Source: Ferrithrix thermotolerans DSM 19514
GTDB taxonomy: Bacteria > Actinomycetota > Acidimicrobiia > Acidimicrobiales > Acidimicrobiaceae
Length of the DNA stretch: 64,000 nt
NCBI RefSeq assembly: GCF_900128965.1
Contig: NZ_FQUL01000007.1
Coordinates: forward strand, 1 to 64,000
Reading direction: 5' to 3'
In this document: positions 1 through 64,000 of the stretch, one piece after another
How positions within the stretch are numbered: the first letter of the stretch is position 1
How the letters are laid out: each line of letters begins with the position of its first letter
The notes under the pieces: generated by a model
What the model was told of the DNA's origin: nothing
The model's database searches: none
What the model saw: only the letters and a program-made list of their open reading frames with translations
Made by a program: the position numbers and the translations under genes

Positions 1-2
1 CC

Positions 3-197
3 TCGACGAAGCTCCACCACGGTTGTGGTGGTACGCTCGCTGGGAAGAAGCTCGCAAAGGCCCTCACCTGCGAGATATGCGGTAAGGAAGTGGACCGGGA
101 TCACAACGCCGCAGAGAACCTCCGTGACTTAGCCAAAGTACAACGCCAGTCCTGGTGTAGTTGGCGCCAGTGCCCTGTACGTACCCGGGCCACCTGA
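3..197 (+). CDS. tnpB: TnpB-family RNA-guided nuclease, C-terminal fragment (cut by window edge)
   Basis: An open frame enters from the left edge and stops at TGA 195-197, giving 64 codons with no start in the window. It carries the TnpB C-terminal hallmark: a zinc-ribbon CxxC (TCEICG) followed by the last RuvC acidic motif, DRDHNAAENL, and a short tail. An upstream HHGCGG segment could supply another zinc ligand. TnpB proteins of IS200/IS605 and IS607 elements are omega-RNA-guided DNA nucleases. No transposase (TnpA) is visible here; it would have to lie to the left. Whether the full gene is intact cannot be judged. Confidence 0.8.
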   Translation, partial: STKLHHGCGGTLAGKKLAKALTCEICGKEVDRDHNAAENLRDLAKVQRQSWCSWRQCPVRTRAT

Positions 198-345
198 AGG
201 TGGCACAGACGGCAGGTCCGATGGCCGGGTCACCGACCACCGGGCGAGGCTGCATAAGACCTCGACTTCGTCGAGGCCGCGGCCGATGAGGCGAGAACCA
301 AAGCCTGCTCCCGGCAGGCAGAGGAACCCTGCGAGGGGTGCAGCT
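198..345 (+). ncRNA. Possible omega-RNA / right-end region of the TnpB element
   Basis: Directly after the tnpB stop lies a G+C-rich stretch with strong hairpins: CCTCGAC-TTC-GTCGAGG at 260-276, GGCCGCGGCC at 275-284, and GCCTGC-TCCCG-GCAGGC at 303-319, then a smaller one near 329-340. TnpB guide RNAs are made from the 3' end of tnpB and the element's right end, with the guide taken from flanking DNA. The position fits this, but the boundary and the RNA itself are inferred. Confidence 0.35.
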
Positions 346-943
346 GAGTGATGCGCACTACTGCTCACTTAGATGCAACGGTTAGATGTCTGTCTCGTCG
401 TGTTGTCCTAAAGCGATCGTGAGGTTTGAACGCGATGACCGAATGTTCTCGGTTTTCGGGGGTCGACTCCGGTGATCTAGGAGGCTTAGCTGTGTGTGTT
501 CGTCTTGGGATCTCGCACACTGAAGGCTGAAGATGTCTACGACGGCTATAGTGTCGAGAGCCAAGGTGCTTCTACCATAGCTCGATTTAGGAGCGGCAGA
601 GTCAGCCATGTCGGGTTATTGCTGGATCTGCATAGTTATGTAGATCGTAATCGGTACCAATCAAACCGTAACAGCTGCGTGAGATAACAAAGCGGTTACT
701 TTGATGTACAGAGTAACTTCTTGGGACCTAAGTGCGTTTCGTTCATAGAGCCTAGGAAGGGAATCCCAAAGAAGTGGTTCTACGGATGATATGGTGGAAC
801 TTCTTGGAAGTGCGTCATTAGTTACTTTCATACAGGGCGGTTCTGAGCCTCAAGAGCATTTCGGCTCGAGTTTTCTTCTATGAGATGCTGAATCCATTAT
901 CGATGCATCTACCGCATAGGCTTCTGCAGCGATTACCTAAGAG
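346..943. other. Gene-poor interval downstream of the TnpB element
   Basis: About 600 bases without a protein-coding gene I can support. The longest plus-strand frame (496-687) starts at GTG with a distant GGAGG but resembles nothing I recognise. A possible terminator hairpin sits at 849-875. The rest shows no repeat or RNA gene. The interval could include the target-side flank of the transposon. Confidence 0.4.
849..875 (+). terminator. Weak candidate terminator
   Basis: GAGC-ATTTCG-GCTC with short flanking complementarity (CTC...GAG) is followed by TTTTCTTCT at 871-879. It would stop plus-strand transcripts before the oppositely oriented tRNA-Gly. The stem is short and interrupted. Confidence 0.3.
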
Positions 944-1014
944 AGCGGGTGACGGGAATCGAACCCGCGTTCTCAGCTTGGGAAGCTGATGTTCTGCCTC
1001 TGAACTACACCCGC
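944..1014 (-). tRNA. tRNA-Gly (anticodon CCC)
   Basis: The minus strand folds as a full cloverleaf. The acceptor is GCGGGTG paired with CACCCGC, the D arm has AGTTCAGAGGCAGAAC, the anticodon stem TCAGC/GCTGA encloses loop TTCCCAA, and the T arm is CGGGTTCGATTCCCG. The anticodon is CCC and the discriminator base is U. CCA is not encoded. The gene points away from dcd, whose start is 42 bases beyond. Confidence 0.95.
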
Positions 1015-1056
1015 ATGAACTTGTTTGTTCTTCTAAATACTATCGTATCAATCTAT

Positions 1057-1629
1057 ATGATCTTGTCTGATAAGTCGATTTGGGAAGAGATTGAGGCGGG
1101 TAGGGTTGTTATCGAGCCGCTAGGTGAGGGGTGTGTGCAGCCCTCGTCCGTGGATCTGCATCTCGATTCCTTGTTCCGGGTATTTAGGAACCATTCGATA
1201 AAGGTAATAGATGTGAAACTGGCCCAGGAAGAGCTTACGGAGTTGGTAGAGGTAGAACGGGATTCGGCTTTGATACTTCACCCAGGTGAGTTTGTGCTTG
1301 GATCTACCGCTGAGCTGATCGGGATACCAAATGACCTAGTTGGACGGTTGGAGGGAAAGTCTTCTCTGGGGAGGCTTGGACTTCTGATACATTCAACGGC
1401 TGGCTTTGTCGATCCCGGGTTCCGTGGACACGTTACCCTAGAACTCTCTAACGTTGCAAACCTGCCGATTACTCTGTATCCGGGTATGAAGATCGGTCAG
1501 ATAAGCTTCCTAAGGATGACCTCGGAGGCCGTCAATCCATACGGATCGAGCGATCTTGGAAGTAAGTACCAGGGACAAAGGGGCCCCACGCCGTCTAAGT
1601 ACTACTTGAACTTCCCTCCGGCTAAGTGA
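1057..1629 (+). CDS. dcd: dCTP deaminase, probably bifunctional (dUMP-forming)
   Basis: This 190-residue protein aligns closely in memory with the mycobacterial Dcd family. It has [11 protein letters not shown], then [13 protein letters not shown] with the catalytic Glu in LELSN, and the C-terminal [12 protein letters not shown] that closes over the nucleotide. The M. tuberculosis member both deaminates dCTP and hydrolyses dUTP to dUMP, so the same is likely here (inference). The open frame reaches back through tRNA-Gly, but only ATG 1057 gives the family's MILSDKSI-like N-terminus. There is no Shine-Dalgarno, and a TACTAT box at about 1038-1043 suggests a short or absent leader. Confidence 0.95.
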
Positions 1630-1726
1630 CCTCCTTGTTACCGCTTAGTATTTTTCTACGGTTTCATTTATTATCAAAGAGTGATCTAGGCTAAGAGGAT
1701 CTAGAAAATGTTTTATTGGAGAACCC

Positions 1727-3772
1727 TTGAGACTGTTGGTTGGAGTCATAATTGTTTTAGCTGCCTTGGGAATAGCAGGGCGTCGCTTTTTCTTTATCTT
1801 CAAACTGGTTAGCAGTGGGAAGCCAGCCCCTGGTAGGGCCGAAGGTGTGTATCAACGTATCGTGGCAGAGATTACCGAGGTCTTTGCCCAAAAGAAGTTG
1901 TTGAAAAAGACCGTTCCGGGACTGGCGCACTTCTTTACGTTCTGGGGGTTTATAGTCCTTATTGCCACGATTGTCGAGGCATTTGGGGCTCTGTTCAACC
2001 GGCACTTTGCGATTCCCTTGATCGGCCATGACTCCTGGCTTGGGTTTTTGGAGGACTTCTTCTCAGTAGCGGTACTGGTATCGTTGCTAGCATTTAGTGT
2101 GATTCGCCTGAAGAACGCTCCTAGTCGCAAGGACCGATCTTCTAGGTTTTATGGCTCTCACACTGGTGCTGCATGGCTGGTCCTTGTGGGAATTGCGCTT
2201 GTGGTTGTGACGCTTCTTCTCTATAGAGCCTTCCAGGTGCTTGCGGGGGACTTTCCCTACTCGAACTGGGCCTTTGCGTCTCATGGACTTGCATCGCTCT
2301 TTAGTGGTCTGTCGCCGAGCACAGCTTACGCACTTGAGACCGTTTTCTTGGAAGCCAACATCTTGGTCATAATGGCGTTCCTGATATTTGTCTCTTACTC
2401 TAAGCATCTGCACATATTTGTGGCGCCAGTCAACATAGCGTTTTCCCGCCGGCCAAAGGCATTGGGTGCTCTGGCGGTTACGCCAAGTATGGATCCTGAG
2501 ACCTTGTCCGAAGACGACGTCTTCGGAGTGGGTTACCCGTCCCAACTGAACTGGAAGCAGCGGCTCGATCTGGTTACCTGTACCGAGTGTGGACGTTGCC
2601 AGGAGCAGTGCCCAGCCTGGAATACGGGGAAGCCTCTGTCTCCCAAGCTCCTGATCATGGACCTCCGAGAAAGTATCTTTCACGCCGCCACTTTGGCGAA
2701 GAGTGGTTCGGTCGAAAAGATCCCCGAAGAGCTTCCCCTTGTTCCCGATGCCATCTCAGAGGATGTCCTCTGGTCGTGTACAACCTGCGGAGCATGCGTT
2801 GAAGCATGTCCCGTCGATATAGAGCACGTGGACACAATTGTAGATATGAGGCGTTTCCAAGTGCTAATGGAGTCGAACTTTCCCAGCGAAGCAAACCTCA
2901 TGCTTAGAAACATCGAGAATCAAGGCGACCCCTGGGGCCTTGGCGGATCTAAGCGGGAGGACTGGCTAAAGGAACTGGACTTTGAGATCCCAGTTGTTAC
3001 CGGCGAGATTCCGGAGGAGATCGAATATCTGTTTTGGGTGGGTTGTGCTGGTGCCTTAGACGAGCGAGCAAGGAAGGTTACGGTTACAATTGCCCGGCTT
3101 CTGTACCGCTCTGGAGTGTCTTTTGCAGTGCTTGGTGCAAAAGAAAGCTGTACTGGAGATCCAGCCCGGCGTCTTGGGAACGAATATCTCTTTCAGATGC
3201 AAGCTATGCAAAACATTGAAGTTCTAAAACAGGCCAAGGTAAAAAAGGTGGTTGCCTCCTGCCCACACTGCTTTAACTCCATCGCTAGAGAGTATCCGTC
3301 TCTGGGTGGTAACTTTGAGGTCATGCACCACACACAGCTCCTAGAACAGCTTATTGCTTCGCAGAAGGTAGCTCCGGGAGTATTTGAGTCAAAGGTTACT
3401 TATCATGATCCGTGCTATCTGGGTCGACACAACGAGGTATATGACGAGCCTCGAGGGGTACTTAGCGCTATACGAGGCGTTGAGTCGGTGGAGATGCATC
3501 GACACAGATCGAAGTCTTTTTGTTGTGGAGCCGGCGGTTCGCGTATGTGGCTTGAGGAGAAGATTGGCAAGCGGATCAATCTTGAGAGAACCGATCAAGC
3601 TCTAAGTACAGGAGCTAACGTCATATCAACTGCGTGTCCGTTTTGTATGATCATGCTCGACGATGCTGTAAAGGCTCGAACCGCTGAAGGGGCGACAGCT
3701 GAGGGCAAGGAGGTTCTTGATGTTGCTCAGATTCTCGAGCGGTCTATGGATGCAGACATCAGTAACAAGTAA
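1727..3772 (+). CDS. EtfD-like membrane iron-sulfur oxidoreductase (HdrD/NarI-type fusion)
   Basis: The 681-residue protein has three parts. An N-terminal region of about 230 residues has five or six membrane helices, like the NarI gamma-subunit. Two 4Fe-4S motifs follow, CTECGRCQEQCP (C285, C288, C291, C295) and CTTCGACVEACP (C351, C354, C357, C361). Last come two CCG cysteine-rich domains, as in heterodisulfide reductase (SCPHCF near 511, HDPCYLGRHN near 563, CCGAGGSR near 599). Actinobacterial homologues such as mycobacterial EtfD pass electrons from electron-transfer flavoprotein to menaquinone during fatty acid oxidation; that role is inferred here. The start is TTG 1727, five bases after GGAGA. 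The next gene begins 3 bases after the stop. Confidence 0.85.
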   Translation: MRLLVGVIIVLAALGIAGRRFFFIFKLVSSGKPAPGRAEGVYQRIVAEITEVFAQKKLLKKTVPGLAHFFTFWGFIVLIATIVEAFGALFNRHFAIPLIGHDSWLGFLEDFFSVAVLVSLLAFSVIRLKNAPSRKDRSSRFYGSHTGAAWLVLVGIALVVVTLLLYRAFQVLAGDFPYSNWAFASHGLASLFSGLSPSTAYALETVFLEANILVIMAFLIFVSYSKHLHIFVAPVNIAFSRRPKALGALAVTPSMDPETLSEDDVFGVGYPSQLNWKQRLDLVTCTECGRCQEQCPAWNTGKPLSPKLLIMDLRESIFHAATLAKSGSVEKIPEELPLVPDAISEDVLWSCTTCGACVEACPVDIEHVDTIVDMRRFQVLMESNFPSEANLMLRNIENQGDPWGLGGSKREDWLKELDFEIPVVTGEIPEEIEYLFWVGCAGALDERARKVTVTIARLLYRSGVSFAVLGAKESCTGDPARRLGNEYLFQMQAMQNIEVLKQAKVKKVVASCPHCFNSIAREYPSLGGNFEVMHHTQLLEQLIASQKVAPGVFESKVTYHDPCYLGRHNEVYDEPRGVLSAIRGVESVEMHRHRSKSFCCGAGGSRMWLEEKIGKRINLERTDQALSTGANVISTACPFCMIMLDDAVKARTAEGATAEGKEVLDVAQILERSMDADISNK

Positions 3773-3775
3773 CCG

Positions 3776-4762
3776 ATGCATGGGGTAAAAAAGCTTGATG
3801 CGGTCGTAGTCGGCGGCGGGATGAGTGGTGTCTCGGCGGCGAGGAGGCTCAAGGAAGCGGGCCTTTTGGTAAGAGTTGTCGATAAGGGGGTCTCCCTAGG
3901 GGGGCGTATGGCAACGCGCCGAGTGGCGGGAGGTCTGGCTGACCATGGTGCTCAGTTTATAACCGTTCGTTCGGATGAGTTTCAAAGTCTCGTCGATCGT
4001 CTTTACTCAGTTGGTCAGATAAAGATATGGCACTTTGGCTGGGAACGAGAACGAGATGGATTTCCTCGCTACGTGGGAACGAAGGGTATGAACTCTCTCC
4101 TGCGAAGCGTTGGCGACGGTTTGGACTTTACAACAGGCTTTAGAGCCAGCTCAGTCAAAGTAATGAAAGACGGCTCTTACAAAGTATTCTCAGACGACGG
4201 TCGGTCATTCTCAGCCGATACAGTGCTGGTGACTACGCCCTTGCCTCAGGCGTTGCAGATCGTCTCTGACTTAGACACGGCGTCCTTAGATGAGCTATCG
4301 GTCGCCTATCACTCTACCGTTGCGGTAATAGCTCCGAACTTTACCGGTAAGTTACCCAATGGTCTTGGCGCTGTGAAGTTTACTGACTTCGACAAGGTGG
4401 CGATAGTGGTAGATAACGCCCAAAAAGGCATATCTGAGGTACCTGTACTAACGGTGCACTTTGGACATGAGATGTCGGCACGACTCTTTGATTTGGAAGA
4501 CTATGAGGTTCTAGAGGCCTGTGACGCTGCGCTAGCCACCTATGAGATATCGATAGACACGGAGGTTGCCCAAGTGAAGAGATGGCGATACGCAACCCCA
4601 CAGCGACTCCTTCCGTCACGATTCCTTGAGTTAAACGTGGATAAGGCGAGGTACCCAGTGTTCTTCTCAGGTGATGCTTTCCTTGAGAGTCGCGTTGAAG
4701 GAGCCTATCTATCGGGATATTGGGCGTCCGCCAAGATGATTGACGTACTTAGAGGTAGGTAG
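3776..4762 (+). CDS. Renalase-like FAD-dependent oxidase
   Basis: A 328-residue flavoprotein. The N-terminal Rossmann motif VVVGGGMSGVSAARRL is followed by the GGRMATRR and ADHGAQFIT segments typical of the renalase/NAD(P)-binding amine oxidase group. The C-terminus has the FAD-contact segment FFSGDAFLESRVEGAYLSG. Bacterial renalases oxidise mis-reduced dihydropyridine forms of NAD(P)H; other relatives are uncharacterised amine oxidases, so the substrate is uncertain. It starts 3 bases after the EtfD-like gene and is probably co-transcribed, which suggests a redox housekeeping role tied to that electron pathway (inference). Confidence 0.8.
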   Translation: MHGVKKLDAVVVGGGMSGVSAARRLKEAGLLVRVVDKGVSLGGRMATRRVAGGLADHGAQFITVRSDEFQSLVDRLYSVGQIKIWHFGWERERDGFPRYVGTKGMNSLLRSVGDGLDFTTGFRASSVKVMKDGSYKVFSDDGRSFSADTVLVTTPLPQALQIVSDLDTASLDELSVAYHSTVAVIAPNFTGKLPNGLGAVKFTDFDKVAIVVDNAQKGISEVPVLTVHFGHEMSARLFDLEDYEVLEACDAALATYEISIDTEVAQVKRWRYATPQRLLPSRFLELNVDKARYPVFFSGDAFLESRVEGAYLSGYWASAKMIDVLRGR

Positions 4763-4800
4763 CATCCAGGCGGCACGTAACGGACATTTTGGTGGTTCTA

Positions 4801-4832
4801 AAGGGCTAACTGAAGTGCGAATAGTTAGCCTT
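4801..4832. terminator. Bidirectional terminator between convergent genes
   Basis: GGCTAACT (4804-4811) pairs with AGTTAGCC (4823-4830) across an 11-base loop, and the flanking AAGG/CCTT extends the stem past a bulged G. It overlaps the aspC stop codon and separates it from the convergent renalase-like gene. T-rich tails are modest on both sides. Confidence 0.5.
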
Positions 4833-6027
4833 GTAGTAGCTTTTGTATCCTCTCTAAGCCTTCGACTAGTGCACTGTCCGCTAGGGCATAAGACAGCCTG
4901 AGATGTCCAGGGGCTCCAAACGCCTCGCCCGGAACTACCGCCACTTCGGCCTGTTCCAGTATCACCTCAGTCAGGTCCATAGACGAGGTAACTTTTGTAT
5001 CCCCGATGCTCCGACCAAAGACTCCGCTGACGTCTGGAAACACGTAAAATGCTCCCTCAGGCTCAAGTGTGTTGAATCCGTCTATCTCTGAGAGCATGGC
5101 GACCATGGTCTTTCTTCTTCGGTCAAAGGCGGTGCGCATCTCATCTAGGCAGGAGAGGTCTGCCAGCAAAGCAGCTACTGCGGCTCTTTGAGAGATGTTT
5201 GATATGTTCGATGTGACCTGTGACTGAAGGTTGCTAGCGGCCTTGTGCACCTGTGGTGGACTTATCATCCATCCGATTCGCCATCCGGTCATAGCGTAGG
5301 TCTTGGCGACTCCGTTGACTATGACTGTCCGTTCGGTCAGCTCCGGAACGGAGGATAGGATCGGGGTCGACTTCACTTCGTCGTAGGTGAGGTGCTCGTA
5401 TATCTCGTCCGTCATCACCCACAGTCCTTTGTCGAGCAAGAATCTGCCCAAATCGAAGGTTTCTTCTGGGGAGTAAACAGCACCTGTAGGGTTAGAGGGT
5501 GAGACGTGGATAAATAGCTTGGTCCTCTCCGTTATGTAGGGTTCTAAGGCTTGTGGTGTGACCTTGTATCCTTCCCTAATCGATGTTGGAACAGCGACAG
5601 GTACACCGCCGGCCAGTTTGACAAGTTCAGGATAGGTAGTCCAGTATGGGCTAGGTATGAGAACCTCATCACCCTCGTCAACTAAGGTCATGATGGTGTT
5701 GAAGATGGCGTGCTTGCCTCCGTTGGTAACGATGATTTGATTGGGAGAGAATTCGAGTCCTGAGTCTCGCCTGGTCTTGAGAGAAATCGCCTCTCTCAGC
5801 TCCAAAAGACCAATGGCAGGCGTGTACTTGTGGTTCTTTGGATCTTGTGCCGCCTTAATGGCCGCTTCAACTATAAACTCTGGTGTAGGAAAATCTGGTT
5901 CACCGGCACCGAACCCGATCACGTCGACACCGGAGGCTTTGAGAGACTTTGCCTTTGCGTCGATCGCTAAGGTAGCGGACTCTTCTACTTGAGCTATTCG
6001 GCTAGATATCGGTGATTTCTGGGACAT
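4825..6027 (-). CDS. aspC: Aspartate aminotransferase (class I, PLP)
   Basis: The 400-residue protein matches the Ib subgroup of class I aminotransferases. It shows GFGAGEPDFPTP near the N-terminus, VTNGGKHAIFN, the HVSPSNPTGAVY substrate loop, and the PLP lysine in VAKTYAMTGWRIGW. The predicted reaction is reversible transamination of aspartate and 2-oxoglutarate; related enzymes also accept prephenate. ATG 6025-6027 is preceded by GGAG at good spacing. It is divergent from serC, with only 28 bases between the start codons, so its promoter must reach into serC. A TAGTTT box on the minus strand, next to the serC ATG, could be its -10. Confidence 0.93.
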   Translation of the reverse strand: MSQKSPISSRIAQVEESATLAIDAKAKSLKASGVDVIGFGAGEPDFPTPEFIVEAAIKAAQDPKNHKYTPAIGLLELREAISLKTRRDSGLEFSPNQIIVTNGGKHAIFNTIMTLVDEGDEVLIPSPYWTTYPELVKLAGGVPVAVPTSIREGYKVTPQALEPYITERTKLFIHVSPSNPTGAVYSPEETFDLGRFLLDKGLWVMTDEIYEHLTYDEVKSTPILSSVPELTERTVIVNGVAKTYAMTGWRIGWMISPPQVHKAASNLQSQVTSNISNISQRAAVAALLADLSCLDEMRTAFDRRRKTMVAMLSEIDGFNTLEPEGAFYVFPDVSGVFGRSIGDTKVTSSMDLTEVILEQAEVAVVPGEAFGAPGHLRLSYALADSALVEGLERIQKLLQG

Positions 6028-6055
6028 AACTGATTGCTCCGTCAGGTACTAAACT

Positions 6056-7201
6056 ATGGAAAGGAAGTCTAAGTTGACCGATAGCCCAACTGTGCAGATT
6101 CCTAGTGATCTTCTCCCGAAAGATGGAAGGTTTGGATCTGGACCCTCGAAGATACGTCCTGAAGCAATCTCTTCTTTGGTAGATGTAAGCACTACCTATC
6201 TCGGCACGAGCCATCGTCAAAGCACGGTTAGAGACGTTGTAGGGCGTCTTCGTAACGGCCTTGCGGAGTTGTTCTCGCTCCCATCAGACTACGAGGTAGT
6301 CTTGGGTAACGGAGGCGCAACCCAGTTTTGGGATATCGCAACCTTCTCTCTTATAAGGCGACGGTCGCAGCACCTTAGCTTTGGTGAGTTCTCATCTAAG
6401 TTTGCATCTGCAGCTGCGTTGGCACCACACCTTGAAGACCCTGACATCGTGAGCTCTGAACCTGGAACCCGCCCCAAGGTAAAGGTCGATGACACTATAG
6501 ATCTCTATGCTCTCACTCACAACGAGACCTCCACAGGGGTCATGATGGAGATAGAAAGGCCCCTTGGGGCGGAGAGTGCCATAGTTGCTGTGGATGCGAC
6601 CTCTGGCGCGGCAGGGTTAAAGGTTGATGCAGCGGAGTTTGACTGCTACTACTTTTCTCCCCAAAAGTGCTTCGCCTCTGAAGGTGGCCTTTGGATCGCT
6701 CTCATGTCACCTAAAGCGCTCAGGCGTGTTGAGGAGATCAAGGAGACCGGCAGGTTCGTTCCGGCGACTTTGGATCTCTCCATCGCAGTGGAGAACTCGC
6801 GCCTAAATCAAACCTACAATACTCCAGCACTCGCAACTATCTATCTAACTGTCAATCAGATCGAGTGGTTCTTGGAAAACGGCGGTTTGAAGTTCTCGAC
6901 GGGACGTTGCTCGGAGTCAGCTGATATTCTCTACGGATGGGCGGAGGGGTCGACCTATGCTACTCCCTTTGTGCAAAATGTGGTGGATCGGTCTCTCGTT
7001 GTCGGAACTATCGACTTCGACCCTGAGATAGATGCCCTGAGCGTAGCCAAAACTTTAAGAGCCAATGGGATAGTGGACGTAGAGCCATATAGAAAGCTCG
7101 GCAGAAATCAAATAAGGGTCGCTATGTTTCCATCCATAGATCCATCGGATGTGTACTTGCTCACGAGAGCGATAGATTACGTAGTACATGCCATCAAGTA
7201 G
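6056..7201 (+). CDS. serC: Phosphoserine aminotransferase (mycobacterial type)
   Basis: A 381-residue class V aminotransferase of the actinobacterial SerC branch: LLPKDGRFGSGPSKIRPE at the N-terminus, YLGTSHRQ, LGNGGATQFWD, and the PLP lysine in YFSPQKCFASEGGLW. It converts 3-phosphohydroxypyruvate and glutamate to phosphoserine in serine synthesis. No clear Shine-Dalgarno precedes ATG 6056, so the transcript may have a very short leader. It lies head to head with aspC. No serA or serB lies nearby. Confidence 0.95.
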   Translation: MERKSKLTDSPTVQIPSDLLPKDGRFGSGPSKIRPEAISSLVDVSTTYLGTSHRQSTVRDVVGRLRNGLAELFSLPSDYEVVLGNGGATQFWDIATFSLIRRRSQHLSFGEFSSKFASAAALAPHLEDPDIVSSEPGTRPKVKVDDTIDLYALTHNETSTGVMMEIERPLGAESAIVAVDATSGAAGLKVDAAEFDCYYFSPQKCFASEGGLWIALMSPKALRRVEEIKETGRFVPATLDLSIAVENSRLNQTYNTPALATIYLTVNQIEWFLENGGLKFSTGRCSESADILYGWAEGSTYATPFVQNVVDRSLVVGTIDFDPEIDALSVAKTLRANGIVDVEPYRKLGRNQIRVAMFPSIDPSDVYLLTRAIDYVVHAIK

Positions 7202-7269
7202 CTCCCGAGACCTTCGAGTCTTGGTACTTTTAAGGAGAGAGATGATAATAGATCGGGCACACTTCAGCT

Positions 7270-8193
7270 TTGTCTAGGAAAGCTCTGTTTATCTTTGTCT
7301 CCCTAGGGATGATATGGGGTTCGTCTTTCCCGATAATAAAGCTTGCACTTCGGGGGCTATCTCCCTTTGATCTTGTGTTGGTAAGAGTTGCCACTGCAGC
7401 CCTTGTGATGGCTGCAGTGGCTGCTTCAAGGGGCGAGTTGTTTCGTGGGCTTGGCAGGTTGACAAAGATAGAGATTCTTTCCCTGGTGGGAGGAGGTCTA
7501 TGTTCTTATGCTTTACCGTACCTACTCCTTACTTATGGAGAAAGCCATGTGTCGGCATCGATGGCAGGGATGCTCAACTCCACGACGCCTATCTTCACCG
7601 TTTTGTTGACCCCTCTTTTCTTCCGAGCTGGTTCGCAGAGCCTAAGAACCTATGTCGGTGTTGCGGTGGGACTCTTAGGTGTATCGATAGTCCTTGAGCC
7701 TTGGAGAACACACGGAGGAACGAGCGACTTTAGGTACGAACTAGCTGTACTTTCAGCAGCGGCCCTTTACGGCGTCGGTATCTTGGTGCAAAAGAGGTTT
7801 TTGCTACCTACTGCTTTATCTTCAATACAGATTGCTGCTTACCAGTTGATCGTATCGTTAGTGGTCTATGTATCTGTTGGAGTTGCAGATCAGAGAGCCC
7901 TTGTTGCTTTAGATGTTGGACGTCCTCTAGTATTTGCAGTGGTACTGGGTGTCGTAAACACAGCTATAGCTGGTCTGTTGGCCCTCTCTCTCACCCGATT
8001 AGTTACCGCTACCGTCTCGTCAACGGTGACGTACCTTATCGCAGTGGTAGCTGTACTCGCTGGCACGGTTTTCTTGGGGGAACCGATTACGTTTACCTTT
8101 GTTGTGGGAGCCTTGATAACCTTTCTGGGACTTTACAGTGCTAGTGAAGCCGCTGCAGTCCCCTCCTTCCTGAAGCTACCTTCGCGTCAGTGA
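7270..8193 (+). CDS. EamA/DMT-family transporter
   Basis: A 307-residue membrane protein with about ten hydrophobic helices arranged as two EamA repeats. The first repeat begins LIFVSLGMIWGSSFPIIKLAL with the usual WGS motif, and the second lies around residues 150-295 (YELAVLSAAALYGVGIL, VTYLIAVVAVLAGTVFLGEPIT). The family exports amino acids or metabolites; no substrate can be assigned. TTG 7270 gives a sensible N-terminus but lacks a good ribosome site; an AAGGAGAG at 7232-7239 leads into a different frame, so the start is uncertain. The 3' end overlaps convergent leuD by 18 bases. Confidence 0.85.
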   Translation: MSRKALFIFVSLGMIWGSSFPIIKLALRGLSPFDLVLVRVATAALVMAAVAASRGELFRGLGRLTKIEILSLVGGGLCSYALPYLLLTYGESHVSASMAGMLNSTTPIFTVLLTPLFFRAGSQSLRTYVGVAVGLLGVSIVLEPWRTHGGTSDFRYELAVLSAAALYGVGILVQKRFLLPTALSSIQIAAYQLIVSLVVYVSVGVADQRALVALDVGRPLVFAVVLGVVNTAIAGLLALSLTRLVTATVSSTVTYLIAVVAVLAGTVFLGEPITFTFVVGALITFLGLYSASEAAAVPSFLKLPSRQ

Positions 8194-8775
8194 AGGCATA
8201 AAACCAGGACGCCCAGCCTCAAAGTCGTCGATCGCTTGACCATGCAACATGGTAAGTCCTATGTCATCAAGACCGTTTAGGAATCGGTACTGCGTGAACT
8301 CGTCTAGCTCAAAGGGTTCGTCAACCCCGGCGTCTTTAGAGGTAATGCGTAGGTTTGTGACGTCCACGACTATCTCGGTTTTTGGATTGCGTGCGATTGC
8401 GCTGAAGAGACGTTCAGCGACCTCGGATTTGACCACGACGGGAACGATTCCGACCTTAGTGCAGTTGTTGCGAAAGATGTCGCCGAAGCGAGGTGATACT
8501 ATCGCTTTGAATCCGTAGTCTTGCAGTGCCCAGACGGCGTGTTCTCGAGAAGAACCCACGCCAAAGTTTGATCCAGCTACTAAAATCTGTGCGCCACTGT
8601 ATCGTGGATCGTTCAATACGAAGTCGGGATCCTCCCGCCACTCAGCGAAGAGTCCTGCGCCAAATCCGGTCCTCTCTACTCTTTTTAGCCAATCGCTTGG
8701 GATGATTTGATCGGTGTCGACATCAGCCCTTGGAAGTGGCATTGCACTTGCTCTTATAACGCTTATGGGTTCCAT
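8176..8775 (-). CDS. leuD: 3-isopropylmalate dehydratase small subunit
   Basis: A 199-residue swivel-domain subunit with the LeuD signatures DVDTDQIIPSDWLKR and GSNFGVGSSREHAVWAL, then FGDIFRNNCTKVGI. With LeuC it isomerises 2-isopropylmalate to 3-isopropylmalate, and the same enzyme takes citramalate to 3-methylmalate in the citramalate isoleucine route. It follows leuC by 16 bases and is clearly in one operon with it. Confidence 0.96.
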   Translation of the reverse strand: MEPISVIRASAMPLPRADVDTDQIIPSDWLKRVERTGFGAGLFAEWREDPDFVLNDPRYSGAQILVAGSNFGVGSSREHAVWALQDYGFKAIVSPRFGDIFRNNCTKVGIVPVVVKSEVAERLFSAIARNPKTEIVVDVTNLRITSKDAGVDEPFELDEFTQYRFLNGLDDIGLTMLHGQAIDDFEAGRPGFMPSLTRR

Positions 8776-8791
8776 GTTGGCGAAGTCCTTT

Positions 8792-10189
8792 CTAAAGATC
8801 CGAGGGGGTAGCGAAAGTGCCCTTTATTGCGGTGGCGGCAGCCACCGCAGGCGACACCAGATGAGTGCGTCCTCCCTTACCTTGGCGACCTTCAAAGTTT
8901 CGGTTAGAGGTCGATGCAGAGCGCTCGCCCGGTCGGAGCTGATCGGGATTCATTCCAAGGCACATCGAACATCCAGGCTCTCGCCACTCGAATCCTGCCG
9001 CACTGAAAATTCTGTCTAAACCCTCTCGCTCTGCCTGTTCTTTTACTTGGCGAGAGCCTGGTACGATGAGCGCCCGAATCGTAGGCGCAACCTTCTTGCC
9101 ATCGACAACCTGAGCCACTGTTCTTAGATCTTCAATCCTTGAGTTTGTGCAAGATCCAATAAATACAGTGTCGACGGCGATGTCCCTTATCTTTGTGTGC
9201 GGAGAAAGATCCATGTAAGACAGGGCTCTTAGAGCGTTGTTTCTCTCGCTTTCATCGTCAAAGGAATCCGGATCGGGAATCTCACCGTCGATGGGAATTA
9301 CCTGGGAGGGGTTGGTACCCCACGAGACGTATGGAGTCAGTGTTGAGGCGTCGACAGTCACCTCTTTGTCAAACACAGCGTCAGCGTCACTTGCGAGCGT
9401 GGACCACCACTGCAGCGCAGCCTCCCAATCACTTCCTTTGGGAGCGTATGGTCTGTTCTCTATGTAAGAGAATGTGGTCTCGTCGGGAGCGATCAAACCA
9501 GCACGGGCTCCAGCCTCGATGGTCATGTTGCATACAGTCATACGTCCCTCCATGGATAACGACCGTATTGCGTCCCCTCGATACTCCACCACATAGCCGA
9601 TTCCACCACCGGTGCCTATCTTGCCTATGATTGCAAGAATAAGATCCTTAGCCGTTACTCCTATGGGAAGTTGATTGATTACATTGATCGCCATTTGCTT
9701 TGGCTTTTTCTGTGGAAGAGTCTGCGTCGCTAGTACGTGTTCGACCTCTGAGGTGCCGATACCGAAAGCCAGTGCGCCAAAAGCTCCATGAGTAGCGGTG
9801 TGGGAGTCGCCGCAGACGATCGTCATACCTGGAAGCGTGAGGCCCTGTTCTGGACCGATTACGTGAACTATTCCCTGGTTGGGAGAGCCCATCGGAAAGA
9901 GCGTAATTCCGAACTCTGCACAGTTTTTGTTAAGTACCTCAAGCTGCTTTGCAGAGATGGGGTCAGAGATGGGTGCAAAGATGTTCTTTGTGGGGACGTT
10001 ATGGTCTGCGGTAGCTACGGTTAGGTCTGGTCTGCGGACACTGCGCCCCGCAAGGCGTAGACCGTCAAAGGCTTGAGGAGATGTGACCTCGTGGAGAAGG
10101 TGAAGATCGATGTACAGTAGGTCCGGCTCCCCGGCGATCGACCTGACTACATGACTGTCCCACACCTTTTGTGCTAATGTTCTCCCCAC
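8792..10189 (-). CDS. leuC: 3-isopropylmalate dehydratase large subunit
   Basis: A 465-residue aconitase-superfamily subunit. It has [11 protein letters not shown] near residue 57, [18 protein letters not shown], and the three cysteines binding the 4Fe-4S cluster in [10 protein letters not shown] and [10 protein letters not shown]. It pairs with LeuD in leucine synthesis and in the citramalate route to isoleucine, using the plus-strand leuB and cimA products nearby. The start is GTG at 10187-10189 with only a weak ribosome site. A TATACT promoter box and an overlapping inverted repeat lie about 45-65 bases upstream. Confidence 0.96.
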
Positions 10190-10234
10190 CTATCTGACCT
10201 GCTCTTTCCCTGTAGGACCGATCGGACCTCGTCG

Positions 10235-10252
10235 CTTTGGAACCAAAGTATA
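10235..10252 (-). promoter_or_regulatory. Candidate leuCD promoter -10 with overlapping operator
   Basis: On the minus strand TATACT (10252-10247) is a good -10 box for leuCD. The inverted repeat CTTTGG-2-CCAAAG (10235-10248) overlaps its downstream edge, where a repressor would block initiation. No clear -35 box or known regulator family is recognised. Confidence 0.4.
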
Positions 10253-10391
10253 GTCGGTAAGCCCTTGTGGGCGTGGCAAGTGGGTTTCTTCGATGTTGCT
10301 GTGGGCGGCAGTACCAAGATTGTTGACCCCTAGCTCGGCACAGCTCCCCAGCTAAGTTCTTGCTAGGCGATATAGAGCCCGGGGATTCGAC

Positions 10392-10862
10392 TCACTCGCC
10401 TATCTTTACGACCTCTACCCGAAGAACGCCGCCAGGAGCCTCGTACTCGACCCAGTCTCCAGGTGCTGCGCCGTTTAGGGCTTGTCCTAGGGGAGAGGTA
10501 GGCGATATTACGTCGATCCCCTCCATCTTCTCCTCGATAGATCCAAAGAAGAAGCGGTATGTCTCGTCTTCGTCCTCGTAGCGGATACTTACGACCACTC
10601 CAGGGGTGACCTTTGTTGTTTCACTTGGGTCACTATCGACGATGGTTGCATTGGCCAGGAGGGCTTGGATCTGTCTTATGCGCGCCTCCATCTTGCCCTG
10701 CGTGTCTTTGGCTGCGTGGTAGTCTCCGTTTTCTTTCAGATCTCCAAGCGCTCGTGCCGCCTCGATGACGTTTGCGATCTCAATACGTCCACGGGTGGTT
10801 AGATCCTCTAGCTCTCTTTGGAGCCGTTCGTAGGCTTGTCGCGTAAGTACCGTCTCGCTCAT
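10392..10862 (-). CDS. greA: Transcription elongation factor GreA
   Basis: A 156-residue protein with an N-terminal coiled coil containing the GreA signature ARALGDLKENGDYHAAKDTQGKM in part, including the acidic tip that reaches the RNA polymerase active site. The C-terminal FKBP-like domain ends ISPTSPLGQALNGAAPGDWVEYEAPGG in part. GreA stimulates cleavage of backtracked transcripts. ATG 10860-10862 is preferred; an in-frame TTG four codons earlier adds nothing typical of the family. It lies alone between leuCD and the divergent leuB leader. Confidence 0.95.
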   Translation of the reverse strand: MSETVLTRQAYERLQRELEDLTTRGRIEIANVIEAARALGDLKENGDYHAAKDTQGKMEARIRQIQALLANATIVDSDPSETTKVTPGVVVSIRYEDEDETYRFFFGSIEEKMEGIDVISPTSPLGQALNGAAPGDWVEYEAPGGVLRVEVVKIGE

Positions 10863-11051
10863 GGTTCTTCTCAAACTCCCGTGCTAATCGTTGTATGGGT
10901 ATTTTTAGGGCTGATGCCCTCAGAGCACAACCATTAACTTTACAGGCTTGATCGAGATACTAGGAAGATAATTTCATTACCCACTGTCTCACCTCCAAAA
11001 TTCGGAGATAAGAGCAGACTTTAGGGGTGCATGCACTAAGGTGTGTAATCT

Positions 11052-11099
11052 ATGAACCAGGTAAGAGTTCTAGCTGTTTTCGTAGTAGAGATTATCTGA
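11052..11099 (+). CDS. Branched-chain amino acid leader peptide (attenuator)
   Basis: A 15-codon ORF encodes MNQVRVLAVFVVEII then TGA. Eight of fifteen residues are Val, Leu or Ile, including VV and II pairs near the end. AAGGTG lies about eight bases upstream of ATG 11052. It is followed at once by a hairpin (11101-11122) and then by an intrinsic terminator (11124-11151) before leuB. This is the classic arrangement of ribosome-mediated attenuation in ilv and leu operons: stalling at branched-chain codons would favour read-through. The mechanism is inferred; the ORF and terminator are seen directly. Confidence 0.8.
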   Translation: MNQVRVLAVFVVEII

Positions 11100-11100
11100 A

Positions 11101-11122
11101 CGCTCATACATATGTGTGAGCG
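11101..11122 (+). promoter_or_regulatory. Attenuator leader hairpin
   Basis: CGCTCATACA pairs with TGTGTGAGCG (one wobble or mismatch), starting two bases after the leader peptide stop. It could be the pause hairpin or part of an antiterminator. I could not identify the alternative pairing that disrupts the terminator. Confidence 0.5.
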
Positions 11123-11123
11123 A

Positions 11124-11151
11124 GACCGGCCACATTGTGGGCGGTCTTTTT
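11124..11151 (+). terminator. Attenuator terminator before leuB-ilvE-cimA
   Basis: GACCG (11124-11128) and CCAC pair with GTGG and CGGTC (11142-11146) around an ATT loop, with one internal G-G mismatch. TTTTTAG follows. No plus-strand gene other than the leader peptide precedes it, so it is best read as the attenuator. Confidence 0.8.
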
Positions 11152-11203
11152 AGTTTTACTACTAATAGTTGTTCGTAGTAGGATGAGCGATCGGGGAGGG
11201 AAC

Positions 11204-12217
11204 TTGGCGCATTCGATAGCGGTTATTGGTGGAGATGGGATCGGGCCTGAAGTGGTTGCAGAGGCACTCAAGGTTGTCTCAGCGACTGGTGTTGACATTA
11301 CCACAAAAGAGTTTGACCTCGGAGCCCGGCACTATTTGGAGACCGGCGAGGTCTTGAACGACTCGACTCTAGAGGAGTTGCGCTCTTTCGATGCGATACT
11401 TCTTGGTGCTATTGGCCCAGCGATCGGGTCAACGGACGTGCCTCCCGGACTACTAGAGCGAGGTCTACTTCTAAAGCTTCGCTTTGCGCTTGATCTCTAT
11501 ATAAATCAACGCCCTTTCATATCACCGGATCCGGACTCTGGATTCCAGGGTCTACCTATTGACATGGTGGTGGTGAGAGAAAATACTGAGGGAACCTATG
11601 CCGGTGAGGGTGGGTTCCTACGACGAGGTACCCCTTATGAGGTGGCGACTCAAGGCTCGGTGAACACACGTTTTGGGGTGGAGCGAACCGTAATATATGC
11701 CTTTCGCCTTGCGAGCCAGCGACCTCGAAAACACCTCACGTTAGTCCATAAGACGAACGTCCTTACCTACTCAGGAGACCTGTGGCAACGAACCTTCGAC
11801 GAGGTTGCAAAAGAGTTTCCTGATGTGAATGTATCCTACAGTCACGTCGATGCAGCCTGCATCTACTTGGTAGAGGCTCCACAGCGTTATGACGTAGTTG
11901 TAACAGATAACCTCTTTGGAGATATCTTGACAGATCTTGCAGGAGCGGTCTCGGGAGGTATCGGTCTTGCAGCCTCTGGGAATCTAAATCCCGAGAGAAC
12001 CTCTCCGTCTTTGTTTGAGCCAGTACACGGAGCGGCACACGATATTGTAGGTTCTGGCAAGGCGAATCCTACGGCTGCAATTCGCTCAGCAGCGATGATG
12101 CTTGATTTTCTTGGGGAGAAAGAGGCAGCTTCGAGAGTCTTTAAAGCTCTTGAGAGCAGCCCCAAGACGAATCTTAGGACCGAAGAGATCGGTTCCTTTT
12201 ATGCGGAAAGGATATGA
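11204..12217 (+). CDS. leuB: 3-isopropylmalate dehydrogenase
   Basis: Isocitrate/isopropylmalate dehydrogenase family: [13 protein letters not shown] at the N-terminus, [48 protein letters not shown], and [28 protein letters not shown]. It oxidatively decarboxylates 3-isopropylmalate, and 3-methylmalate in the citramalate route. TTG 11204 follows GGGGAGGG (11193-11200) and gives 337 residues, close to the family norm. ATG 11183 in the same frame has no spaced ribosome site and would add MSDRGGN. First structural gene after the attenuator; ilvE begins 3 bases after its stop. Confidence 0.92.
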
Positions 12218-12220
12218 GAT

Positions 12221-13144
12221 ATGCCCATAACTGAAAGCTCCAAGATCTGGATGGACGGTTCCTTAGTCGATTGGAAGGATGCGAACGTCCACGTGCTCTC
12301 TCATGGACTTCATTACGGTTCAGGTGTGTTTGAGGGTATACGTGCATACTCGACCGATCAGGGACCGGCGGTGTTTCGACTCCAAGATCACGTCGATAGA
12401 TTTTTCAACTCTGCAAAGATGCTGTTGATGGAGATTCCATTTACCAATAAAACAATCTTCGATGCAATCAAAGAGACGGTGCATGTAAATGGTCTTGACT
12501 CTTGTTACATTCGCCCTATTGCCTTTTTAGGGTATGGGGAGATGGGACTCAACCCCCTTATGTGCAAAACCTCAGTCTCGATAGCGGTATGGCCCTGGGG
12601 AACCTATCTAGGAGAAGATGGGTTGCAAAATGGAATCAGGACCAAGGTGTCCTCGTGGCAACGTCACGATCCCAACTCCGTGCCACCTGCGGTGAAGTGC
12701 ACCGGTATGTACGTTAACTCATCACTTGCAAAGGTTGAGGCCATAAAGAGTGGGTATGACGAGTGTATTCTCCTGAATCCCCAAGGCGAGGTTGCAGAGT
12801 GCACCGGTGAAAATATATTCGTTATCAAAAACAACGCACTTATCACGCCTCCTATATCGTCAGGTGCTTTAGATGGAATAACGCGGGACTCCATCATGAG
12901 GGTTGCCTCGGACATGGGATACCAAGTCAAAGAACAGACTCTGCTTAGATCGGATCTCTACATAGCAGATGAGGCCTTTTTAACCGGGACTGCGGCCGAG
13001 GTTGTGCCGATAGCCTCCGTCGACGACAGAGAGATAGGGAGTGGAAAGCCGGGAGAGATGACGAAGAGGCTTCAAAACGCCTTCTTTTCTATCGTCCGAG
13101 GCGAAAACGGAAAATATAAAGACTGGTTAGAGTATGTCGTCTGA
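12221..13144 (+). CDS. ilvE: Branched-chain amino acid aminotransferase
   Basis: A 307-residue fold-type IV PLP enzyme of the short IlvE type. It shows LSHGLHYGSGVFEGIRAY, the PLP lysine in PPAVKCTGMYVNSSLAK, GYDECILLNPQGEVAECTGEN in part, and FLTGTAAEVVPIASVD. It performs the last step of leucine, isoleucine and valine synthesis. It sits between leuB and cimA and overlaps cimA by 11 bases, which indicates one translation-coupled operon. Confidence 0.95.
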   Translation: MPITESSKIWMDGSLVDWKDANVHVLSHGLHYGSGVFEGIRAYSTDQGPAVFRLQDHVDRFFNSAKMLLMEIPFTNKTIFDAIKETVHVNGLDSCYIRPIAFLGYGEMGLNPLMCKTSVSIAVWPWGTYLGEDGLQNGIRTKVSSWQRHDPNSVPPAVKCTGMYVNSSLAKVEAIKSGYDECILLNPQGEVAECTGENIFVIKNNALITPPISSGALDGITRDSIMRVASDMGYQVKEQTLLRSDLYIADEAFLTGTAAEVVPIASVDDREIGSGKPGEMTKRLQNAFFSIVRGENGKYKDWLEYVV

Positions 13145-14738
13145 ACACGTAGCGGGACTCCCTTCCTCCGTAGATGTTTACGACACCACGCTTCGGGATG
13201 GTGCGCAGCAGGAGGGCATCTCACTTACAGTTGAAGACAAGCTGAGAGTAGCCCGTCAGCTGGACGCCTTGGGAGTCCGTTATATCGAAGGTGGTTGGCC
13301 AGGTGCTAACCCCAAAGACGCTGAGTTCTTTAGGCGTGCTCCGGAGGAGCTGAATCTGGAGCACGCAACCTTGGTAGCCTTTGGCTCCACGAGAAGGGCA
13401 GGGGTTAAGGCTGAGTCAGACGCCACTTTGAGATCCCTGCTCGAAGCCTCTACCAAAGCAGTCTGTCTGGTAGCCAAGGCCTGGGACTACCACGTAACTG
13501 ACGCCCTAAGAACCTCATTAGGTGAGGGTATTAAGATGGCCTTTGACTCCGTCGACTTTCTTGTCAAACAAGGACTTGAGGTGTTCTTCGACGCAGAACA
13601 CTTCTTCGACGGATACAAGCGGAACCCAAGCTACTCCTTGTCGATACTCGATGCGGCTGAGCAGGCAGGTGCAAGAACTCTGGTGCTATGTGACACCAAC
13701 GGAGGAGCCCTTCCCTTTGAGGTGGAGGAGATAGTTGCAAGAGTCAGCGAAGTGAGTGCCGCACAGATCGGAGTGCACTTCCATAACGACTCGGGGTGCG
13801 CTGTAGCCAACTCTTTATCTGCGGTTAGAGCAGGCGCCACCCACGTGCAAGGATGTATAAATGGATACGGTGAGAGAACCGGAAATGCAAATCTGTCGAC
13901 CGTGGTTCCAGATCTCACCCTAAAGATGGGTATTGAGACGGTACCCAGGGAACGGATTCAGCTGATAACCTCCCTATCTCGACACGTCGCGGAGATAGTC
14001 AACCTCCCGCTCTCCCCACAGTCACCCTACGTCGGAGCTTCGGCCTTTACTCATAAGGCGGGTTTGCATGTCAGTGCAATCGCCAGGCGGCCAGACGCCT
14101 ACGAGCACATTGATCCTGAAACGGTGGGAAACGGTACTCGATTTGTCGTATCGGAGATGGCTGGACGTCAAAGCCTCTTACTCAAAGCTAACGAACTCGG
14201 TGTTGAGATCAGAGACGAAGCTCTCTCGCAGGTACTGGAAAGACTAAAGGAACTCGAGCACAAGGGTTATCACTTTGAGGTCGCAGACGGATCTTTGGAG
14301 TTGCTCCTTCGACTTAGTGAAGGATGGACCCAGGACTTCTTTTCACTTGAGTCTTTCAAAGTGCTTACGGAATATAAAGAAAAGGGTGAGTCGGTTACAG
14401 AAGCTACCGTCAAAGTTGTGGTGAACGGTGAGAGAGTCATTGAGACTGCCGAGGGTAACGGACCGGTGTCAGCCTTGGACGCTGCCCTCCGAAAGGCTCT
14501 TCGACCCTACTTTGAAGCCCTTAGCCAGATGCATCTAACAGACTTTAAAGTCAGAGTCCTCGACTCTGACAAGGCTACGGATGCGACCGTTAGGGTATTG
14601 ATCGACTCTTCCAACGGAGATGACACCTGGTCTACGATTGGAGTGTCCTCAAATGTTATTGAGGCCTCTTGGCACGCCTTGGTGGACTCGATCGTAGTGG
14701 GTCTTATTAGAGCCGCTGCCTCAAGTGTTTATCTGTAG
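13134..14738 (+). CDS. cimA: (R)-citramalate synthase
   Basis: A 534-residue member of the LeuA/HMGL-like family. The TIM barrel begins VDVYDTTLRDGAQQEGISLT, with YIEGGWPGANPKD, HFHNDSGCAVANSL and GCINGYGERTGNANL, and the C-terminal regulatory domain spans roughly residues 400-534. The EGGWPG segment and overall length fit the pyruvate-using citramalate synthases rather than 2-isopropylmalate synthase. It condenses pyruvate and acetyl-CoA to citramalate; LeuCD and LeuB then lead to 2-oxobutyrate for isoleucine. The C-terminal domain probably gives isoleucine feedback (inference). Confidence 0.9.
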   Translation: MSSEHVAGLPSSVDVYDTTLRDGAQQEGISLTVEDKLRVARQLDALGVRYIEGGWPGANPKDAEFFRRAPEELNLEHATLVAFGSTRRAGVKAESDATLRSLLEASTKAVCLVAKAWDYHVTDALRTSLGEGIKMAFDSVDFLVKQGLEVFFDAEHFFDGYKRNPSYSLSILDAAEQAGARTLVLCDTNGGALPFEVEEIVARVSEVSAAQIGVHFHNDSGCAVANSLSAVRAGATHVQGCINGYGERTGNANLSTVVPDLTLKMGIETVPRERIQLITSLSRHVAEIVNLPLSPQSPYVGASAFTHKAGLHVSAIARRPDAYEHIDPETVGNGTRFVVSEMAGRQSLLLKANELGVEIRDEALSQVLERLKELEHKGYHFEVADGSLELLLRLSEGWTQDFFSLESFKVLTEYKEKGESVTEATVKVVVNGERVIETAEGNGPVSALDAALRKALRPYFEALSQMHLTDFKVRVLDSDKATDATVRVLIDSSNGDDTWSTIGVSSNVIEASWHALVDSIVVGLIRAAASSVYL

Positions 14739-14798
14739 TATCGTTGTGAAGAGACAGTGGCTGTGAACATGAAGTGGTTCAGTTAGATCGGAGATGTA

Positions 14799-15317
14799 AT
14801 GACTCAGCCGGACTTCGTTCCAATCTCGATATCTGTTGCAAAGTTCTACAGAGAGGCGGTACCGCTACCGGAGATTGCTCGACCAGCTGAGCCGAAAGGT
14901 CGGCGCAGAGCTGTCGGTAGGTTGAAGGGTTCTCCCGGACCTGACCAGGGGTATGTTCTTCGGTTGATCGAGGATGTAATCGACAAGGTCGTTATCGGTC
15001 AACGAGAGTCGCTTTCAAATGTGAAGACAGCCCTCCAACTCGTGGCATCTAAGCGAGCTTCTCTGTTTGGGCGTGCACCTATGAAGAGCGATGTCGATTT
15101 TGCTGTGGAGCTTTTACGACTCTCGGAAGTCGCCGACGACACTTTTGTGGAAGTACGTAGAGTTCTTCTATCCGGTGTGGCTCACGACTACATTGCCCAG
15201 AGAACTCTGTCGGACCTGTTCCCAGATGAACTTTTGAAGCTTTCCTTAGCCGAGCTGAAGGAACATGCCGAGATCTGGGACGAGTGGATGGACGATCAAG
15301 CTCCTCTATCCGCCTAG
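14799..15317 (+). CDS. Conserved hypothetical protein
   Basis: A 172-residue soluble protein I cannot assign. It begins MTQPDFVPISISVAKFYREA, has a basic proline-rich linker (PAEPKGRRRAVGRLKG) and then a largely helical, acidic C-terminal half. It has no signal peptide, membrane helix or cysteine motif. GGAG lies at good spacing before ATG 14799. It follows cimA by 60 bases and converges on the ndh gene with a 12-base overlap. It looks like a lineage-conserved protein; no function is proposed. Confidence 0.65.
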   Translation: MTQPDFVPISISVAKFYREAVPLPEIARPAEPKGRRRAVGRLKGSPGPDQGYVLRLIEDVIDKVVIGQRESLSNVKTALQLVASKRASLFGRAPMKSDVDFAVELLRLSEVADDTFVEVRRVLLSGVAHDYIAQRTLSDLFPDELLKLSLAELKEHAEIWDEWMDDQAPLSA

Positions 15318-16598
15318 TATCACCCTTGGTCCCTTACCCCAGGAGACGTAGTGCCATAACCAGTTGATAAGAACAGAGAGCTTGTTTCTTACGCCAAGTA
15401 GGGTGATGAGGTGAAGTACTAGCCAGGCCATCCAGGCGAGCCAGCCTGTTAGATCTATCCCTCCTTTTAGCTGAGCAACTGCAGCTCGTCGACCTATCGT
15501 CGCCATAATGCCCCGGTCTTTGTAAGAAAACGCGCTTGTTGGTAAGTCTTGAGCCAGGTTAATAATCTGTAAGCCAGCGTGCCTGCCTTCTTGAAGTGCC
15601 GGCTGAGCTAGCTGCGGAACCAGCTCGTCTCCAGATGTGGCAGCCGCTATGTCGCCTACAGCAAAGATGTTTTCGTGGTCGGCGACCCTGAGGTCTGGGT
15701 TGACCACGATGCGCCCTCCTCGTCCTTGGGGCAGTCCCAGGGTGGATGCAAGCGGTGGAGCTCCCACTCCTGCTGCCCAGATCAAGATCCCATAGGGAAT
15801 CTCCACTCCGCCCTTTAGATGGACCGTATCTGGGGTGATCTCGTCGACTGTGCTCCCCAGCATCACCTCCACCTTCCTACGCCTGAGCTCTTCCAAGGCA
15901 TACTCCGAGAGCGCCTCGTCGAACACCTCTAAGACCTTGGAGCGTTGTTCCACAAGGATTACCCTAACCAAGGATCGGGGAATTGAGGTGTAGTCGGTTC
16001 GAAGAGCTCGATCGCACAGCTCAGCGGAGGCTCCCGCCATCTCAACACCTGTAGCACCGCCTCCTACGACTACGAAGGTGAGACAACCATCAGAGATGCC
16101 GTGAGCAGCAGCCTTTTCGAACTGATGGAAAATGCGGTTCCTTACTTCTATAGCGTCGTCAAGGGTGTATATAGCGTGCGAGTACTCAGCGGCTCCCTTT
16201 ATGCCGAAGTAGTTCGATGTAGCACCAAATGCTAAGATGAGATAGTCGTACCCAATTCGTGAGCCGTCTTCGAGCTCGATTAGGTTTGACTCTGGAGTGA
16301 TCTTTACCAGTTCGCCCTGGCGGAACCTTACCTTTGGATACTTTCTTAGCAGTGTCCTGATCGGGAATGAAACGTCGCCCGGGTTCAGACCTGCAGTGGC
16401 TACCTGGTAGAGCAGGGGTTGGAAGGTTGCGAAGTTGTGCCGGTCTATAAGAAGGACATCAAAGTTCTTATCGTGAAGAGTCTCGATCGCTGACAATCCA
16501 GCGAACCCGGCACCTACTATGACTACCTTTTTTCTGTCTGTATTGAGTTCTTCCAAGCCCCTAGTGTCATCTTTGGTCCTGAACAAAGGCCAGTTCAT
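15306..16598 (-). CDS. ndh: Type II NADH dehydrogenase (NDH-2)
   Basis: A 430-residue flavoprotein with an FAD-binding VVIVGAGFAGLSAIETL motif near residue 25, an NAD-binding FVVVGGGATGVEMAGAS motif near 178, and VFAVGDIA in the FAD contact region. The C-terminal segment GWLAWMAWLVLHLITLLG anchors it to the membrane. It passes electrons from NADH to quinone without pumping protons. AGAGGAA is well placed before ATG 16596-16598. It is transcribed alone on the minus strand. Confidence 0.92.
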   Translation of the reverse strand: MNWPLFRTKDDTRGLEELNTDRKKVVIVGAGFAGLSAIETLHDKNFDVLLIDRHNFATFQPLLYQVATAGLNPGDVSFPIRTLLRKYPKVRFRQGELVKITPESNLIELEDGSRIGYDYLILAFGATSNYFGIKGAAEYSHAIYTLDDAIEVRNRIFHQFEKAAAHGISDGCLTFVVVGGGATGVEMAGASAELCDRALRTDYTSIPRSLVRVILVEQRSKVLEVFDEALSEYALEELRRRKVEVMLGSTVDEITPDTVHLKGGVEIPYGILIWAAGVGAPPLASTLGLPQGRGGRIVVNPDLRVADHENIFAVGDIAAATSGDELVPQLAQPALQEGRHAGLQIINLAQDLPTSAFSYKDRGIMATIGRRAAVAQLKGGIDLTGWLAWMAWLVLHLITLLGVRNKLSVLINWLWHYVSWGKGPRVILGG

Positions 16599-16731
16599 CG
16601 TCTATTCCTCTTCTTGCTCTAAAGAGCGGACGTTGCTAGCGTCATAATATAACCAAAAGGTGGTAGCAGACGGTTATAGCTGTGACGAAATTGTAAATTA
16701 CCTAAAGCCATCACCGATCGCAGATAGATGC

Positions 16732-16767
16732 AGAAAAGGCGGTTCTAGTTCTAGAACCGCCTTTTCT
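16732..16767. terminator. Strong bidirectional terminator
   Basis: Perfect 17-base arms AGAAAAGGCGGTTCTAG and CTAGAACCGCCTTTTCT are separated by TT. A-rich and T-rich ends give U-tracts in both directions. It lies 40 bases after the stop of the minus-strand cytochrome b gene and upstream of ndh, insulating the two. Confidence 0.88.
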
Positions 16768-16806
16768 TGGTATTTGTGGTCGAGTACTTAAAGGAGGCTT
16801 TATGTC

Positions 16807-18393
16807 TTAGGACTTCTGGTCTTTGTAGTAGTCTCGCCAGATCAGCCTATAGAGCCCAACCTTTTCCGGGATGGAGCGAACGCCTGGGATGAATGGGATC
16901 GATGCGAACCCGATGGTCAATAACACCATAATCGACATCACCAATACATCGGCGTTTCCTGAGGTGGACATAGGCGGTATCTGGTACCACATCGTATATA
17001 GCCAGAGCCACGGTTGTCCAGGCCATTTATCCGTCTCGTTCATCATTCCCCATTGATTACCCGTGAGGTGATCCTGGGTTGCAAGCGACGCCATGTAGTT
17101 TCCGTCTGCCATGAATAACAGAGGCTTGGTGTAGTCCGTTCCGTAGAACTGATGGGAGTTCTCTAAAGCCGCATCTAACGCTCCAGTGTTAGCCAGCTTC
17201 AACATGTTGTCCATCAGCATCGGTATGGGTCCGTAGTTCCCCTTGGGGACGGCGATCTCGTTACCTTTTACCATAAGCTTTGAGTCGGCCTTGGCGAAGT
17301 TGTTGTTCCACAGAGTCTGCGTGGCAGGCGATGCAGACTCGTAGGTCTTTAGAGCTGCCTTCAAGGTAGGGTTGTTCGGTACTATCGATAGAGGCTGAAG
17401 AACAAAGTCATAGGCAGAGTTAATAGGAATTCTTACCCCGGCAATCTTCTGCAATGAGATAGGTCCTAAGTATTGTACGGCTCCTGTTCCGTTGTTGTAA
17501 GGAGGACCGTAACTTCCAGAGAATGAGGTTCCTGCGAGCTCGGATGCGGCTGTGGTGACAAAGTCTGTCGGATCGGCCTTAGCCCATCTCTGAATGGTGA
17601 GAGGGGGCTTATCCGGCGAGGAAAAGACCACAGAAAGCGCTACGGTTAGCAGGGAGACGATAATAACGGCGATCGTTCCTTCTTTGATGATGTCGTACGG
17701 TCGTACCTTGCCCTGCCATGGCTTTGCATAGTCTTCCTTGTTCGGCAAAGATCCTATCGGAGGTACCACTCCTTTAGCTCGTACGCCGACGATGTGTATG
17801 CCTACGATGACCACGACCAATAGCGGCAGGAGGAGGATGTGCCACATAAACATCTGGCCGAAGTTCATCAGGTTGAAGAAGGCTCCGATGCCGATGGAGT
17901 TCATGGCGTCTTTCCCTTGAGTAGATATCCACTGCGAGTCGAAGTTTTGCTGTGATAGATAACCGGTAAAGGCTGCGCCGATCGATACCAAGAAGGCTAC
18001 AGCACCACTTATCCATGTGAGCGCTCTCTTGCCTCTCCAGGCTGCCATGAAGAACTTGCCCCAGAGGTGAACGACCATGAAGAAGAAGAACAACTCCACA
18101 CTCCAAAGATGCAGAGAGTTTACAAAGTGTCCTTCTGGACTCTGCTGCCACCAAGAAGGACCAAAGAGCGCAAGAATTCCTCCAGAGACAGCTACGACAC
18201 CAAGAGCTGAAAGAGTGAGGACTCCAAATACATAGATCCAGCTAGAGACGTAAGCTGGCTGCGTATCTGGAAGCAGTTTGTTCGGTGGAAGTTCGCCCTC
18301 GACCTTTTTCCTTAGTTTTGTCGTCCACTGATGTTCAATGGCTTTATCGTCTTGTTCCGACCTATCGATCTGGATCTCTTTCTCGTCAATCAT
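16807..18393 (-). CDS. b6-type cytochrome b with large extracytoplasmic insertion
   Basis: A 528-residue membrane protein. Four N-terminal helices carry two bis-histidine pairs: H95/H109 in HLWSVELFFFFMVVH and H185/H200 in HILLLPLLVVVIVGIH. The 13 and 14 intervening residues match the b6 pattern. After a fifth helix (near 235-255) comes a soluble stretch of about 190 residues, then one helix and the basic tail GLYRLIWRDYY. PWLWLYTMWY near residue 460 may stand in for the quinol-site region. ATG 18393 has AGGAGGGA upstream; an earlier in-frame start is not needed. No Rieske or c-type cytochrome gene is adjacent. It probably takes electrons from quinol; partner unknown. Confidence 0.8.
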   Translation of the reverse strand: MIDEKEIQIDRSEQDDKAIEHQWTTKLRKKVEGELPPNKLLPDTQPAYVSSWIYVFGVLTLSALGVVAVSGGILALFGPSWWQQSPEGHFVNSLHLWSVELFFFFMVVHLWGKFFMAAWRGKRALTWISGAVAFLVSIGAAFTGYLSQQNFDSQWISTQGKDAMNSIGIGAFFNLMNFGQMFMWHILLLPLLVVVIVGIHIVGVRAKGVVPPIGSLPNKEDYAKPWQGKVRPYDIIKEGTIAVIIVSLLTVALSVVFSSPDKPPLTIQRWAKADPTDFVTTAASELAGTSFSGSYGPPYNNGTGAVQYLGPISLQKIAGVRIPINSAYDFVLQPLSIVPNNPTLKAALKTYESASPATQTLWNNNFAKADSKLMVKGNEIAVPKGNYGPIPMLMDNMLKLANTGALDAALENSHQFYGTDYTKPLLFMADGNYMASLATQDHLTGNQWGMMNETDKWPGQPWLWLYTMWYQIPPMSTSGNADVLVMSIMVLLTIGFASIPFIPGVRSIPEKVGLYRLIWRDYYKDQKS

Positions 18394-18578
18394 CTCTTCC
18401 CTCCTGAGCGATGTGGAAACGGAATAACTATGGCCAAGAACAGAACCACGATCATCAGTATTATGAGGATCAAGTTTGCGAGAGACATCTGGATGAAACC
18501 CCACTTTATGTAGTGGCCCGGTCCAGTTAGATTTATAAGAGCCCCGATAACTGTCGTAAGCAGATTAGCTGCGTACAT
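18390..18578 (-). CDS. Small membrane protein coupled to cytochrome b
   Basis: A 62-residue protein with two hydrophobic segments: AANLLTTVIGALINLTG and SLANLILIILMIVVLFLAIV. The tail is basic (HRSGGKR). GAAAGGAAGG lies five bases before its ATG, a strong ribosome site. Its TGA overlaps the cytochrome b ATG (ATGA), so the two are translationally coupled. It is probably a small subunit of the cytochrome complex; I know no family for it. Confidence 0.75.
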   Translation of the reverse strand: MYAANLLTTVIGALINLTGPGHYIKWGFIQMSLANLILIILMIVVLFLAIVIPFPHRSGGKR

Positions 18579-18712
18579 AGAGCCTTCCTTTCAACCCACA
18601 ATTACATAACTTTTTATCGATATAAGGTAATTATGTTCTGAAACGGCCTGCCTTACTAGGGCCATTTGTACTAATCGTTGTAAGTAATAGAGCTTTATGA
18701 AGCCAAAAGACG

Positions 18713-18750
18713 GAAACCCTCATCCAAGGACCTTCTTGGATGAGGGTTTC
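18713..18750 (-). terminator. Terminator after the secreted-repeat lipoprotein gene
   Basis: Perfect 16-base arms GAAACCCTCATCCAAG and CTTGGATGAGGGTTTC flank a six-base loop. On the minus strand CGTCTTTT follows the stem. It lies about 45 bases past the lipoprotein stop and upstream of the cytochrome b operon, separating them. Confidence 0.75.
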
Positions 18751-18795
18751 AAAATGCTTTGGGGATTTGAGTCGACCCTAGTAGTGCGAGCTAAG

Positions 18796-19515
18796 CTAAC
18801 CGTTGGTCGTAGTGGATGTGGATGTGGATACCGTGCCCAAGGGAGCCTTTACCACTATCCCTTGGACGTTGATAACGTACCAAATCCCACCCTTTCCTTC
18901 TGCGTTGTACTGACCTGGACCGGTGTCACCTGAGTAGGTGTATAAGGGATGCTGTCCGTAGGCGACCTGTTCCCTCTGTCCGGAGAGGTCAGCCTCTAAC
19001 ACGCCCACATATGCCGCTAGTACCCCACCTGAGGCCTGTGGGGCACCGTTGGTGAGAAACGGGGGAAACGCTCTTGCGCAGATGCTATAGCAAAAGGACT
19101 GTCTGTACTGATCACCCAGCCTTACGTATAGCGTCTTACCGCTAGAGGTGGTCAGTATCTTTCCGTAAGGGGAGTTGCGGTATGAGAGGACCGTAGGACC
19201 TGGCGGATGTCCCTGGATCCAACCGGGTAAGGTCGTCGACGGATAGTTGGGAACCACAAAGCCAGCGCCGTCATCTAGAGAAGGATTTGCTCCTTGAGGT
19301 GCTCCCTGTAAGAGGTGAGTGTTTGTTCCGGAGTACCCACCTTTGTAAGTGGCTTTTCCGTTAGAGGATCCTGGAACCACAACAGGGGCAGCACCGGCTG
19401 GACCGTACTCTCCGTTTGAATAGTGACAAGCACTCAAAGTGGCTGCAGCGGCTGCCATGCCTATAAATGCCTTCACAGTATTATTTTTCACATAGTGAAG
19501 TCTAATGAGGTACAT
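18796..19515 (-). CDS. Lipoprotein with secreted repeats (PF03640 type)
   Basis: A 239-residue exported protein. The N-terminal hydrophobic segment ends in the lipobox LSAC, so it should be lipid-anchored outside the membrane. After a Gly/Pro-rich linker, two copies of the secreted repeat of unknown function (PF03640) appear: YGKILTTSSGKTLYVRLGD...CARAFPPFL and YGQHPLYTYSGDTGPGQYNAEG in part. ATG 19515 is given; GTG 13 codons later would still leave a full signal peptide. The C-terminal tail is Ser/Thr-rich. The redox or metal role often guessed for this family is unproven. Confidence 0.82.
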   Translation of the reverse strand: MYLIRLHYVKNNTVKAFIGMAAAAATLSACHYSNGEYGPAGAAPVVVPGSSNGKATYKGGYSGTNTHLLQGAPQGANPSLDDGAGFVVPNYPSTTLPGWIQGHPPGPTVLSYRNSPYGKILTTSSGKTLYVRLGDQYRQSFCYSICARAFPPFLTNGAPQASGGVLAAYVGVLEADLSGQREQVAYGQHPLYTYSGDTGPGQYNAEGKGGIWYVINVQGIVVKAPLGTVSTSTSTTTNG

Positions 19516-19634
19516 CGAAGTTGTGCTTCAGCTGGGTTAAGGCACGTCTCAACTTGCTCAAACATAGCTTTAGTTCGCAAGTGAGTCAGTCCCACTTTCG
19601 TTACTAAATGTTTTCCTTGCGCTTCAACAACCTG

Positions 19635-20321
19635 CTAAAGGGTTGCTTTGGAAGTGACGTTTAAGCCATCGTCGAGTTCGTAAACTATGGGTTCGCCGTT
19701 TGGAACTTCGTACTCCACGATGTCTTGATCAGAGATGTTTTCGAGGTGCTTTATAAGCGCCCTTATCGAGTTGCCGTGAGCTGAAACCAGAACCGTCTCG
19801 GATCCAAGTAGTTGAGGTGCGAGATCGTCGTACCAAAGAGGCATCATCCGAGTCATCACGTCTTTCAGGCACTCGGTCTTGGGCAACAGCTCCTTTGGTA
19901 CATAGCGATACCTCGGGTCCTTCCTTAGAGCTTCTATCTCGCGATCCTTGAGAGCTGGAGGAGGTACGTCATAGGATCTCCGCCATAGCTTGACCTGGGC
20001 ATCGCCGTATTTCTTTGCTGTTTCCGCCTTGTTCAACCCTTGCAGTGCGCCGTAGTGACGTTCGTTTAGACGCCAAGACTTCTTCACAGGTATCCAGCTA
20101 AGGCCCATCTCATAAAGCGCTAGGTCGAGCGTCTTTACTGCCCGTCTTAGAACCGAGGTGTATGCCACAGAAGGAAGTATCTCCGCACCCAGTAGCGCTT
20201 GACCTGCTCTGATGGCCTCTTTGATTCCCTGCTCAGTTAGGTCGACGTCTACCCAGCCTGTGAACCGGTTCTCCAGGTTCCAAGTGCTTTGACCGTGTCG
20301 TAAAAGTATCAAAGTGCTCAC
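19635..20321 (-). CDS. gpmA: 2,3-bisphosphoglycerate-dependent phosphoglycerate mutase
   Basis: A 228-residue histidine phosphatase-fold enzyme. [20 protein letters not shown] carries the phospho-accepting His, [14 protein letters not shown] is diagnostic for dPGM, and [11 protein letters not shown] carries the second catalytic His. It interconverts 3- and 2-phosphoglycerate in glycolysis. The start is GTG 20319-20321 without an obvious ribosome site. It is divergent from dnaK and appears monocistronic. Confidence 0.95.
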
Positions 20322-20376
20322 GAGATAACACTAGTGGAAAAGTCTCCCTCCAAACAATTTCTTTAGACCGATAAAT

Positions 20377-20397
20377 CTTGAGCGCAGTCGCCTCAAC
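20377..20397 (+). promoter_or_regulatory. HAIR-like HspR operator, distal
   Basis: CTTGAGC-7-CCTCAAC matches the HspR inverted repeat CTTGAGT-N7-ACTCAAG at 6 of 7 and 5 of 7 positions with exact spacing. It lies about 130 bases before dnaK, in an operon that encodes HspR itself. Confidence 0.6.
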
Positions 20398-20444
20398 TTT
20401 TCAGATAAATCTAAGTATTGAGGAATAAAGTTCATTCTTGCATG

Positions 20445-20473
20445 TTGACGTATGGGTAAAGTTGATATAAACT
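20445..20473 (+). promoter_or_regulatory. dnaK operon promoter
   Basis: TTGACG (20445-20450) and TAAACT (20468-20473) are separated by 17 bases, a good vegetative promoter. The -10 lies inside the spacer of the proximal HAIR-like element. A strong ribosome site AGGAGG is at 20514-20519 before ATG 20525. Confidence 0.65.
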
Positions 20474-20481
20474 AACTCAAG
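20461..20481 (+). promoter_or_regulatory. HAIR-like HspR operator, proximal (degenerate)
   Basis: GTTGATA-7-ACTCAAG has a perfect right half-site and a left half-site matching 4 of 7 positions, with the correct seven-base spacing. It straddles the predicted -10, where HspR binding would block transcription. Confidence 0.5.
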
Positions 20482-20524
20482 TTATATTTCAATATAAGAA
20501 TAAAGTAATATTTAGGAGGCGCAG

Positions 20525-22369
20525 ATGCCTAAAGCGGTAGGTATTGATCTCGGGACGACTAACTCAGTTGTATCGGTGTTAGAGGCTGGCGATCCAGTTG
20601 TGATTCCAAACGCAGAGGGAGGAAGGACTACTCCTTCAGTCGTTGCGTTCGCCAAGAACGGCGAGATACTGGTCGGAGAAGTTGCAAAAAGACAGTCCAT
20701 CACGAACCCCGATAGAACCATACGTTCTGTGAAAAGACACATGGGAACCTCCTGGACCATCGATATTGACGGAAAGAAGTACACCCCACAAGAGATCAGT
20801 GCGAGGATACTGGCAAAGCTAAAGAGAGATGCAGAGGCGTATCTTGGGGACACCGTTACCCAGGCTGTGATAACCGTGCCAGCCTACTTCGACGATGCAC
20901 AAAGGACTGCTACAAAAGAAGCCGGTCAGATCGCCGGTCTCGAAGTTCTTAGGATCATCAACGAGCCTACTGCTGCGGCTCTGTCATATGGACTCGACAA
21001 AGAGGGTGCGGATCAGACGGTTCTCGTCTTCGACCTTGGTGGAGGAACCTTTGACGTGTCGGTTCTTGAGATAGGTGATGGTGTGTTTGAGGTCAAGTCA
21101 ACCTCGGGGAACACCCACCTTGGGGGTGACGACTGGGATCAAAGAATTATAGATTGGCTGGTAAAGAGCTTCAAAGATACCGAAGGTGTAGATCTTTCCG
21201 GTGACAAGATGGCGATGCAGCGACTAAAGGAAGCCGCCGAGAAAGCTAAGATCGAGCTTTCTGCGATGATGGAGACCACTATCAATCTTCCCTTTATAAC
21301 TGCGACCGCTGAGGGTCCGAAGCACCTTGACATAAAGCTGACCCGGGCCAAGTTCCAGGAGCTTACACAGGATCTCGTGGATGCTTGCAAGGGACCGTTT
21401 GAGCAAGCCATTAAAGACGCTGGCCTAACCACTGACAAGATCGACCACGTTGTGATGGTAGGTGGCTCAACTAGGATGCCTGCTATCCATGATCTGGTGG
21501 TGTCGTTGACCGGTAAGGAGCCTCACAAGGGTGTAAATCCGGACGAGGTGGTCGCCGTTGGAGCTGCGATTCAGGCTGGAGTACTAAAGGGTGAGGTCAA
21601 AGACGTTTTACTTCTTGACGTTACGCCTCTTTCTCTAGGCATCGAGACCAAAGGTGGTGTCATGACCAAGTTAATTGAGCGTAACACCACGATCCCAACC
21701 AAGCGGACTGAGGTGTTTACCACAGCAGACGATAATCAACCTTCGGTCGAGATCCATGTTCTGCAAGGTGAGCGCGAGATGGCTATGTACAACAAGACCC
21801 TTGGTAGGTTCCAGCTAGTAGGTCTTCCGCCCGCACCAAGAGGTATACCTCAGATCGAGGTAACCTTCGATATAGATGCCAACGGTATCGTTCATGTGTC
21901 GGCGAAGGACAGGGCGACCGGCAAGGAGCAGTCCATAACCATAACAGGCTCGACGAGCCTCTCCAAGGACGATATAGAACGTATGGTCAAAGACGCTGAA
22001 GCTCATGAGGCAGAAGATAGGGCCCGAAGGGAAGAGGCGGAGGTCCGGAACAACGCTGACACCTTAGTTTATAGAACAGAGCAGCTTATCAAAGAGCAAG
22101 GAGAGAATCTAAGCGGCCCAGAGAAAGAGGCTGTTGAAAACTCCCTTGCAGAGCTGAAGACGGCTATCGCCGGGGACGACGTATCGAAGATCAAGGCAGC
22201 CACTGAGGCTCTGATGTCAGCCAGTCAGAGCTTTACAACCAAGCTTTACGAGGAGGCGGCTAAGTCTGCAACCAGTGCTGACATGGGTTCTTCTTCTGGT
22301 AGCACAGCTTCCTCAGACGATGAGATTGTGGACGCTGAGATCGTCGACGAGCCCAACAAGGAGAGCTAG
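20525..22369 (+). CDS. dnaK: Molecular chaperone DnaK (Hsp70)
   Basis: A 614-residue Hsp70. The nucleotide-binding domain starts [19 protein letters not shown] and contains [29 protein letters not shown] and [13 protein letters not shown]. The substrate-binding domain follows [17 protein letters not shown], and the C-terminal lid ends in the acidic [10 protein letters not shown] tail. It works with DnaJ and GrpE encoded directly downstream. It is likely repressed by HspR through two upstream HAIR-like sites. The stop overlaps the grpE GTG by one base. Confidence 0.99.
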
Positions 22370-22956
22370 TGAGCGAAGAAGCAAAGGCGACTAGCCAAAG
22401 TCAGGAAGAAGAGACCCTTGAGGAACCCTTGATCCATGAGGACGAAAGTGTCTCTGCTGTAGGGGAAGAGCCCTTCTCCTCCTCAACGGAGGCAAGCGCC
22501 GACGAGGCTTTGGATATCGATATCGAGTTTGAGCTACTCAAAAAGGAGAGAGACGAGTTTCTTGAAGCCTTGCAGAGGCTCAAAGCTGACTTCGATAACT
22601 TCAAGAAGAGGGTCGACAAGCAGAGGATCGATACTGTTGAGCGAGCCAATGAAGACCTGATCAAGAAGCTTTTACCGGCGTTAGATACTCTGGAGCTTGC
22701 TAGAAGTCATGTCCGAGAAGGAGATGTAGAGTCTCCCTCTTACGTAGAGCAGGTTGGAACGGCTCTGATGGAGATACTAGCCAAGGAGGGTCTCGAGCAG
22801 ATCTCACCATTGGGCTCAAAGTTTGATCCATCTGAAGCTGAAGCTGTAGCCCACGAAGAGGGTGAAGGTGATCAGCTTGTAACCGAGGTGCTCCGGGTCG
22901 GATACCGCTGGAGAGGCCGGGTTATTAGGCCCGCTATGGTCAAAGTATCTGGTTAG
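22369..22956 (+). CDS. grpE: Nucleotide exchange factor GrpE
   Basis: A 195-residue protein: an acidic disordered N-terminus (about 55 residues), a long coiled coil (LLKKERDEFLEALQRLKADFDNFKKR in part), and the C-terminal beta domain ending VLRVGYRWRGRVIRPAMVKV. It releases ADP from DnaK. Translation starts at GTG 22369, whose first base is the last base of the dnaK stop, so expression is coupled to dnaK. Confidence 0.97.
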   Translation: MSEEAKATSQSQEEETLEEPLIHEDESVSAVGEEPFSSSTEASADEALDIDIEFELLKKERDEFLEALQRLKADFDNFKKRVDKQRIDTVERANEDLIKKLLPALDTLELARSHVREGDVESPSYVEQVGTALMEILAKEGLEQISPLGSKFDPSEAEAVAHEEGEGDQLVTEVLRVGYRWRGRVIRPAMVKVSG

Positions 22957-22965
22957 GAGGCAGCG

Positions 22966-24054
22966 ATGACAGTCCAGAGGGAGTGGTTCGAAAAGGACTA
23001 CTACAAGATTCTGGGGGTGTCAAAGGACGCAAGCGACAAGGAGATTACGAAGGCTTACCGAAAGCTCGCCAAGCAGTACCATCCGGACGCTAATCCGGGG
23101 TCTGAAGAAAAGTTTAAGGAGATATCCGCTGCTTACGACGTCCTTGGAGATCAAACCAAGCGAAAAGAGTACGACGAGGCGAGATCCCAAGGGCCCATGG
23201 GCGGAGGATTTGGAGGAGGAGCAGGAGCCAACTTCGACTTCAAGGTGGAAGATCTTGGCGACCTTATCGGCGGTCTTTTCAACAGGGGCCGGGGAACCAG
23301 TAGAGGAACCGGTCCCCAGCGAGGTAAGGATCTCGAAGCTGAGGTGCACCTTTCCTTTGAAGAGGCCGCCAAAGGCGCAACCACCACCGTCAATGTCGTA
23401 GGCGACTCCAGCTGCTCGACCTGTGGGGGTACCGGCGCCGCACCAGGCACTGTTCCGCAGGTGTGTGCAAGGTGTCAAGGATCAGGATCTATCTCAGACA
23501 ACCAGGGATTTTTCTCGTTCTCGCAGCCTTGCCCCGCCTGTGGAGGACGTGGAATTGTTGTCACAAAGGCATGTCCAACCTGTAGGGGAACAGGGGTTGA
23601 ACGACGCTCCCGTCAAGTCAAGATAAGGATTCCTGCTGGGGTAGAGCCTGGACAGAGAATCCGAATACGGGGAAAGGGAGGTCCTGGGAAAAACGGAGGA
23701 CCGGCAGGCGACTTAATCGTTTTAGTGCATGTCGGACGCCATGAACGCTTCGGCCGAAGTGGCAACGACCTGACGATCACCATTCCTATTAGCTACCCAG
23801 AGGCAGCTCTAGGAACTGTGATATCGGTGCCGACTCTGGAAGGTACGAAGATCTCCTTAAAGGTCCCGCCAGGAACACGGTCGGGAAAGACTTTTAGGGT
23901 AAGGGGTCGAGGCATACCTTCTTCCAAGAAAGGAGGTACTCCGGGTGATCTTTTGGTTACTGTCGAGGTGTGGGTACCAGAGTCCTTGGATCAGAAACAG
24001 AGAAAACTGCTGGAAGAATTAGCCAAATATACCCCCGAGCCTCCAAGGGACTGA
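22966..24054 (+). CDS. dnaJ: Co-chaperone DnaJ (Hsp40, type I)
   Basis: A 362-residue type I J-protein. The J domain has HPD at residues 39-41. A Gly-rich linker with phenylalanines follows. Four zinc-binding CxxCxGxG repeats are present: [24 protein letters not shown] and CPTCRGTG. The C-terminal substrate-binding domains follow. It stimulates DnaK ATPase and delivers clients. TTAGGAGGCAGCG gives a strong ribosome site before ATG 22966. Confidence 0.98.
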
Positions 24055-24074
24055 GGTTTAAGAGGTGAGAGACG

Positions 24075-24494
24075 ATGGTGGATAGAAAAGGTAAGGGAGA
24101 GAGTAACTCTTATCTTGAGCGACAGAGCGATAGAGCTGTATACGTCATATCTGTCGCTGCAGAACTCTCTGGAATGCACCCTCAAACCCTTCGGATCTAT
24201 GAGCGCAAGGGTCTGTTAGACCCGGCTCGAACCGATGGAGGGTCGAGAAGATATAGTCAAGACGATATCGAGCGCCTAAGAAGGATTCAGGAGCTGACAA
24301 ACTCGGGCATTGGGCTCGAGGGTGTGAAAAGGATTATGGCGCTTGAAACAGAGATAAAAGAGCTGAAAGAGAAGCTGAGAGTCTTGGAGGAACGTTCCAA
24401 GGCAGAGCAGGAGAAGATTCACAAACACTACCGTAGGGATCTAGTCCCTCTATCACAGGCGGTTGTGCTTTTTAGAGGTGCAAAGAGACCCTAG
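24075..24494 (+). CDS. hspR: Heat-shock repressor HspR (MerR family)
   Basis: A 139-residue MerR-type regulator. The winged helix reads VYVISVAAELSGMHPQTLRIYE, then RKGLLDPARTDGGSRRYS, and a coiled coil near residues 85-120 (ETEIKELKEKLRVLEERSK) allows dimerisation. Actinobacterial HspR binds HAIR sites with DnaK as co-repressor, closing a feedback loop on the dnaK operon. It is 21 bases after dnaJ, and two HAIR-like sites precede dnaK. Confidence 0.94.
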   Translation: MVDRKGKGESNSYLERQSDRAVYVISVAAELSGMHPQTLRIYERKGLLDPARTDGGSRRYSQDDIERLRRIQELTNSGIGLEGVKRIMALETEIKELKEKLRVLEERSKAEQEKIHKHYRRDLVPLSQAVVLFRGAKRP

Positions 24495-24584
24495 ATCTAC
24501 TGGCGCACTTGGGGTATTAGGGGTAGGAAGGTTGTGAAGTTAAAGGTGTAAGAGAAGTTTATTTGAAATGGTGGTGAGTAGATA

Positions 24585-27074
24585 ATGGACACTTCAAAGT
24601 GGACACTAAAGACGCAGGAAGCCTTTTCGCAAGCAGTAGCGTTTGCAGAAAGAGATGCTAACCCAGAGGTTACGAAAGAACATCTCGTATTGGCACTGCT
24701 GTCACAGAGCGAAGGAATTACCCTTCCCGTACTGCAGAGGCTGGGCGTATCCCCCATGCAGTTGAAAAACACAATCCAGGAGAAGATCTCTAAGCTTCCC
24801 AAAAGCTACGGAGGAACTCCTCAGGTTTCGAGAGCTCTACTGGCTTTGCTAAACGACGCAGACCGTGAAAGGTCTGCACTAGGTGACGACTACCTATCGG
24901 TAGAGCATCTATTGTTGGAGCTAACGGACCTTATTGGGGTTACCAAGGATCAGCTTCTCAACGTCTTGAAAGAGGTGAGAGGTTCCCATCGAGTCACGAG
25001 CAACAACCCAGAGGAGAGTTATCAGGCCCTCGAACGCTACGGGCGGGATCTCACCGAGGAGGCTCGGAAAGGTAAAATCGATCCTGTTATTGGAAGAGAC
25101 GAAGAGATCAGACGCGTGATTCAGGTGCTTTCCCGCCGATCCAAGAACAACCCCGTACTGATCGGTGAGCCTGGAGTTGGCAAGACCGCCATAGTGGAAG
25201 GACTCGCCAAGAGGATAGTGGAAGGTGACGTTCCTGAGGGTCTAAAGGGAAAGCGGCTTATAGCGTTAGATCTCGCGTCTATGGTAGCCGGTGCGAAGTA
25301 CCGCGGAGAGTTCGAGGAGCGACTCAAGTCTGTCCTCAAAGAGATCGTTGATGCCGAAGGTGAGATTATAACCTTCATCGACGAGATGCACACGGTCGTA
25401 GGAGCAGGCGCATCAGAGGGCTCTATGGACGCCTCCAATATGTTAAAGCCGATGTTGGCTCGTGGTGAGTTACGCATGATCGGAGCCACGACGCTAGATG
25501 AATACAGGAAGTATATAGAACGGGACCCCGCTCTTGAAAGAAGATTTCAGCGTGTGACTGTTAACCCGCCCTCAGTGGAAGACACCGTGGCTATCTTGCG
25601 TGGACTCAAGGAACGGTACGAGGTGCACCATGGTGTTCGTATTCAGGACCAGGCGCTTGTGGCAGCTGCAACTCTCTCAGACCGTTATATAACCGACAGA
25701 TTTCTTCCTGACAAGGCTATAGATCTTGTTGACGAAGCAGCCTCGAGGCTTAGGATCGAGATAGACTCACGTCCAACTGAGATCGACGTTGTCGAACGAA
25801 AAATTAGACAGTACGAGATTGAGAGGATCTCTCTTTCCAAGGAAACGGACCCTGTGTCTAAAGAGCGTATGGACAAGCTAGACCAGGAGCTCGCCAATCT
25901 GAAAGAGCAGCTTGCTTCGATGACGCTGCACTGGCAGGCCGAGAAAGAAGCCATCGCAAAGATACGAGAGAAAAAAGAGGCCCTCGAGGCAGCTCGATCT
26001 CTTGCTGATCGCTACGAGCGTGAGGGTGCCTTGGACAAGGCGTCTGAGATCCGCTATGGAAAGGTACCTGAACTTGCGCACGAGGTCGAGACTGCCACAA
26101 AAGAACTTGCGGAACTCCAGCGTAATCAGAGAATGTTGAAGGAAGAGGTAGATGAAGAGGACATCGCAGAGGTAGTGTCAAAAGCTACCGGTGTTCCCGT
26201 TTCGCGTCTTTTAGAGGGCGAGATGACCAAGCTCTTGCGCATGGAAGAGAGTCTTCATCAAAGGGTAGTCGGTCAAGATCAGGCCGTCGTTGCGGTGTCT
26301 AACGCCATTCGAAGGTCGCGAGCGGGTCTGTCAGACCCGGACCGTCCGATAGGATCCTTCCTTTTCATCGGACCCACGGGCGTTGGAAAAACAGAGATGG
26401 CGAGAGCGTTAGCGGAGTTTCTCTTTGATGATCCTCGCGCAATGATCCGTATCGATATGTCGGAGTACCAAGAGGCTCACAACGTTGCTCGTCTGGTAGG
26501 GGCTCCTCCGGGATACGTCGGCTACGACGAAGGAGGCCAGCTGACAGAGGCGGTCCGACGCAGACCTTACTCAGTTGTTCTGCTGGATGAGATCGAAAAG
26601 GCACACCAAGATGTCTTCAACGTTCTTCTTCAGGTTCTCGACGACGGGCGTCTCACCGACGGACAGGGAAGAACGGTCAACTTTAGAAACACGATACTGA
26701 TCATGACCTCAAACTTGGCGGTGGAGCCGCAGGTGTTTTTCAAGCCAGAGTTCGTCAACCGCATCGACGAGATAATCAAGTTTCACGCTCTTGATGAAAA
26801 GGCCTTGGAGAAGATAGTAGATATCCAACTGGGGTATCTTGCAAAGAGGCTGGAGTCACGTCGTATAACGCTCGAAGTTTCCGAGGAAGCCAAGAGGTGG
26901 CTTGCCGACAAAGGCTTTGATCCAGTTTTTGGTGCAAGACCTCTAAAGCGGGTAATTCAGAGGGAACTAGGAGACAAAATAGCCTCTGAACTTCTGGCGG
27001 GTCACTACTCTGAAGGGGGTCGGATTTTCGTTGATCTTGACCCCGATGGTGAGGAGCATCTAAAGCTTTCATAA
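24585..27074 (+). CDS. clpB: ATP-dependent disaggregase ClpB
   Basis: An 829-residue AAA+ chaperone. It has an N-terminal Clp_N repeat domain (1-145), a first ATPase ([19 protein letters not shown], Walker B ITFIDEMH), a middle coiled-coil M domain (about 395-520), and a second ATPase ([30 protein letters not shown]). It lacks a ClpP-binding loop, as expected. With DnaK it dissolves aggregates. The segment after IMTSNL, near residues 705-720, is about nine residues shorter than in mycobacterial ClpB. It follows hspR by 90 bases; no HAIR site was seen in that gap. Confidence 0.96.
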
Positions 27075-27102
27075 GAGGCGCTCCCCGTCGGTGGACTACT
27101 AA

Positions 27103-29618
<2,516 letters not shown>

Positions 29619-29639
29619 GATTTGTGAGGTTAGAACAGC

Positions 29640-30953
29640 TTGATTGAGCGTTACCAGACCAACGAGATGAGACAGATCTTCTCTGACGTGCGCCGAATGC
29701 AGATCTGGACGGATGTAGAGCTAGCGGTGGTTGAAGGCTTTGTTCATAATGGCGATGCTCCGGCAGCTGACCTCGACGTTATAAGAGCCAATCTTCCCCT
29801 TATAGACCAAGGCTTTGTCGACGATGTGCTGGCAAGGGAGCGCGTAACGAATCACGATCTAGCGGCGTTTGTAGATACACTTCAAAGCCGTATTGCGGTG
29901 AAGGAGTCATCGTGGATACACTTTGGCTTGACCTCTTCAGATGTCGTGGACACCGCCTTTTCCATTCAGATTAGGGAGGCTCTAGAGGTTATAGTTAGAG
30001 AGCTTCGAAAGACTATCCTCGCTACTATCGCGTTAGCCGAGCGCCATAAAAACACTCCAGAGATTGGCCGCACTCACGGGATGCACGCTGAGCCAACAAC
30101 CTTTGGCGGTAAAGTTGTCCTATGGGCATATCAGCTTGATCGCGATCTGGGTCGAGCGGAGAAGGCTTTGGCTCAGGCCTCGGTCGGTAAGTTGTCGGGA
30201 GCGGTTGGAACCTACTCGAATGTCGATCCAGCAGTCGAACACTTCGCTCTCTCCCGCCTGGGTCTGCGACCCGTTCCGGCCACACAGGTAGTAGCCCGAG
30301 ATATCCATGCAGAGGTAATGTACTCCTTAGCCTCGATCTCTACCTCGTTGGAGTCTTTCGCCACCGAGATTAGACACCTTCAACGAAGTGAAGTTGGAGA
30401 GGTTTTCGAACCCTTTGCCCAAGGGCAAAAGGGTTCTTCGGCTATGCCTCATAAACGAAATCCTATCGTAGCGGAGCGTATCGTAGGACTTGCGCGCATT
30501 CTTAGAGGTTTCCTAAGCGCTGCTTTGGAGGACGTGGCTTTATGGCATGAGCGCGACATATCTCACTCATCTGTTGAACGTGTCATATTCCCTGATGCAT
30601 TTCACCTCTGTCACTACGGACTTTTGAAGTTTCGCTGGCTTGTTGAGAACCTTGAGGTAAAGGTGGAGAAGATGCGCGAGAACTTGGATGCATCTCTTGG
30701 CCTGTACTTTTCGCAGTCAGTCCTGCTTGCGTTGGTAGAGGCAGGACTTTCAAGGGACGAAGCCTATCGGATAGTACAACGTGACGCTAGAGCTGCATAC
30801 GAGTCGAAGCGAAGCTTTATCGAGATCTTAAAAGAAGATCCATCGGTGAGGGTGGATCTGGAAGAAGTGCTCGATGAGTCTAGGCTTCTTCGCAATGTGC
30901 CCAAGATATTTGAGGGTCTCGGGGAGCTAAAAGCGAGGCTAAGGGATGCTTGA
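29640..30953 (+). CDS. purB: Adenylosuccinate lyase
   Basis: A 437-residue fumarase-superfamily lyase with the signature GSSAMPHKRNPIVAERI, THDLAAF-like N-terminal helices (TNHDLAAFVDTL), and HFGLTSSDVVDTA. It acts twice: on SAICAR in IMP synthesis and on adenylosuccinate in AMP synthesis, matching the adjacent purC and purA. TTG 29640 gives the family start MIERYQTNEM. It overlaps purC by eight bases. Confidence 0.97.
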   Translation: MIERYQTNEMRQIFSDVRRMQIWTDVELAVVEGFVHNGDAPAADLDVIRANLPLIDQGFVDDVLARERVTNHDLAAFVDTLQSRIAVKESSWIHFGLTSSDVVDTAFSIQIREALEVIVRELRKTILATIALAERHKNTPEIGRTHGMHAEPTTFGGKVVLWAYQLDRDLGRAEKALAQASVGKLSGAVGTYSNVDPAVEHFALSRLGLRPVPATQVVARDIHAEVMYSLASISTSLESFATEIRHLQRSEVGEVFEPFAQGQKGSSAMPHKRNPIVAERIVGLARILRGFLSAALEDVALWHERDISHSSVERVIFPDAFHLCHYGLLKFRWLVENLEVKVEKMRENLDASLGLYFSQSVLLALVEAGLSRDEAYRIVQRDARAAYESKRSFIEILKEDPSVRVDLEEVLDESRLLRNVPKIFEGLGELKARLRDA

Positions 30954-31872
30954 ACTGAAAAATACAGGAAAAGTGCGGGACTCCTACGTAGTTAGTTCCG
31001 ATCCATCGAGACTCGTGGTTGTTGCAACCGACAGAATATCGGCTTACGACGTTGTGATGACAGAAGGTGTTCCACGCAAAGGGAGAGTACTTACTGCTGT
31101 ATCTCTGTTCTGGTTTGATGCCCTAAAGGGAAAGCTCGCCACGCAAACACCCGTTCTGTTCGATAAGGTAGATCTAGATGCAATAGGTCTCCACGATGAG
31201 TTCCTGGGTAGAACGACCTCGGTTAGACGGGCAGAGATGGTGCCGATCGAGTGTGTTGTGCGAGGGTATCTCGCTGGTTCTGCGTGGAAAGAGTATCTGA
31301 GATATCAAAGTGTAGGCGATATAGCGATGCGATCGGGTTTGATGCTTGGATCCAAGCTCGATCGTCCAGTGTTTACTCCTACGACCAAAGAGGCAGAGGG
31401 ACATGATCTTCCTCTCTCGTTGTCTCAACTCCGAGCTCGGGTGGGAACCTCACTTGCGTGTGAACTAGAAGAGATCTCTCTCTTTGTCTATGGTGAAGCT
31501 ATGCGAGTTGCGGCCGATAAGGGTTTGGTGATCGCTGATACCAAGTTTGAGTTCGGTTACATAGACGGGAAGCTTGCGCTTTGTGACGAGGTGTTGACCC
31601 CAGACTCATCTAGGTACTGGAGGGTCGAATCTATGGGTCTTGGTCGCGAACCTGTCCAGTTGGATAAGCAGATACTAAGGGACTGGCTTTCGGAGACAGG
31701 ATGGAACGGTGCAGGTAGACCTCCGACTCTAGACGCCAAAGTCATAGAGAAACTCAGTTTAAGCTACGTAGCTATCTATGAGACGCTCTCTGGTCTGTCG
31801 TTCACAGATTGGCCTGGTAATTACGATCTCAGATGTTATCTAGGAGAGAGGACTAATAAGTATGAGAGCTAA
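30946..31872 (+). CDS. purC: SAICAR synthase
   Basis: A 308-residue enzyme of the longer actinobacterial PurC type: GKVRDSYVV, VATDRISAYDVVM, VPIECVVRGYLAGSAWKEY, and IADTKFEFGYIDGKLALCDEVLTPDSSRYW in part. It ligates aspartate to CAIR using ATP. ATG 30946 lies within the 3' end of purB. A 39-base gap separates it from purS. Confidence 0.97.
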   Translation: MLELKNTGKVRDSYVVSSDPSRLVVVATDRISAYDVVMTEGVPRKGRVLTAVSLFWFDALKGKLATQTPVLFDKVDLDAIGLHDEFLGRTTSVRRAEMVPIECVVRGYLAGSAWKEYLRYQSVGDIAMRSGLMLGSKLDRPVFTPTTKEAEGHDLPLSLSQLRARVGTSLACELEEISLFVYGEAMRVAADKGLVIADTKFEFGYIDGKLALCDEVLTPDSSRYWRVESMGLGREPVQLDKQILRDWLSETGWNGAGRPPTLDAKVIEKLSLSYVAIYETLSGLSFTDWPGNYDLRCYLGERTNKYES

Positions 31873-31911
31873 GGTATTGGTCGTTGTAACAACCATATGT
31901 GAGGTCATCGT

Positions 31912-32175
31912 TTGATTTATCGGGTCAAAGTGGACGTATTTCTGAAAGACGGAGTATCTGATCCAGAAGGGTTTACCATAGCAGAGGCAGCACAGTCTCT
32001 TGAGATTGCGCCAATAATAAGAGTCAGATCAGGCAAAAGCTTTCTGATAGAGCTAGACATCTCCTCGCAGGAAGAGGCTTTAGCAGCAGCTGAAAGACTA
32101 GGACGAGAACTGTTGTCTAACCCCGTGATCGAAGACTTCGTCGTCGCTGAATCGGTGGAGGTAGACCATGGATAA
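31912..32175 (+). CDS. purS: FGAM synthase subunit PurS
   Basis: An 87-residue protein of the ferredoxin-like PurS fold: VKVDVFLKDGVSDPEG at the N-terminus and VRSGKSFLIELD mid-chain. It bridges PurQ and the small-type PurL in the three-part FGAM synthetase. TTG 31912 is placed eight bases after GAGG. Its 3' end overlaps purQ by eight bases. Confidence 0.94.
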   Translation: MIYRVKVDVFLKDGVSDPEGFTIAEAAQSLEIAPIIRVRSGKSFLIELDISSQEEALAAAERLGRELLSNPVIEDFVVAESVEVDHG

Positions 32176-32842
32176 GGCAGTTGGGGTAGTTGTTTTCCCG
32201 GGCACTAACTGTGAACACGATGTGGTAGAGGCGCTCGTGGATCTCGGCGTACCACACAGGCTCATATGGCATCGCGAAACAGATCTTATGGACCTTGAAT
32301 GTGTCATTATACCTGGCGGATTTGCTCATGGTGACTATCTGCGACCCGGGGCCATAGCCAAGTTTTCTCCCGTGATGAAGGCAGTGTCTAGCTTCGCTAC
32401 CTCAGGAAGATCGGTTCTTGGTATTTGCAACGGTTTCCAAGTGCTTACTGAGGCGAAACTTCTTGAGGGTGCCCTGCAAAAAAACGCTGGTTTGTCGTTC
32501 ATCTGCGATGTTGTTGAGTGCGAGGTAGCTTCGCGTAATTCACCAGTTACTTCGTCTTTGGAGTTGGGGGAGAAGCTGAGGCTTCCGATAAACCACTTCG
32601 AAGGGAACTATACCTGTGCGGAAGATGATCTGAAGAGACTGCTCGATGAAGATCGGATCATACTAAGGTACGTCGATAATCCGAACGGATCGATCGGCGA
32701 TATAGCTGCGATATGTAATAAAGACCGAAACATTGTGGGCATGATGCCTCATCCAGAGAGGGCGATGAGTGATCTACTTGGATCAAGTTCAGGTCGCAAA
32801 ATACTCGCTTCACTACTCGAGCGCTCTGCAGTACTTAGCTAG
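32168..32842 (+). CDS. purQ: FGAM synthase glutaminase subunit PurQ
   Basis: A 224-residue class I glutamine amidotransferase: VVVFPGTNCEHDVVEAL at the N-terminus, IIPGGFAHGDYLRPGAIA, the nucleophilic Cys in LGICNGFQVL, and the His/Glu pair in MMPHPERAM. It supplies ammonia to PurL. It is the last gene of the purA-purQ run; its end overlaps the convergent small gene on the minus strand by four bases. Confidence 0.97.
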   Translation: MDKAVGVVVFPGTNCEHDVVEALVDLGVPHRLIWHRETDLMDLECVIIPGGFAHGDYLRPGAIAKFSPVMKAVSSFATSGRSVLGICNGFQVLTEAKLLEGALQKNAGLSFICDVVECEVASRNSPVTSSLELGEKLRLPINHFEGNYTCAEDDLKRLLDEDRIILRYVDNPNGSIGDIAAICNKDRNIVGMMPHPERAMSDLLGSSSGRKILASLLERSAVLS

Positions 32843-33231
32843 TTCGTACTGTCCAGTATCCCAGCTTTGCGCAAAACCTCTGGCCTGACTCCTATAGCCC
32901 TCCAAGCGTTGTACGATATTTTATTTCTCTCGCTATAAGACTTAGCTACCTCTATAAATCTAGGTTCCAGGTCATCGGATTCTTGAGGCTTGTTCATTTC
33001 TTTCAAGGTGTTCTCAAGATCAAGTTTTTCCTGAATTAAGTGAAGTTTAGTGAGCGAAGGAGCAGATGGTAACTTCATTTCAATCTGAGCGAGCCGCCTT
33101 TTGATCGTGTCGGGGGAACGCTTTCGACCTCTTTTGACCCTTCGTCTTTCTAGCCCATCGAGATAATCTTTTACAACTTTGCTTTCTAGCTTTTCTATAT
33201 CTGTCGCCACTGCACTCCTATTGCTTGTCAT
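32839..33231 (-). CDS. Small charged hypothetical protein
   Basis: A 130-residue highly charged protein with no hydrophobic segment. The N-terminal third is basic (RRRVKRGRKRSPDTIKRRL) and the middle is predicted coiled coil (LIQEKLDLENTLKEM). The end, FIEVAKSYSERNKISYNAW, resembles helix-extension segments in several actinobacterial hypothetical proteins. The basic region might bind nucleic acid (inference). A near-consensus promoter sits so close that the mRNA should be leaderless. No function is assigned. Confidence 0.7.
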   Translation of the reverse strand: MTSNRSAVATDIEKLESKVVKDYLDGLERRRVKRGRKRSPDTIKRRLAQIEMKLPSAPSLTKLHLIQEKLDLENTLKEMNKPQESDDLEPRFIEVAKSYSERNKISYNAWRAIGVRPEVLRKAGILDSTN

Positions 33232-33238
33232 AAAATAT

Positions 33239-33266
33239 ATTATATTTGATTAGAAGGTCTTAGCAA
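33239..33266 (-). promoter_or_regulatory. Strong promoter for a leaderless transcript
   Basis: On the minus strand TTGCTA (33266-33261), a 16-base spacer and perfect TATAAT (33244-33239) precede the ATG at 33231 by seven bases. Transcription would begin at or next to the start codon, and no ribosome site is present. Confidence 0.65.
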
Positions 33267-33533
33267 CTGGCGTGTGGTGTAGTTAACGCATTCAGTGATG
33301 GTGCTCTGGTCGTAACCTTTCTAACCGCTTTTAGAGTACCAGATCCCAACCATTACTCATTTCTTCCTAACGAAGGCTTAAGGCTTTAGTTCCTAAGTAT
33401 CTATCGTAAGAGATCTGACAGGAAGACCAAAGCGTTGGGTTGGATCTAGATCCACCAGAAGGCATACTTTCGGAAAATGTGAACGTTATGGTCCGATGGT
33501 CGCTAGAATAACTTCGCTCTTAAAGTGAGACTA
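33267..33533. other. Intergenic region before tRNA-Asp
   Basis: No ORF or RNA gene is recognised. A TAGAAT box near 33505 could be the -10 of the tRNA promoter, but no convincing -35 was found. Confidence 0.4.
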
Positions 33534-33608
33534 GGACCTGTGGTGCAGCTCGGAGTGCACGCCGGCCTGTCAAGCCGGAGGACGCGGGTTCAAATCCCGT
33601 CAGGTCCG
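33534..33608 (+). tRNA. tRNA-Asp (anticodon GTC)
   Basis: Acceptor GGACCTG/CAGGTCC, D stem GTGC/GCAC, anticodon stem CCGGC/GCCGG with loop CTGTCAA, and T arm GCGGGTTCAAATCCCGT. The discriminator is G, as usual for tRNA-Asp, and CCA is not encoded. It lies four bases before tRNA-Phe. Confidence 0.96.
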
Positions 33609-33612
33609 CTGT

Positions 33613-33688
33613 GGTCTAGTAGCTCAGTTGGTAGAGCACACGCCTGAAAAGCGTGGGGTCACCGGATCGACGCCGGTCTAGACCACCA
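33613..33688 (+). tRNA. tRNA-Phe (anticodon GAA)
   Basis: Acceptor GGTCTAG/CTAGACC, D arm GCTCAGTTGGTAGAGC, anticodon stem CACGC/GCGTG with loop CTGAAAA, and T stem ACCGG/CCGGT. The discriminator is A and CCA (33686-33688) is encoded. The T loop begins ATCGA rather than TTCGA. Confidence 0.96.
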
Positions 33689-33692
33689 AAGA

Positions 33693-33716
33693 GGGACGAG
33701 GCTTTTGTCTCGTCCC
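33693..33716. terminator. Terminator after the tRNA pair
   Basis: GGGACGAG (33693-33700) and CTCGTCCC (33709-33716) form an 8-base-pair stem around GCTTTTGT. It lies 5 bases past tRNA-Phe and also faces the convergent malic enzyme gene. Confidence 0.7.
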
Positions 33717-33754
33717 TTACTAGCCTCTGAGTTGTGTGCGCCCAGGCTTTGTAT

Positions 33755-35167
33755 CTACAACTCTGGATCGTGGCGAACCGCACCGTCTTTTACCGCTGCT
33801 TCGGCGACAGATATAGCGACCGCACCAACAACAAAGCGGTTAAAGACCGAGGGTACTATGTAACTAGGTGACAGCTCCTCTTCGGGAACTGCTGATGCTA
33901 TTGCGTTTGCAGCTGCAAGTTTCATCGACTCGGTGATCGAAAGTGCGTTGGCATCCAGCGCCCCTCGGAATATACCGGGGAAGCAAAGGACGTTGTTTAT
34001 CTGGTTGGGGTAGTCGGATCTACCTGTTGCGATAACGGCTGCAATCCCTTCGATCTCTTCGGGCATGATCTCGGGAGTGGGGTTAGCGAGTCCAAAGACG
34101 ATAGATCTCGGAGCCATCTGCTCGATATCGTTGCGATGAACTATTCCCGGTCCGCTGACTCCGACGAATACGTCGGCACCGCGTAGAGCATCTGAGACAG
34201 ACCCCATCTTCTTCTCGGGATTTGTATTTTCGGCTAGCCAAAGCTTTGGACCGGAGAAGTCTTCGCGTCCGTCGAATATTATCCCTCGGCGGTCGGTCAC
34301 GATGACGTTTGGCACCCCGGCGTTGTTTAGGATTTTGGCTATTGCAACGCCTGCAGCGCCGGCTCCAGCGATTACTACCGACAGCTCTGACATCTTCTTG
34401 TCTACGACCTTCACGGCGTTTCGCAATGCCGCAAGTACGACTACAGATGTTCCATGCTGGTCATCGTGGAAGACTGGTATGTCCAAAGAGCCCTTTAGTC
34501 GGTCCTCTATCTCAAAACAGTCAGGAGCAGCTATGTCCTCGAGATTGATTCCGCCAAAAACTGGTTCGAGTCTCTCTACTGTTTCTACAACCTCATCGAT
34601 GGAGTTTGTGTTTAAGCAGATGGGAAAGGCGTCGATCCCTGCAAACTCCTTGAAGAGTTGTGCCTTGCCTTCCATCACTGGAAGAGCTGCGTACGGGCCG
34701 ATGTTGCCGAGACCAAGCACCGCAGTTCCGTTCGTCACCACCGCTACTGTGTTAGATTTGATGGTGTATTTATGAACCTGAACCGGCTTTGCGGCTATCT
34801 CCATTGAGACCCTTGCAACACCAGGCGTATATGCCATGGAGAGATCGTCACGATTTGTGATAGGTACTTTGCCTTTAACCTCTATCTTCCCACCTAGATG
34901 AAGTCTGAATGTACGATCCATTACGCTTCGAACGTGAACGCCTTCTACGCTTTCAGCTGCTTCACGGATTACGTTTGCGTGTTCGACGTCGACAGCTAAC
35001 ACGGTTATGTCTCGAACGATTACATCGTCTGAGACTTCGACGATGTCGACGCCCAAGATGTTACCGCCGGCTTCTCCGATCGCGGTAGTTAATCTTCCGA
35101 GGGTTCCGGGTCTATGGCTTAATTCAACACGAAGAACTACTGAATAAGAAACATTGGGAGTGACCAT
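33755..35167 (-). CDS. NAD(P)-dependent malic enzyme with N-terminal ACT domain
   Basis: A 470-residue protein. Residues 8-80 form an ACT domain (VVLRVELSHRPGTLGRLTTA). The malic enzyme core follows: SMAYTPGVARVSMEIA, TNGTAVLGLGNIGPYAALPVMEGKAQLFK in part, IFHDDQHGTS-like PVFHDDQHGTSVVVLAAL, and a Rossmann motif VVIAGAGAAGVAIAKIL. It decarboxylates malate to pyruvate. The ACT domain suggests amino acid control (inference). An 8-3-8 palindrome lies 25 bases upstream. Confidence 0.93.
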   Translation of the reverse strand: MVTPNVSYSVVLRVELSHRPGTLGRLTTAIGEAGGNILGVDIVEVSDDVIVRDITVLAVDVEHANVIREAAESVEGVHVRSVMDRTFRLHLGGKIEVKGKVPITNRDDLSMAYTPGVARVSMEIAAKPVQVHKYTIKSNTVAVVTNGTAVLGLGNIGPYAALPVMEGKAQLFKEFAGIDAFPICLNTNSIDEVVETVERLEPVFGGINLEDIAAPDCFEIEDRLKGSLDIPVFHDDQHGTSVVVLAALRNAVKVVDKKMSELSVVIAGAGAAGVAIAKILNNAGVPNVIVTDRRGIIFDGREDFSGPKLWLAENTNPEKKMGSVSDALRGADVFVGVSGPGIVHRNDIEQMAPRSIVFGLANPTPEIMPEEIEGIAAVIATGRSDYPNQINNVLCFPGIFRGALDANALSITESMKLAAANAIASAVPEEELSPSYIVPSVFNRFVVGAVAISVAEAAVKDGAVRHDPEL

Positions 35168-35191
35168 GGAGCCTAAGACTAGCCGAAGTTG

Positions 35192-35210
35192 TGATATTTG
35201 TGAAATATCA
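35192..35210. promoter_or_regulatory. Palindromic candidate operator
   Basis: TGATATTT-GTG-AAATATCA is a perfect 8-base inverted repeat in the 193-base space between the divergent malic enzyme and E1-like genes. It begins 25 bases before the malic enzyme ATG. The size fits a dimeric regulator site; the regulator is unknown. Confidence 0.45.
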
Positions 35211-35360
35211 GGGTGACAAAATATAGTTTCTGGTTGTCCGAACCATGACTAATAGGTGTAGTGGGGTGACCCCATGTTTGAGTTAGCGACATGTGATCTC
35301 ATTTAAAGCTACGCTGTCTCTGTGTCTTTAGCTAGTTGTGCTAGATAGTTAGGGGGTGTC

Positions 35361-37364
35361 TTGCAACTTTTTCGATGGAGCAAGGGTAAGAGGTCAAAGT
35401 CGGTTACGTCCTCTAGTCAGTCGGTTACTTCACTAGCCGATCTCTCGAAAACTTCCTCGAAGGAGAGGATGACCCGAGACGATCTTTTGAAGGTGTTTCG
35501 GGCGGCTGCGACCCTTAGGGCTATATCGTCACTTACGGGCGATCTGCTCTCTAAGGGTATCGCTGAAACGCTATCGGTTTCAGAGAGCTCGGAGGTAGTC
35601 ATCACGACCTTGGCGATGGTGGCTATAGGTGAAGAGGCGATAGTATTCCCTGGAAACTGTTACTTTGCCTATAGGGCAGCGGCCCTGTCTTTATGCGATA
35701 CGACCCGCTCGGAACTGTCAGAGATTCAAAACAGAACTCTGGGCGGATCGTCTCGAAGAAGTCAGCACTTAGCACAGGCTGTCGGTTATCTTCATGCCAT
35801 TAGTATCACGGCGAAACCAAAGACTATATACGCTTTGTTGACCTCTGACAGAATCTCTGAGATTGAGTTTCTTGAGGCGATGTCCCATGGCAAAAAGCAC
35901 AGCCTCCCCCTTGTAGTTGTCTTGCTAGACCGCTCTTTAGCGGGTGAAAACTCATCCACGGTATCTCTTGTAAAGAGGGAAACCGACCGATACAGCGATG
36001 CGGTAACTGTGCTCTCAGCCTGTTCGTGCATGCCAGAGGATATTGTAGACAAGCTTGAGGAGGCCAAATCCCTTACTGAAGGAGGTGAGGGTCCGGTCAT
36101 TGTTGTAACCAGAGGTTGCTCCAGGGTCGATCACAACCTAAAGGAGATGTTAAACGACCGTGATCAGATCGTTATGGCTCCAGACACCCTTTGGTGTCTA
36201 AAGACTCATCTGGGCGAGATGGGAGGAGATCTAGATCAACTGTCGCAGTTTGAAACTCAGATCAAAGAAGAGCTAAGGAGAGATAGAGGTGGACGTTTTC
36301 TAAAGAGTGGAGAGAGTGAAGGCGTTGAGGATGGTCTCCTAAGAGATGCTGAGGAGGTACCTTACCAAGGAGGATTTGAAAACTATCAAGGCCCGCGAAC
36401 TCTTGCCACCTTAGGCGAAGCCTTGGACAAAAGCTTCGACGATATGATCAACTCTTCACCGGAGAGCATTTTGGTAGCAGATATCGATCTTCGGCGGCAA
36501 CATTACGGCATCGATAAAGCTGAAAGATCTGAGCTGTATTCTGACAGGGTAATCGAGGGTCGTCTAAGCGGAAGCACGAGGCTACATCTTGCCTGTGGAG
36601 TTGCTCTTGCAGGGCGGAGGCCTGTCGTAGAGATATATGAGCAGGAAGCGCCTGCCGCTTTGTTGAGTAATATCTCAGACGAGTTGGCAAGTCTCTCTCT
36701 ACGTCAGAGTCCCGATGCTTCTTTGCCTATAACTATCAGGGTTCGCTACGGCGACTCGAAGTTTCTTGGATCGGCGGCTATCGCAATAGCTGACGTCTAC
36801 AGCCCAAGTCGTTCGGTCCCATGTGTGGTTCCCTCAACGCCGTCGGATGCGGTGGGTCTAGTCACCAACGCCTTTCGTAGCCACGATGCGGTGGTGGTGC
36901 TAGAGAACTCCTACGCTCGTGATTACGTAAAGGGGGAGATGCCTCAAGCAACTTACCTGGTGCCATTTGGACGTGCGGATGTTATTGGACGCGGGCATGA
37001 TCTGTCCATTGTTACATGTGGGATCTTGCGCCATCACGCCCACGCAGTGGCCGAGACTCTCTTCGGGGAGGCGTCTGTCGAGGTGGTGGATCTACGATCG
37101 GTTTTGCCTTTGGATACAGAAACAATTTTGGATTCAGTGAAGCGATGTTCCAAGGTGCTGATACTGGGCGAGAGGGAAGGAGACTTCTCTGCTCGTGTGG
37201 CAAGCTTAATCTCGGAGAACGGCTTTTGGGATTTAGACGCCCCGATCAAGGTGGTCTGTGGGCTTCCTAGAGGATCTATCGGGAAGTTACATCATCACCA
37301 CTCTCGAGAGGTGATCGATCTTCCAACGATTGAAAGAGCGGCTAGGGATCTCCTAGCAATCTAG
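35361..37364 (+). CDS. Fused, motif-degenerate 2-oxoacid dehydrogenase E1-like protein
   Basis: A 667-residue fusion. Residues about 40-280 resemble an E1 alpha thiamine-diphosphate domain, and 345-667 resemble E1 beta with its transketolase C-terminal domain (LSIVTCGILRHHAHAVAETL, VEVVDLRSVLPLDTETILDS). The diphosphate-binding GDG...NN motif is replaced by TSD (161-163) and DR (190-191), and the beta-side catalytic Glu region reads LVADIDLRRQ. It may be inactive, regulatory, or act on something else. TTG 35361 follows AGGGGGTG. No E2 or E3 gene is nearby. Confidence 0.7.
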   Translation: MQLFRWSKGKRSKSVTSSSQSVTSLADLSKTSSKERMTRDDLLKVFRAAATLRAISSLTGDLLSKGIAETLSVSESSEVVITTLAMVAIGEEAIVFPGNCYFAYRAAALSLCDTTRSELSEIQNRTLGGSSRRSQHLAQAVGYLHAISITAKPKTIYALLTSDRISEIEFLEAMSHGKKHSLPLVVVLLDRSLAGENSSTVSLVKRETDRYSDAVTVLSACSCMPEDIVDKLEEAKSLTEGGEGPVIVVTRGCSRVDHNLKEMLNDRDQIVMAPDTLWCLKTHLGEMGGDLDQLSQFETQIKEELRRDRGGRFLKSGESEGVEDGLLRDAEEVPYQGGFENYQGPRTLATLGEALDKSFDDMINSSPESILVADIDLRRQHYGIDKAERSELYSDRVIEGRLSGSTRLHLACGVALAGRRPVVEIYEQEAPAALLSNISDELASLSLRQSPDASLPITIRVRYGDSKFLGSAAIAIADVYSPSRSVPCVVPSTPSDAVGLVTNAFRSHDAVVVLENSYARDYVKGEMPQATYLVPFGRADVIGRGHDLSIVTCGILRHHAHAVAETLFGEASVEVVDLRSVLPLDTETILDSVKRCSKVLILGEREGDFSARVASLISENGFWDLDAPIKVVCGLPRGSIGKLHHHHSREVIDLPTIERAARDLLAI

Positions 37365-37391
37365 TGGTAAAGGTTGCCTTTATGCAAGACG

Positions 37392-37985
37392 TTAGGTTAG
37401 GCCGCCTTCGAAAGGCAAACCTAGGTCCGGAGCGCTCAGCAGAGCACGAAACTCGATACCATTTTGTTCTAGGAGTTGCTTTGCTGTTCCTCCTCGATCT
37501 ACAACTGCTATCGCCAAGGCTACTTTAGCCCCGGCTGCCCTTACCGCACTCGCAGCCGACAGTGTTGATGTCCCCCGTGAGGAGGCGTCTTCGACCAATA
37601 TGGCGTTGTCTGTCTCTGATAGAACACCAGCGATCATGCCTCCGGGACCGTGGTCTTTGGCCTCTTTGCGGATAGAGAAGCTTCGAATCGCTCTTCCAAG
37701 TGAGGTTGCTACCCCGGCGGTACCGAAGGCTATAGGATCAGCTCCCATGGTTTGTCCTCCGATCGCAGTTACCTCGTGGGGAAGGTGCCGCAGTATCAAG
37801 AGAGATACGATTGCAAGACCCTCTGGCCGGCACACTGTGTTTTTGACGTCTATGAACCAAGTCGATCTCTGACCCGACTTAAGAACAAACTCCCCTCGTA
37901 GTATCGAGTGCTTGAGTAGGAGTTCCCTGAGTCGTGCCTTAAGCGACTCATCATCTTCTGATCGAAGCTGTTCAAAACTACTCAA
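37392..37985 (-). CDS. pyrE: Orotate phosphoribosyltransferase
   Basis: A 197-residue type I phosphoribosyltransferase: FVLKSGQRSTWFIDVKNT, IGGQTMGADPIAFG, and the PRPP-binding NAILVEDASSRGTST, a variant of VEDVxTTGxS also seen in actinobacterial PyrE. It makes OMP from orotate. Its start overlaps the purM end by eight bases, so it is translated from a purine operon mRNA. The last residues are close to a small TAAAGG-TTG-CCTTTA hairpin (37368-37382). Confidence 0.93.
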   Translation of the reverse strand: MSSFEQLRSEDDESLKARLRELLLKHSILRGEFVLKSGQRSTWFIDVKNTVCRPEGLAIVSLLILRHLPHEVTAIGGQTMGADPIAFGTAGVATSLGRAIRSFSIRKEAKDHGPGGMIAGVLSETDNAILVEDASSRGTSTLSAASAVRAAGAKVALAIAVVDRGGTAKQLLEQNGIEFRALLSAPDLGLPFEGGLT

Positions 37986-39015
37986 CCCAGACCGCTCCTT
38001 CTTCGTCCTTGGTTCTTTTGGAGATCTGTCCCAGTGTATAGGTTTCCACGCCGACGCTGTAAAAGTAGGAGCTTATCGAGGAGATGCTGTCGGGAGAAAC
38101 TACGAGAACCATTCCGACTCCCATATTGAAGATACGATACATCTCCTCAGATGGTACGTCTCCTCGCCGTTTAACCTCTAGGAATATCTCCGGTACCGGC
38201 CAGCTATCCCTTACTACCTCAGCTACCAGACCATCTGGTATCGACCTCGATAGATTGTGTAAGAGTCCACCACCGGTGATGTGCGCCGCTACCCTTACCT
38301 CTTGTCTCATCGGCATGTCTTGCAGGTAGGGACTGTACAAAATGGACGGCTCCAGAACTACCTTTAGTTCTTCGCGAGTGTGATCAGAGAGAGATTGAGG
38401 ATGTTGAAGAAGGCGATCGATCTCGTATATCCTTCTGATTAAAGAAAAGCCGTTGGATCTCAAGTTTGGGGATTTAAGTCCTAGGAGTAGGTCTCCCTCT
38501 CTTACTAGATTCGGTCCCCACATCTGATCCTTGGCGACTAAGCCGACTACAAATCCTCCAAGATCAAAGTCGTCTGGGTCCATGACCCCTGGATGTTCAG
38601 CGGTCTCTCCGCCAATCAGAGAGCATCTAGCCTTAGTGCAAGCGGTTGCGACGCCGGTCACGATCTCTGAGACTATCTCTGGACTCTGCTTACCGACCGA
38701 TAGGTAATCTAAAAAGAAAAGTGGCTGGGCGCCGTAACATGCTATGTCGTCTACGCACATCGCCACCAAGTCCTGCCCTATCGTGTCGTATCGGCCAAGA
38801 AGACGGGCTAGTTGAGTCTTTGTACCAACACCGTCTGTTGACGACACCAATATCGGCTCTTTGACTCCGAGGTTGTCTATCGAATAAAGCGATCCAAACC
38901 CTCCCACTGAGCTTAGGACGCGGGAGGAAAACGAGCGGTTGAGGGTCTCGGCAAACATAGATACTGCCCGTTCGCCGGCGGTTACATCAACCCCCGCATC
39001 TCTATATGTGCTCAA
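37978..39015 (-). CDS. purM: Phosphoribosylformylglycinamidine cyclo-ligase (AIR synthase)
   Basis: A 345-residue AIR synthase: YRDAGVDVTAGERAV, VSSTDGVGTKTQLA, DLVAMCVDDIACYGAQPLFFLDY in part, LIGGETAEHPGVM, and AHITGGGLLHNLSR. It closes the imidazole ring using FGAM from PurSQL. It sits between purF (58 bases upstream) and pyrE on the minus strand. Confidence 0.97.
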   Translation of the reverse strand: MSTYRDAGVDVTAGERAVSMFAETLNRSFSSRVLSSVGGFGSLYSIDNLGVKEPILVSSTDGVGTKTQLARLLGRYDTIGQDLVAMCVDDIACYGAQPLFFLDYLSVGKQSPEIVSEIVTGVATACTKARCSLIGGETAEHPGVMDPDDFDLGGFVVGLVAKDQMWGPNLVREGDLLLGLKSPNLRSNGFSLIRRIYEIDRLLQHPQSLSDHTREELKVVLEPSILYSPYLQDMPMRQEVRVAAHITGGGLLHNLSRSIPDGLVAEVVRDSWPVPEIFLEVKRRGDVPSEEMYRIFNMGVGMVLVVSPDSISSISSYFYSVGVETYTLGQISKRTKDEEGAVWVE

Positions 39016-39073
39016 GTTCCGTTGCCTTTCTGTGAAAGTGTCAGTTAGTCTACGGGTACATCTCGCCTTTACT

Positions 39074-40489
39074 CTATGGCTGTTGTGAGGTCTTAGTAGG
39101 GTAGTTTCCGGTTAGGCATGCATCGCAGAACCCTCCGTCGACAGAGATGGCTTTGCGCAGATCATCTAAGGAGAGAAATGCAAGCGAGTCTGCTTCAAGG
39201 AACTCTCTCATCTCTTCCATGTCGTACCTTGCAGCAAGCAGATCCTTTCGAGACGGTGTATTGATTCCATAAAAACACGGCCACTTATAAGGAGGTGACG
39301 ATATACGCAGGTGGACCTCGGCTGCGCCCGCTGACCTCAGCATCTTCACCATCGATCGTGTTGTGGTGCCTCGCACAATGGAGTCGTCGACGACGACCAG
39401 ACGCTTTCCAGAGATGTTCTCACTTAGAGGGTTAAGCTTTCTTCGTACAGCGCTAACTCTGGAGGCTGGATCTGGAGAGATAAACGTGCGGCCTATGTAA
39501 CGATTCTTTACCAGACCCTGACCATAAGGGATTTTGGATGCAAGTGCGTAACCCTCGGCTGCTGGAACCCCTGAGTCGGGTACCCCCATTACCATGTCTG
39601 CCTCTACAGGCATTGTTTGTGCGAGGTACATACCCATGCGTCTTCTCGTACCGTGGACCTCCTGGTCTAGCAGGCGAGAGTCTGGACGGGCGAAGTAGAC
39701 AAACTCGAAGATACAGAGTTTTGGCTCTAAGGTCTTTGGATCAAAGGGGTGGTAACTTCTTACACCGTGGTCGTCTGCCACTACCATCTCGCCGGGCTCA
39801 ATCTCGCGAATGAACTGCGCCCCTACTACGTCCAAAGCAGGCGTCTCAGAGGCGAAGACGTGTCCGCCTCCATCTAGTTCACCTATGCACAGTGGGCGAA
39901 ATCCATGAGGATCCCTAACCGCCACAACCACCTCTGCATCCATAAGTACGAGAGAGTACGCTCCTTGGAGTTCGGGTAAGACCGAAAGTGTTGCACTTAC
40001 AAGTGCTTCGCCCGGGCGAAGCTCCCTTGTGTCACCTTTTTCCTTTGGGAACCGCATGGCTATGAGTTCTGCCATGAGATCTGAGTCCGACGACACCATG
40101 CCAGGAAGCATGCCGATCTGCTCGGCCAACTCCGACGTGTTGGTTAGATTTCCATTGTGAGCAATAGCAAACCCATAAGGTCCTACGGATCGATATACAG
40201 GTTGAGCGTTCCTCCAGTTGGACGCACCTGTAGTGGAGTACCTAGTGTGTCCGATTGCTAGATCCCCTGGCAGGGAAGCCAAGGTTCGCTCATCGAACAC
40301 GTTGCTTACCAAGCCCATATTCTTATAAACGGTCACCGAGTTGTGATCAGAGACCGCCATACCTGCTGACTCTTGTCCTCGATGCTGAAGAGCGTACAGT
40401 CCGTCGAAGGTTAGGTTTGCAACCTTTCGCCCCGGAGCGTACACTGCGAAGACGCCGCATGCCTCTTCAGGTTTGTCAGATAAAAACAA
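39074..40489 (-). CDS. purF: Amidophosphoribosyltransferase
   Basis: A 471-residue glutamine PRPP amidotransferase. A ten-residue propeptide precedes the nucleophilic Cys11 in EEACGVFAVYAPG. LQHRGQESAGMA, IGHTRYSTTGASNWRNAQP and AHNGNLTN mark the glutaminase domain. RLVVVDDSIVRGTTT is the PRPP site. FCDACLTGNYP near the C-terminus suggests the Fe-S-containing type. It catalyses the committed step of purine synthesis. Confidence 0.97.
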   Translation of the reverse strand: MFLSDKPEEACGVFAVYAPGRKVANLTFDGLYALQHRGQESAGMAVSDHNSVTVYKNMGLVSNVFDERTLASLPGDLAIGHTRYSTTGASNWRNAQPVYRSVGPYGFAIAHNGNLTNTSELAEQIGMLPGMVSSDSDLMAELIAMRFPKEKGDTRELRPGEALVSATLSVLPELQGAYSLVLMDAEVVVAVRDPHGFRPLCIGELDGGGHVFASETPALDVVGAQFIREIEPGEMVVADDHGVRSYHPFDPKTLEPKLCIFEFVYFARPDSRLLDQEVHGTRRRMGMYLAQTMPVEADMVMGVPDSGVPAAEGYALASKIPYGQGLVKNRYIGRTFISPDPASRVSAVRRKLNPLSENISGKRLVVVDDSIVRGTTTRSMVKMLRSAGAAEVHLRISSPPYKWPCFYGINTPSRKDLLAARYDMEEMREFLEADSLAFLSLDDLRKAISVDGGFCDACLTGNYPTKTSQQP

Positions 40490-40649
40490 TGGCCTTCTCC
40501 GTGGTGCGTGAGGTACGTTGCCGCTTGTCGAGCCGGCGCTGTCGTGGCAGTGTCACTACTACAGGTTAGCATCTCGCTCTATTGGATCATATTGCCTCTG
40601 TGTTGCCTGTGTCGTGTCTAATGCGGTGAACTACGCCGAGTCAAGCGCT

Positions 40650-41528
40650 ATGACAAGAGCTTGGAATTTAGCTGCTAGGTTGATCAAAGTGGTCTACGAT
40701 CTTCATCTGCATAGCACGTACTCAGACGGTTCGGATACTCCATATGAGCTAGTCGATAAGGCGCACGCGTTTAATTGCGAGGTGATAGCCCTAACCGACC
40801 ATGACAGCACAGACGGCTACGAAGAGGCTCGAAAGAGGGCGAGTGAGCTTGGCATGACTCTTATAAAGGGCGTCGAGATGTCGATACCTGCGCGCCAGCT
40901 CGGTACTTTTCACGTTCTTGTCTATCTCCCTTCAGAGGATACGACGATACTAGAGCAGCGACTTGATCTGCTTCGTGAAAAGCGCAAGGAACGGAACGAG
41001 CGGCTAGTCGCATCTCTCAGAGATGCAGGTATCGACATCACAATGGAGATGGTTGCAGCCAAGGCGACGCAGGGTAACGTGGCTCGACCGCATTTTGCGG
41101 CTGTGTTGATCGATCTGGGGGTCGTCGACTCGATCGACGAGGCTTTCGATAGATATTTGGGCGATTCCACCCCCTTTGACATCGAGAAAGAAGGTCTCTC
41201 GATCGAGGAATTGCTACAGTTGACCCAAGAGTCAAAAGGTCTAGCCTCTATTGCCCATCCCCTGACCTTGCGAGTCTCCAAGGAAGAGTTGACCGATATG
41301 CTAGAGCGTCTCAGAGGTCTTGGACTTTTTGGTTTGGAGTCTTATTACTCGCGTTACTCTCCCTCTGTTAGAGCAGAGCTTGTAGAGATGGCGAATCGGA
41401 TAGGACTTGTGCCAACGGGCGGTTCGGACTATCACGGTACCTTTAAAGTAGGGCTCAATCCTGGCGTGGGAGAGGGTGACCTTAGGGTGCCCGAAGAGTC
41501 TGTCGCAGCCATCTTGGCCAGACTTTGA
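40650..41528 (+). CDS. PHP-domain phosphoesterase / RNase AM-like
   Basis: A PHP-fold metal enzyme of the YciV/TrpH group: YDLHLHSTYSDGSDTPYEL, ALTDHDSTDGYEEA, LIKGVEMSI, IAHPLTL, and GGSDYHG supply the usual His/Asp/Glu metal ligands. Relatives remove nucleotides 5'-3' from short RNAs and hydrolyse 3',5'-bisphosphonucleotides. The open frame starts at 40518, but nothing before LIKVVYDLHLHS is conserved. ATG 40650 is chosen; GTG 40689 is an equally plausible start. It is divergent from purF. Confidence 0.85.
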   Translation: MTRAWNLAARLIKVVYDLHLHSTYSDGSDTPYELVDKAHAFNCEVIALTDHDSTDGYEEARKRASELGMTLIKGVEMSIPARQLGTFHVLVYLPSEDTTILEQRLDLLREKRKERNERLVASLRDAGIDITMEMVAAKATQGNVARPHFAAVLIDLGVVDSIDEAFDRYLGDSTPFDIEKEGLSIEELLQLTQESKGLASIAHPLTLRVSKEELTDMLERLRGLGLFGLESYYSRYSPSVRAELVEMANRIGLVPTGGSDYHGTFKVGLNPGVGEGDLRVPEESVAAILARL

Positions 41529-41737
41529 CTTAGTCGACCTCACGCAATGTGGGAGGGATTTAGTGGGGTTTAGTCAGGCTTCGAGGTCTTTTTGCAAACC
41601 AGCCCAAGTCCAGACCCAAAGGTGGTGGATCTATCTTTCAGAGTTAGTCTTAGTTCTTAGAGAGCTCGGAACAAAGATTACGCAGAAGATGCCCTCGTAG
41701 CCGGTCAAAGACGATCGGTACCGTCCGCCTGACGATT

Positions 41738-41749
41738 CCCGATATCGGG
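41738..41749. promoter_or_regulatory. Perfect 12-base palindrome before purL
   Basis: CCCGATATCGGG lies 42 bases before the preferred purL ATG. It might be an operator; no regulator family is recognised. Confidence 0.25.
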
Positions 41750-41790
41750 CGACCCTTGAGAGAGTGCGACGTTGCTATCTTGGATACCAT

Positions 41791-43947
41791 ATGGCTGAAC
41801 CGTTACACATAGCTTTAGGTCTTACCGACGAAGAGTTTGCGATGATAAGGAGCGTCTTACAGCGCGATCCCAACGATTTAGAGTTAGCTATGTACTCGGT
41901 CATGTGGTCAGAACACTGCTCCTACAAGTCTTCTAGGGTGCATCTTCGCCGCCTTCCGACGGAGGGTCCTTCGGTGATTATGGGACCTGGTGAGAACGCT
42001 GGCGTGATAGATGTAGGCGACGGTTTTGCCCTAGCTATTCGCATGGAGAGCCACAATCACCCATCCGCGATAGAACCATACCAGGGCGCAGCAACAGGGG
42101 TTGGTGGCATACTGCGTGATATATTCACAGTGGGCGCTCGTCCAGTTGCCCTCCTCGATAGCTTATGGATGGGACCCCAAAACGATCCGAAGTCTCGTTG
42201 GATCTTCAAAGGAGTGGTATCGGGTATATCAGGATACGGCAACGCTGTGGGTGTTCCAACGGTGGGCGGGGAGACACACTTTGAAGAGAAGTTCGGATAC
42301 AACCCATTGGTAAATGTGGCAGCGATTGGTATTGCCCCAAAGGAACACCTTATTAAAGCTGCAGCTACGGGAGCTGGCAACTTAGTGGTCCTCCTTGGTG
42401 CTCCGACCGGCAGAGATGGGATCGGTGGAGTCTCTATATTGGCTTCCACGGGTTTCGGCGGAGAGTCAGACTCATCCAAGAGACCTTCGGTGCAGGTAGG
42501 CGATCCTTTCGAAGAGAAAAAGCTGATCGAGTTATGCCTTGATCTTCTTCGCTCTGATCTATTGGTAGGGATTCAGGATCTAGGTGGCGCCGGTCTGTCC
42601 TGTGCTACCTCTGAGACCGCTGCGAAGGGTGGATCATCTATGGATATATATCTCGATAAGGTGCCAAGGAGAGAGAGCTGTATGGAGCCCTTTGAGGTGA
42701 TGATCTCAGAGTCTCAGGAGCGCATGCTCGCGATCGTCCACCCAAGTAACTTAGACAAGGTGCTTGCCTTGGCAGAGCACTGGGAGGTACAGGCCTCGGT
42801 AGTCGGAGAGGTTAAGGATCCTGAGCGGTGGCTCGATGGGAAGGTGCGAGGAATCCTCAGAGTCTACGATCATAGGGACGGTGAGCTGCTCGCCGAAGTT
42901 CCTGCAGGCTCTTTAGCTGATGAGGCTCCTCTTTACGATAGAGAACGGCGGGAGCCTGAGGGTTGGAAAAGAAAGTTACAAGATGCTCCATCGGTAGATT
43001 CAGTAACAGAAGATGTTCTAAATGATCTGCTAAAGACCACCTTCGATCCCTCGACGGTCTATCGGCAATACGATCACCAGCTGTTCCTAAACACCATCGT
43101 TGGTCCAGGCGAGGACGCTGCACTGTTGCGGATCGGAGCACCTGGAGTTGGACGTGTAGAGCGCAGTTTCGGCGTTTCGGTTGATGGCAATCCTCGCTGG
43201 TGCGTAGTGCATCCCCGTAGGGGCGCTGCAGCCACTGTAGTTGAGTCTGTGATGAATATAGCTTGTGTCGGCGCCAAGGCGGTGGCGTTGGTCGACTGTC
43301 TAAACTTTGGTAATCCAACTCATCCGGAGGTGATGTGGCAGCTGTCGGAGTCGATCGATGGAGTGGCCGAGGCGTGCGAGGCCCTAGGTGTTGCCGTGGT
43401 TGGGGGTAATGTATCACTGTACAACGAGGCAAACGGGGTCGATATCGACCCGACGCCGACCGTTACTACTGTGGGGTTATCAAACATACCGTCTCTCCCA
43501 GTTCCCTCGCTTGCCCGGTCTAGTGTCGGTTCTTCTCTGTATCTGATTGGGGAGAGCTGTGAAACGCTTTCGGGATCTGCCTTTGCCTTTGACTTTCTGA
43601 ACTCTGACGGAGGCAATCTATTTACCTTTGACTACGACAAGGTTACGAGGCTTAGGGATACGGCGATAGAACTCTTTGAACACGCTGACGCATATGGAGT
43701 GGAGACTTTACACAACGTGAGTTCAGGTGGAGTGCTTGATGCAGTGAGAGAGATATCAGCTAGCTCCAGAGTAGGATGTGTGCTTTACAGGGACAAACTA
43801 ACAGTTATGGATCTTCTTGGAGAAAAGCCAGATCGGTTGCTCGTAACCACGACCTCTGATACTGAGCTTGAAGCACTTCTCTTAGGCAAGGGTCTTTCCT
43901 TTGTAAGAATCGGCTACTTCGATGGCGGTGATGTACTTTTTGCATGA
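41791..43947 (+). CDS. purL: FGAM synthase large subunit, small type
   Basis: A 718-residue PurL of the small, PurS/PurQ-dependent type: ELAMYSVMWSEHCSYKSSR, GPGENAGVIDVGDG, MESHNHPSAIEPYQGAATGVGGI in part, VGGETHFEEKF, and QDLGGAGLSCATSE. It uses ATP and ammonia from PurQ to form FGAM. ATG 41791 gives the family-like MAEPLHIALGLTD; GTG 41764 would add nine residues. It lies about 9 kb from purSQ and 2.8 kb from purM. Confidence 0.96.
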   Translation: MAEPLHIALGLTDEEFAMIRSVLQRDPNDLELAMYSVMWSEHCSYKSSRVHLRRLPTEGPSVIMGPGENAGVIDVGDGFALAIRMESHNHPSAIEPYQGAATGVGGILRDIFTVGARPVALLDSLWMGPQNDPKSRWIFKGVVSGISGYGNAVGVPTVGGETHFEEKFGYNPLVNVAAIGIAPKEHLIKAAATGAGNLVVLLGAPTGRDGIGGVSILASTGFGGESDSSKRPSVQVGDPFEEKKLIELCLDLLRSDLLVGIQDLGGAGLSCATSETAAKGGSSMDIYLDKVPRRESCMEPFEVMISESQERMLAIVHPSNLDKVLALAEHWEVQASVVGEVKDPERWLDGKVRGILRVYDHRDGELLAEVPAGSLADEAPLYDRERREPEGWKRKLQDAPSVDSVTEDVLNDLLKTTFDPSTVYRQYDHQLFLNTIVGPGEDAALLRIGAPGVGRVERSFGVSVDGNPRWCVVHPRRGAAATVVESVMNIACVGAKAVALVDCLNFGNPTHPEVMWQLSESIDGVAEACEALGVAVVGGNVSLYNEANGVDIDPTPTVTTVGLSNIPSLPVPSLARSSVGSSLYLIGESCETLSGSAFAFDFLNSDGGNLFTFDYDKVTRLRDTAIELFEHADAYGVETLHNVSSGGVLDAVREISASSRVGCVLYRDKLTVMDLLGEKPDRLLVTTTSDTELEALLLGKGLSFVRIGYFDGGDVLFA

Positions 43948-44651
43948 ACTACCAAAACGAAGCTGCACTCCACTGTTTCACCTATGTAGCCTCTGTGGTA
44001 GTAGGTAAAGCGATGAGTGATTCGTGGTCTAAATCCTGGTAGCTCTTTCCAGTGGTTTCGTTGTGCTGAGTTGACTCGATCCTGAGGATAACAGACAGTC
44101 TGGTATCTTGGTCTTTTTATTCTTGCAGCTCATTACCTAGCTGTCGATATCATGGCCGTGCCTAGGGAGCACTATCAGGATCTGGCGTGCCGCACAACTG
44201 TGGGAAGAAAGAAGGATTGAGTGGTTCTGAATCTGCAACGGAATTTACCGGGAGGTTAGTGATCACTCGCAAATCAGCCGGTGGTGTATAGTCACAGCCT
44301 TTGGGTGCCTAAATGGGTGAAACATCTGTCCGCACCACTCATGTGAAGTTTAAGGCACGAGTCTGTCCTACATCGCCTGAGATCTCGAAACCCTTCATCG
44401 TTCAAACGAGGATCTCTGAGGCTACTTGGGGGTACGGCTAAGCCGGAGTGTTGACGCAAGAAGCAAGAAGGGGTCACTGATTATCGACTTTGTGCCGTGC
44501 CGTTAGGGTCGAGTTCTTCCTAAGCACAAAGACACAGATTGGTGATCCTTGTACTGGCTGTTGGTAACGAGAGTACAAAAGCAAGAAGTCTGGATGGTAA
44601 CACCTGTGTTGTACCGTTTTGGTCTCGTGCACTGAACTGAAAGGAGTAGCT
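43948..44651. other. Gene-poor interval after purL
   Basis: Roughly 700 bases with many stops in all frames. A minus-strand frame at 44292-44477 matches no family I know. I saw no tRNA, terminator with a clear U-tract, or transposon ends. Base composition is like the neighbours. It could be decayed sequence or hold an unrecognised RNA. Confidence 0.4.
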
Positions 44652-45449
44652 ATGAAGTTTGTGTGGTTCAAAGAACACAAGAAGCTTTCTATTGCGGGAG
44701 CTGTATTTTTGTTTATAGTCTTCGCTCAATCGCTTGGAAGTCATCAGGCTAACGTCAAGGCAAATGTCACATCTAAGTCGACATCAACTATAGGGACTGC
44801 GACCACCTCGACTTCGAACACGAGTGTCTCAACGGACCGGTCCTCGACAAGTTCGCCGGTTGCTTCTCCCGTAGCCCAAGATTCTTCTAATAGTCGAAAA
44901 ACCAGTTCGGGGTCGTCTACTACGATAGCTCCCGCTAAATCTGTTGTTGCGTCGACGACGACTACGGATTCAGGTCCTCGTACCAGCTTTGGTGATGGGA
45001 ACTGGGTGGTCGGTCAGCAGATTGCGCCAGGCACTTACCAGACTCAAGGGGGATCGGACTGCTACTGGCAACGTGAAAGCTCTCTTTCAGGTAGCTTCAG
45101 TAGCGTTATAAGCAACGATACCGTTAGCGGTCCAGATATTGTAACGATTCTCCCAAGTGATGTTGGTTTTGAGAGCCAGGGATGTGGCACGTGGCACCCC
45201 TTGCCTGCTAGCGGGACGAAACTTTCCAGCTTTGGCGATGGGGTCTACGCGGTTGGAGTTAACATCTCTCCTGGAACTTACTCTACCTCAGGTGGTTCAA
45301 ACTGCTACTGGGAGATGGACTCTGACTTCCTCGGTAGCACCTCTTCGATCATATCCAACAATACGGTGAGTGGTCCTGTCACCCTGACGATAGGGTCGAA
45401 CGTCGTCGGCTTTAAGACACAAGGATGTGGCACGTGGAGCTTGTCGTGA
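44652..45449 (+). CDS. Membrane-anchored or secreted protein with duplicated Cys-Tyr-Trp domain
   Basis: A 265-residue protein. Residues 10-28 form a signal peptide or anchor (LSIAGAVFLFIVFAQSL), and 38-110 are a Ser/Thr-rich, probably extended linker. Two tandem copies of a domain of about 70 residues follow: SFGDGNWVVGQQIAPGTYQT...CYW...GCGTW (112-181) and SFGDGVYAVGVNISPGTYST...CYW...GCGTW (193-262). One Cys pair per copy suggests a disulfide. Such modules occur in actinobacterial exported proteins; the function is unknown. ATG 44652 has AAAGGAG upstream. Confidence 0.78.
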   Translation: MKFVWFKEHKKLSIAGAVFLFIVFAQSLGSHQANVKANVTSKSTSTIGTATTSTSNTSVSTDRSSTSSPVASPVAQDSSNSRKTSSGSSTTIAPAKSVVASTTTTDSGPRTSFGDGNWVVGQQIAPGTYQTQGGSDCYWQRESSLSGSFSSVISNDTVSGPDIVTILPSDVGFESQGCGTWHPLPASGTKLSSFGDGVYAVGVNISPGTYSTSGGSNCYWEMDSDFLGSTSSIISNNTVSGPVTLTIGSNVVGFKTQGCGTWSLS

Positions 45450-45921
45450 TTGTTTCTAGAACCTAGAACGACAGTCTTGTTTGACCATAATCGACATCGA
45501 GTGTCCTTTGAGCCTGATTCGATGCCGTCGTCGCATACCCATTTATCGAGTATGCCGGATAGGGAACCCATCGCTCTGGAGCTTTAGTTGAAGCACGCTG
45601 CCAACAATACATTAGGGATGCCGGTGAAGATAGATGTGACGAGGTTGTTCAGCAGAAATAGATAACCTATTATGCGTTGACTGGTTGCGATGACACGAAG
45701 AGACTGGGGTACTTTGACTCTGAGCCCGCAGTCTCTTGAGTTGGGTTGGTGGTTCTCAGAACCTCCTTTTGAGAACCAGAGGTATCGGAATCAGGCTGAG
45801 CCACGTATCTATTGACTAATGACGTGAAGGACGGTTAGTGGGTAGAAGTCTGTATATCTTAGATTCACTTCCCTAATCCGGTGACTCGGTGCATTCCGAG
45901 ATCGATTCGAAGCTGTGGTTG
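45450..45921. other. Interval with two inverted repeats, no ORF
   Basis: No gene is supported. AAGAGACTG (45698-45706) pairs with CAGTCTCTT (45729-45737), and GGTTCTCA (45751-45758) pairs with TGAGAACC (45770-45777). Neither is followed by a clear U-tract. They might form a small structured RNA or mark the end of the upstream transcript. Confidence 0.35.
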
Positions 45922-45994
45922 CACCCCCAACGGGATTCGAACCCGTGTTACCGCCGTGAAAGGGCGACGTCCTAGTCCACTAGACGATGGGGGC
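45922..45994 (-). tRNA. tRNA-Glu (anticodon TTC)
   Basis: The minus strand gives acceptor GCCCCCA/TGGGGGT, D arm GTCTAGTGGACTAGGAC, anticodon loop CTTTCAC in a TCGCC/GGCGG-type stem, and T arm ACGGGTTCGAATCCCGT. The discriminator is G and CCA is not encoded. It lies three bases past the stop of the S51-CysS fusion gene and may be on the same transcript. Confidence 0.95.
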
Positions 45995-45997
45995 TAG

Positions 45998-47323
45998 CTA
46001 GTTAACTGTAGAAGATACTATAGCGTCTTTTAGCGACCATGAAGTTCCCTGCGGTGAGTCTTGTACCTCTATCCCCAAACTAGTCAACAGATCGCGAATT
46101 TGGTCAGACCGTTCGAAGTTCTTTGACGCCCGAGCCTTCTCTCGTTCCTCGAGGATGAACTTTACGTAAGGTGCTATGGTCTCGGAAGGGTCGAAGACGC
46201 GCTCGGTGCTTGTTTGTCCAAGCCTGAGTATCATGCTTCTCACCTGCGCCCGACCTCTCTTGTTGATATCTGACATCAATGAGTCGGTCTCCCATTCCTT
46301 CAAAGTTCCTTCAAGCTCCAGGATCTTCTTTGCAGCATCGAGGAAGTTGCCAGCGTCGATAGCCTCCTCGAACTCGCCTTGCAGCCTTAGCAACTCCTCT
46401 TCAAGGGGTTCTCCTCGTTGGATTAGATCGACTACCTCTTTGTCCTCATCGTTTGCAACGTTGACGGGGGAAAGGTTCCCCTTAGCCTCTTCTTCTCGAT
46501 GTAAGTTTAGGAACTCGCTGATAGGCATGGTTGTGCCAGGGGTGATCTGTAAGGAGCTGCCTGCACGGCGGATGGTTATTAGACCAATCCCAACTGTCTC
46601 GATACTTTGAGATTTTAGATCAAAGATCACTCCTGAGTGTTCGTCTATACCTAGTATGAAGGCATCCTCGGGAAGTTCTCTCTCCAGTACACTGATTCGT
46701 CGTTCGCCCATGTAGCAGTATCTCGTGTCGTGTGTTCCACCCTCTTGATTGTTGTAGTGGGGCACGACGGCGATTTTTCTCCCAAATAGTTTGTCCAAAA
46801 GACCTAAGCCGGACTCCCACCGGAGGTCTTCGCCTGCTTTGTAGATCTCATAGACCGGCAGAGTGTAACTGCCTAGAGTGAGTGCGGCGGCAGAGGAGAA
46901 CGTAACAACCCGTCTCGAACTCAAGACCTTTGACAACAAGCTTGATAGCTCGAGGTCTTTCCATACCCTTAGCGCATAGGTAGGACTGCCCGGACCAGCG
47001 AAGACGTAACTAGACCTTGTAAGCTTGTCGTAGAAGCTATCTTGATCCACGGTACCTATTTGTGATACTGTCCGGAGTGAAGCTACCTCAAACCGGCGAT
47101 TTAGTGAGGTTTGAAAGTACTCTTGGGCACGCTGGGAGAGCTCGTCAGCGTTTTCTTGGAAACCGTAAGGGGTGTCCAAGATGTTATATAGAGTTTGACT
47201 GCCCCTTGCCTCCTCTACAGCGCTGATCAGAGACCTGTGGACCTTGACCATAGTAGGCGCTGTCTCACCTGATCCCATTATGCATAACAGTCCTTGAGCT
47301 GAAGCGGATGTCATTGAACTCAT
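45998..47323 (-). CDS. Peptidase S51-like domain fused to CysS-type C-terminal domain
   Basis: A 441-residue fusion. Residues about 10-290 resemble a cyanophycinase/peptidase S51 amidotransferase-like fold: CIMGSGETAPTM, FAGPGSPTYALR, and the putative nucleophile in VTFSSAAALTLG (S143 or S144). Residues about 300-441 match the cysteinyl-tRNA synthetase C-terminal domain, ending AYVKFILEEREKARASKNFE-like, then DQIRDLLTSLGIEVQDSPQG. No synthetase catalytic HIGH or KMSKS is present. It overlaps the upstream hydrolase gene by four bases, and tRNA-Glu follows. Function unknown. Confidence 0.8.
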   Translation of the reverse strand: MSSMTSASAQGLLCIMGSGETAPTMVKVHRSLISAVEEARGSQTLYNILDTPYGFQENADELSQRAQEYFQTSLNRRFEVASLRTVSQIGTVDQDSFYDKLTRSSYVFAGPGSPTYALRVWKDLELSSLLSKVLSSRRVVTFSSAAALTLGSYTLPVYEIYKAGEDLRWESGLGLLDKLFGRKIAVVPHYNNQEGGTHDTRYCYMGERRISVLERELPEDAFILGIDEHSGVIFDLKSQSIETVGIGLITIRRAGSSLQITPGTTMPISEFLNLHREEEAKGNLSPVNVANDEDKEVVDLIQRGEPLEEELLRLQGEFEEAIDAGNFLDAAKKILELEGTLKEWETDSLMSDINKRGRAQVRSMILRLGQTSTERVFDPSETIAPYVKFILEEREKARASKNFERSDQIRDLLTSLGIEVQDSPQGTSWSLKDAIVSSTVN

Positions 47324-48189
47324 GGTGTTGAAAATACTCCTTCTTCTATCTCTCTGTGGATAATCTGCGCAACGTAATCTGGGTGCTGGGCGTGGAGATC
47401 ATGGTGACCAGCTATCCAGTAAGCAGATGAAGCTGCGTCCGAAATCTCTCGTAAGCGTCGAATTTCCTCTCTCTTAGTTGCCGAATCCACTATTTCGTCG
47501 TTGAGTGCCGTGATGAAGATGAACGGCGTGGAGATCTTCTCGAATATCTCCACGGGATCCTGCTCCCACAGTTCCCGCAGGATCTTGATGTGGTTTGATC
47601 GTTCGAGCCTCGCCGAAACATTACCCTCGGGACTTTCTTTGAAGTTGGCCAGGATTCCCTCGAATGCGCTGTCTGGAAAGTCAGATAGATTTTCTTGGAG
47701 ACGCTGCCGAAGCGAACTGATAGTGTAGTTGTCGAATCGCGGAGGACTTAGCTTGGCTTCGCACTCTTGCCAGGTAGGGTAATCCTTCTTTAGCGCTCTA
47801 AACCCACCGTCAATGAGTACGAGCCCTCTAACGTCGCTTGGATATCTTAGTGCGTAGTTTTCAACGACTGAGCATCCGAAACTTTGTCCAACAAAGACAG
47901 CTGGAACTGTCAAAAGGCCTTCGTTTACAGCGAGATCCAGGAACTCTTTCAGATCCTGGACAAATGTATCGTAGTCGTAGCTACCATCGGGCTTATCGGT
48001 TTCACCATGTCCTCTTTGATCGACGCTACAGAGACTGTATCCGTGGGCGCTGAGACGTTGACCGACACCTCGGTACATCTTTGCATTTGAGGCGAGTCCG
48101 TGGATCATCACGATGGAGGGTCCCACCCCCTGTTGGTAGAGGAAGTGGACACGTAGTCCGTTTGCGAGGTTTCGATACTGTGACTGCAC
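47320..48189 (-). CDS. Alpha/beta hydrolase
   Basis: A 289-residue alpha/beta-fold hydrolase. VMIHGLASNAKMYRG is the oxyanion segment, SVDQRGHGETDKP follows, the nucleophilic Ser lies in FVGQSFGCSVVE, the acid is probably in ITALNDEIVD, and the His is in WIAGHHDLHAQHP. The substrate is unknown. GTG 48187-48189 is the start, with AGG about nine bases away. It is translationally coupled (ATGA-like four-base overlap) to the S51-CysS fusion gene. Confidence 0.85.
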   Translation of the reverse strand: MQSQYRNLANGLRVHFLYQQGVGPSIVMIHGLASNAKMYRGVGQRLSAHGYSLCSVDQRGHGETDKPDGSYDYDTFVQDLKEFLDLAVNEGLLTVPAVFVGQSFGCSVVENYALRYPSDVRGLVLIDGGFRALKKDYPTWQECEAKLSPPRFDNYTISSLRQRLQENLSDFPDSAFEGILANFKESPEGNVSARLERSNHIKILRELWEQDPVEIFEKISTPFIFITALNDEIVDSATKREEIRRLREISDAASSAYWIAGHHDLHAQHPDYVAQIIHREIEEGVFSTP

Positions 48190-48260
48190 ACATCTTTAAC
48201 CTGTTTTAGCTTGGAAATGTTCCACACGTGACGATCTACTGACTTGCTGGAATGTCTAAT

Positions 48261-49271
48261 CTAAAGGGCACGGACCTCAACGTGTCCGACTTGATCTCTA
48301 GACTTCCCGATCTCAGATACTAGTCGTTCGACTATGCGAAGTGTCGTTGCAGTGTCGTCAACACTCCAGATGAGAGGCGTGCCTTCCAGGATGTGTTTTG
48401 AGAAAGCCATGATCATGGCCAGATATGCGCTAATAGGCTCACTTTCAAACAGAGTTACCTTACCAAATCTGTCAGTTTGTACTATCTGTGTGTCAGCTGA
48501 ACTAGGGGTGCAGGCCTTTTTGACCTCTAAGGATAGGTTCTCGCCGATTATCTTGAGATCTTGGCTCTCGGCAGAGACGAAAGAGGTGAAGACAAAAGCA
48601 TTACGATCTCCCTCGAACTCTATAGTTGTGGCTGTCCGAAGATCGATAAGACTTCGAGACTTGGTAAAGCTGGTGATTAGTCGCTTGGGTTGGGATCCCA
48701 GGATCTTTAGGACCGGGGAGAACGCGTAGATTCCGATATCCCAGAGAGAACCCCCACCTTGCATAGGATCTAGACGGTAGCCCGACAGGGGTTCGAGCCT
48801 GCCGGAAAAGGACGAGTAGATGCTTTGCACCTCTCCAAAGGATTCGTCTCTGCAAAGACCCAAAGCCTTGATATGGCGAGGATGGTATGCGGTCATGTAA
48901 GCCTCTGCAAGAGCGACACGGTTTTTTTGTGCCGCTCCGTGCATCTCTTGGAGGTCTTTTCCTGAGATCGCCATAGGTTTTTCACAGAGAACGTGTTTCT
49001 TTGACGTTATAGCCTCGATTACGACCTCGTGGTGCAGGTGGTTTGGAAGTGCAACGTAGACTGCGTCTACCTCGGCATCCTCTAGCAGGTCACGGTAGTC
49101 TCTGTACAGCCTTACTCCGGAGGTGCTTAGGTCGTTTTCCCTGAAGGTTCTCGAAGACATAGCGACGATACGGGAGTTATTGGCACCTTCGATAGCTGGG
49201 ATAACTCCTACTTGGGCGACGTGGCTGGTAGCTCCGATCACACCGAAACCGACCGTGTTGTTGCCTTTCAT
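48261..49271 (-). CDS. Gfo/Idh/MocA-family oxidoreductase
   Basis: A 336-residue NAD(P)-dependent dehydrogenase: FGVIGATSHVAQVGVIPAI Rossmann segment, VYVALPNHLHHEVVIEAI, and HVLCEKPMAIS with the conserved EKP. The C-terminal alpha/beta domain includes GSLWDIGIYAFSP. Members act on sugars or their derivatives; the substrate cannot be read. It follows a second Gfo/Idh gene by eight bases. Confidence 0.88.
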   Translation of the reverse strand: MKGNNTVGFGVIGATSHVAQVGVIPAIEGANNSRIVAMSSRTFRENDLSTSGVRLYRDYRDLLEDAEVDAVYVALPNHLHHEVVIEAITSKKHVLCEKPMAISGKDLQEMHGAAQKNRVALAEAYMTAYHPRHIKALGLCRDESFGEVQSIYSSFSGRLEPLSGYRLDPMQGGGSLWDIGIYAFSPVLKILGSQPKRLITSFTKSRSLIDLRTATTIEFEGDRNAFVFTSFVSAESQDLKIIGENLSLEVKKACTPSSADTQIVQTDRFGKVTLFESEPISAYLAMIMAFSKHILEGTPLIWSVDDTATTLRIVERLVSEIGKSRDQVGHVEVRAL

Positions 49272-49279
49272 AGACCTAA

Positions 49280-50953
49280 CTACCCATCTTTACTCTGAAG
49301 GTGTGCCTGTTCCAGGACGGCTATGACCTCACGAACCTGATCTGGTTGAACCTCAAGAGCCGATCCTAGATGGATATGATCTGCAAAGTTGCGCCAGAAT
49401 CCGTATCGCTTTGGCGGCGGAAGAGTTATAGTTTGCCGTGAGACTCTATTTGGCCCCTCATAGCGTGCAAGTTCCAGTTCAGCTGGTGCTTCAGCGAAGT
49501 GGTAGTAGTCTTTTACGTATCCGTGTTCTTGCGTCACCGTCTCTTTTGTAATTGGCTGGTAATGACCGACTAGGGTTCCCTCCGTTCCTTGCAGGTAGAA
49601 CTTTGGCTTTCGAATAGCCGCTAGGTCACTTTGGATGAAAGTCGCCTCCCTGCCTTCCGGAAAGCTCATGTGAATGGTTATCTGGTCTAGGTTGGAAACC
49701 TCGTACCAACGACGCTTGTGTCCAAAAGAGGTAACCACCGTGGGTGCTTGACCTAGTAGCTGAAGTGTCCAGTCGACGTAGTGGGCACCCCAGTCGTAGG
49801 CTGCTCCGCCGGAAACGCCTTCGTCTGAGTGCCAGGCCCGGCACGGATGGTCGAAGGTTCCGACAAAGGTTTCGATATTGAAGAGGTCTCCTATGCCTCC
49901 GGCGAAGACCACTTCTCGAATCGCTCTGTAGTCTTGATCCCAACGCCGGTTCTGATTTACTGTTAGGACGAGTCCCTGGGCTTGAGCAAGCTCGATTAGG
50001 TCATCCGCCTCCTGAACCGTTAGGCACATGGGTTTCTCCAGTACTACGTGTCTACCTGCTCTTAGAGCGTCAAGAGCGATCTGATAGTGCGTGGACGGTG
50101 GAGTTGCGACCACTACAACCTCTACTTCGTCAACCTCGAGGAGGTCCTTGTGAGTGGATACAGTCGTAATCCCAGGAAACTCCCTTGATGCCGCAGCGCG
50201 CCTATCGGGACTTGGATCGACTGCACCCACAAATGACAACCCTTCTATCGATGAAGCTGCACTTCCATGAAAATAGCCCATGCCACCGTAGGGCCCATAC
50301 CCAACCACGGAGACACCAAAGGGTTTGGGACGGTTGTTTGATAAAGTCAGATACACCTCAAGGAGGTACCGAACCTCTTCGTTAGCGCAGGTTAGACTGT
50401 CGAAGTCGAATCCGAAGAAATGCAGGGTTCCAGCACCCACAGCACGTCTCCACGAAACCAAACGGTCTTGCATGTGTATGTTTACATACGTAAGTGGCTC
50501 GGCTCCTTCGGGTGTGCGACATGTATAAAGAGAAGAGAGGATCGGTACCTCTGAAGGGAACCGCACGAAGGCAGGAATATCCTTATTCAGCTTAAGGTAC
50601 CATTCAGACGTTGGAAGCGTATCTAAATTCAGTTCAATATCGCCGATACGAGTCGACTCTGACTCTAAAGAGCCGAATAAAAAGAGATTACCTCCATCTC
50701 TTAGAGTCGAAAGAAGTTCGGGCGTCAACATGGAGTAGCTCGGAACGATAAGCTTGCCGTCTCTACGAAGAATCTTTGTGGCATCTAGGTGATCTACCTT
50801 TTTGAACGACGCTGATAGATGATCTCTGCGGGGTGACCAATATGGAGAGAGAACGCTCGCGCTAGATTGGTTCGAACTAATCAAAGATGACATGGTGTGC
50901 TCTTTCTTCTTTATCGCTTCTTTATCGGTAGTCTTAGGGAATGGCGCTTCCAC
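49280..50953 (-). CDS. Gfo/Idh/MocA-family oxidoreductase with N-terminal extra domain
   Basis: A 557-residue protein. The last 340 residues are a Gfo/Idh/MocA enzyme: VSVVGYGPYGGMGYFHGSA, VVVATPPSTHYQIALDAL, HVVLEKPMCLT, and GGAAYDWGAHYVDW. The first 210 residues are a separate alpha/beta domain resembling class I amidotransferase-like sugar domains (KLIVPSYSMLTPELLSTLRD, GTLHFFGFDFD), without a clear nucleophile. GTG 50953 opens the frame; ATG 50893 (MSSLISSN) may be the true start. It forms a pair with the next oxidoreductase, suggesting two steps on one sugar substrate (inference). Confidence 0.82.
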   Translation of the reverse strand: MEAPFPKTTDKEAIKKKEHTMSSLISSNQSSASVLSPYWSPRRDHLSASFKKVDHLDATKILRRDGKLIVPSYSMLTPELLSTLRDGGNLFLFGSLESESTRIGDIELNLDTLPTSEWYLKLNKDIPAFVRFPSEVPILSSLYTCRTPEGAEPLTYVNIHMQDRLVSWRRAVGAGTLHFFGFDFDSLTCANEEVRYLLEVYLTLSNNRPKPFGVSVVGYGPYGGMGYFHGSAASSIEGLSFVGAVDPSPDRRAAASREFPGITTVSTHKDLLEVDEVEVVVVATPPSTHYQIALDALRAGRHVVLEKPMCLTVQEADDLIELAQAQGLVLTVNQNRRWDQDYRAIREVVFAGGIGDLFNIETFVGTFDHPCRAWHSDEGVSGGAAYDWGAHYVDWTLQLLGQAPTVVTSFGHKRRWYEVSNLDQITIHMSFPEGREATFIQSDLAAIRKPKFYLQGTEGTLVGHYQPITKETVTQEHGYVKDYYHFAEAPAELELARYEGPNRVSRQTITLPPPKRYGFWRNFADHIHLGSALEVQPDQVREVIAVLEQAHLQSKDG

Positions 50954-50960
50954 TTAGGAG

Positions 50961-51428
50961 TTAGCTAGCGAGTGTCTCGATTAGTTCTGACACGATCCAC
51001 CCTAAATAGTTGTAAACGTCAAAGATAAACCTTAGCTCGTCTGAGCCTAGGCTCGACTGGTTAAATGACTCGTCCTTTATGCCTAAAATCTCAGCCAGCA
51101 CAAGCCTTGCTTTGTTGAGGTCTTGGAGTAAAGTGGTGGCCTCTACTGAGTTCAACAAGTCTTTTCGCCTTATCATCTCGGCACTTACGCTGAAGGAGCT
51201 AGCAACCTCGAACTGCTTGGCATCTTCGCGGCTTTGAGAGTCCAGTTCACATTCGGCTTGTCTGACGGGATCGTCAAATATGGGCGGGAAAAGTCTCCAA
51301 GACAGATTTATATCGCTTAGGACTATGTTCGATATCTGCTCTAGATAGTTGGAGAGAACGTCTCGCTCTCGATCGTTTATACGAACCTTGATCGTGTCTT
51401 CCCCTTGTCGTTTGAATGGAGACTTCAT
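50961..51428 (-). CDS. DUF2017 protein
   Basis: A 155-residue helical protein matching the actinobacterial DUF2017 pattern: LFPPIFDDPVRQAE near residue 46, a central helical region, DLNKARLVLAEILGI, and YLGWIVSELIETL at the end. Its position directly after clpS is conserved in Actinobacteria and hints at a link with ClpS-dependent proteolysis. No activity is known. Confidence 0.82.
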   Translation of the reverse strand: MKSPFKRQGEDTIKVRINDRERDVLSNYLEQISNIVLSDINLSWRLFPPIFDDPVRQAECELDSQSREDAKQFEVASSFSVSAEMIRRKDLLNSVEATTLLQDLNKARLVLAEILGIKDESFNQSSLGSDELRFIFDVYNYLGWIVSELIETLAS

Positions 51429-51439
51429 CTACCGGCCAC

Positions 51440-51727
51440 TTACTTATCTTGCTGCATTGTGGCCCAGAGGCCGTAGGCGTGGAGTCGGTTTACGTCTCTC
51501 TCAGCCTCCGACTTTGATCCCGATGAAACAGCGGCTTTACCTTCATTGTGAATTTGAAGCATCAGCTCTGTAGCCTTCTCTTTCGAGTAACCAAATAGCT
51601 TTTGTAGAACAAAGGTTACGTAGTTCATGAGATTTACTGGGTCGTTCCAGACGATTACAACCCACGGAGAATCAATCTCCTGACCCAATCTCTCTTCAGT
51701 CTCGACCATTCCCCCTAGAGCCGTCAA
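51440..51727 (-). CDS. clpS: ATP-dependent Clp protease adaptor ClpS
   Basis: A 95-residue N-recognin adaptor: [40 protein letters not shown]. It binds N-degron substrates and delivers them to ClpAP or ClpCP. TTG 51727 has AAAGGGA six bases upstream; the in-frame ATG six codons later sits too close to GGGGGA. It is first in a run with DUF2017. Confidence 0.93.
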
Positions 51728-51877
51728 AGCTGTATCCCTTTCGGAGCAACGTATCTGAGCAAAATCATCCTATCTCTGCCTTGCGGACGAAGGACTAGTT
51801 GTTATCTAGTGAGACCGCTTGAAGTAGTTATTGTGAGAGTTTTCAACCGTCACCTTGGGCTTTTCCAGGCCATCGGG

Positions 51878-52840
51878 TTAGGTGGGGGACAGGTTGGGGA
51901 TCTCGGTCGACTCAAGGTTTCGCTCTGCCTCGTCCTTTAGGGTTCCCCTTTCGAAGAACAAAAGGTTCAGCCATAAAGCGGCCATCCAAACGACAGTAGC
52001 CCCAGCGATGTGGAAACCCACCAGTAGCGCTGGAAGGTGCGTGAAGTACTGTGTGTACCCGATGGCCCCTTGAAGTGCTTCCATCACCAAGAGGAACCGT
52101 CCAGCTTTTTGTACGTCTTCGGGAGCTCCGCTTTGCTTTAGAAGCAACAGCCCGACTAGGGTTAGTCCGACTAGCAGCCAAACTATATCTGCGTGCAACT
52201 GGGCGACGTCTCTTAGTTTGAAGGGTAGGCGAGCCGCTATTGGACTCCCGCTGTGAGGACCCGATCCCGTCACTGCGGTACCTACGAAGATAACAGCTCC
52301 GAGAACCAAGAGCACTAATCGACCCCAAAGGACGGTTTCTTTAGATACCCGTCGAGTAGGTGCCACGTCATCTGAAGCAGAGTGGGCATATAGAACGATG
52401 GCGTTCCATACAATCAGGATCGCCAAGATGAAGTGAGCCATGACATATGGAGGTGCAAGCTTCGCTAGTACGGTCAGTCCACCTAGTACGATCTCAGCTA
52501 TGAGACCTCCAACCAATCCCATCGCCAACCACGCCAGGTCCTTGCGAAAGGGCTTGCGCAAGAAGGCGGCGAGTGCTGAGAGGATTACAATGATAGACGC
52601 ACCGATTGTGATCATTCGGTTTACAAACTCCACCATGGGATGGAATGAGTCTGCAGCGACAAGGTGGTTCGCCGTGCAGTCTGGCCAGGTGGGACAACCT
52701 AGACCAGATTGCGTGAGCCTAACGGCTCCGCCTGTGACTATGATTACCGCAAGAAACACCAAGGTGGCGTAGGATAGTCGCCGAAAGCCTACGGGCGTTA
52801 TCCTCCACTCTTTGAACCACTTCGTCCACTCTTCGATCAC
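51878..52840 (-). CDS. ctaA: Heme A synthase (CtaA/COX15)
   Basis: A 320-residue membrane protein with eight predicted helices: VFLAVIIVTGGAVRLTQSGLGCPTWPDC in part, the EFVNRM motif with catalytic Glu, and His ligands in HFILAILIVWN, LHADIVWLLV and GFHIAGATVVW. GCPTWPDC contains the Cys pair of the extracytoplasmic loop. It oxidises heme O to heme A for an aa3-type oxidase encoded elsewhere. The start is GTG 52838-52840. Confidence 0.93.
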   Translation of the reverse strand: MIEEWTKWFKEWRITPVGFRRLSYATLVFLAVIIVTGGAVRLTQSGLGCPTWPDCTANHLVAADSFHPMVEFVNRMITIGASIIVILSALAAFLRKPFRKDLAWLAMGLVGGLIAEIVLGGLTVLAKLAPPYVMAHFILAILIVWNAIVLYAHSASDDVAPTRRVSKETVLWGRLVLLVLGAVIFVGTAVTGSGPHSGSPIAARLPFKLRDVAQLHADIVWLLVGLTLVGLLLLKQSGAPEDVQKAGRFLLVMEALQGAIGYTQYFTHLPALLVGFHIAGATVVWMAALWLNLLFFERGTLKDEAERNLESTEIPNLSPT

Positions 52841-53055
52841 AATTTACAATCTAGTGTGTCTAATGGCTTAGCTTGAACTGATTCTCAGCTAACTATCAGG
52901 GGTACCTCGACGGTCTCGTATTACTTACTTTCTTTATCGTACTTCGTCGATACACCTTGGACCATTTGTCGACGAGTTTTTGCCTTTTCCCTTGGGCGGT
53001 GCTTGGTGTTTGCGTCCTAGCGATCAAGATAAGACAAGATCAAGAGCAAACTCGG

Positions 53056-53084
53056 CCTAAGGCCTATTGAGGTTGAGCCTTAGG
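53056..53084 (-). terminator. Candidate terminator at the ABC permease end
   Basis: CCTAAGGC (53056-53063) pairs with GCCTTAGG (53077-53084) and overlaps the permease stop. There is no strong U-tract, so it may be only an mRNA-end hairpin. The rest of 52841-53055 shows no gene. Confidence 0.35.
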
Positions 53085-53811
53085 ACTCCCAACGAAAGAA
53101 CTTTGCAGCTAAAAGAGGTGCAACGACGGCCCAGACTATGAGGGTTGTCCAGTCTGAAGATGGAATCGATCCACCGGCACCCAAGGCATGGAAGAAGATA
53201 TCGGACGTTGCCTGGGCGGGTAGTACTTTGGCGACAGTCGCTAAAAGTCCAGGGAGCGATGAGGTTGGAAATATCATCCCTCCAAGAAACAGTAGGATCA
53301 GGTAGATAGCATTTGAGATCCCTATCATTGCCTCGGACTTCAAAGTACCGGCGAGGAGCAGTCCGATGCCCGAAAACGCTACGGTAGCCAGTAACGCACC
53401 TACTATGAAAATCGCAAAGTTTCCTTGCGGATGCCAGCCAAGTAATGTCCCGACTATGTACAGGACTGCCACTTGGATGACCTCCACGACGAGTATCGCT
53501 GTAATCTTGGCGTACAGAAAGCCGCTTTTCCCAAGTGGGGTCACACCTAGCCTCTTTAAGACCCCGTAGGTTCGGTCCACCGCAGTTGCAATGCCCTGTG
53601 AAACCATCCCTGTGGCCATTACCGCCAAAGCCATCGTCCCAGGAACCAAAAAGTCAACCCTTGAGTGAATGCCCTTTGGGACTGGGAGAACCTTTATCGC
53701 CGAGAAACCTAGAAGAAAGATCACAGGAATAAGGATCGTAACTAGGAGCGACTCTCCTTGGGTGAGAGAGAGGCGAATCTCCGATTTTGCTTGTGCCAAA
53801 TATGCCTTCAC
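53080..53811 (-). CDS. ABC-2 type exporter permease
   Basis: A 243-residue integral membrane protein with six helices. It begins with a cytoplasmic MKAYLAQAKSEIRLSLTQGE segment, then LLVTILIPVIFLLGFSAIKV, and ends LIVWAVVAPLLAAKFFRWE. The ABC-2 fold and a conserved central LFLGGMIFPTSSLPG loop fit drug or lipid exporters. It begins 28 bases after the ATPase gene and forms an ABC pair with it; substrate unknown. Confidence 0.88.
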   Translation of the reverse strand: MKAYLAQAKSEIRLSLTQGESLLVTILIPVIFLLGFSAIKVLPVPKGIHSRVDFLVPGTMALAVMATGMVSQGIATAVDRTYGVLKRLGVTPLGKSGFLYAKITAILVVEVIQVAVLYIVGTLLGWHPQGNFAIFIVGALLATVAFSGIGLLLAGTLKSEAMIGISNAIYLILLFLGGMIFPTSSLPGLLATVAKVLPAQATSDIFFHALGAGGSIPSSDWTTLIVWAVVAPLLAAKFFRWES

Positions 53812-53839
53812 TTTCTACTCCATTTCAAGGTATTGGACA

Positions 53840-54751
53840 TCAGGCATCCGCCTTGGATGTTATCGAGAGATAGATGTCCTCCAAAGACGTGCTGGAGGTT
53901 GAGAGGTCTGAGAAACCTATCCCTTGATCGGCAAGATAGCGGGCGAGATTGGCGATTAACTCAGGGGAGCCATCTGCTTCTACCACGTAAAGCTCATTAC
54001 CGAAGGGACGCTTGAGCGCAACGTTTAGGTGTTCTTCGAATGACTTCGGATCGATCTCGTCTGCTGAACGGAAGGTTATCTGTGATGCGGAGTGCTGTGC
54101 TTTTATCTCGCCTAGGTCTCCATAAGCAACCTTCTTGCCCTGCGAGATGATGAGCAACTTGTCAGCTAGCTTTTCGGCCTCACCTAGTTCATGGGTGGTC
54201 AAAATTATGGCGACTCCCTCTGCGCGTAGTCGAGCGATTAGTTCCCTGATGGCTATTCTGCCCGCAGGATCAACGCCAGATGTGGGCTCGTCTAAAAACA
54301 CGACCTTTGGCCGACCGATCACGGCTAGAGCCAGTAGAAGTCGTTGTTTCTCCCCACCAGAAAGCCTTCGGAAGGGGGTCTTTCTCACGTGCTCAAGTTC
54401 CAAAGTTCTCTCAAGTTCGGCAGGGTCGATAGGGTTGTCGTAGTAGCCCGCAAACAGCGTAAGGGCCTGGCTGGGAGTCATCCTAGGGTTAACTCCTCCT
54501 CCTTGAAGCATGACTCCGATTAGCTTTCCAAGCTCCCGCTGTTGCTTCTTGGGGTCTAGGCCAAGTATTGTGACCTTTCCTTGACTTGGAGATCGAAACC
54601 CCTCTAAGGTCTCGATAGTTGTGGACTTTCCGGCCCCGTTTGGACCAAGCACAATGAAGATTTGACCGTAGTCGGTCTCAAAACTCAGTCCAGATACAGC
54701 CTCCTTAGAACCGTAGGAGACGCGGAGATCTGAAACCTCAATTACTGCCAT
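53840..54751 (-). CDS. ABC exporter ATPase
   Basis: A 303-residue ATPase of the DrrA/NodI type. Walker A is VLGPNGAGKSTTIETLEGF, the signature is LSGGEKQRLLLAL, Walker B is VVFLDEPTSGVDP, and the switch His is in LTTHELGEAE. The C-terminal extension of about 80 residues is usual for the group. The open frame extends to 54901, but the family start is MAVIEVSDLRVSYG at ATG 54751. A TAGTGT box ends eight bases before it, so the mRNA may be leaderless. Confidence 0.9.
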   Translation of the reverse strand: MAVIEVSDLRVSYGSKEAVSGLSFETDYGQIFIVLGPNGAGKSTTIETLEGFRSPSQGKVTILGLDPKKQQRELGKLIGVMLQGGGVNPRMTPSQALTLFAGYYDNPIDPAELERTLELEHVRKTPFRRLSGGEKQRLLLALAVIGRPKVVFLDEPTSGVDPAGRIAIRELIARLRAEGVAIILTTHELGEAEKLADKLLIISQGKKVAYGDLGEIKAQHSASQITFRSADEIDPKSFEEHLNVALKRPFGNELYVVEADGSPELIANLARYLADQGIGFSDLSTSSTSLEDIYLSITSKADA

Positions 54752-54777
54752 AGATTTGACACTAGTCTGTGTTGGTA
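54752..54777. promoter_or_regulatory. Compact divergent promoter, ABC exporter and serS
   Basis: Only 26 bases separate two divergent start codons. On plus, TAGTCT (54763-54768) lies nine bases before the serS ATG; on minus, TAGTGT (54764-54759) lies seven bases before the exporter ATG. The two boxes overlap at CTAG. Both fit TANNNT -10 elements of leaderless genes. Confidence 0.5.
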
Positions 54778-56106
54778 ATGATCGACATAAAATTGCTGCG
54801 AGAACAGACTCAAGAGATAACGAAGCGTCTGGGTAGTCGAGGGGTGGACCCAGACATGATTTCAAAGGTCTTGGAGATAGATTCCAAGCTTCTTGGGTCA
54901 ATGACGGCTCGTGACGCGATGCGAGAGAGAATCAACAAGATCTCCGCAGAGGTGGCTCAAGCAATGAGAGATGGAGATGCTCCGAAGGCAGAGGAACTCC
55001 GTCGGACCTCTCGGGAGTTGGGAGAACAGCTCGGTCTGATCGAAAGACAGTGTCAAGAGTTAGAAAACGAGCGACGCAGTATCTGGGCGATTATTCCAAA
55101 CATACCCGACGACAGGGTGCCTATTGGGCTATCAGAGGAAGACAACGTTGTAGAGCGGGCTTGGTCGCCTTCTAGCGGAGAGAGAAAGTATTCAGAGTTC
55201 ACACTTCCTGAGTACCCAGACCATAAGCGCGTACCCCACTGGGAGATTGGAGAGCAACTAGGGTTGTTAGACCTTGGTCGGGCTGCCAAGATATCGGGTT
55301 CAATGTTTCCCATGTTCAAAGGTCCTGGGGCCCGGTTGTTGCGTGCCATGACCTCACTGGCTCTGGATGAACACGAAGACTCCTACCTCGAGGTTAGGCC
55401 TCCGACCTTCGTGCGTCGTCAAACGATGGTGTCGACCGGGCATCTGCCGAAGTTTGAAGACGACGCATATCACATGGAGGTAGATGATCTATTCGCGATT
55501 CCCACCGCCGAGGTTCCGCTGACCTCCATGTTCAAAGACGAGATCTTAGAGGAAAAGGACCTGCCTTTGAGGCTGTGTGCCGTGTCGCCGTGTTTTAGGC
55601 GCGAAGCAGGTTCAGCAGGTAAAGATACTAGGGGGCTGCTTAGGCTGCACGAGTTCGATAAGGTCGAGCTCTTTGCGTGTTGCACCTACGAGCAACGCGA
55701 TGAAGCGATGAACGACATCTTGGTTCGTGCCGAAGGGCTCCTTCAGCGACTCGGCCTCATCTATAGAGTGGTGCAGCTTTGCACTGGAGATCTAGGTATC
55801 TCCTCGGCTAGGACTATCGACCTTGAGGTGTACGCACCTGGCGTCGATCGATGGCTTGAGGTTTCGTCGGTATCTTGGTTCTCGGACTATCAGGCTCGAA
55901 GAGCGAATCTTAGGTACCGAAGTCAGTCTGATGGACGGGTAAGGTTGCTCAACACAGTCAACGGCTCTGCTTTGGCTTGGCCTCGCATCTGGGCTGCTAT
56001 TGTCGAAGCCAATCGTGAGGCTGACGGAGGAGTGAGCGTGCCTGAGGCGTTGCACCCCTACCTAGGTGGACGAAGCAGAATTTCTCCTGAAGGCAGGCTC
56101 ACTTAG
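54778..56106 (+). CDS. serS: Seryl-tRNA synthetase
   Basis: A 442-residue class II synthetase. Residues 1-110 form the antiparallel coiled-coil arm (IDIKLLREQTQEITKRL, MRERINKISAEVAQAM). The catalytic domain follows: PTAEVPLTSMF, CFRREAGSAGKDTRGLLRLHEFDKVE in part (motif 2), and NGSALAWPRIWAAIVE (motif 3). ATG 54778 gives the typical MIDIKLLRE; a GTG three codons earlier is less likely. No ribosome site is seen. Confidence 0.95.
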   Translation: MIDIKLLREQTQEITKRLGSRGVDPDMISKVLEIDSKLLGSMTARDAMRERINKISAEVAQAMRDGDAPKAEELRRTSRELGEQLGLIERQCQELENERRSIWAIIPNIPDDRVPIGLSEEDNVVERAWSPSSGERKYSEFTLPEYPDHKRVPHWEIGEQLGLLDLGRAAKISGSMFPMFKGPGARLLRAMTSLALDEHEDSYLEVRPPTFVRRQTMVSTGHLPKFEDDAYHMEVDDLFAIPTAEVPLTSMFKDEILEEKDLPLRLCAVSPCFRREAGSAGKDTRGLLRLHEFDKVELFACCTYEQRDEAMNDILVRAEGLLQRLGLIYRVVQLCTGDLGISSARTIDLEVYAPGVDRWLEVSSVSWFSDYQARRANLRYRSQSDGRVRLLNTVNGSALAWPRIWAAIVEANREADGGVSVPEALHPYLGGRSRISPEGRLT

Positions 56107-56151
56107 AATTGGGTTTAGACGCAATGGATAATTTCCGCTAGGTTTACAGTT

Positions 56152-56277
56152 GTGAATACATCTCAACTGTTATTTTCGATAGCGCTAGGAGCGGTAACGC
56201 TTGTAGTGGTTGGCTTTGCAATTTATGTAGTCTCGACAACGCTTTGGGGCGACAAGTGGGTTCGGAGGTCAAAGTGA
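56152..56277 (+). CDS. Tiny single-helix membrane protein coupled to sdhC
   Basis: A 41-codon ORF from GTG 56152 encodes one membrane helix, ALGAVTLVVVGFAIYVVSTT, and a basic tail WGDKWVRRSK. Its TGA overlaps the sdhC GTG (GTGA), and the sdhC ribosome site CGGAGG lies within its last codons. The topology (helix plus positive C-terminus) and coupling support a real protein, perhaps an accessory subunit of the succinate dehydrogenase anchor. No family is known to me. Confidence 0.6.
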   Translation: MNTSQLLFSIALGAVTLVVVGFAIYVVSTTLWGDKWVRRSK

Positions 56278-56648
56278 GTCCTTCTTCGACGATGTATAAA
56301 GGTAAGACCGGTCAGTGGGCTTTCGTGCTTCACCGGATAACTGGTTTTTTGGTGTTCATGTTCATCCTGCTTCACATCGTCGATGTGTCGACCTTGAACA
56401 GTCCACATATCTACAACTCGATCCACAAGCTATATGGAAACATCTTCTTAAGGCTCTTTGAAGTCGGGCTACTTTTCGCTTTACTGTATCACGCCTTAAA
56501 TGGGCTTCGAGTAGTCATGATCGACTTCTTTCCCAAGGCGATCAAAAATGAAAAAGGAGTGTTTTTGTTTATGCTGTCTCTAGCAGGGGTAATGACGCTC
56601 GTCGGGGCGGTCTACATTCTGAAGCCGTTTTTTACAGGAAAGGTGTGA
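56274..56648 (+). CDS. sdhC: Succinate dehydrogenase cytochrome b556 subunit
   Basis: A 124-residue three-helix anchor subunit. WAFVLHRITGFLVFMFILLH carries the conserved HR...G quinone-site region, and LLYHALNGLRVVMID carries the heme-ligand His. The third helix is FLFMLSLAGVMTLVGAVYIL. GTG 56274 is supported by CGGAGG five bases upstream. sdhD follows after one base. No sdhA or sdhB is present downstream. Confidence 0.9.
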   Translation: MSPSSTMYKGKTGQWAFVLHRITGFLVFMFILLHIVDVSTLNSPHIYNSIHKLYGNIFLRLFEVGLLFALLYHALNGLRVVMIDFFPKAIKNEKGVFLFMLSLAGVMTLVGAVYILKPFFTGKV

Positions 56649-56649
56649 G

Positions 56650-57048
56650 ATGGCATCTGTAATTAAGAGTCCACAGTCCAGGGATGTGTCGCCTCAGAGG
56701 CGTGCGTCTAGACAAAACTTTGAGACGTGGTCCTGGCTCTTTATGAGAGTCTCGGGGATAATCTTGTTCTTCCTCGCTCTGGTTCATTTCTTTATCATGC
56801 ACATTTTGCATGACGTCACAACTACGACGGTTGCCTTCGTGGCAGCGCGATACCAAAATCCTCTCTGGAAGATATTCGACTGGCTCCTGCTATCACTTGG
56901 GCTGCTTCATGGAACCAACGGTCTTAGATACATTATGGATGATTACGTGAGATCTCCTCTAAAGCGGGTTCTTGTCAAGTCAACGGTATATGGAGTGTCA
57001 GGTATCCTATTTTTCGTTGGGACTCTGACGATCATAACCTTTAAGTAA
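56650..57048 (+). CDS. sdhD: Succinate dehydrogenase membrane anchor subunit
   Basis: A 132-residue three-helix protein: WSWLFMRVSGIILFFLALVH, LLLSLGLLHGTNGLRYIMDD with the second heme-ligand His, and GVSGILFFVGTLTIITF. With SdhC it anchors the SdhAB catalytic head and binds heme b and quinone. Directly after it lies a convergent Fur-family gene, so the catalytic subunits must be encoded elsewhere. Confidence 0.88.
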   Translation: MASVIKSPQSRDVSPQRRASRQNFETWSWLFMRVSGIILFFLALVHFFIMHILHDVTTTTVAFVAARYQNPLWKIFDWLLLSLGLLHGTNGLRYIMDDYVRSPLKRVLVKSTVYGVSGILFFVGTLTIITFK

Positions 57049-57071
57049 GATAGAGCGGTCTTTGGGTACTG

Positions 57072-57521
57072 CTATCGAGGCTGAGCTGTAGAACCATCTG
57101 TGGCCTCGCAGGCCTGGCACCGACCCAAGACCGCAAAGTGGCTTCTTCTCAGGTGGAAACCGTAGTCGTTGGCGAGTGTCTTGCTAAGCGATGCAAATAT
57201 CTCGTTGGGAACCTCTATCACCGATCCACAGCGATCGCACACTAAGTGTTGATGAGGATCGTCTCCGAGATGGTATACAGCCCGTCCATGGCCAAGATGT
57301 ACATGGTCGATCGATCCGATGTTCTCAAGGGTATCCAAGGTTCGATATATCGTCGAAAGGTGTATCTCAGGGTACCTTTGAGATATCTTCGTGGCTATGT
57401 CGTCAGCGCTTTGGTGACTAGGTCCCTCGATGAGAACCTCCAACACGGCACGTCTGGCAACCGTGGCTTTTAGACCTTGATGTTTGAGCTCACGAATTTT
57501 ATCCTCAAGGGGTGTATTCAC
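57072..57521 (-). CDS. Fur-family metal-responsive regulator
   Basis: A 149-residue Fur-fold protein. The winged helix has GLKATVARRAVLEVLIEGPS and HLSTIYRTLDTLENIG. The metal sites include GRAVYHLGDDPHQHLVCDRCG and a second CQAC pair at 131-134. It could be Fur, Zur or PerR; the sequence alone does not decide. GTG 57519-57521 is the start. It lies next to, but is separately oriented from, sdhCD, and follows the two-component regulator by nine bases. Confidence 0.88.
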   Translation of the reverse strand: MNTPLEDKIRELKHQGLKATVARRAVLEVLIEGPSHQSADDIATKISQRYPEIHLSTIYRTLDTLENIGSIDHVHLGHGRAVYHLGDDPHQHLVCDRCGSVIEVPNEIFASLSKTLANDYGFHLRRSHFAVLGRCQACEATDGSTAQPR

Positions 57522-57530
57522 ACCAAGAGT

Positions 57531-58238
57531 TTACCTAGATGTCTCCAGACGGTAGCCTAGCCCTCTTACTGTGGTTATGACCTTTGGGTCTGAAGGGTCT
57601 ATCTCAACCTTGGATCGAAGTCGCTTTATGTGAACGTCAAGGGTCTTTGTGTCTCCGGAGTAGTAGGGTCCCCATACGCGATCGATTATCTGCTCGCGAG
57701 TTAGAACCCGTCCAGGATTTGAGATCAGAAACTCAAGTAACTCAAACTCCTTTAGCGGGACCTTTACCACCTCCCCCCTAACTTTGACCTCGTGTTTGGA
57801 TGTATCGAGGATTATGTCTCCCACCTCGATCGTCTCGAACTGCTTCGTGCTGGAGTCTGGCTCCATTGGAGTTCGCCGCATAACAGCCCTCACGCGGGCG
57901 ACTAACTCTTTTAGTCTGTATGGCTTTGCTACATAGTCGTCGGCGCCAACCTCAAGACCAACGACAGTATCTATCTCGGTAGACTTTGCGGTGACCATGA
58001 TGATCGGAACCTTGGAGTGGAGTCGAATCTCTCGACAGACGTCAAGCCCCGACTTTCTCGGTAGCATTACATCTAGCAGAATCACATCGGGTCGAAACTC
58101 CTCGAACTTTCTCAGGGCTTCTTCTCCATCTCTTGCGGCCTCAACGAGAAATCCTTCCCGCTTGAGCCCAAGTGTCAGTACCTCGATAAACGACTCTTCG
58201 TCTTCGGCGATTAGTACTATGGGCTGAGTTCTTGTCAT
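57531..58238 (-). CDS. OmpR/PhoB-type response regulator (RegX3-like)
   Basis: A 235-residue two-domain regulator. The receiver has acidic residues 12-14 (AEDEE), phospho-acceptor D56 in VILLDVMLP, VTAKSTEIDTVVGLEVGADDYV in part, and conserved Lys in AKPYRLKEL. The C-terminal winged helix has VPLKEFELLEFLISNPGRVLTREQIIDRVWG in part. In actinobacteria the SenX3-RegX3 pair senses phosphate limitation; that is the likely role, but no pst or phoU gene lies in the window. It overlaps the kinase gene by four bases. Confidence 0.9.
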   Translation of the reverse strand: MTRTQPIVLIAEDEESFIEVLTLGLKREGFLVEAARDGEEALRKFEEFRPDVILLDVMLPRKSGLDVCREIRLHSKVPIIMVTAKSTEIDTVVGLEVGADDYVAKPYRLKELVARVRAVMRRTPMEPDSSTKQFETIEVGDIILDTSKHEVKVRGEVVKVPLKEFELLEFLISNPGRVLTREQIIDRVWGPYYSGDTKTLDVHIKRLRSKVEIDPSDPKVITTVRGLGYRLETSR

Positions 58239-59245
58239 CTCTCCTCGTATTTGATTGGAAGCCAGATAGTAAAGGTTGACCCCGTACCCTCTTCTGACTC
58301 GACAGTTATTCGCCCCTTGTGGTTTTCCACCACGTGTCTTACTATAGAGAGTCCAAGTCCAGTTCCCCCCGTTATTCTCGAACGGTTTTGGTCAACCCGA
58401 TAAAAACGCTCAAAGATGCGTTCAATATCCCGTGGAGGAATTCCTATGCCGCTGTCCTTCACCGAGATCAAGACCCATGTATCGTCGCAATTTATAGACA
58501 GAGTGACATGGCCTCCTTGATCAGAGTACTTTATGGCGTTATCGAGGAGGTTGTAGAGGGCTGAGATCATCTGTCTAGTGTCGATCGCCACGTCAGGGGC
58601 GTCTTTGTCCATGTCTACCTCTACGGTGACCTCTTTCAGCGACGCAGTCGTTGCGACTCGGGAAACCGCTTCGGAGATCACCTGCTCAAGACCCTGAGAC
58701 CGCAGGTCGGCAGAGCCGGAGGACTCGATCCTCGATAGATCAAGGAGATCCTCAACTATCCTCCCCAACCTAAGTGCCTCTTTTTCAACTCTTGCCGAGA
58801 GTCTAGCTAAAACCTCTGGATCGTTTTCGATCGACATAGTCTCAGCTAAGAGCTGCATGGCACCGATGGGTGTCTTTAGCTCATGGGATACGTTGGCGAC
58901 GAAGTCTCTTCTTACGTCATCGAGTTGTTTTTTGAGTGAGACGTCCTCTATCGTTGCAGTGAATCCAACTACCTGATGGTTGTCGATGAGTGGCGTGGCT
59001 TTCGCTAAAAAACTCCTTTTGGGGGGACCATAGAGCTCGAAGTCTTGAGTGATGTAGTTCCCATTGGCCGCCTCATCTATCAGGCTTTGGAACTCGCGCG
59101 CAGCCAGTGCATTGCCATAAGAGGTGGAGAACATCCGTTCAGCCTGCGAGTTCTTGAAGATCGCCCTCCCATCGATATCGCATACCACTACTGCTACATC
59201 TAATGCGTTCAGCGCTAACTCAAGGAAGCGTTTATCTTGAGTCAT
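58235..59245 (-). CDS. Soluble PAS-type sensor histidine kinase (SenX3-like)
   Basis: A 336-residue kinase with no membrane helix. A PAS domain covers residues 5-105, HisKA has H121 in VANVSHELKTPIGAMQLLAE, and HATPase_c has LLDNAIKYSDQGG (N box), VKDSGIGIPP and GGTGLGLSIVRHVV. Mycobacterial SenX3 has two membrane helices; here they are missing, so the signal must be intracellular or delivered by a partner. The start is ATG 59243-59245; its 3' end overlaps the response regulator. Confidence 0.88.
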   Translation of the reverse strand: MTQDKRFLELALNALDVAVVVCDIDGRAIFKNSQAERMFSTSYGNALAAREFQSLIDEAANGNYITQDFELYGPPKRSFLAKATPLIDNHQVVGFTATIEDVSLKKQLDDVRRDFVANVSHELKTPIGAMQLLAETMSIENDPEVLARLSARVEKEALRLGRIVEDLLDLSRIESSGSADLRSQGLEQVISEAVSRVATTASLKEVTVEVDMDKDAPDVAIDTRQMISALYNLLDNAIKYSDQGGHVTLSINCDDTWVLISVKDSGIGIPPRDIERIFERFYRVDQNRSRITGGTGLGLSIVRHVVENHKGRITVESEEGTGSTFTIWLPIKYEER

Positions 59246-59382
59246 GGTCTAGCCCCGGTATCTCTGTCCTCAGCCCTCTTTGGTGGCTGCTTTGTGTCTT
59301 CGATCATCAATATTCAATCTATGAACAAGGCATAAAAAGGCGATGCACGGAGAGCAAAATATCTCCGAAGTGATGATTTGAA

Positions 59383-59403
59383 TATAATGAAATGGTATAT
59401 AAT
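59383..59403 (+). promoter_or_regulatory. AT-rich promoter of the conjugation-like operon
   Basis: Two TATAAT boxes occur, at 59383-59388 and 59398-59403; TTGAAT lies just upstream (59378-59383). An inverted repeat CGGAGA-8-TCTCCG (59348-59367) sits above. AGGAGG follows before ATG 59436. The region is notably A+T-rich against its surroundings. Confidence 0.5.
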
Positions 59404-59435
59404 GTACTGAGCGATACATTTCAAGGAGGATGTAG

Positions 59436-59726
59436 ATGAGCTGGATGCTCTTAGATGTAAGTCTTTCTCCCAATCCGTCTCTGTTGCCTGGGGGATCGGT
59501 TCTTCAAAGTCTGGCTAACGGTATTGGAGGATGGGCGCTGGTAATCGCTCTTGTGGGGCTGGTGGTTGGAGCCGCTACATGGGCAATCGGTGCTCACTCT
59601 CAGAACTACCAACAAAGTTACTTGGGAAGGCGTGCTGTAATGGTCTCCGGAGCTGCCGCTCTTTTGATTGGTGGGGCTCCAGCAATTATCAATTTCTTCT
59701 TCCATCTCGGACTGGGGATCAACTGA
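59436..59726 (+). CDS. Small pilin-like membrane protein (DUF6112-like)
   Basis: A 96-residue protein with a short N-terminal segment and two hydrophobic helices: WALVIALVGLVVGAATWAIG and AVMVSGAAALLIGGAPAIIN. GAHSQNYQQSYLGRR lies between them. It resembles small membrane proteins at the head of actinobacterial SCO6880-type loci and, in general form, VirB2/TrbC pilins. The ribosome site is strong (CAAGGAGG). Its TGA overlaps the next ATG (TGATG). Confidence 0.7.
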   Translation: MSWMLLDVSLSPNPSLLPGGSVLQSLANGIGGWALVIALVGLVVGAATWAIGAHSQNYQQSYLGRRAVMVSGAAALLIGGAPAIINFFFHLGLGIN

Positions 59727-60913
59727 TGTGGCCCTTTGCTGTTGCGTCTTTGTTTACCGGGGTAGCCAACTACTTTTTGAGGCTGCTGCTTCGGACGCTG
59801 TCCTACTCCTTTGACAAAGGCTTGGAGACAGTCTTTTTGTGGTTACTCGGACAGATGTCGAGCGTCTTTGAAACCTCTACAGTATTTGACCCTACTGCGC
59901 ACTTCTTTGAAGTCGAGTACTCTTACGTGCTTGGGGTCGCAAAAGGTCTGGTTCTTCCAGGATTTCTTGGAGGTGTGATCTATGCTCTGTGGAGTGCTTC
60001 TATTGCCGAGGTCTTAAAGCTCGTACTCGTCCGCTTGCCCGCTGCAGTTTTGGCCGGGGGAGCGGGTGTTGCCTTTGTGTCCCTGTTGAACTCCCTAGTT
60101 GAGTACATTTGCGTTCCTTTAGAGGGCAACTCTGCCGTGTTTGCACATATCGAGGTGTTTGCCAGGAGCGTTGGATCTGCAAAATCGATTCCGATATTTG
60201 TCATTGCGATCATGTTCTTACTTGGTATCTTTGCTGAGTTTGCACTGTGGCTGGAGTTGATCCTGCGTAACGGAGCACTTTATCTGCTCACTGCTACTTT
60301 ACCTTTGACAAGCGTTGGGCTTTTGTTCCCGTGGGGTAGGAACTGGCTACGCAAGACCGCTGAAGTACTGTTGGGTCTTGAGCTGGTGAAGTTTGTCGCC
60401 TTGCTCGGCGTGTGGCTTTCTCTTGGTGCAGTGGTTCAAAGTACCTTGAAAAGCAGTGCAAGTGAGGCGATGAGCACCTTCTTATCTGGTGTCGCCATGC
60501 TCATCGTTGCCGTGATCTCCCCATACTTCCTTGTAAAGCTTGTACCGTTGGCCGACGTCCATCTAGCTGCTGCGCTTGAAAGCGGTTTTGCCTCATCGCT
60601 GAGGACTGTAGGAGCAAAGGCTGCCGATCTTGCGGCTCAAGGCTCTTCGCTTGAAAGTATCGATCCCTGGCCAGATATACCTTACTCAACGGATGAGGTC
60701 AATCTTCCCCCCTTCGAAGGCTATCCGCCTGTGTACGAGATGATCAGCGGCGTAAGACACTCTCCATTTTCCAGGCAGATGTTTGGTCTCGATCCCGACG
60801 TTGAACCAACAGAAGAAGAAGTCGAACGTCTTATGAGAAAATACGGAGTAGACCCAAACAGAGAGCGCCCCACGATCGACGGTTCTTTCGATGAAGGTGG
60901 TCGGGAGGAGTGA
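59726..60913 (+). CDS. TrbL/VirB6-like multi-helix membrane protein
   Basis: A 395-residue protein with about six helices between residues 60 and 285 (VIYALWSASIAEVLKLVLVR, IPIFVIAIMFLLGIFAEFAL, FVALLGVWLSLGAVV, FLSGVAMLIVAVISPYFLVKL) and a soluble acidic C-terminus (EPTEEEVERLMRKYGVDP). Size, helix layout and position fit the TrbL/VirB6 channel component of type IV secretion. ATG 59726 is chosen because it overlaps the previous stop; the open frame upstream has no fit. Confidence 0.72.
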   Translation: MWPFAVASLFTGVANYFLRLLLRTLSYSFDKGLETVFLWLLGQMSSVFETSTVFDPTAHFFEVEYSYVLGVAKGLVLPGFLGGVIYALWSASIAEVLKLVLVRLPAAVLAGGAGVAFVSLLNSLVEYICVPLEGNSAVFAHIEVFARSVGSAKSIPIFVIAIMFLLGIFAEFALWLELILRNGALYLLTATLPLTSVGLLFPWGRNWLRKTAEVLLGLELVKFVALLGVWLSLGAVVQSTLKSSASEAMSTFLSGVAMLIVAVISPYFLVKLVPLADVHLAAALESGFASSLRTVGAKAADLAAQGSSLESIDPWPDIPYSTDEVNLPPFEGYPPVYEMISGVRHSPFSRQMFGLDPDVEPTEEEVERLMRKYGVDPNRERPTIDGSFDEGGREE

Positions 60914-62262
60914 AAGAGGGATACTCGCTCACAGGAAGGAAAGCCCGTCCGATTCTGATAGGACTAAACGCAACCCAGCTGGCCTCTTTAGCTGCCTGTT
61001 CTATGGTGATCTTCGTCGCAGTCGTCTCAAAGAGCTCCGGATCTCTCTATTTAGTGACGCTGCTCTTAGTCATCATTATTCTGTCTATGACCTTTATAAA
61101 TAGACAGGGCTATCCTCTTGGGGTCCACCTCCTGATAGTGTTGGGTTTCAGACTCTCTAAAGACGCGAGCCCCCTGGAGAGACGTCACCGCAGAGGTGGT
61201 GTTAGGCGAAGGATTCGGGCATCGACAGAACCAAAAAATGCAAAGGATTTGCTGCACCTAAACCTGCGGGAGATTGACTCTGTCGGGACACTCCTTTTCG
61301 AATCTGGAGCAGCTCTTGGTTCTGTGGGTTTTGGCCTGCCCGCACGCTCCTACTTGTTCGGTGGCGATGCCGAGCAACAAGCGGTCGCTACTCGGTGGGG
61401 AAGTTTCCTGAATAAGTGCGCCGACCTTATCGAATCCAAACATGGGATATGTGTCAAGGTGGAGGTGCTCCCGCCTTGGCGATCTTTAGAGGTAGCTGAT
61501 GAGGGTCTATCAGAGATGGACATATGGCTACACAATGAGCTTAGATCTCGCAGCTGGACTACGCAGTCATCGTTTTGGATCGAGTGTGCGGTTGGAGGAG
61601 GAAAGCAGTTTCAGGTACCCGTCAAGGTTCGTTCGCTCGCTGCGGAGGTGAGTTCCCGATTTAGTTCGTTGTTTGATCTAGAGCTACGTCAGCCTGAAGT
61701 CGTGTCGAGCTATAGTCCGACGGTAAAGAGTTCTCGAGGCGAAAGGTCTTTGCGGATATGCTCTAAAGAAGTTAGGCAGTCCTATACCGAGACACGCCTA
61801 GATGATATCTGGTGTCGATGCTTTGAAGTGACGGGCTGGCCCTCCGGAGTTTTTCTACCGAGTCGGTTGTATCCTCTATTTCAAGCTATCGCTCCAGCTA
61901 GGACTATGTTCCTGGAAGCGAAACCCTTCGGTCGCAACCGCTCTGTAAGGACTGCGGAGCGCAGGCGTTCAGAGGCGTTGGCCAACAAGAGACTCAGGCT
62001 TAGGTCGGGGTACGTAGAGAAACTGTCCTACGCCTCTGACGAAGCGGAACTAGGTCGGCTCGAGTCCGAGGTAGTCGCTGGTCACATTCTTTTTTCTTAT
62101 CGCGTCGTCTTCGTAGTATATGGACGTACTCTCCTAGAACTTGCAACAGCCGAAAGAGAGTTGTTTTCCTTAGGCTCAAAAGTAGGAGTTGAACTGGTTC
62201 GCCTTGACGGTCGACACCTTGGAACCCTTATACAGCTTGTCAGGAAAACGGGGGGTGTGTGA
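60910..62262 (+). CDS. SCO6880-family protein (PrgI-like N-terminus)
   Basis: A 450-residue protein. Two helices at residues 18-62 (ATQLASLAACSMVIFVAVVS, YLVTLLLVIIILSMTFI) form a PrgI-like head. A soluble region follows that looks like the N-terminal, non-ATPase part of VirB4/TraC proteins (VTGWPSGVFLPSRLYPLFQA; FSYRVVFVVYGRTLLELATA; VGVELVRLDGRHLGTLIQLV). Together with the next gene it would make a split VirB4 (inference). GTG 60910 overlaps the previous stop. Confidence 0.72.
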   Translation: MKEGYSLTGRKARPILIGLNATQLASLAACSMVIFVAVVSKSSGSLYLVTLLLVIIILSMTFINRQGYPLGVHLLIVLGFRLSKDASPLERRHRRGGVRRRIRASTEPKNAKDLLHLNLREIDSVGTLLFESGAALGSVGFGLPARSYLFGGDAEQQAVATRWGSFLNKCADLIESKHGICVKVEVLPPWRSLEVADEGLSEMDIWLHNELRSRSWTTQSSFWIECAVGGGKQFQVPVKVRSLAAEVSSRFSSLFDLELRQPEVVSSYSPTVKSSRGERSLRICSKEVRQSYTETRLDDIWCRCFEVTGWPSGVFLPSRLYPLFQAIAPARTMFLEAKPFGRNRSVRTAERRRSEALANKRLRLRSGYVEKLSYASDEAELGRLESEVVAGHILFSYRVVFVVYGRTLLELATAERELFSLGSKVGVELVRLDGRHLGTLIQLVRKTGGV

Positions 62263-63491
62263 TGTTTTCAAAGACCTTCACTGAGAGCTCACGTTCTTTG
62301 GGGGTTTTTGCACCCTTCCTAAATACAGAGTTGCCCCCCTGTAGCCAAGTTGCAGTCGGTCTTTCAATGGGTGGAGGTGTATTTTGCTTCGATCCATTTC
62401 TCTTATATCGAAGCGGATATCTTTCTAACCCCAACATCTCGGTTATGGGAAAGGTGGGCAGGGGTAAGAGTGCCTTCGTGAAGAGCCTGTTGCTTAGGAG
62501 CGCCCAGTATCAAAGATCATTTTTGGTTCTAGATCCCAAAGGTGAGTACGGAGACTTTGCAGCAGCAACCGCTGCGGAGGTGCTTCGCATCTATCCAGGT
62601 GGATCTGAGCGGCTCGATCCGTTTTTTGGACTCCAAGCCGCTTCCAACTGCAGGGTAGAGATGATAACGGCCTTGTCAGAGATCGTGCAGGCTGTTCTGA
62701 GACGGCCTCTTGTCGCAACTGAGTCGTTGGCTTTAGAAGATGTCGTTGACGAGGAGCTCTCTCAACGTTCACGTCCAACTCTAGAGCACACCTTGGAGGT
62801 CGCTACAAAGTTGGAGGGTTCCCTGCGTTACAAGGACGAGAGAGAGGCGGTTATCTCCTTAGTCTCAGCGCTCCGTCGAATTTTATATGGGGATCTCTCG
62901 GGACTTCTAGGGACCTCTGAAAAAGGCAGAGATATCGGACCAAGAGCAGTTGTAGATCTATCCCAGCTCGCAGGAGGCGACCTCTTTGCTGTTGTGATCA
63001 ATCTGCTCATGGCACAGCGCCTGCGATCGATGCGAGCTGGGAGGATTCCGAAGGGATTCTTGGTGTTAGATGAAGCCTGGGCGGTACTTGAAAACCCTGA
63101 GTCCGCCGCAAGGTTTCGCTCCCTTTTTAAGTTGGCACGTTCATATGGGTCGTCAAATATATTTGTAACTCACAGGCTCTCTGACTTGGCTTCAAAGAAC
63201 TCTAACTCAGAGGTCGCCCAAAGAGCCCTGTCGTTGGCGGTTGACTCTGAAACCTTTGTCATCTATGGCCAGCCACCTTCCGAGATCGATCATGTCTCGG
63301 AGTTCCTTGGGCTTCCAACCCATCTCGCAAGGAAACTTCCTAACATGTCAAAAGGAGTAGCCATTTGGTCGCTGGCAGGCAGAATCTTTATAGTTAGACA
63401 CGTGCTTCACCCCCTTGAGGTAAGTGTTGTCGATACCGACCAAGCGATGACCGAAGGGCTTTTTAGGGATCCGACTGGACTTAGGCTATGA
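62259..63491 (+). CDS. VirB4/TraC-like secretion ATPase
   Basis: A 410-residue ATPase of the HerA/FtsK-like superfamily. Walker A is MGKVGRGKSAFVKSLLLRSA (64-71 core), SFLVLDPKGEYGDFA follows, Walker B is GFLVLDEAWAVLENPESAAR, and NIFVTHRLSDLASK is a sensor-like segment. It lacks the usual VirB4 N-terminal domain, which the preceding gene seems to provide. GTG 62259 or ATG 62262 starts the frame, overlapping the previous stop; its own stop overlaps the next ATG. Confidence 0.82.
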   Translation: MMFSKTFTESSRSLGVFAPFLNTELPPCSQVAVGLSMGGGVFCFDPFLLYRSGYLSNPNISVMGKVGRGKSAFVKSLLLRSAQYQRSFLVLDPKGEYGDFAAATAAEVLRIYPGGSERLDPFFGLQAASNCRVEMITALSEIVQAVLRRPLVATESLALEDVVDEELSQRSRPTLEHTLEVATKLEGSLRYKDEREAVISLVSALRRILYGDLSGLLGTSEKGRDIGPRAVVDLSQLAGGDLFAVVINLLMAQRLRSMRAGRIPKGFLVLDEAWAVLENPESAARFRSLFKLARSYGSSNIFVTHRLSDLASKNSNSEVAQRALSLAVDSETFVIYGQPPSEIDHVSEFLGLPTHLARKLPNMSKGVAIWSLAGRIFIVRHVLHPLEVSVVDTDQAMTEGLFRDPTGLRL

Positions 63492-64000
63492 AAGAAGGGT
63501 CGCTAATGGTCTTTCTTGGCCTATTGGCATTTGTCGTCGATCGCTACCTGGTCAAGAGACGGAGCGGCGTCGGCGCCGAGGCCAACCAAAGATCGAAATA
63601 CCGTACTCCTCGCTCCATGGCGACCACCAAAAAGCCAGAAGTACTTAGTGCTGCTCGCGCACTTGCGAGGTTGCGTAAAAGCCTAGAGAGTTGCGCCTCT
63701 ATCGTCGTCTTTGGTCCAACCCGTTCCGGTAAGACCTCTTCGCTTTTGCTTCCAATTCTTAGCAGATTTGATGGGTCTGCCGTCGTTACCTCAGTAAAGA
63801 AGGACTTACAGACTCAAAGCTTGGAGGCGAGAAGACGATGTTCAAAGGTGTTTGTGATCTCTGATTGCCCAGTCGATGAGGGATGTTTTTGGGACCCCTT
63901 TACCCAGGCGACCGATGTAGACAGAGCCCGGGAGATAGCCCATCACATGACTATAAGTTCAGGAGAGTACCGTAGTGCCAGTGCTGACTCTAGGTTTTGG
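63488..64000 (+). CDS. VirD4/TraG-like coupling protein, N-terminal part (cut by window edge)
   Basis: The frame opens at ATG 63488 (ATGA overlap with the ATPase gene) and runs off the right edge after 171 codons. A short hydrophobic N-terminus (LMVFLGLLAFVV) is followed by a basic stretch. Walker A FGPTRSGKTSSLLLPIL (76-83 core) and VVTSVKKDLQTQSLEARRR are typical of type IV coupling ATPases that dock DNA substrates. CFWDPF fits the next conserved segment. Walker B would lie outside the window. Confidence 0.8.
   Translation, partial: MKEGSLMVFLGLLAFVVDRYLVKRRSGVGAEANQRSKYRTPRSMATTKKPEVLSAARALARLRKSLESCASIVVFGPTRSGKTSSLLLPILSRFDGSAVVTSVKKDLQTQSLEARRRCSKVFVISDCPVDEGCFWDPFTQATDVDRAREIAHHMTISSGEYRSASADSRFW

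Follow-up and report, generated by a model that had tools for sequence, protein, structure and literature searches.

The window analysed here is a stretch of 64,000 nucleotides from Ferrithrix thermotolerans DSM 19514, and at its right end lie five same-strand genes that extend from 59436 to 64828, each overlapping the next end to start (Table 1). An earlier note, made from the letters of the window, had described these overlaps as coupling the genes, and all four junctions read as it said: CTGATG around 59726 between the pilin gene and the VirB6-like gene, GTGA at 60910-60913 between the VirB6-like and SCO6880-like genes, GTGATG at 62259-62264 between the SCO6880-like gene and that for the C-terminal half of VirB4, and ATGA at 63488-63491 between the latter and virD4. 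The A+T-rich promoter that the same note had proposed was likewise found, the leader (59340-59435) having a GC content of 0.375 versus 0.51 and belonging to the lowest 1% of 96-bp windows. Its TATAAT box and a block with the sequence ATGAAA(N4-5)ATATAATGTA are kept in four congeneric genomes. Because the same gene order recurs in dozens of genomes, the five-gene arrangement is not due to chance.

Table 1. Features of the T4SS operon and its conserved neighbours, in window coordinates
Feature	Position	Strand	Remarks
Fur-family regulator	57072..57521	-	conserved neighbour
regX3-like response regulator	57531..58238	-	conserved neighbour
senX3-like sensor kinase	58235..59245	-	divergent conserved neighbour marking the fixed site
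A+T-rich operon leader/promoter	59340..59435	+	TATAAT box
VirB2-like pilin (DUF6112)	59436..59726	+	96 aa, two hydrophobic helices
VirB6-like polytopic membrane channel (TrbL-like)	59726..60913	+	395 aa
VirB3-like helices and VirB4 N-terminal half (SCO6880-like)	60910..62262	+	450 aa
VirB4 C-terminal ATPase half	62259..63491	+	410 aa; both Walker motifs (A and B) invariant
VirD4-like coupling ATPase	63488..64000	+	gene cut by the window end; stop at window-equivalent 64828

Profile and fold searches supported the proposal that the operon encodes machinery for type IV secretion or a conjugation-like process. The pilin matched the DUF6112 profile above its cut-off (3.3e-8) and TrbC/VirB2 below the cut-off (1.5e-4). 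A sequence search with the TrbL-like protein returned no match; among the top five matches of its predicted fold, four were R388 TrwI/VirB6, with weak E-values of 0.03-0.1. The SCO6880-like protein scored 50.4 bits (1.6e-13) against NF042935, which has a curated cut-off of 60, and is by this rule a relative of that family and not a member. Its predicted structure (mean pLDDT 82) returned R388 TrwK/VirB4 in all top 14 PDB matches (E 5e-10 to 1e-7) and placed two N-terminal helices at the VirB3/PrgI position. The fourth protein matched 4ag5, a VirB4 C-terminal construct, along its full length (E 2e-30), and in the relative G018 a single frame of 836 aa covers both VirB4 halves. The structure matches of both halves, taken with this naturally fused relative, led us to conclude that VirB4 is split over two proteins, as the earlier note had suspected. 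The findings also suggest that proteins of the SCO6880 type are half of VirB4 and that those of the DUF6112 type are a pilin. The complete VirD4-like protein (446 aa) matched T4SS-DNA_transf (PF02534) at 8.5e-19 and TrwB_AAD_bind at 5e-18. Homologues of the VirB8 and VirB1 of monoderm systems were found neither in the operon nor in its flanks, and the operon has no gene for a cell-wall hydrolase or for a helicase.

Whether the operon is mobile or chromosomal had been left undecided in the earlier note; fixed synteny and trees settle the question in favour of a chromosomal locus with vertical inheritance. Of 79 relatives, 56 have a VirB4 homologue. Among the loci fetched, the block is transcribed away from senX3-regX3, close to fur and serS, at 22 of the 32 whole-genome loci that could be tested, and this divergent arrangement recurs at 45 of the 57 testable loci drawn from GTDB genomes, most of them titled as Acidimicrobiaceae, Acidimicrobiales or Actinomycetes MAGs. 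Loci away from this site are mostly clusters of a different type that contain additional genes, and the senX3-linked block itself is found across many Acidimicrobiia families. The VirB4 tree recovers each genus, all the fixed copies falling to the same side of a single branch with a support of only 63, and all genes of the block are under purifying selection (dN/dS 0.02-0.31). The block is apparently lost from G011, G021 and G024; in G011 this is due to a contig end, the pilin gene, the VirB6 gene and the first part of the SCO6880-like gene being present at the senX3 site. The five-gene block is thus chromosomal and vertically inherited in Acidimicrobiia.

The contig continues for 13.7 kb past the window, and we read the downstream genes there. 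This stretch holds neither the relaxase nor the integrase that the earlier note had proposed to look for past 64000, nor a tRNA gene; flagellar and chemotaxis genes follow instead. flgN starts one base after virD4 and is succeeded by flgK, flgL and fliW and then by cheA, cheW, cheB, cheR and cheY. The end of the contig carries a frame for an IS30-like transposase.

A relaxase is nevertheless encoded in the window's genome, on another contig, where family searches detected one TrwC/MOBF protein (PF08751); family PF03432 had no member there, and none in 13 genomes. The gene for this 792-aa protein is preceded by one for a double WYL regulator resembling pafBC and followed by one for an acyl-CoA synthetase, a neighbourhood shared across most of the window's family. 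pafBC and the relaxase gene also adjoin in six other families (genomes G049, G061, G063, G069, G073 and G078); genus g5 has the relaxase with no pafBC nearby. In G009 the two genes are only ~10 bp apart, which suggests that they form one operon. We found no conserved element resembling an oriT between pafBC and the relaxase gene in three congeneric genomes, and a simple consensus search found no PafBC-type promoter (TGTCR-N7-9-TANNNT) in the T4SS leader. The protein matched PF08751 at 2e-38 and has the motif I tyrosines and the three-histidine motif III of MOBF relaxases, Tyr32/33, His153, His164 and His166 varying little or not at all across the 11 proteins aligned. The C-terminal part evolves fast, and in many copies the N-terminal tyrosine region lies outside the Pfam match.

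Unlike TrwC and TraI, the fixed relaxases that we scanned have no recognisable C-terminal helicase domain. The domain is present in L163 and L168, and G006 and G013 are examples of genomes that also have helicase-bearing TrwC proteins. In the relaxase tree the fixed copies of the window's family stand apart from the helicase-bearing ones and branch in the order seen for VirB4, (g3,(g2,(g1,(g6,g8,g5)))); the tree has low resolution, with the g7 copies and some outer families falling outside the rest. Relaxase and VirB4 distances correlated with a rho of 0.63, and of 0.52 between genera. The correlation of either VirB4 or relaxase distances with SenX3 was gone between genera, and we therefore claim covariation for the relaxase and PafBC only. 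These data show that a helicase-less TrwC/MOBF relaxase occupies a second fixed locus, in most cases directly behind pafBC, and evolves with the T4SS.

The competence channel ComEC (PF03772) is absent wherever the fixed system occurs. None of the 42 genomes in the window's family has it, and it was missing from all seven genomes of other families that carry the fixed system, whereas 25 of the 30 genomes without the system had it (Fisher p 8e-5 for the 37 genomes of other families). One of the five exceptions, G049, was first counted as a counter-example with neither ComEC nor the system, and was rejected as such when a senX3-linked block and a pafBC-adjacent relaxase were found in it. With this correction, ComEC is present in 0 of the 50 genomes assigned to the system, a few of which are incomplete family genomes with no recovered block, and in 25 of the 29 others. 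As the genomes are related, the pattern may stem from a single ancestral change.

Our preferred explanation, to which we give moderate confidence, is that the five genes provide the secretion part of a conjugation system that has been domesticated, is inherited vertically and exports chromosomal single-stranded DNA (ssDNA). The sequences show that the minimal T4SS, its coupling protein and the relaxase, whose active site is intact, are all fixed and under selection. The relaxase would nick chromosomal DNA, and VirD4 would take up the ssDNA-relaxase adduct and pass it to the VirB4/VirB6 channel, from which the ssDNA would travel through the VirB2 structure into neighbouring cells, probably kin. 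With ComEC absent, such export could take the place of natural transformation. PafBC may also connect the system to DNA damage: since ssDNA activates the mycobacterial PafBC (PMC11804915), the pafBC link suggests damage control. The substrate, the oriT and the regulation of the system are inferred here.

The most serious alternative is a chromosomal T4SS that works independently of a relaxase, either as a protein secretion system (a MOBless T4SS) or as an adhesive pilus, the TrwC homologue having some other function, for example in repair or replication. An operon that contains no relaxase gene would fit this, and the pilin is so highly conserved (at 54-93% identity it is the best-conserved protein of the block) that it would suit a structural filament. 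We nonetheless consider it unlikely, since the same genomes have a fixed relaxase that keeps its catalytic residues intact and evolves in step with VirB4, and since family searches of the window's genome detected a single TrwC relaxase along with a single VirB4-like ATPase and T4SS. No conserved gene for a candidate effector lies beside the block. In G056, moreover, which belongs to another family, relaxase and T4SS genes adjoin: a TrwC-like gene is the divergent neighbour of the pilin, VirB6-like, SCO6880-like and VirB4 C-half genes, at a chromosomal position with flgL, fliW and csrA-like genes close by.

A DNA-import machine like the archaeal Ced system, in which the recipient draws DNA in through a VirB4/VirB6 channel, appears improbable. 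The minimal chromosomal core of VirB2, VirB6 and VirB4 does recall Ced/Ted (PMC9905601), and another entry route for DNA would be useful to cells without ComEC. However, VirD4 and a relaxase with an intact site are donor parts outside the published Ced set (PMC9905601), and the ATPase is not of the CedB family, scoring 22.6 bits against NF041017 where the cut-off is 700.

That the block is an ICE, or a decaying remnant of one, is very improbable. An argument for it comes from the conjugative SCO6880/DUF6112 clusters of Actinobacteria (L058, L060, L066 and L132 among them), which on comparison of the kind the earlier note had advised show the same order of pilin, VirB6-like, SCO6880-like, VirB4 C-half and VirD4 genes on element-like clusters with relaxases and other extra genes. 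These clusters usually have an extra gene of ~240-270 aa between pilin and VirB6, together with other insertions, and lie off the senX3 site, and the TrwC relaxases in their genomes carry helicase domains. We rejected the ICE reading for the window's block on account of its fixed site across many families, the genus-congruent trees, purifying selection and intact frames; its flanks are housekeeping and flagellar genes, and the 13.7 kb downstream contain no integrase or relaxase. An accessory role in the flagellum, in which the T4SS proteins would help to export or assemble flagellar parts and would hence have become fused to the flgN-flgK operon, is just as improbable and was also rejected: where members of the window's family are flagellated, their block does continue into flgN/flgK, here across a one-base gap, with linkage to flgK, flgL and fliW kept in several genera, but the block persists in four genomes where flgK was undetected genome-wide (G009, G012, G020 and G022), the senX3-site block occurs in families with no flagellar neighbours, and in others the flagellar genes lie elsewhere.

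A broader and more tentative possibility is that damage-linked, domesticated conjugation has replaced transformation as the standard means of chromosomal exchange in Acidimicrobiia, and might be a bacterial counterpart of archaeal Ced/Ups. Bacterial conjugation is regarded as a property of mobile elements, in contrast to archaea (PMC9905601); if the proposal is true, a whole bacterial clade would have taken over conjugation for its own gene exchange. It would make testable why transformation is missing from these lineages and whether DNA damage triggers mating. We found no description of the system in Acidimicrobiia in the literature covered, which lay mostly outside subscription journals.

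Several known systems resemble this one in part. The T4SS of Patescibacteria is likewise chromosomal and monoderm and has VirB2-like pilins, but it is essential for epibiotic life and has six pilins and homologues of VirB1 and VirB8 (PMC12857230). Ced and Ted are domesticated T4SS derivatives and share with the window's system a chromosomal location, a VirB2-like pilin, a VirB6-like channel and a VirB4-like ATPase (PMC9905601); the window's block is, as systems of this type are, both chromosomal and vertically inherited. In Sulfolobales, Ced is linked to DNA damage (PMC9905601). Ced and Ted are archaeal, however, and Ced imports DNA, its published set consisting of CedA, CedA1, CedA2 and CedB, with neither VirD4 nor a relaxase (PMC9905601), whereas the window's system is bacterial, has a split VirB4, includes VirD4 and has a MOBF relaxase at a second locus. 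The gonococcal genetic island encodes in the chromosome a T4SS with its own relaxase and secretes chromosomal ssDNA (PMC12857230). That machine is F-like and diderm, with a MOBH relaxase, an oriT on the island and a naturally competent host (PMC12857230); the system described here is clade-wide and vertical, has its MOBF relaxase set apart and occurs where ComEC is absent. The proposed domesticated system of Acidimicrobiia has its nearest analogues in archaeal Ced/Ted and in the gonococcal island, and differs from both in its components and in being laid out over two loci.

Only one base separates the virD4 stop codon from the flgN start on the window's contig (L002); the T4SS operon is therefore probably the source of readthrough into flgN-flgK-flgL-fliW in this genus. 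In two relatives, G012 (L067:11810) and G022 (L068), virD4 lies directly 5' of a retained flgN-like gene, and neither genome gave a match to flgK. This flgN-like gene is possibly a relic; alternatively, it may encode a chaperone serving the T4SS.

The single 836-aa frame of another relative, G018, is a natural fusion of both VirB4 halves. On contig G056:C26 the pilin-VirB6-SCO6880-like genes and the TrwC-like relaxase are divergently oriented, and an 837-aa discoidin-like surface protein interrupts the cluster just ahead of VirB4-C. Located upstream are flgL, fliW and csrA-like genes; the locus (L314) has no recognisable virD4.

Coordinates of features in fetched loci (L); window-equivalent positions continue the window's numbering past 64000
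Feature	Coordinates	Window-equivalent	Location
flgN-flgK-flgL-fliW (hook-filament genes)	L002:10826-14103	64826-68103	window's contig
IS30-like transposase	L003:3082-3702	77082-77702	end of window's contig
Joined VirB4 halves	L069:1-2508		G018
TrwC-like relaxase and T4SS gene cluster	L314:776-10118		G056:C26
Type ISP restriction-modification enzyme, 1648 aa	L132:12962-17905		Salsipaludibacter cluster
Unnamed protein, ~240-270 aa	L058:5984-6700; L060:13580-14293; L132:5972-6772; L136:6143-6859		element-type clusters

In the Salsipaludibacter cluster, virD4 is followed by the restriction-modification gene. Element-type T4SS clusters encode, between pilin and VirB6, an unnamed protein that the fixed block lacks, and which is a candidate for the missing VirB8-like part.
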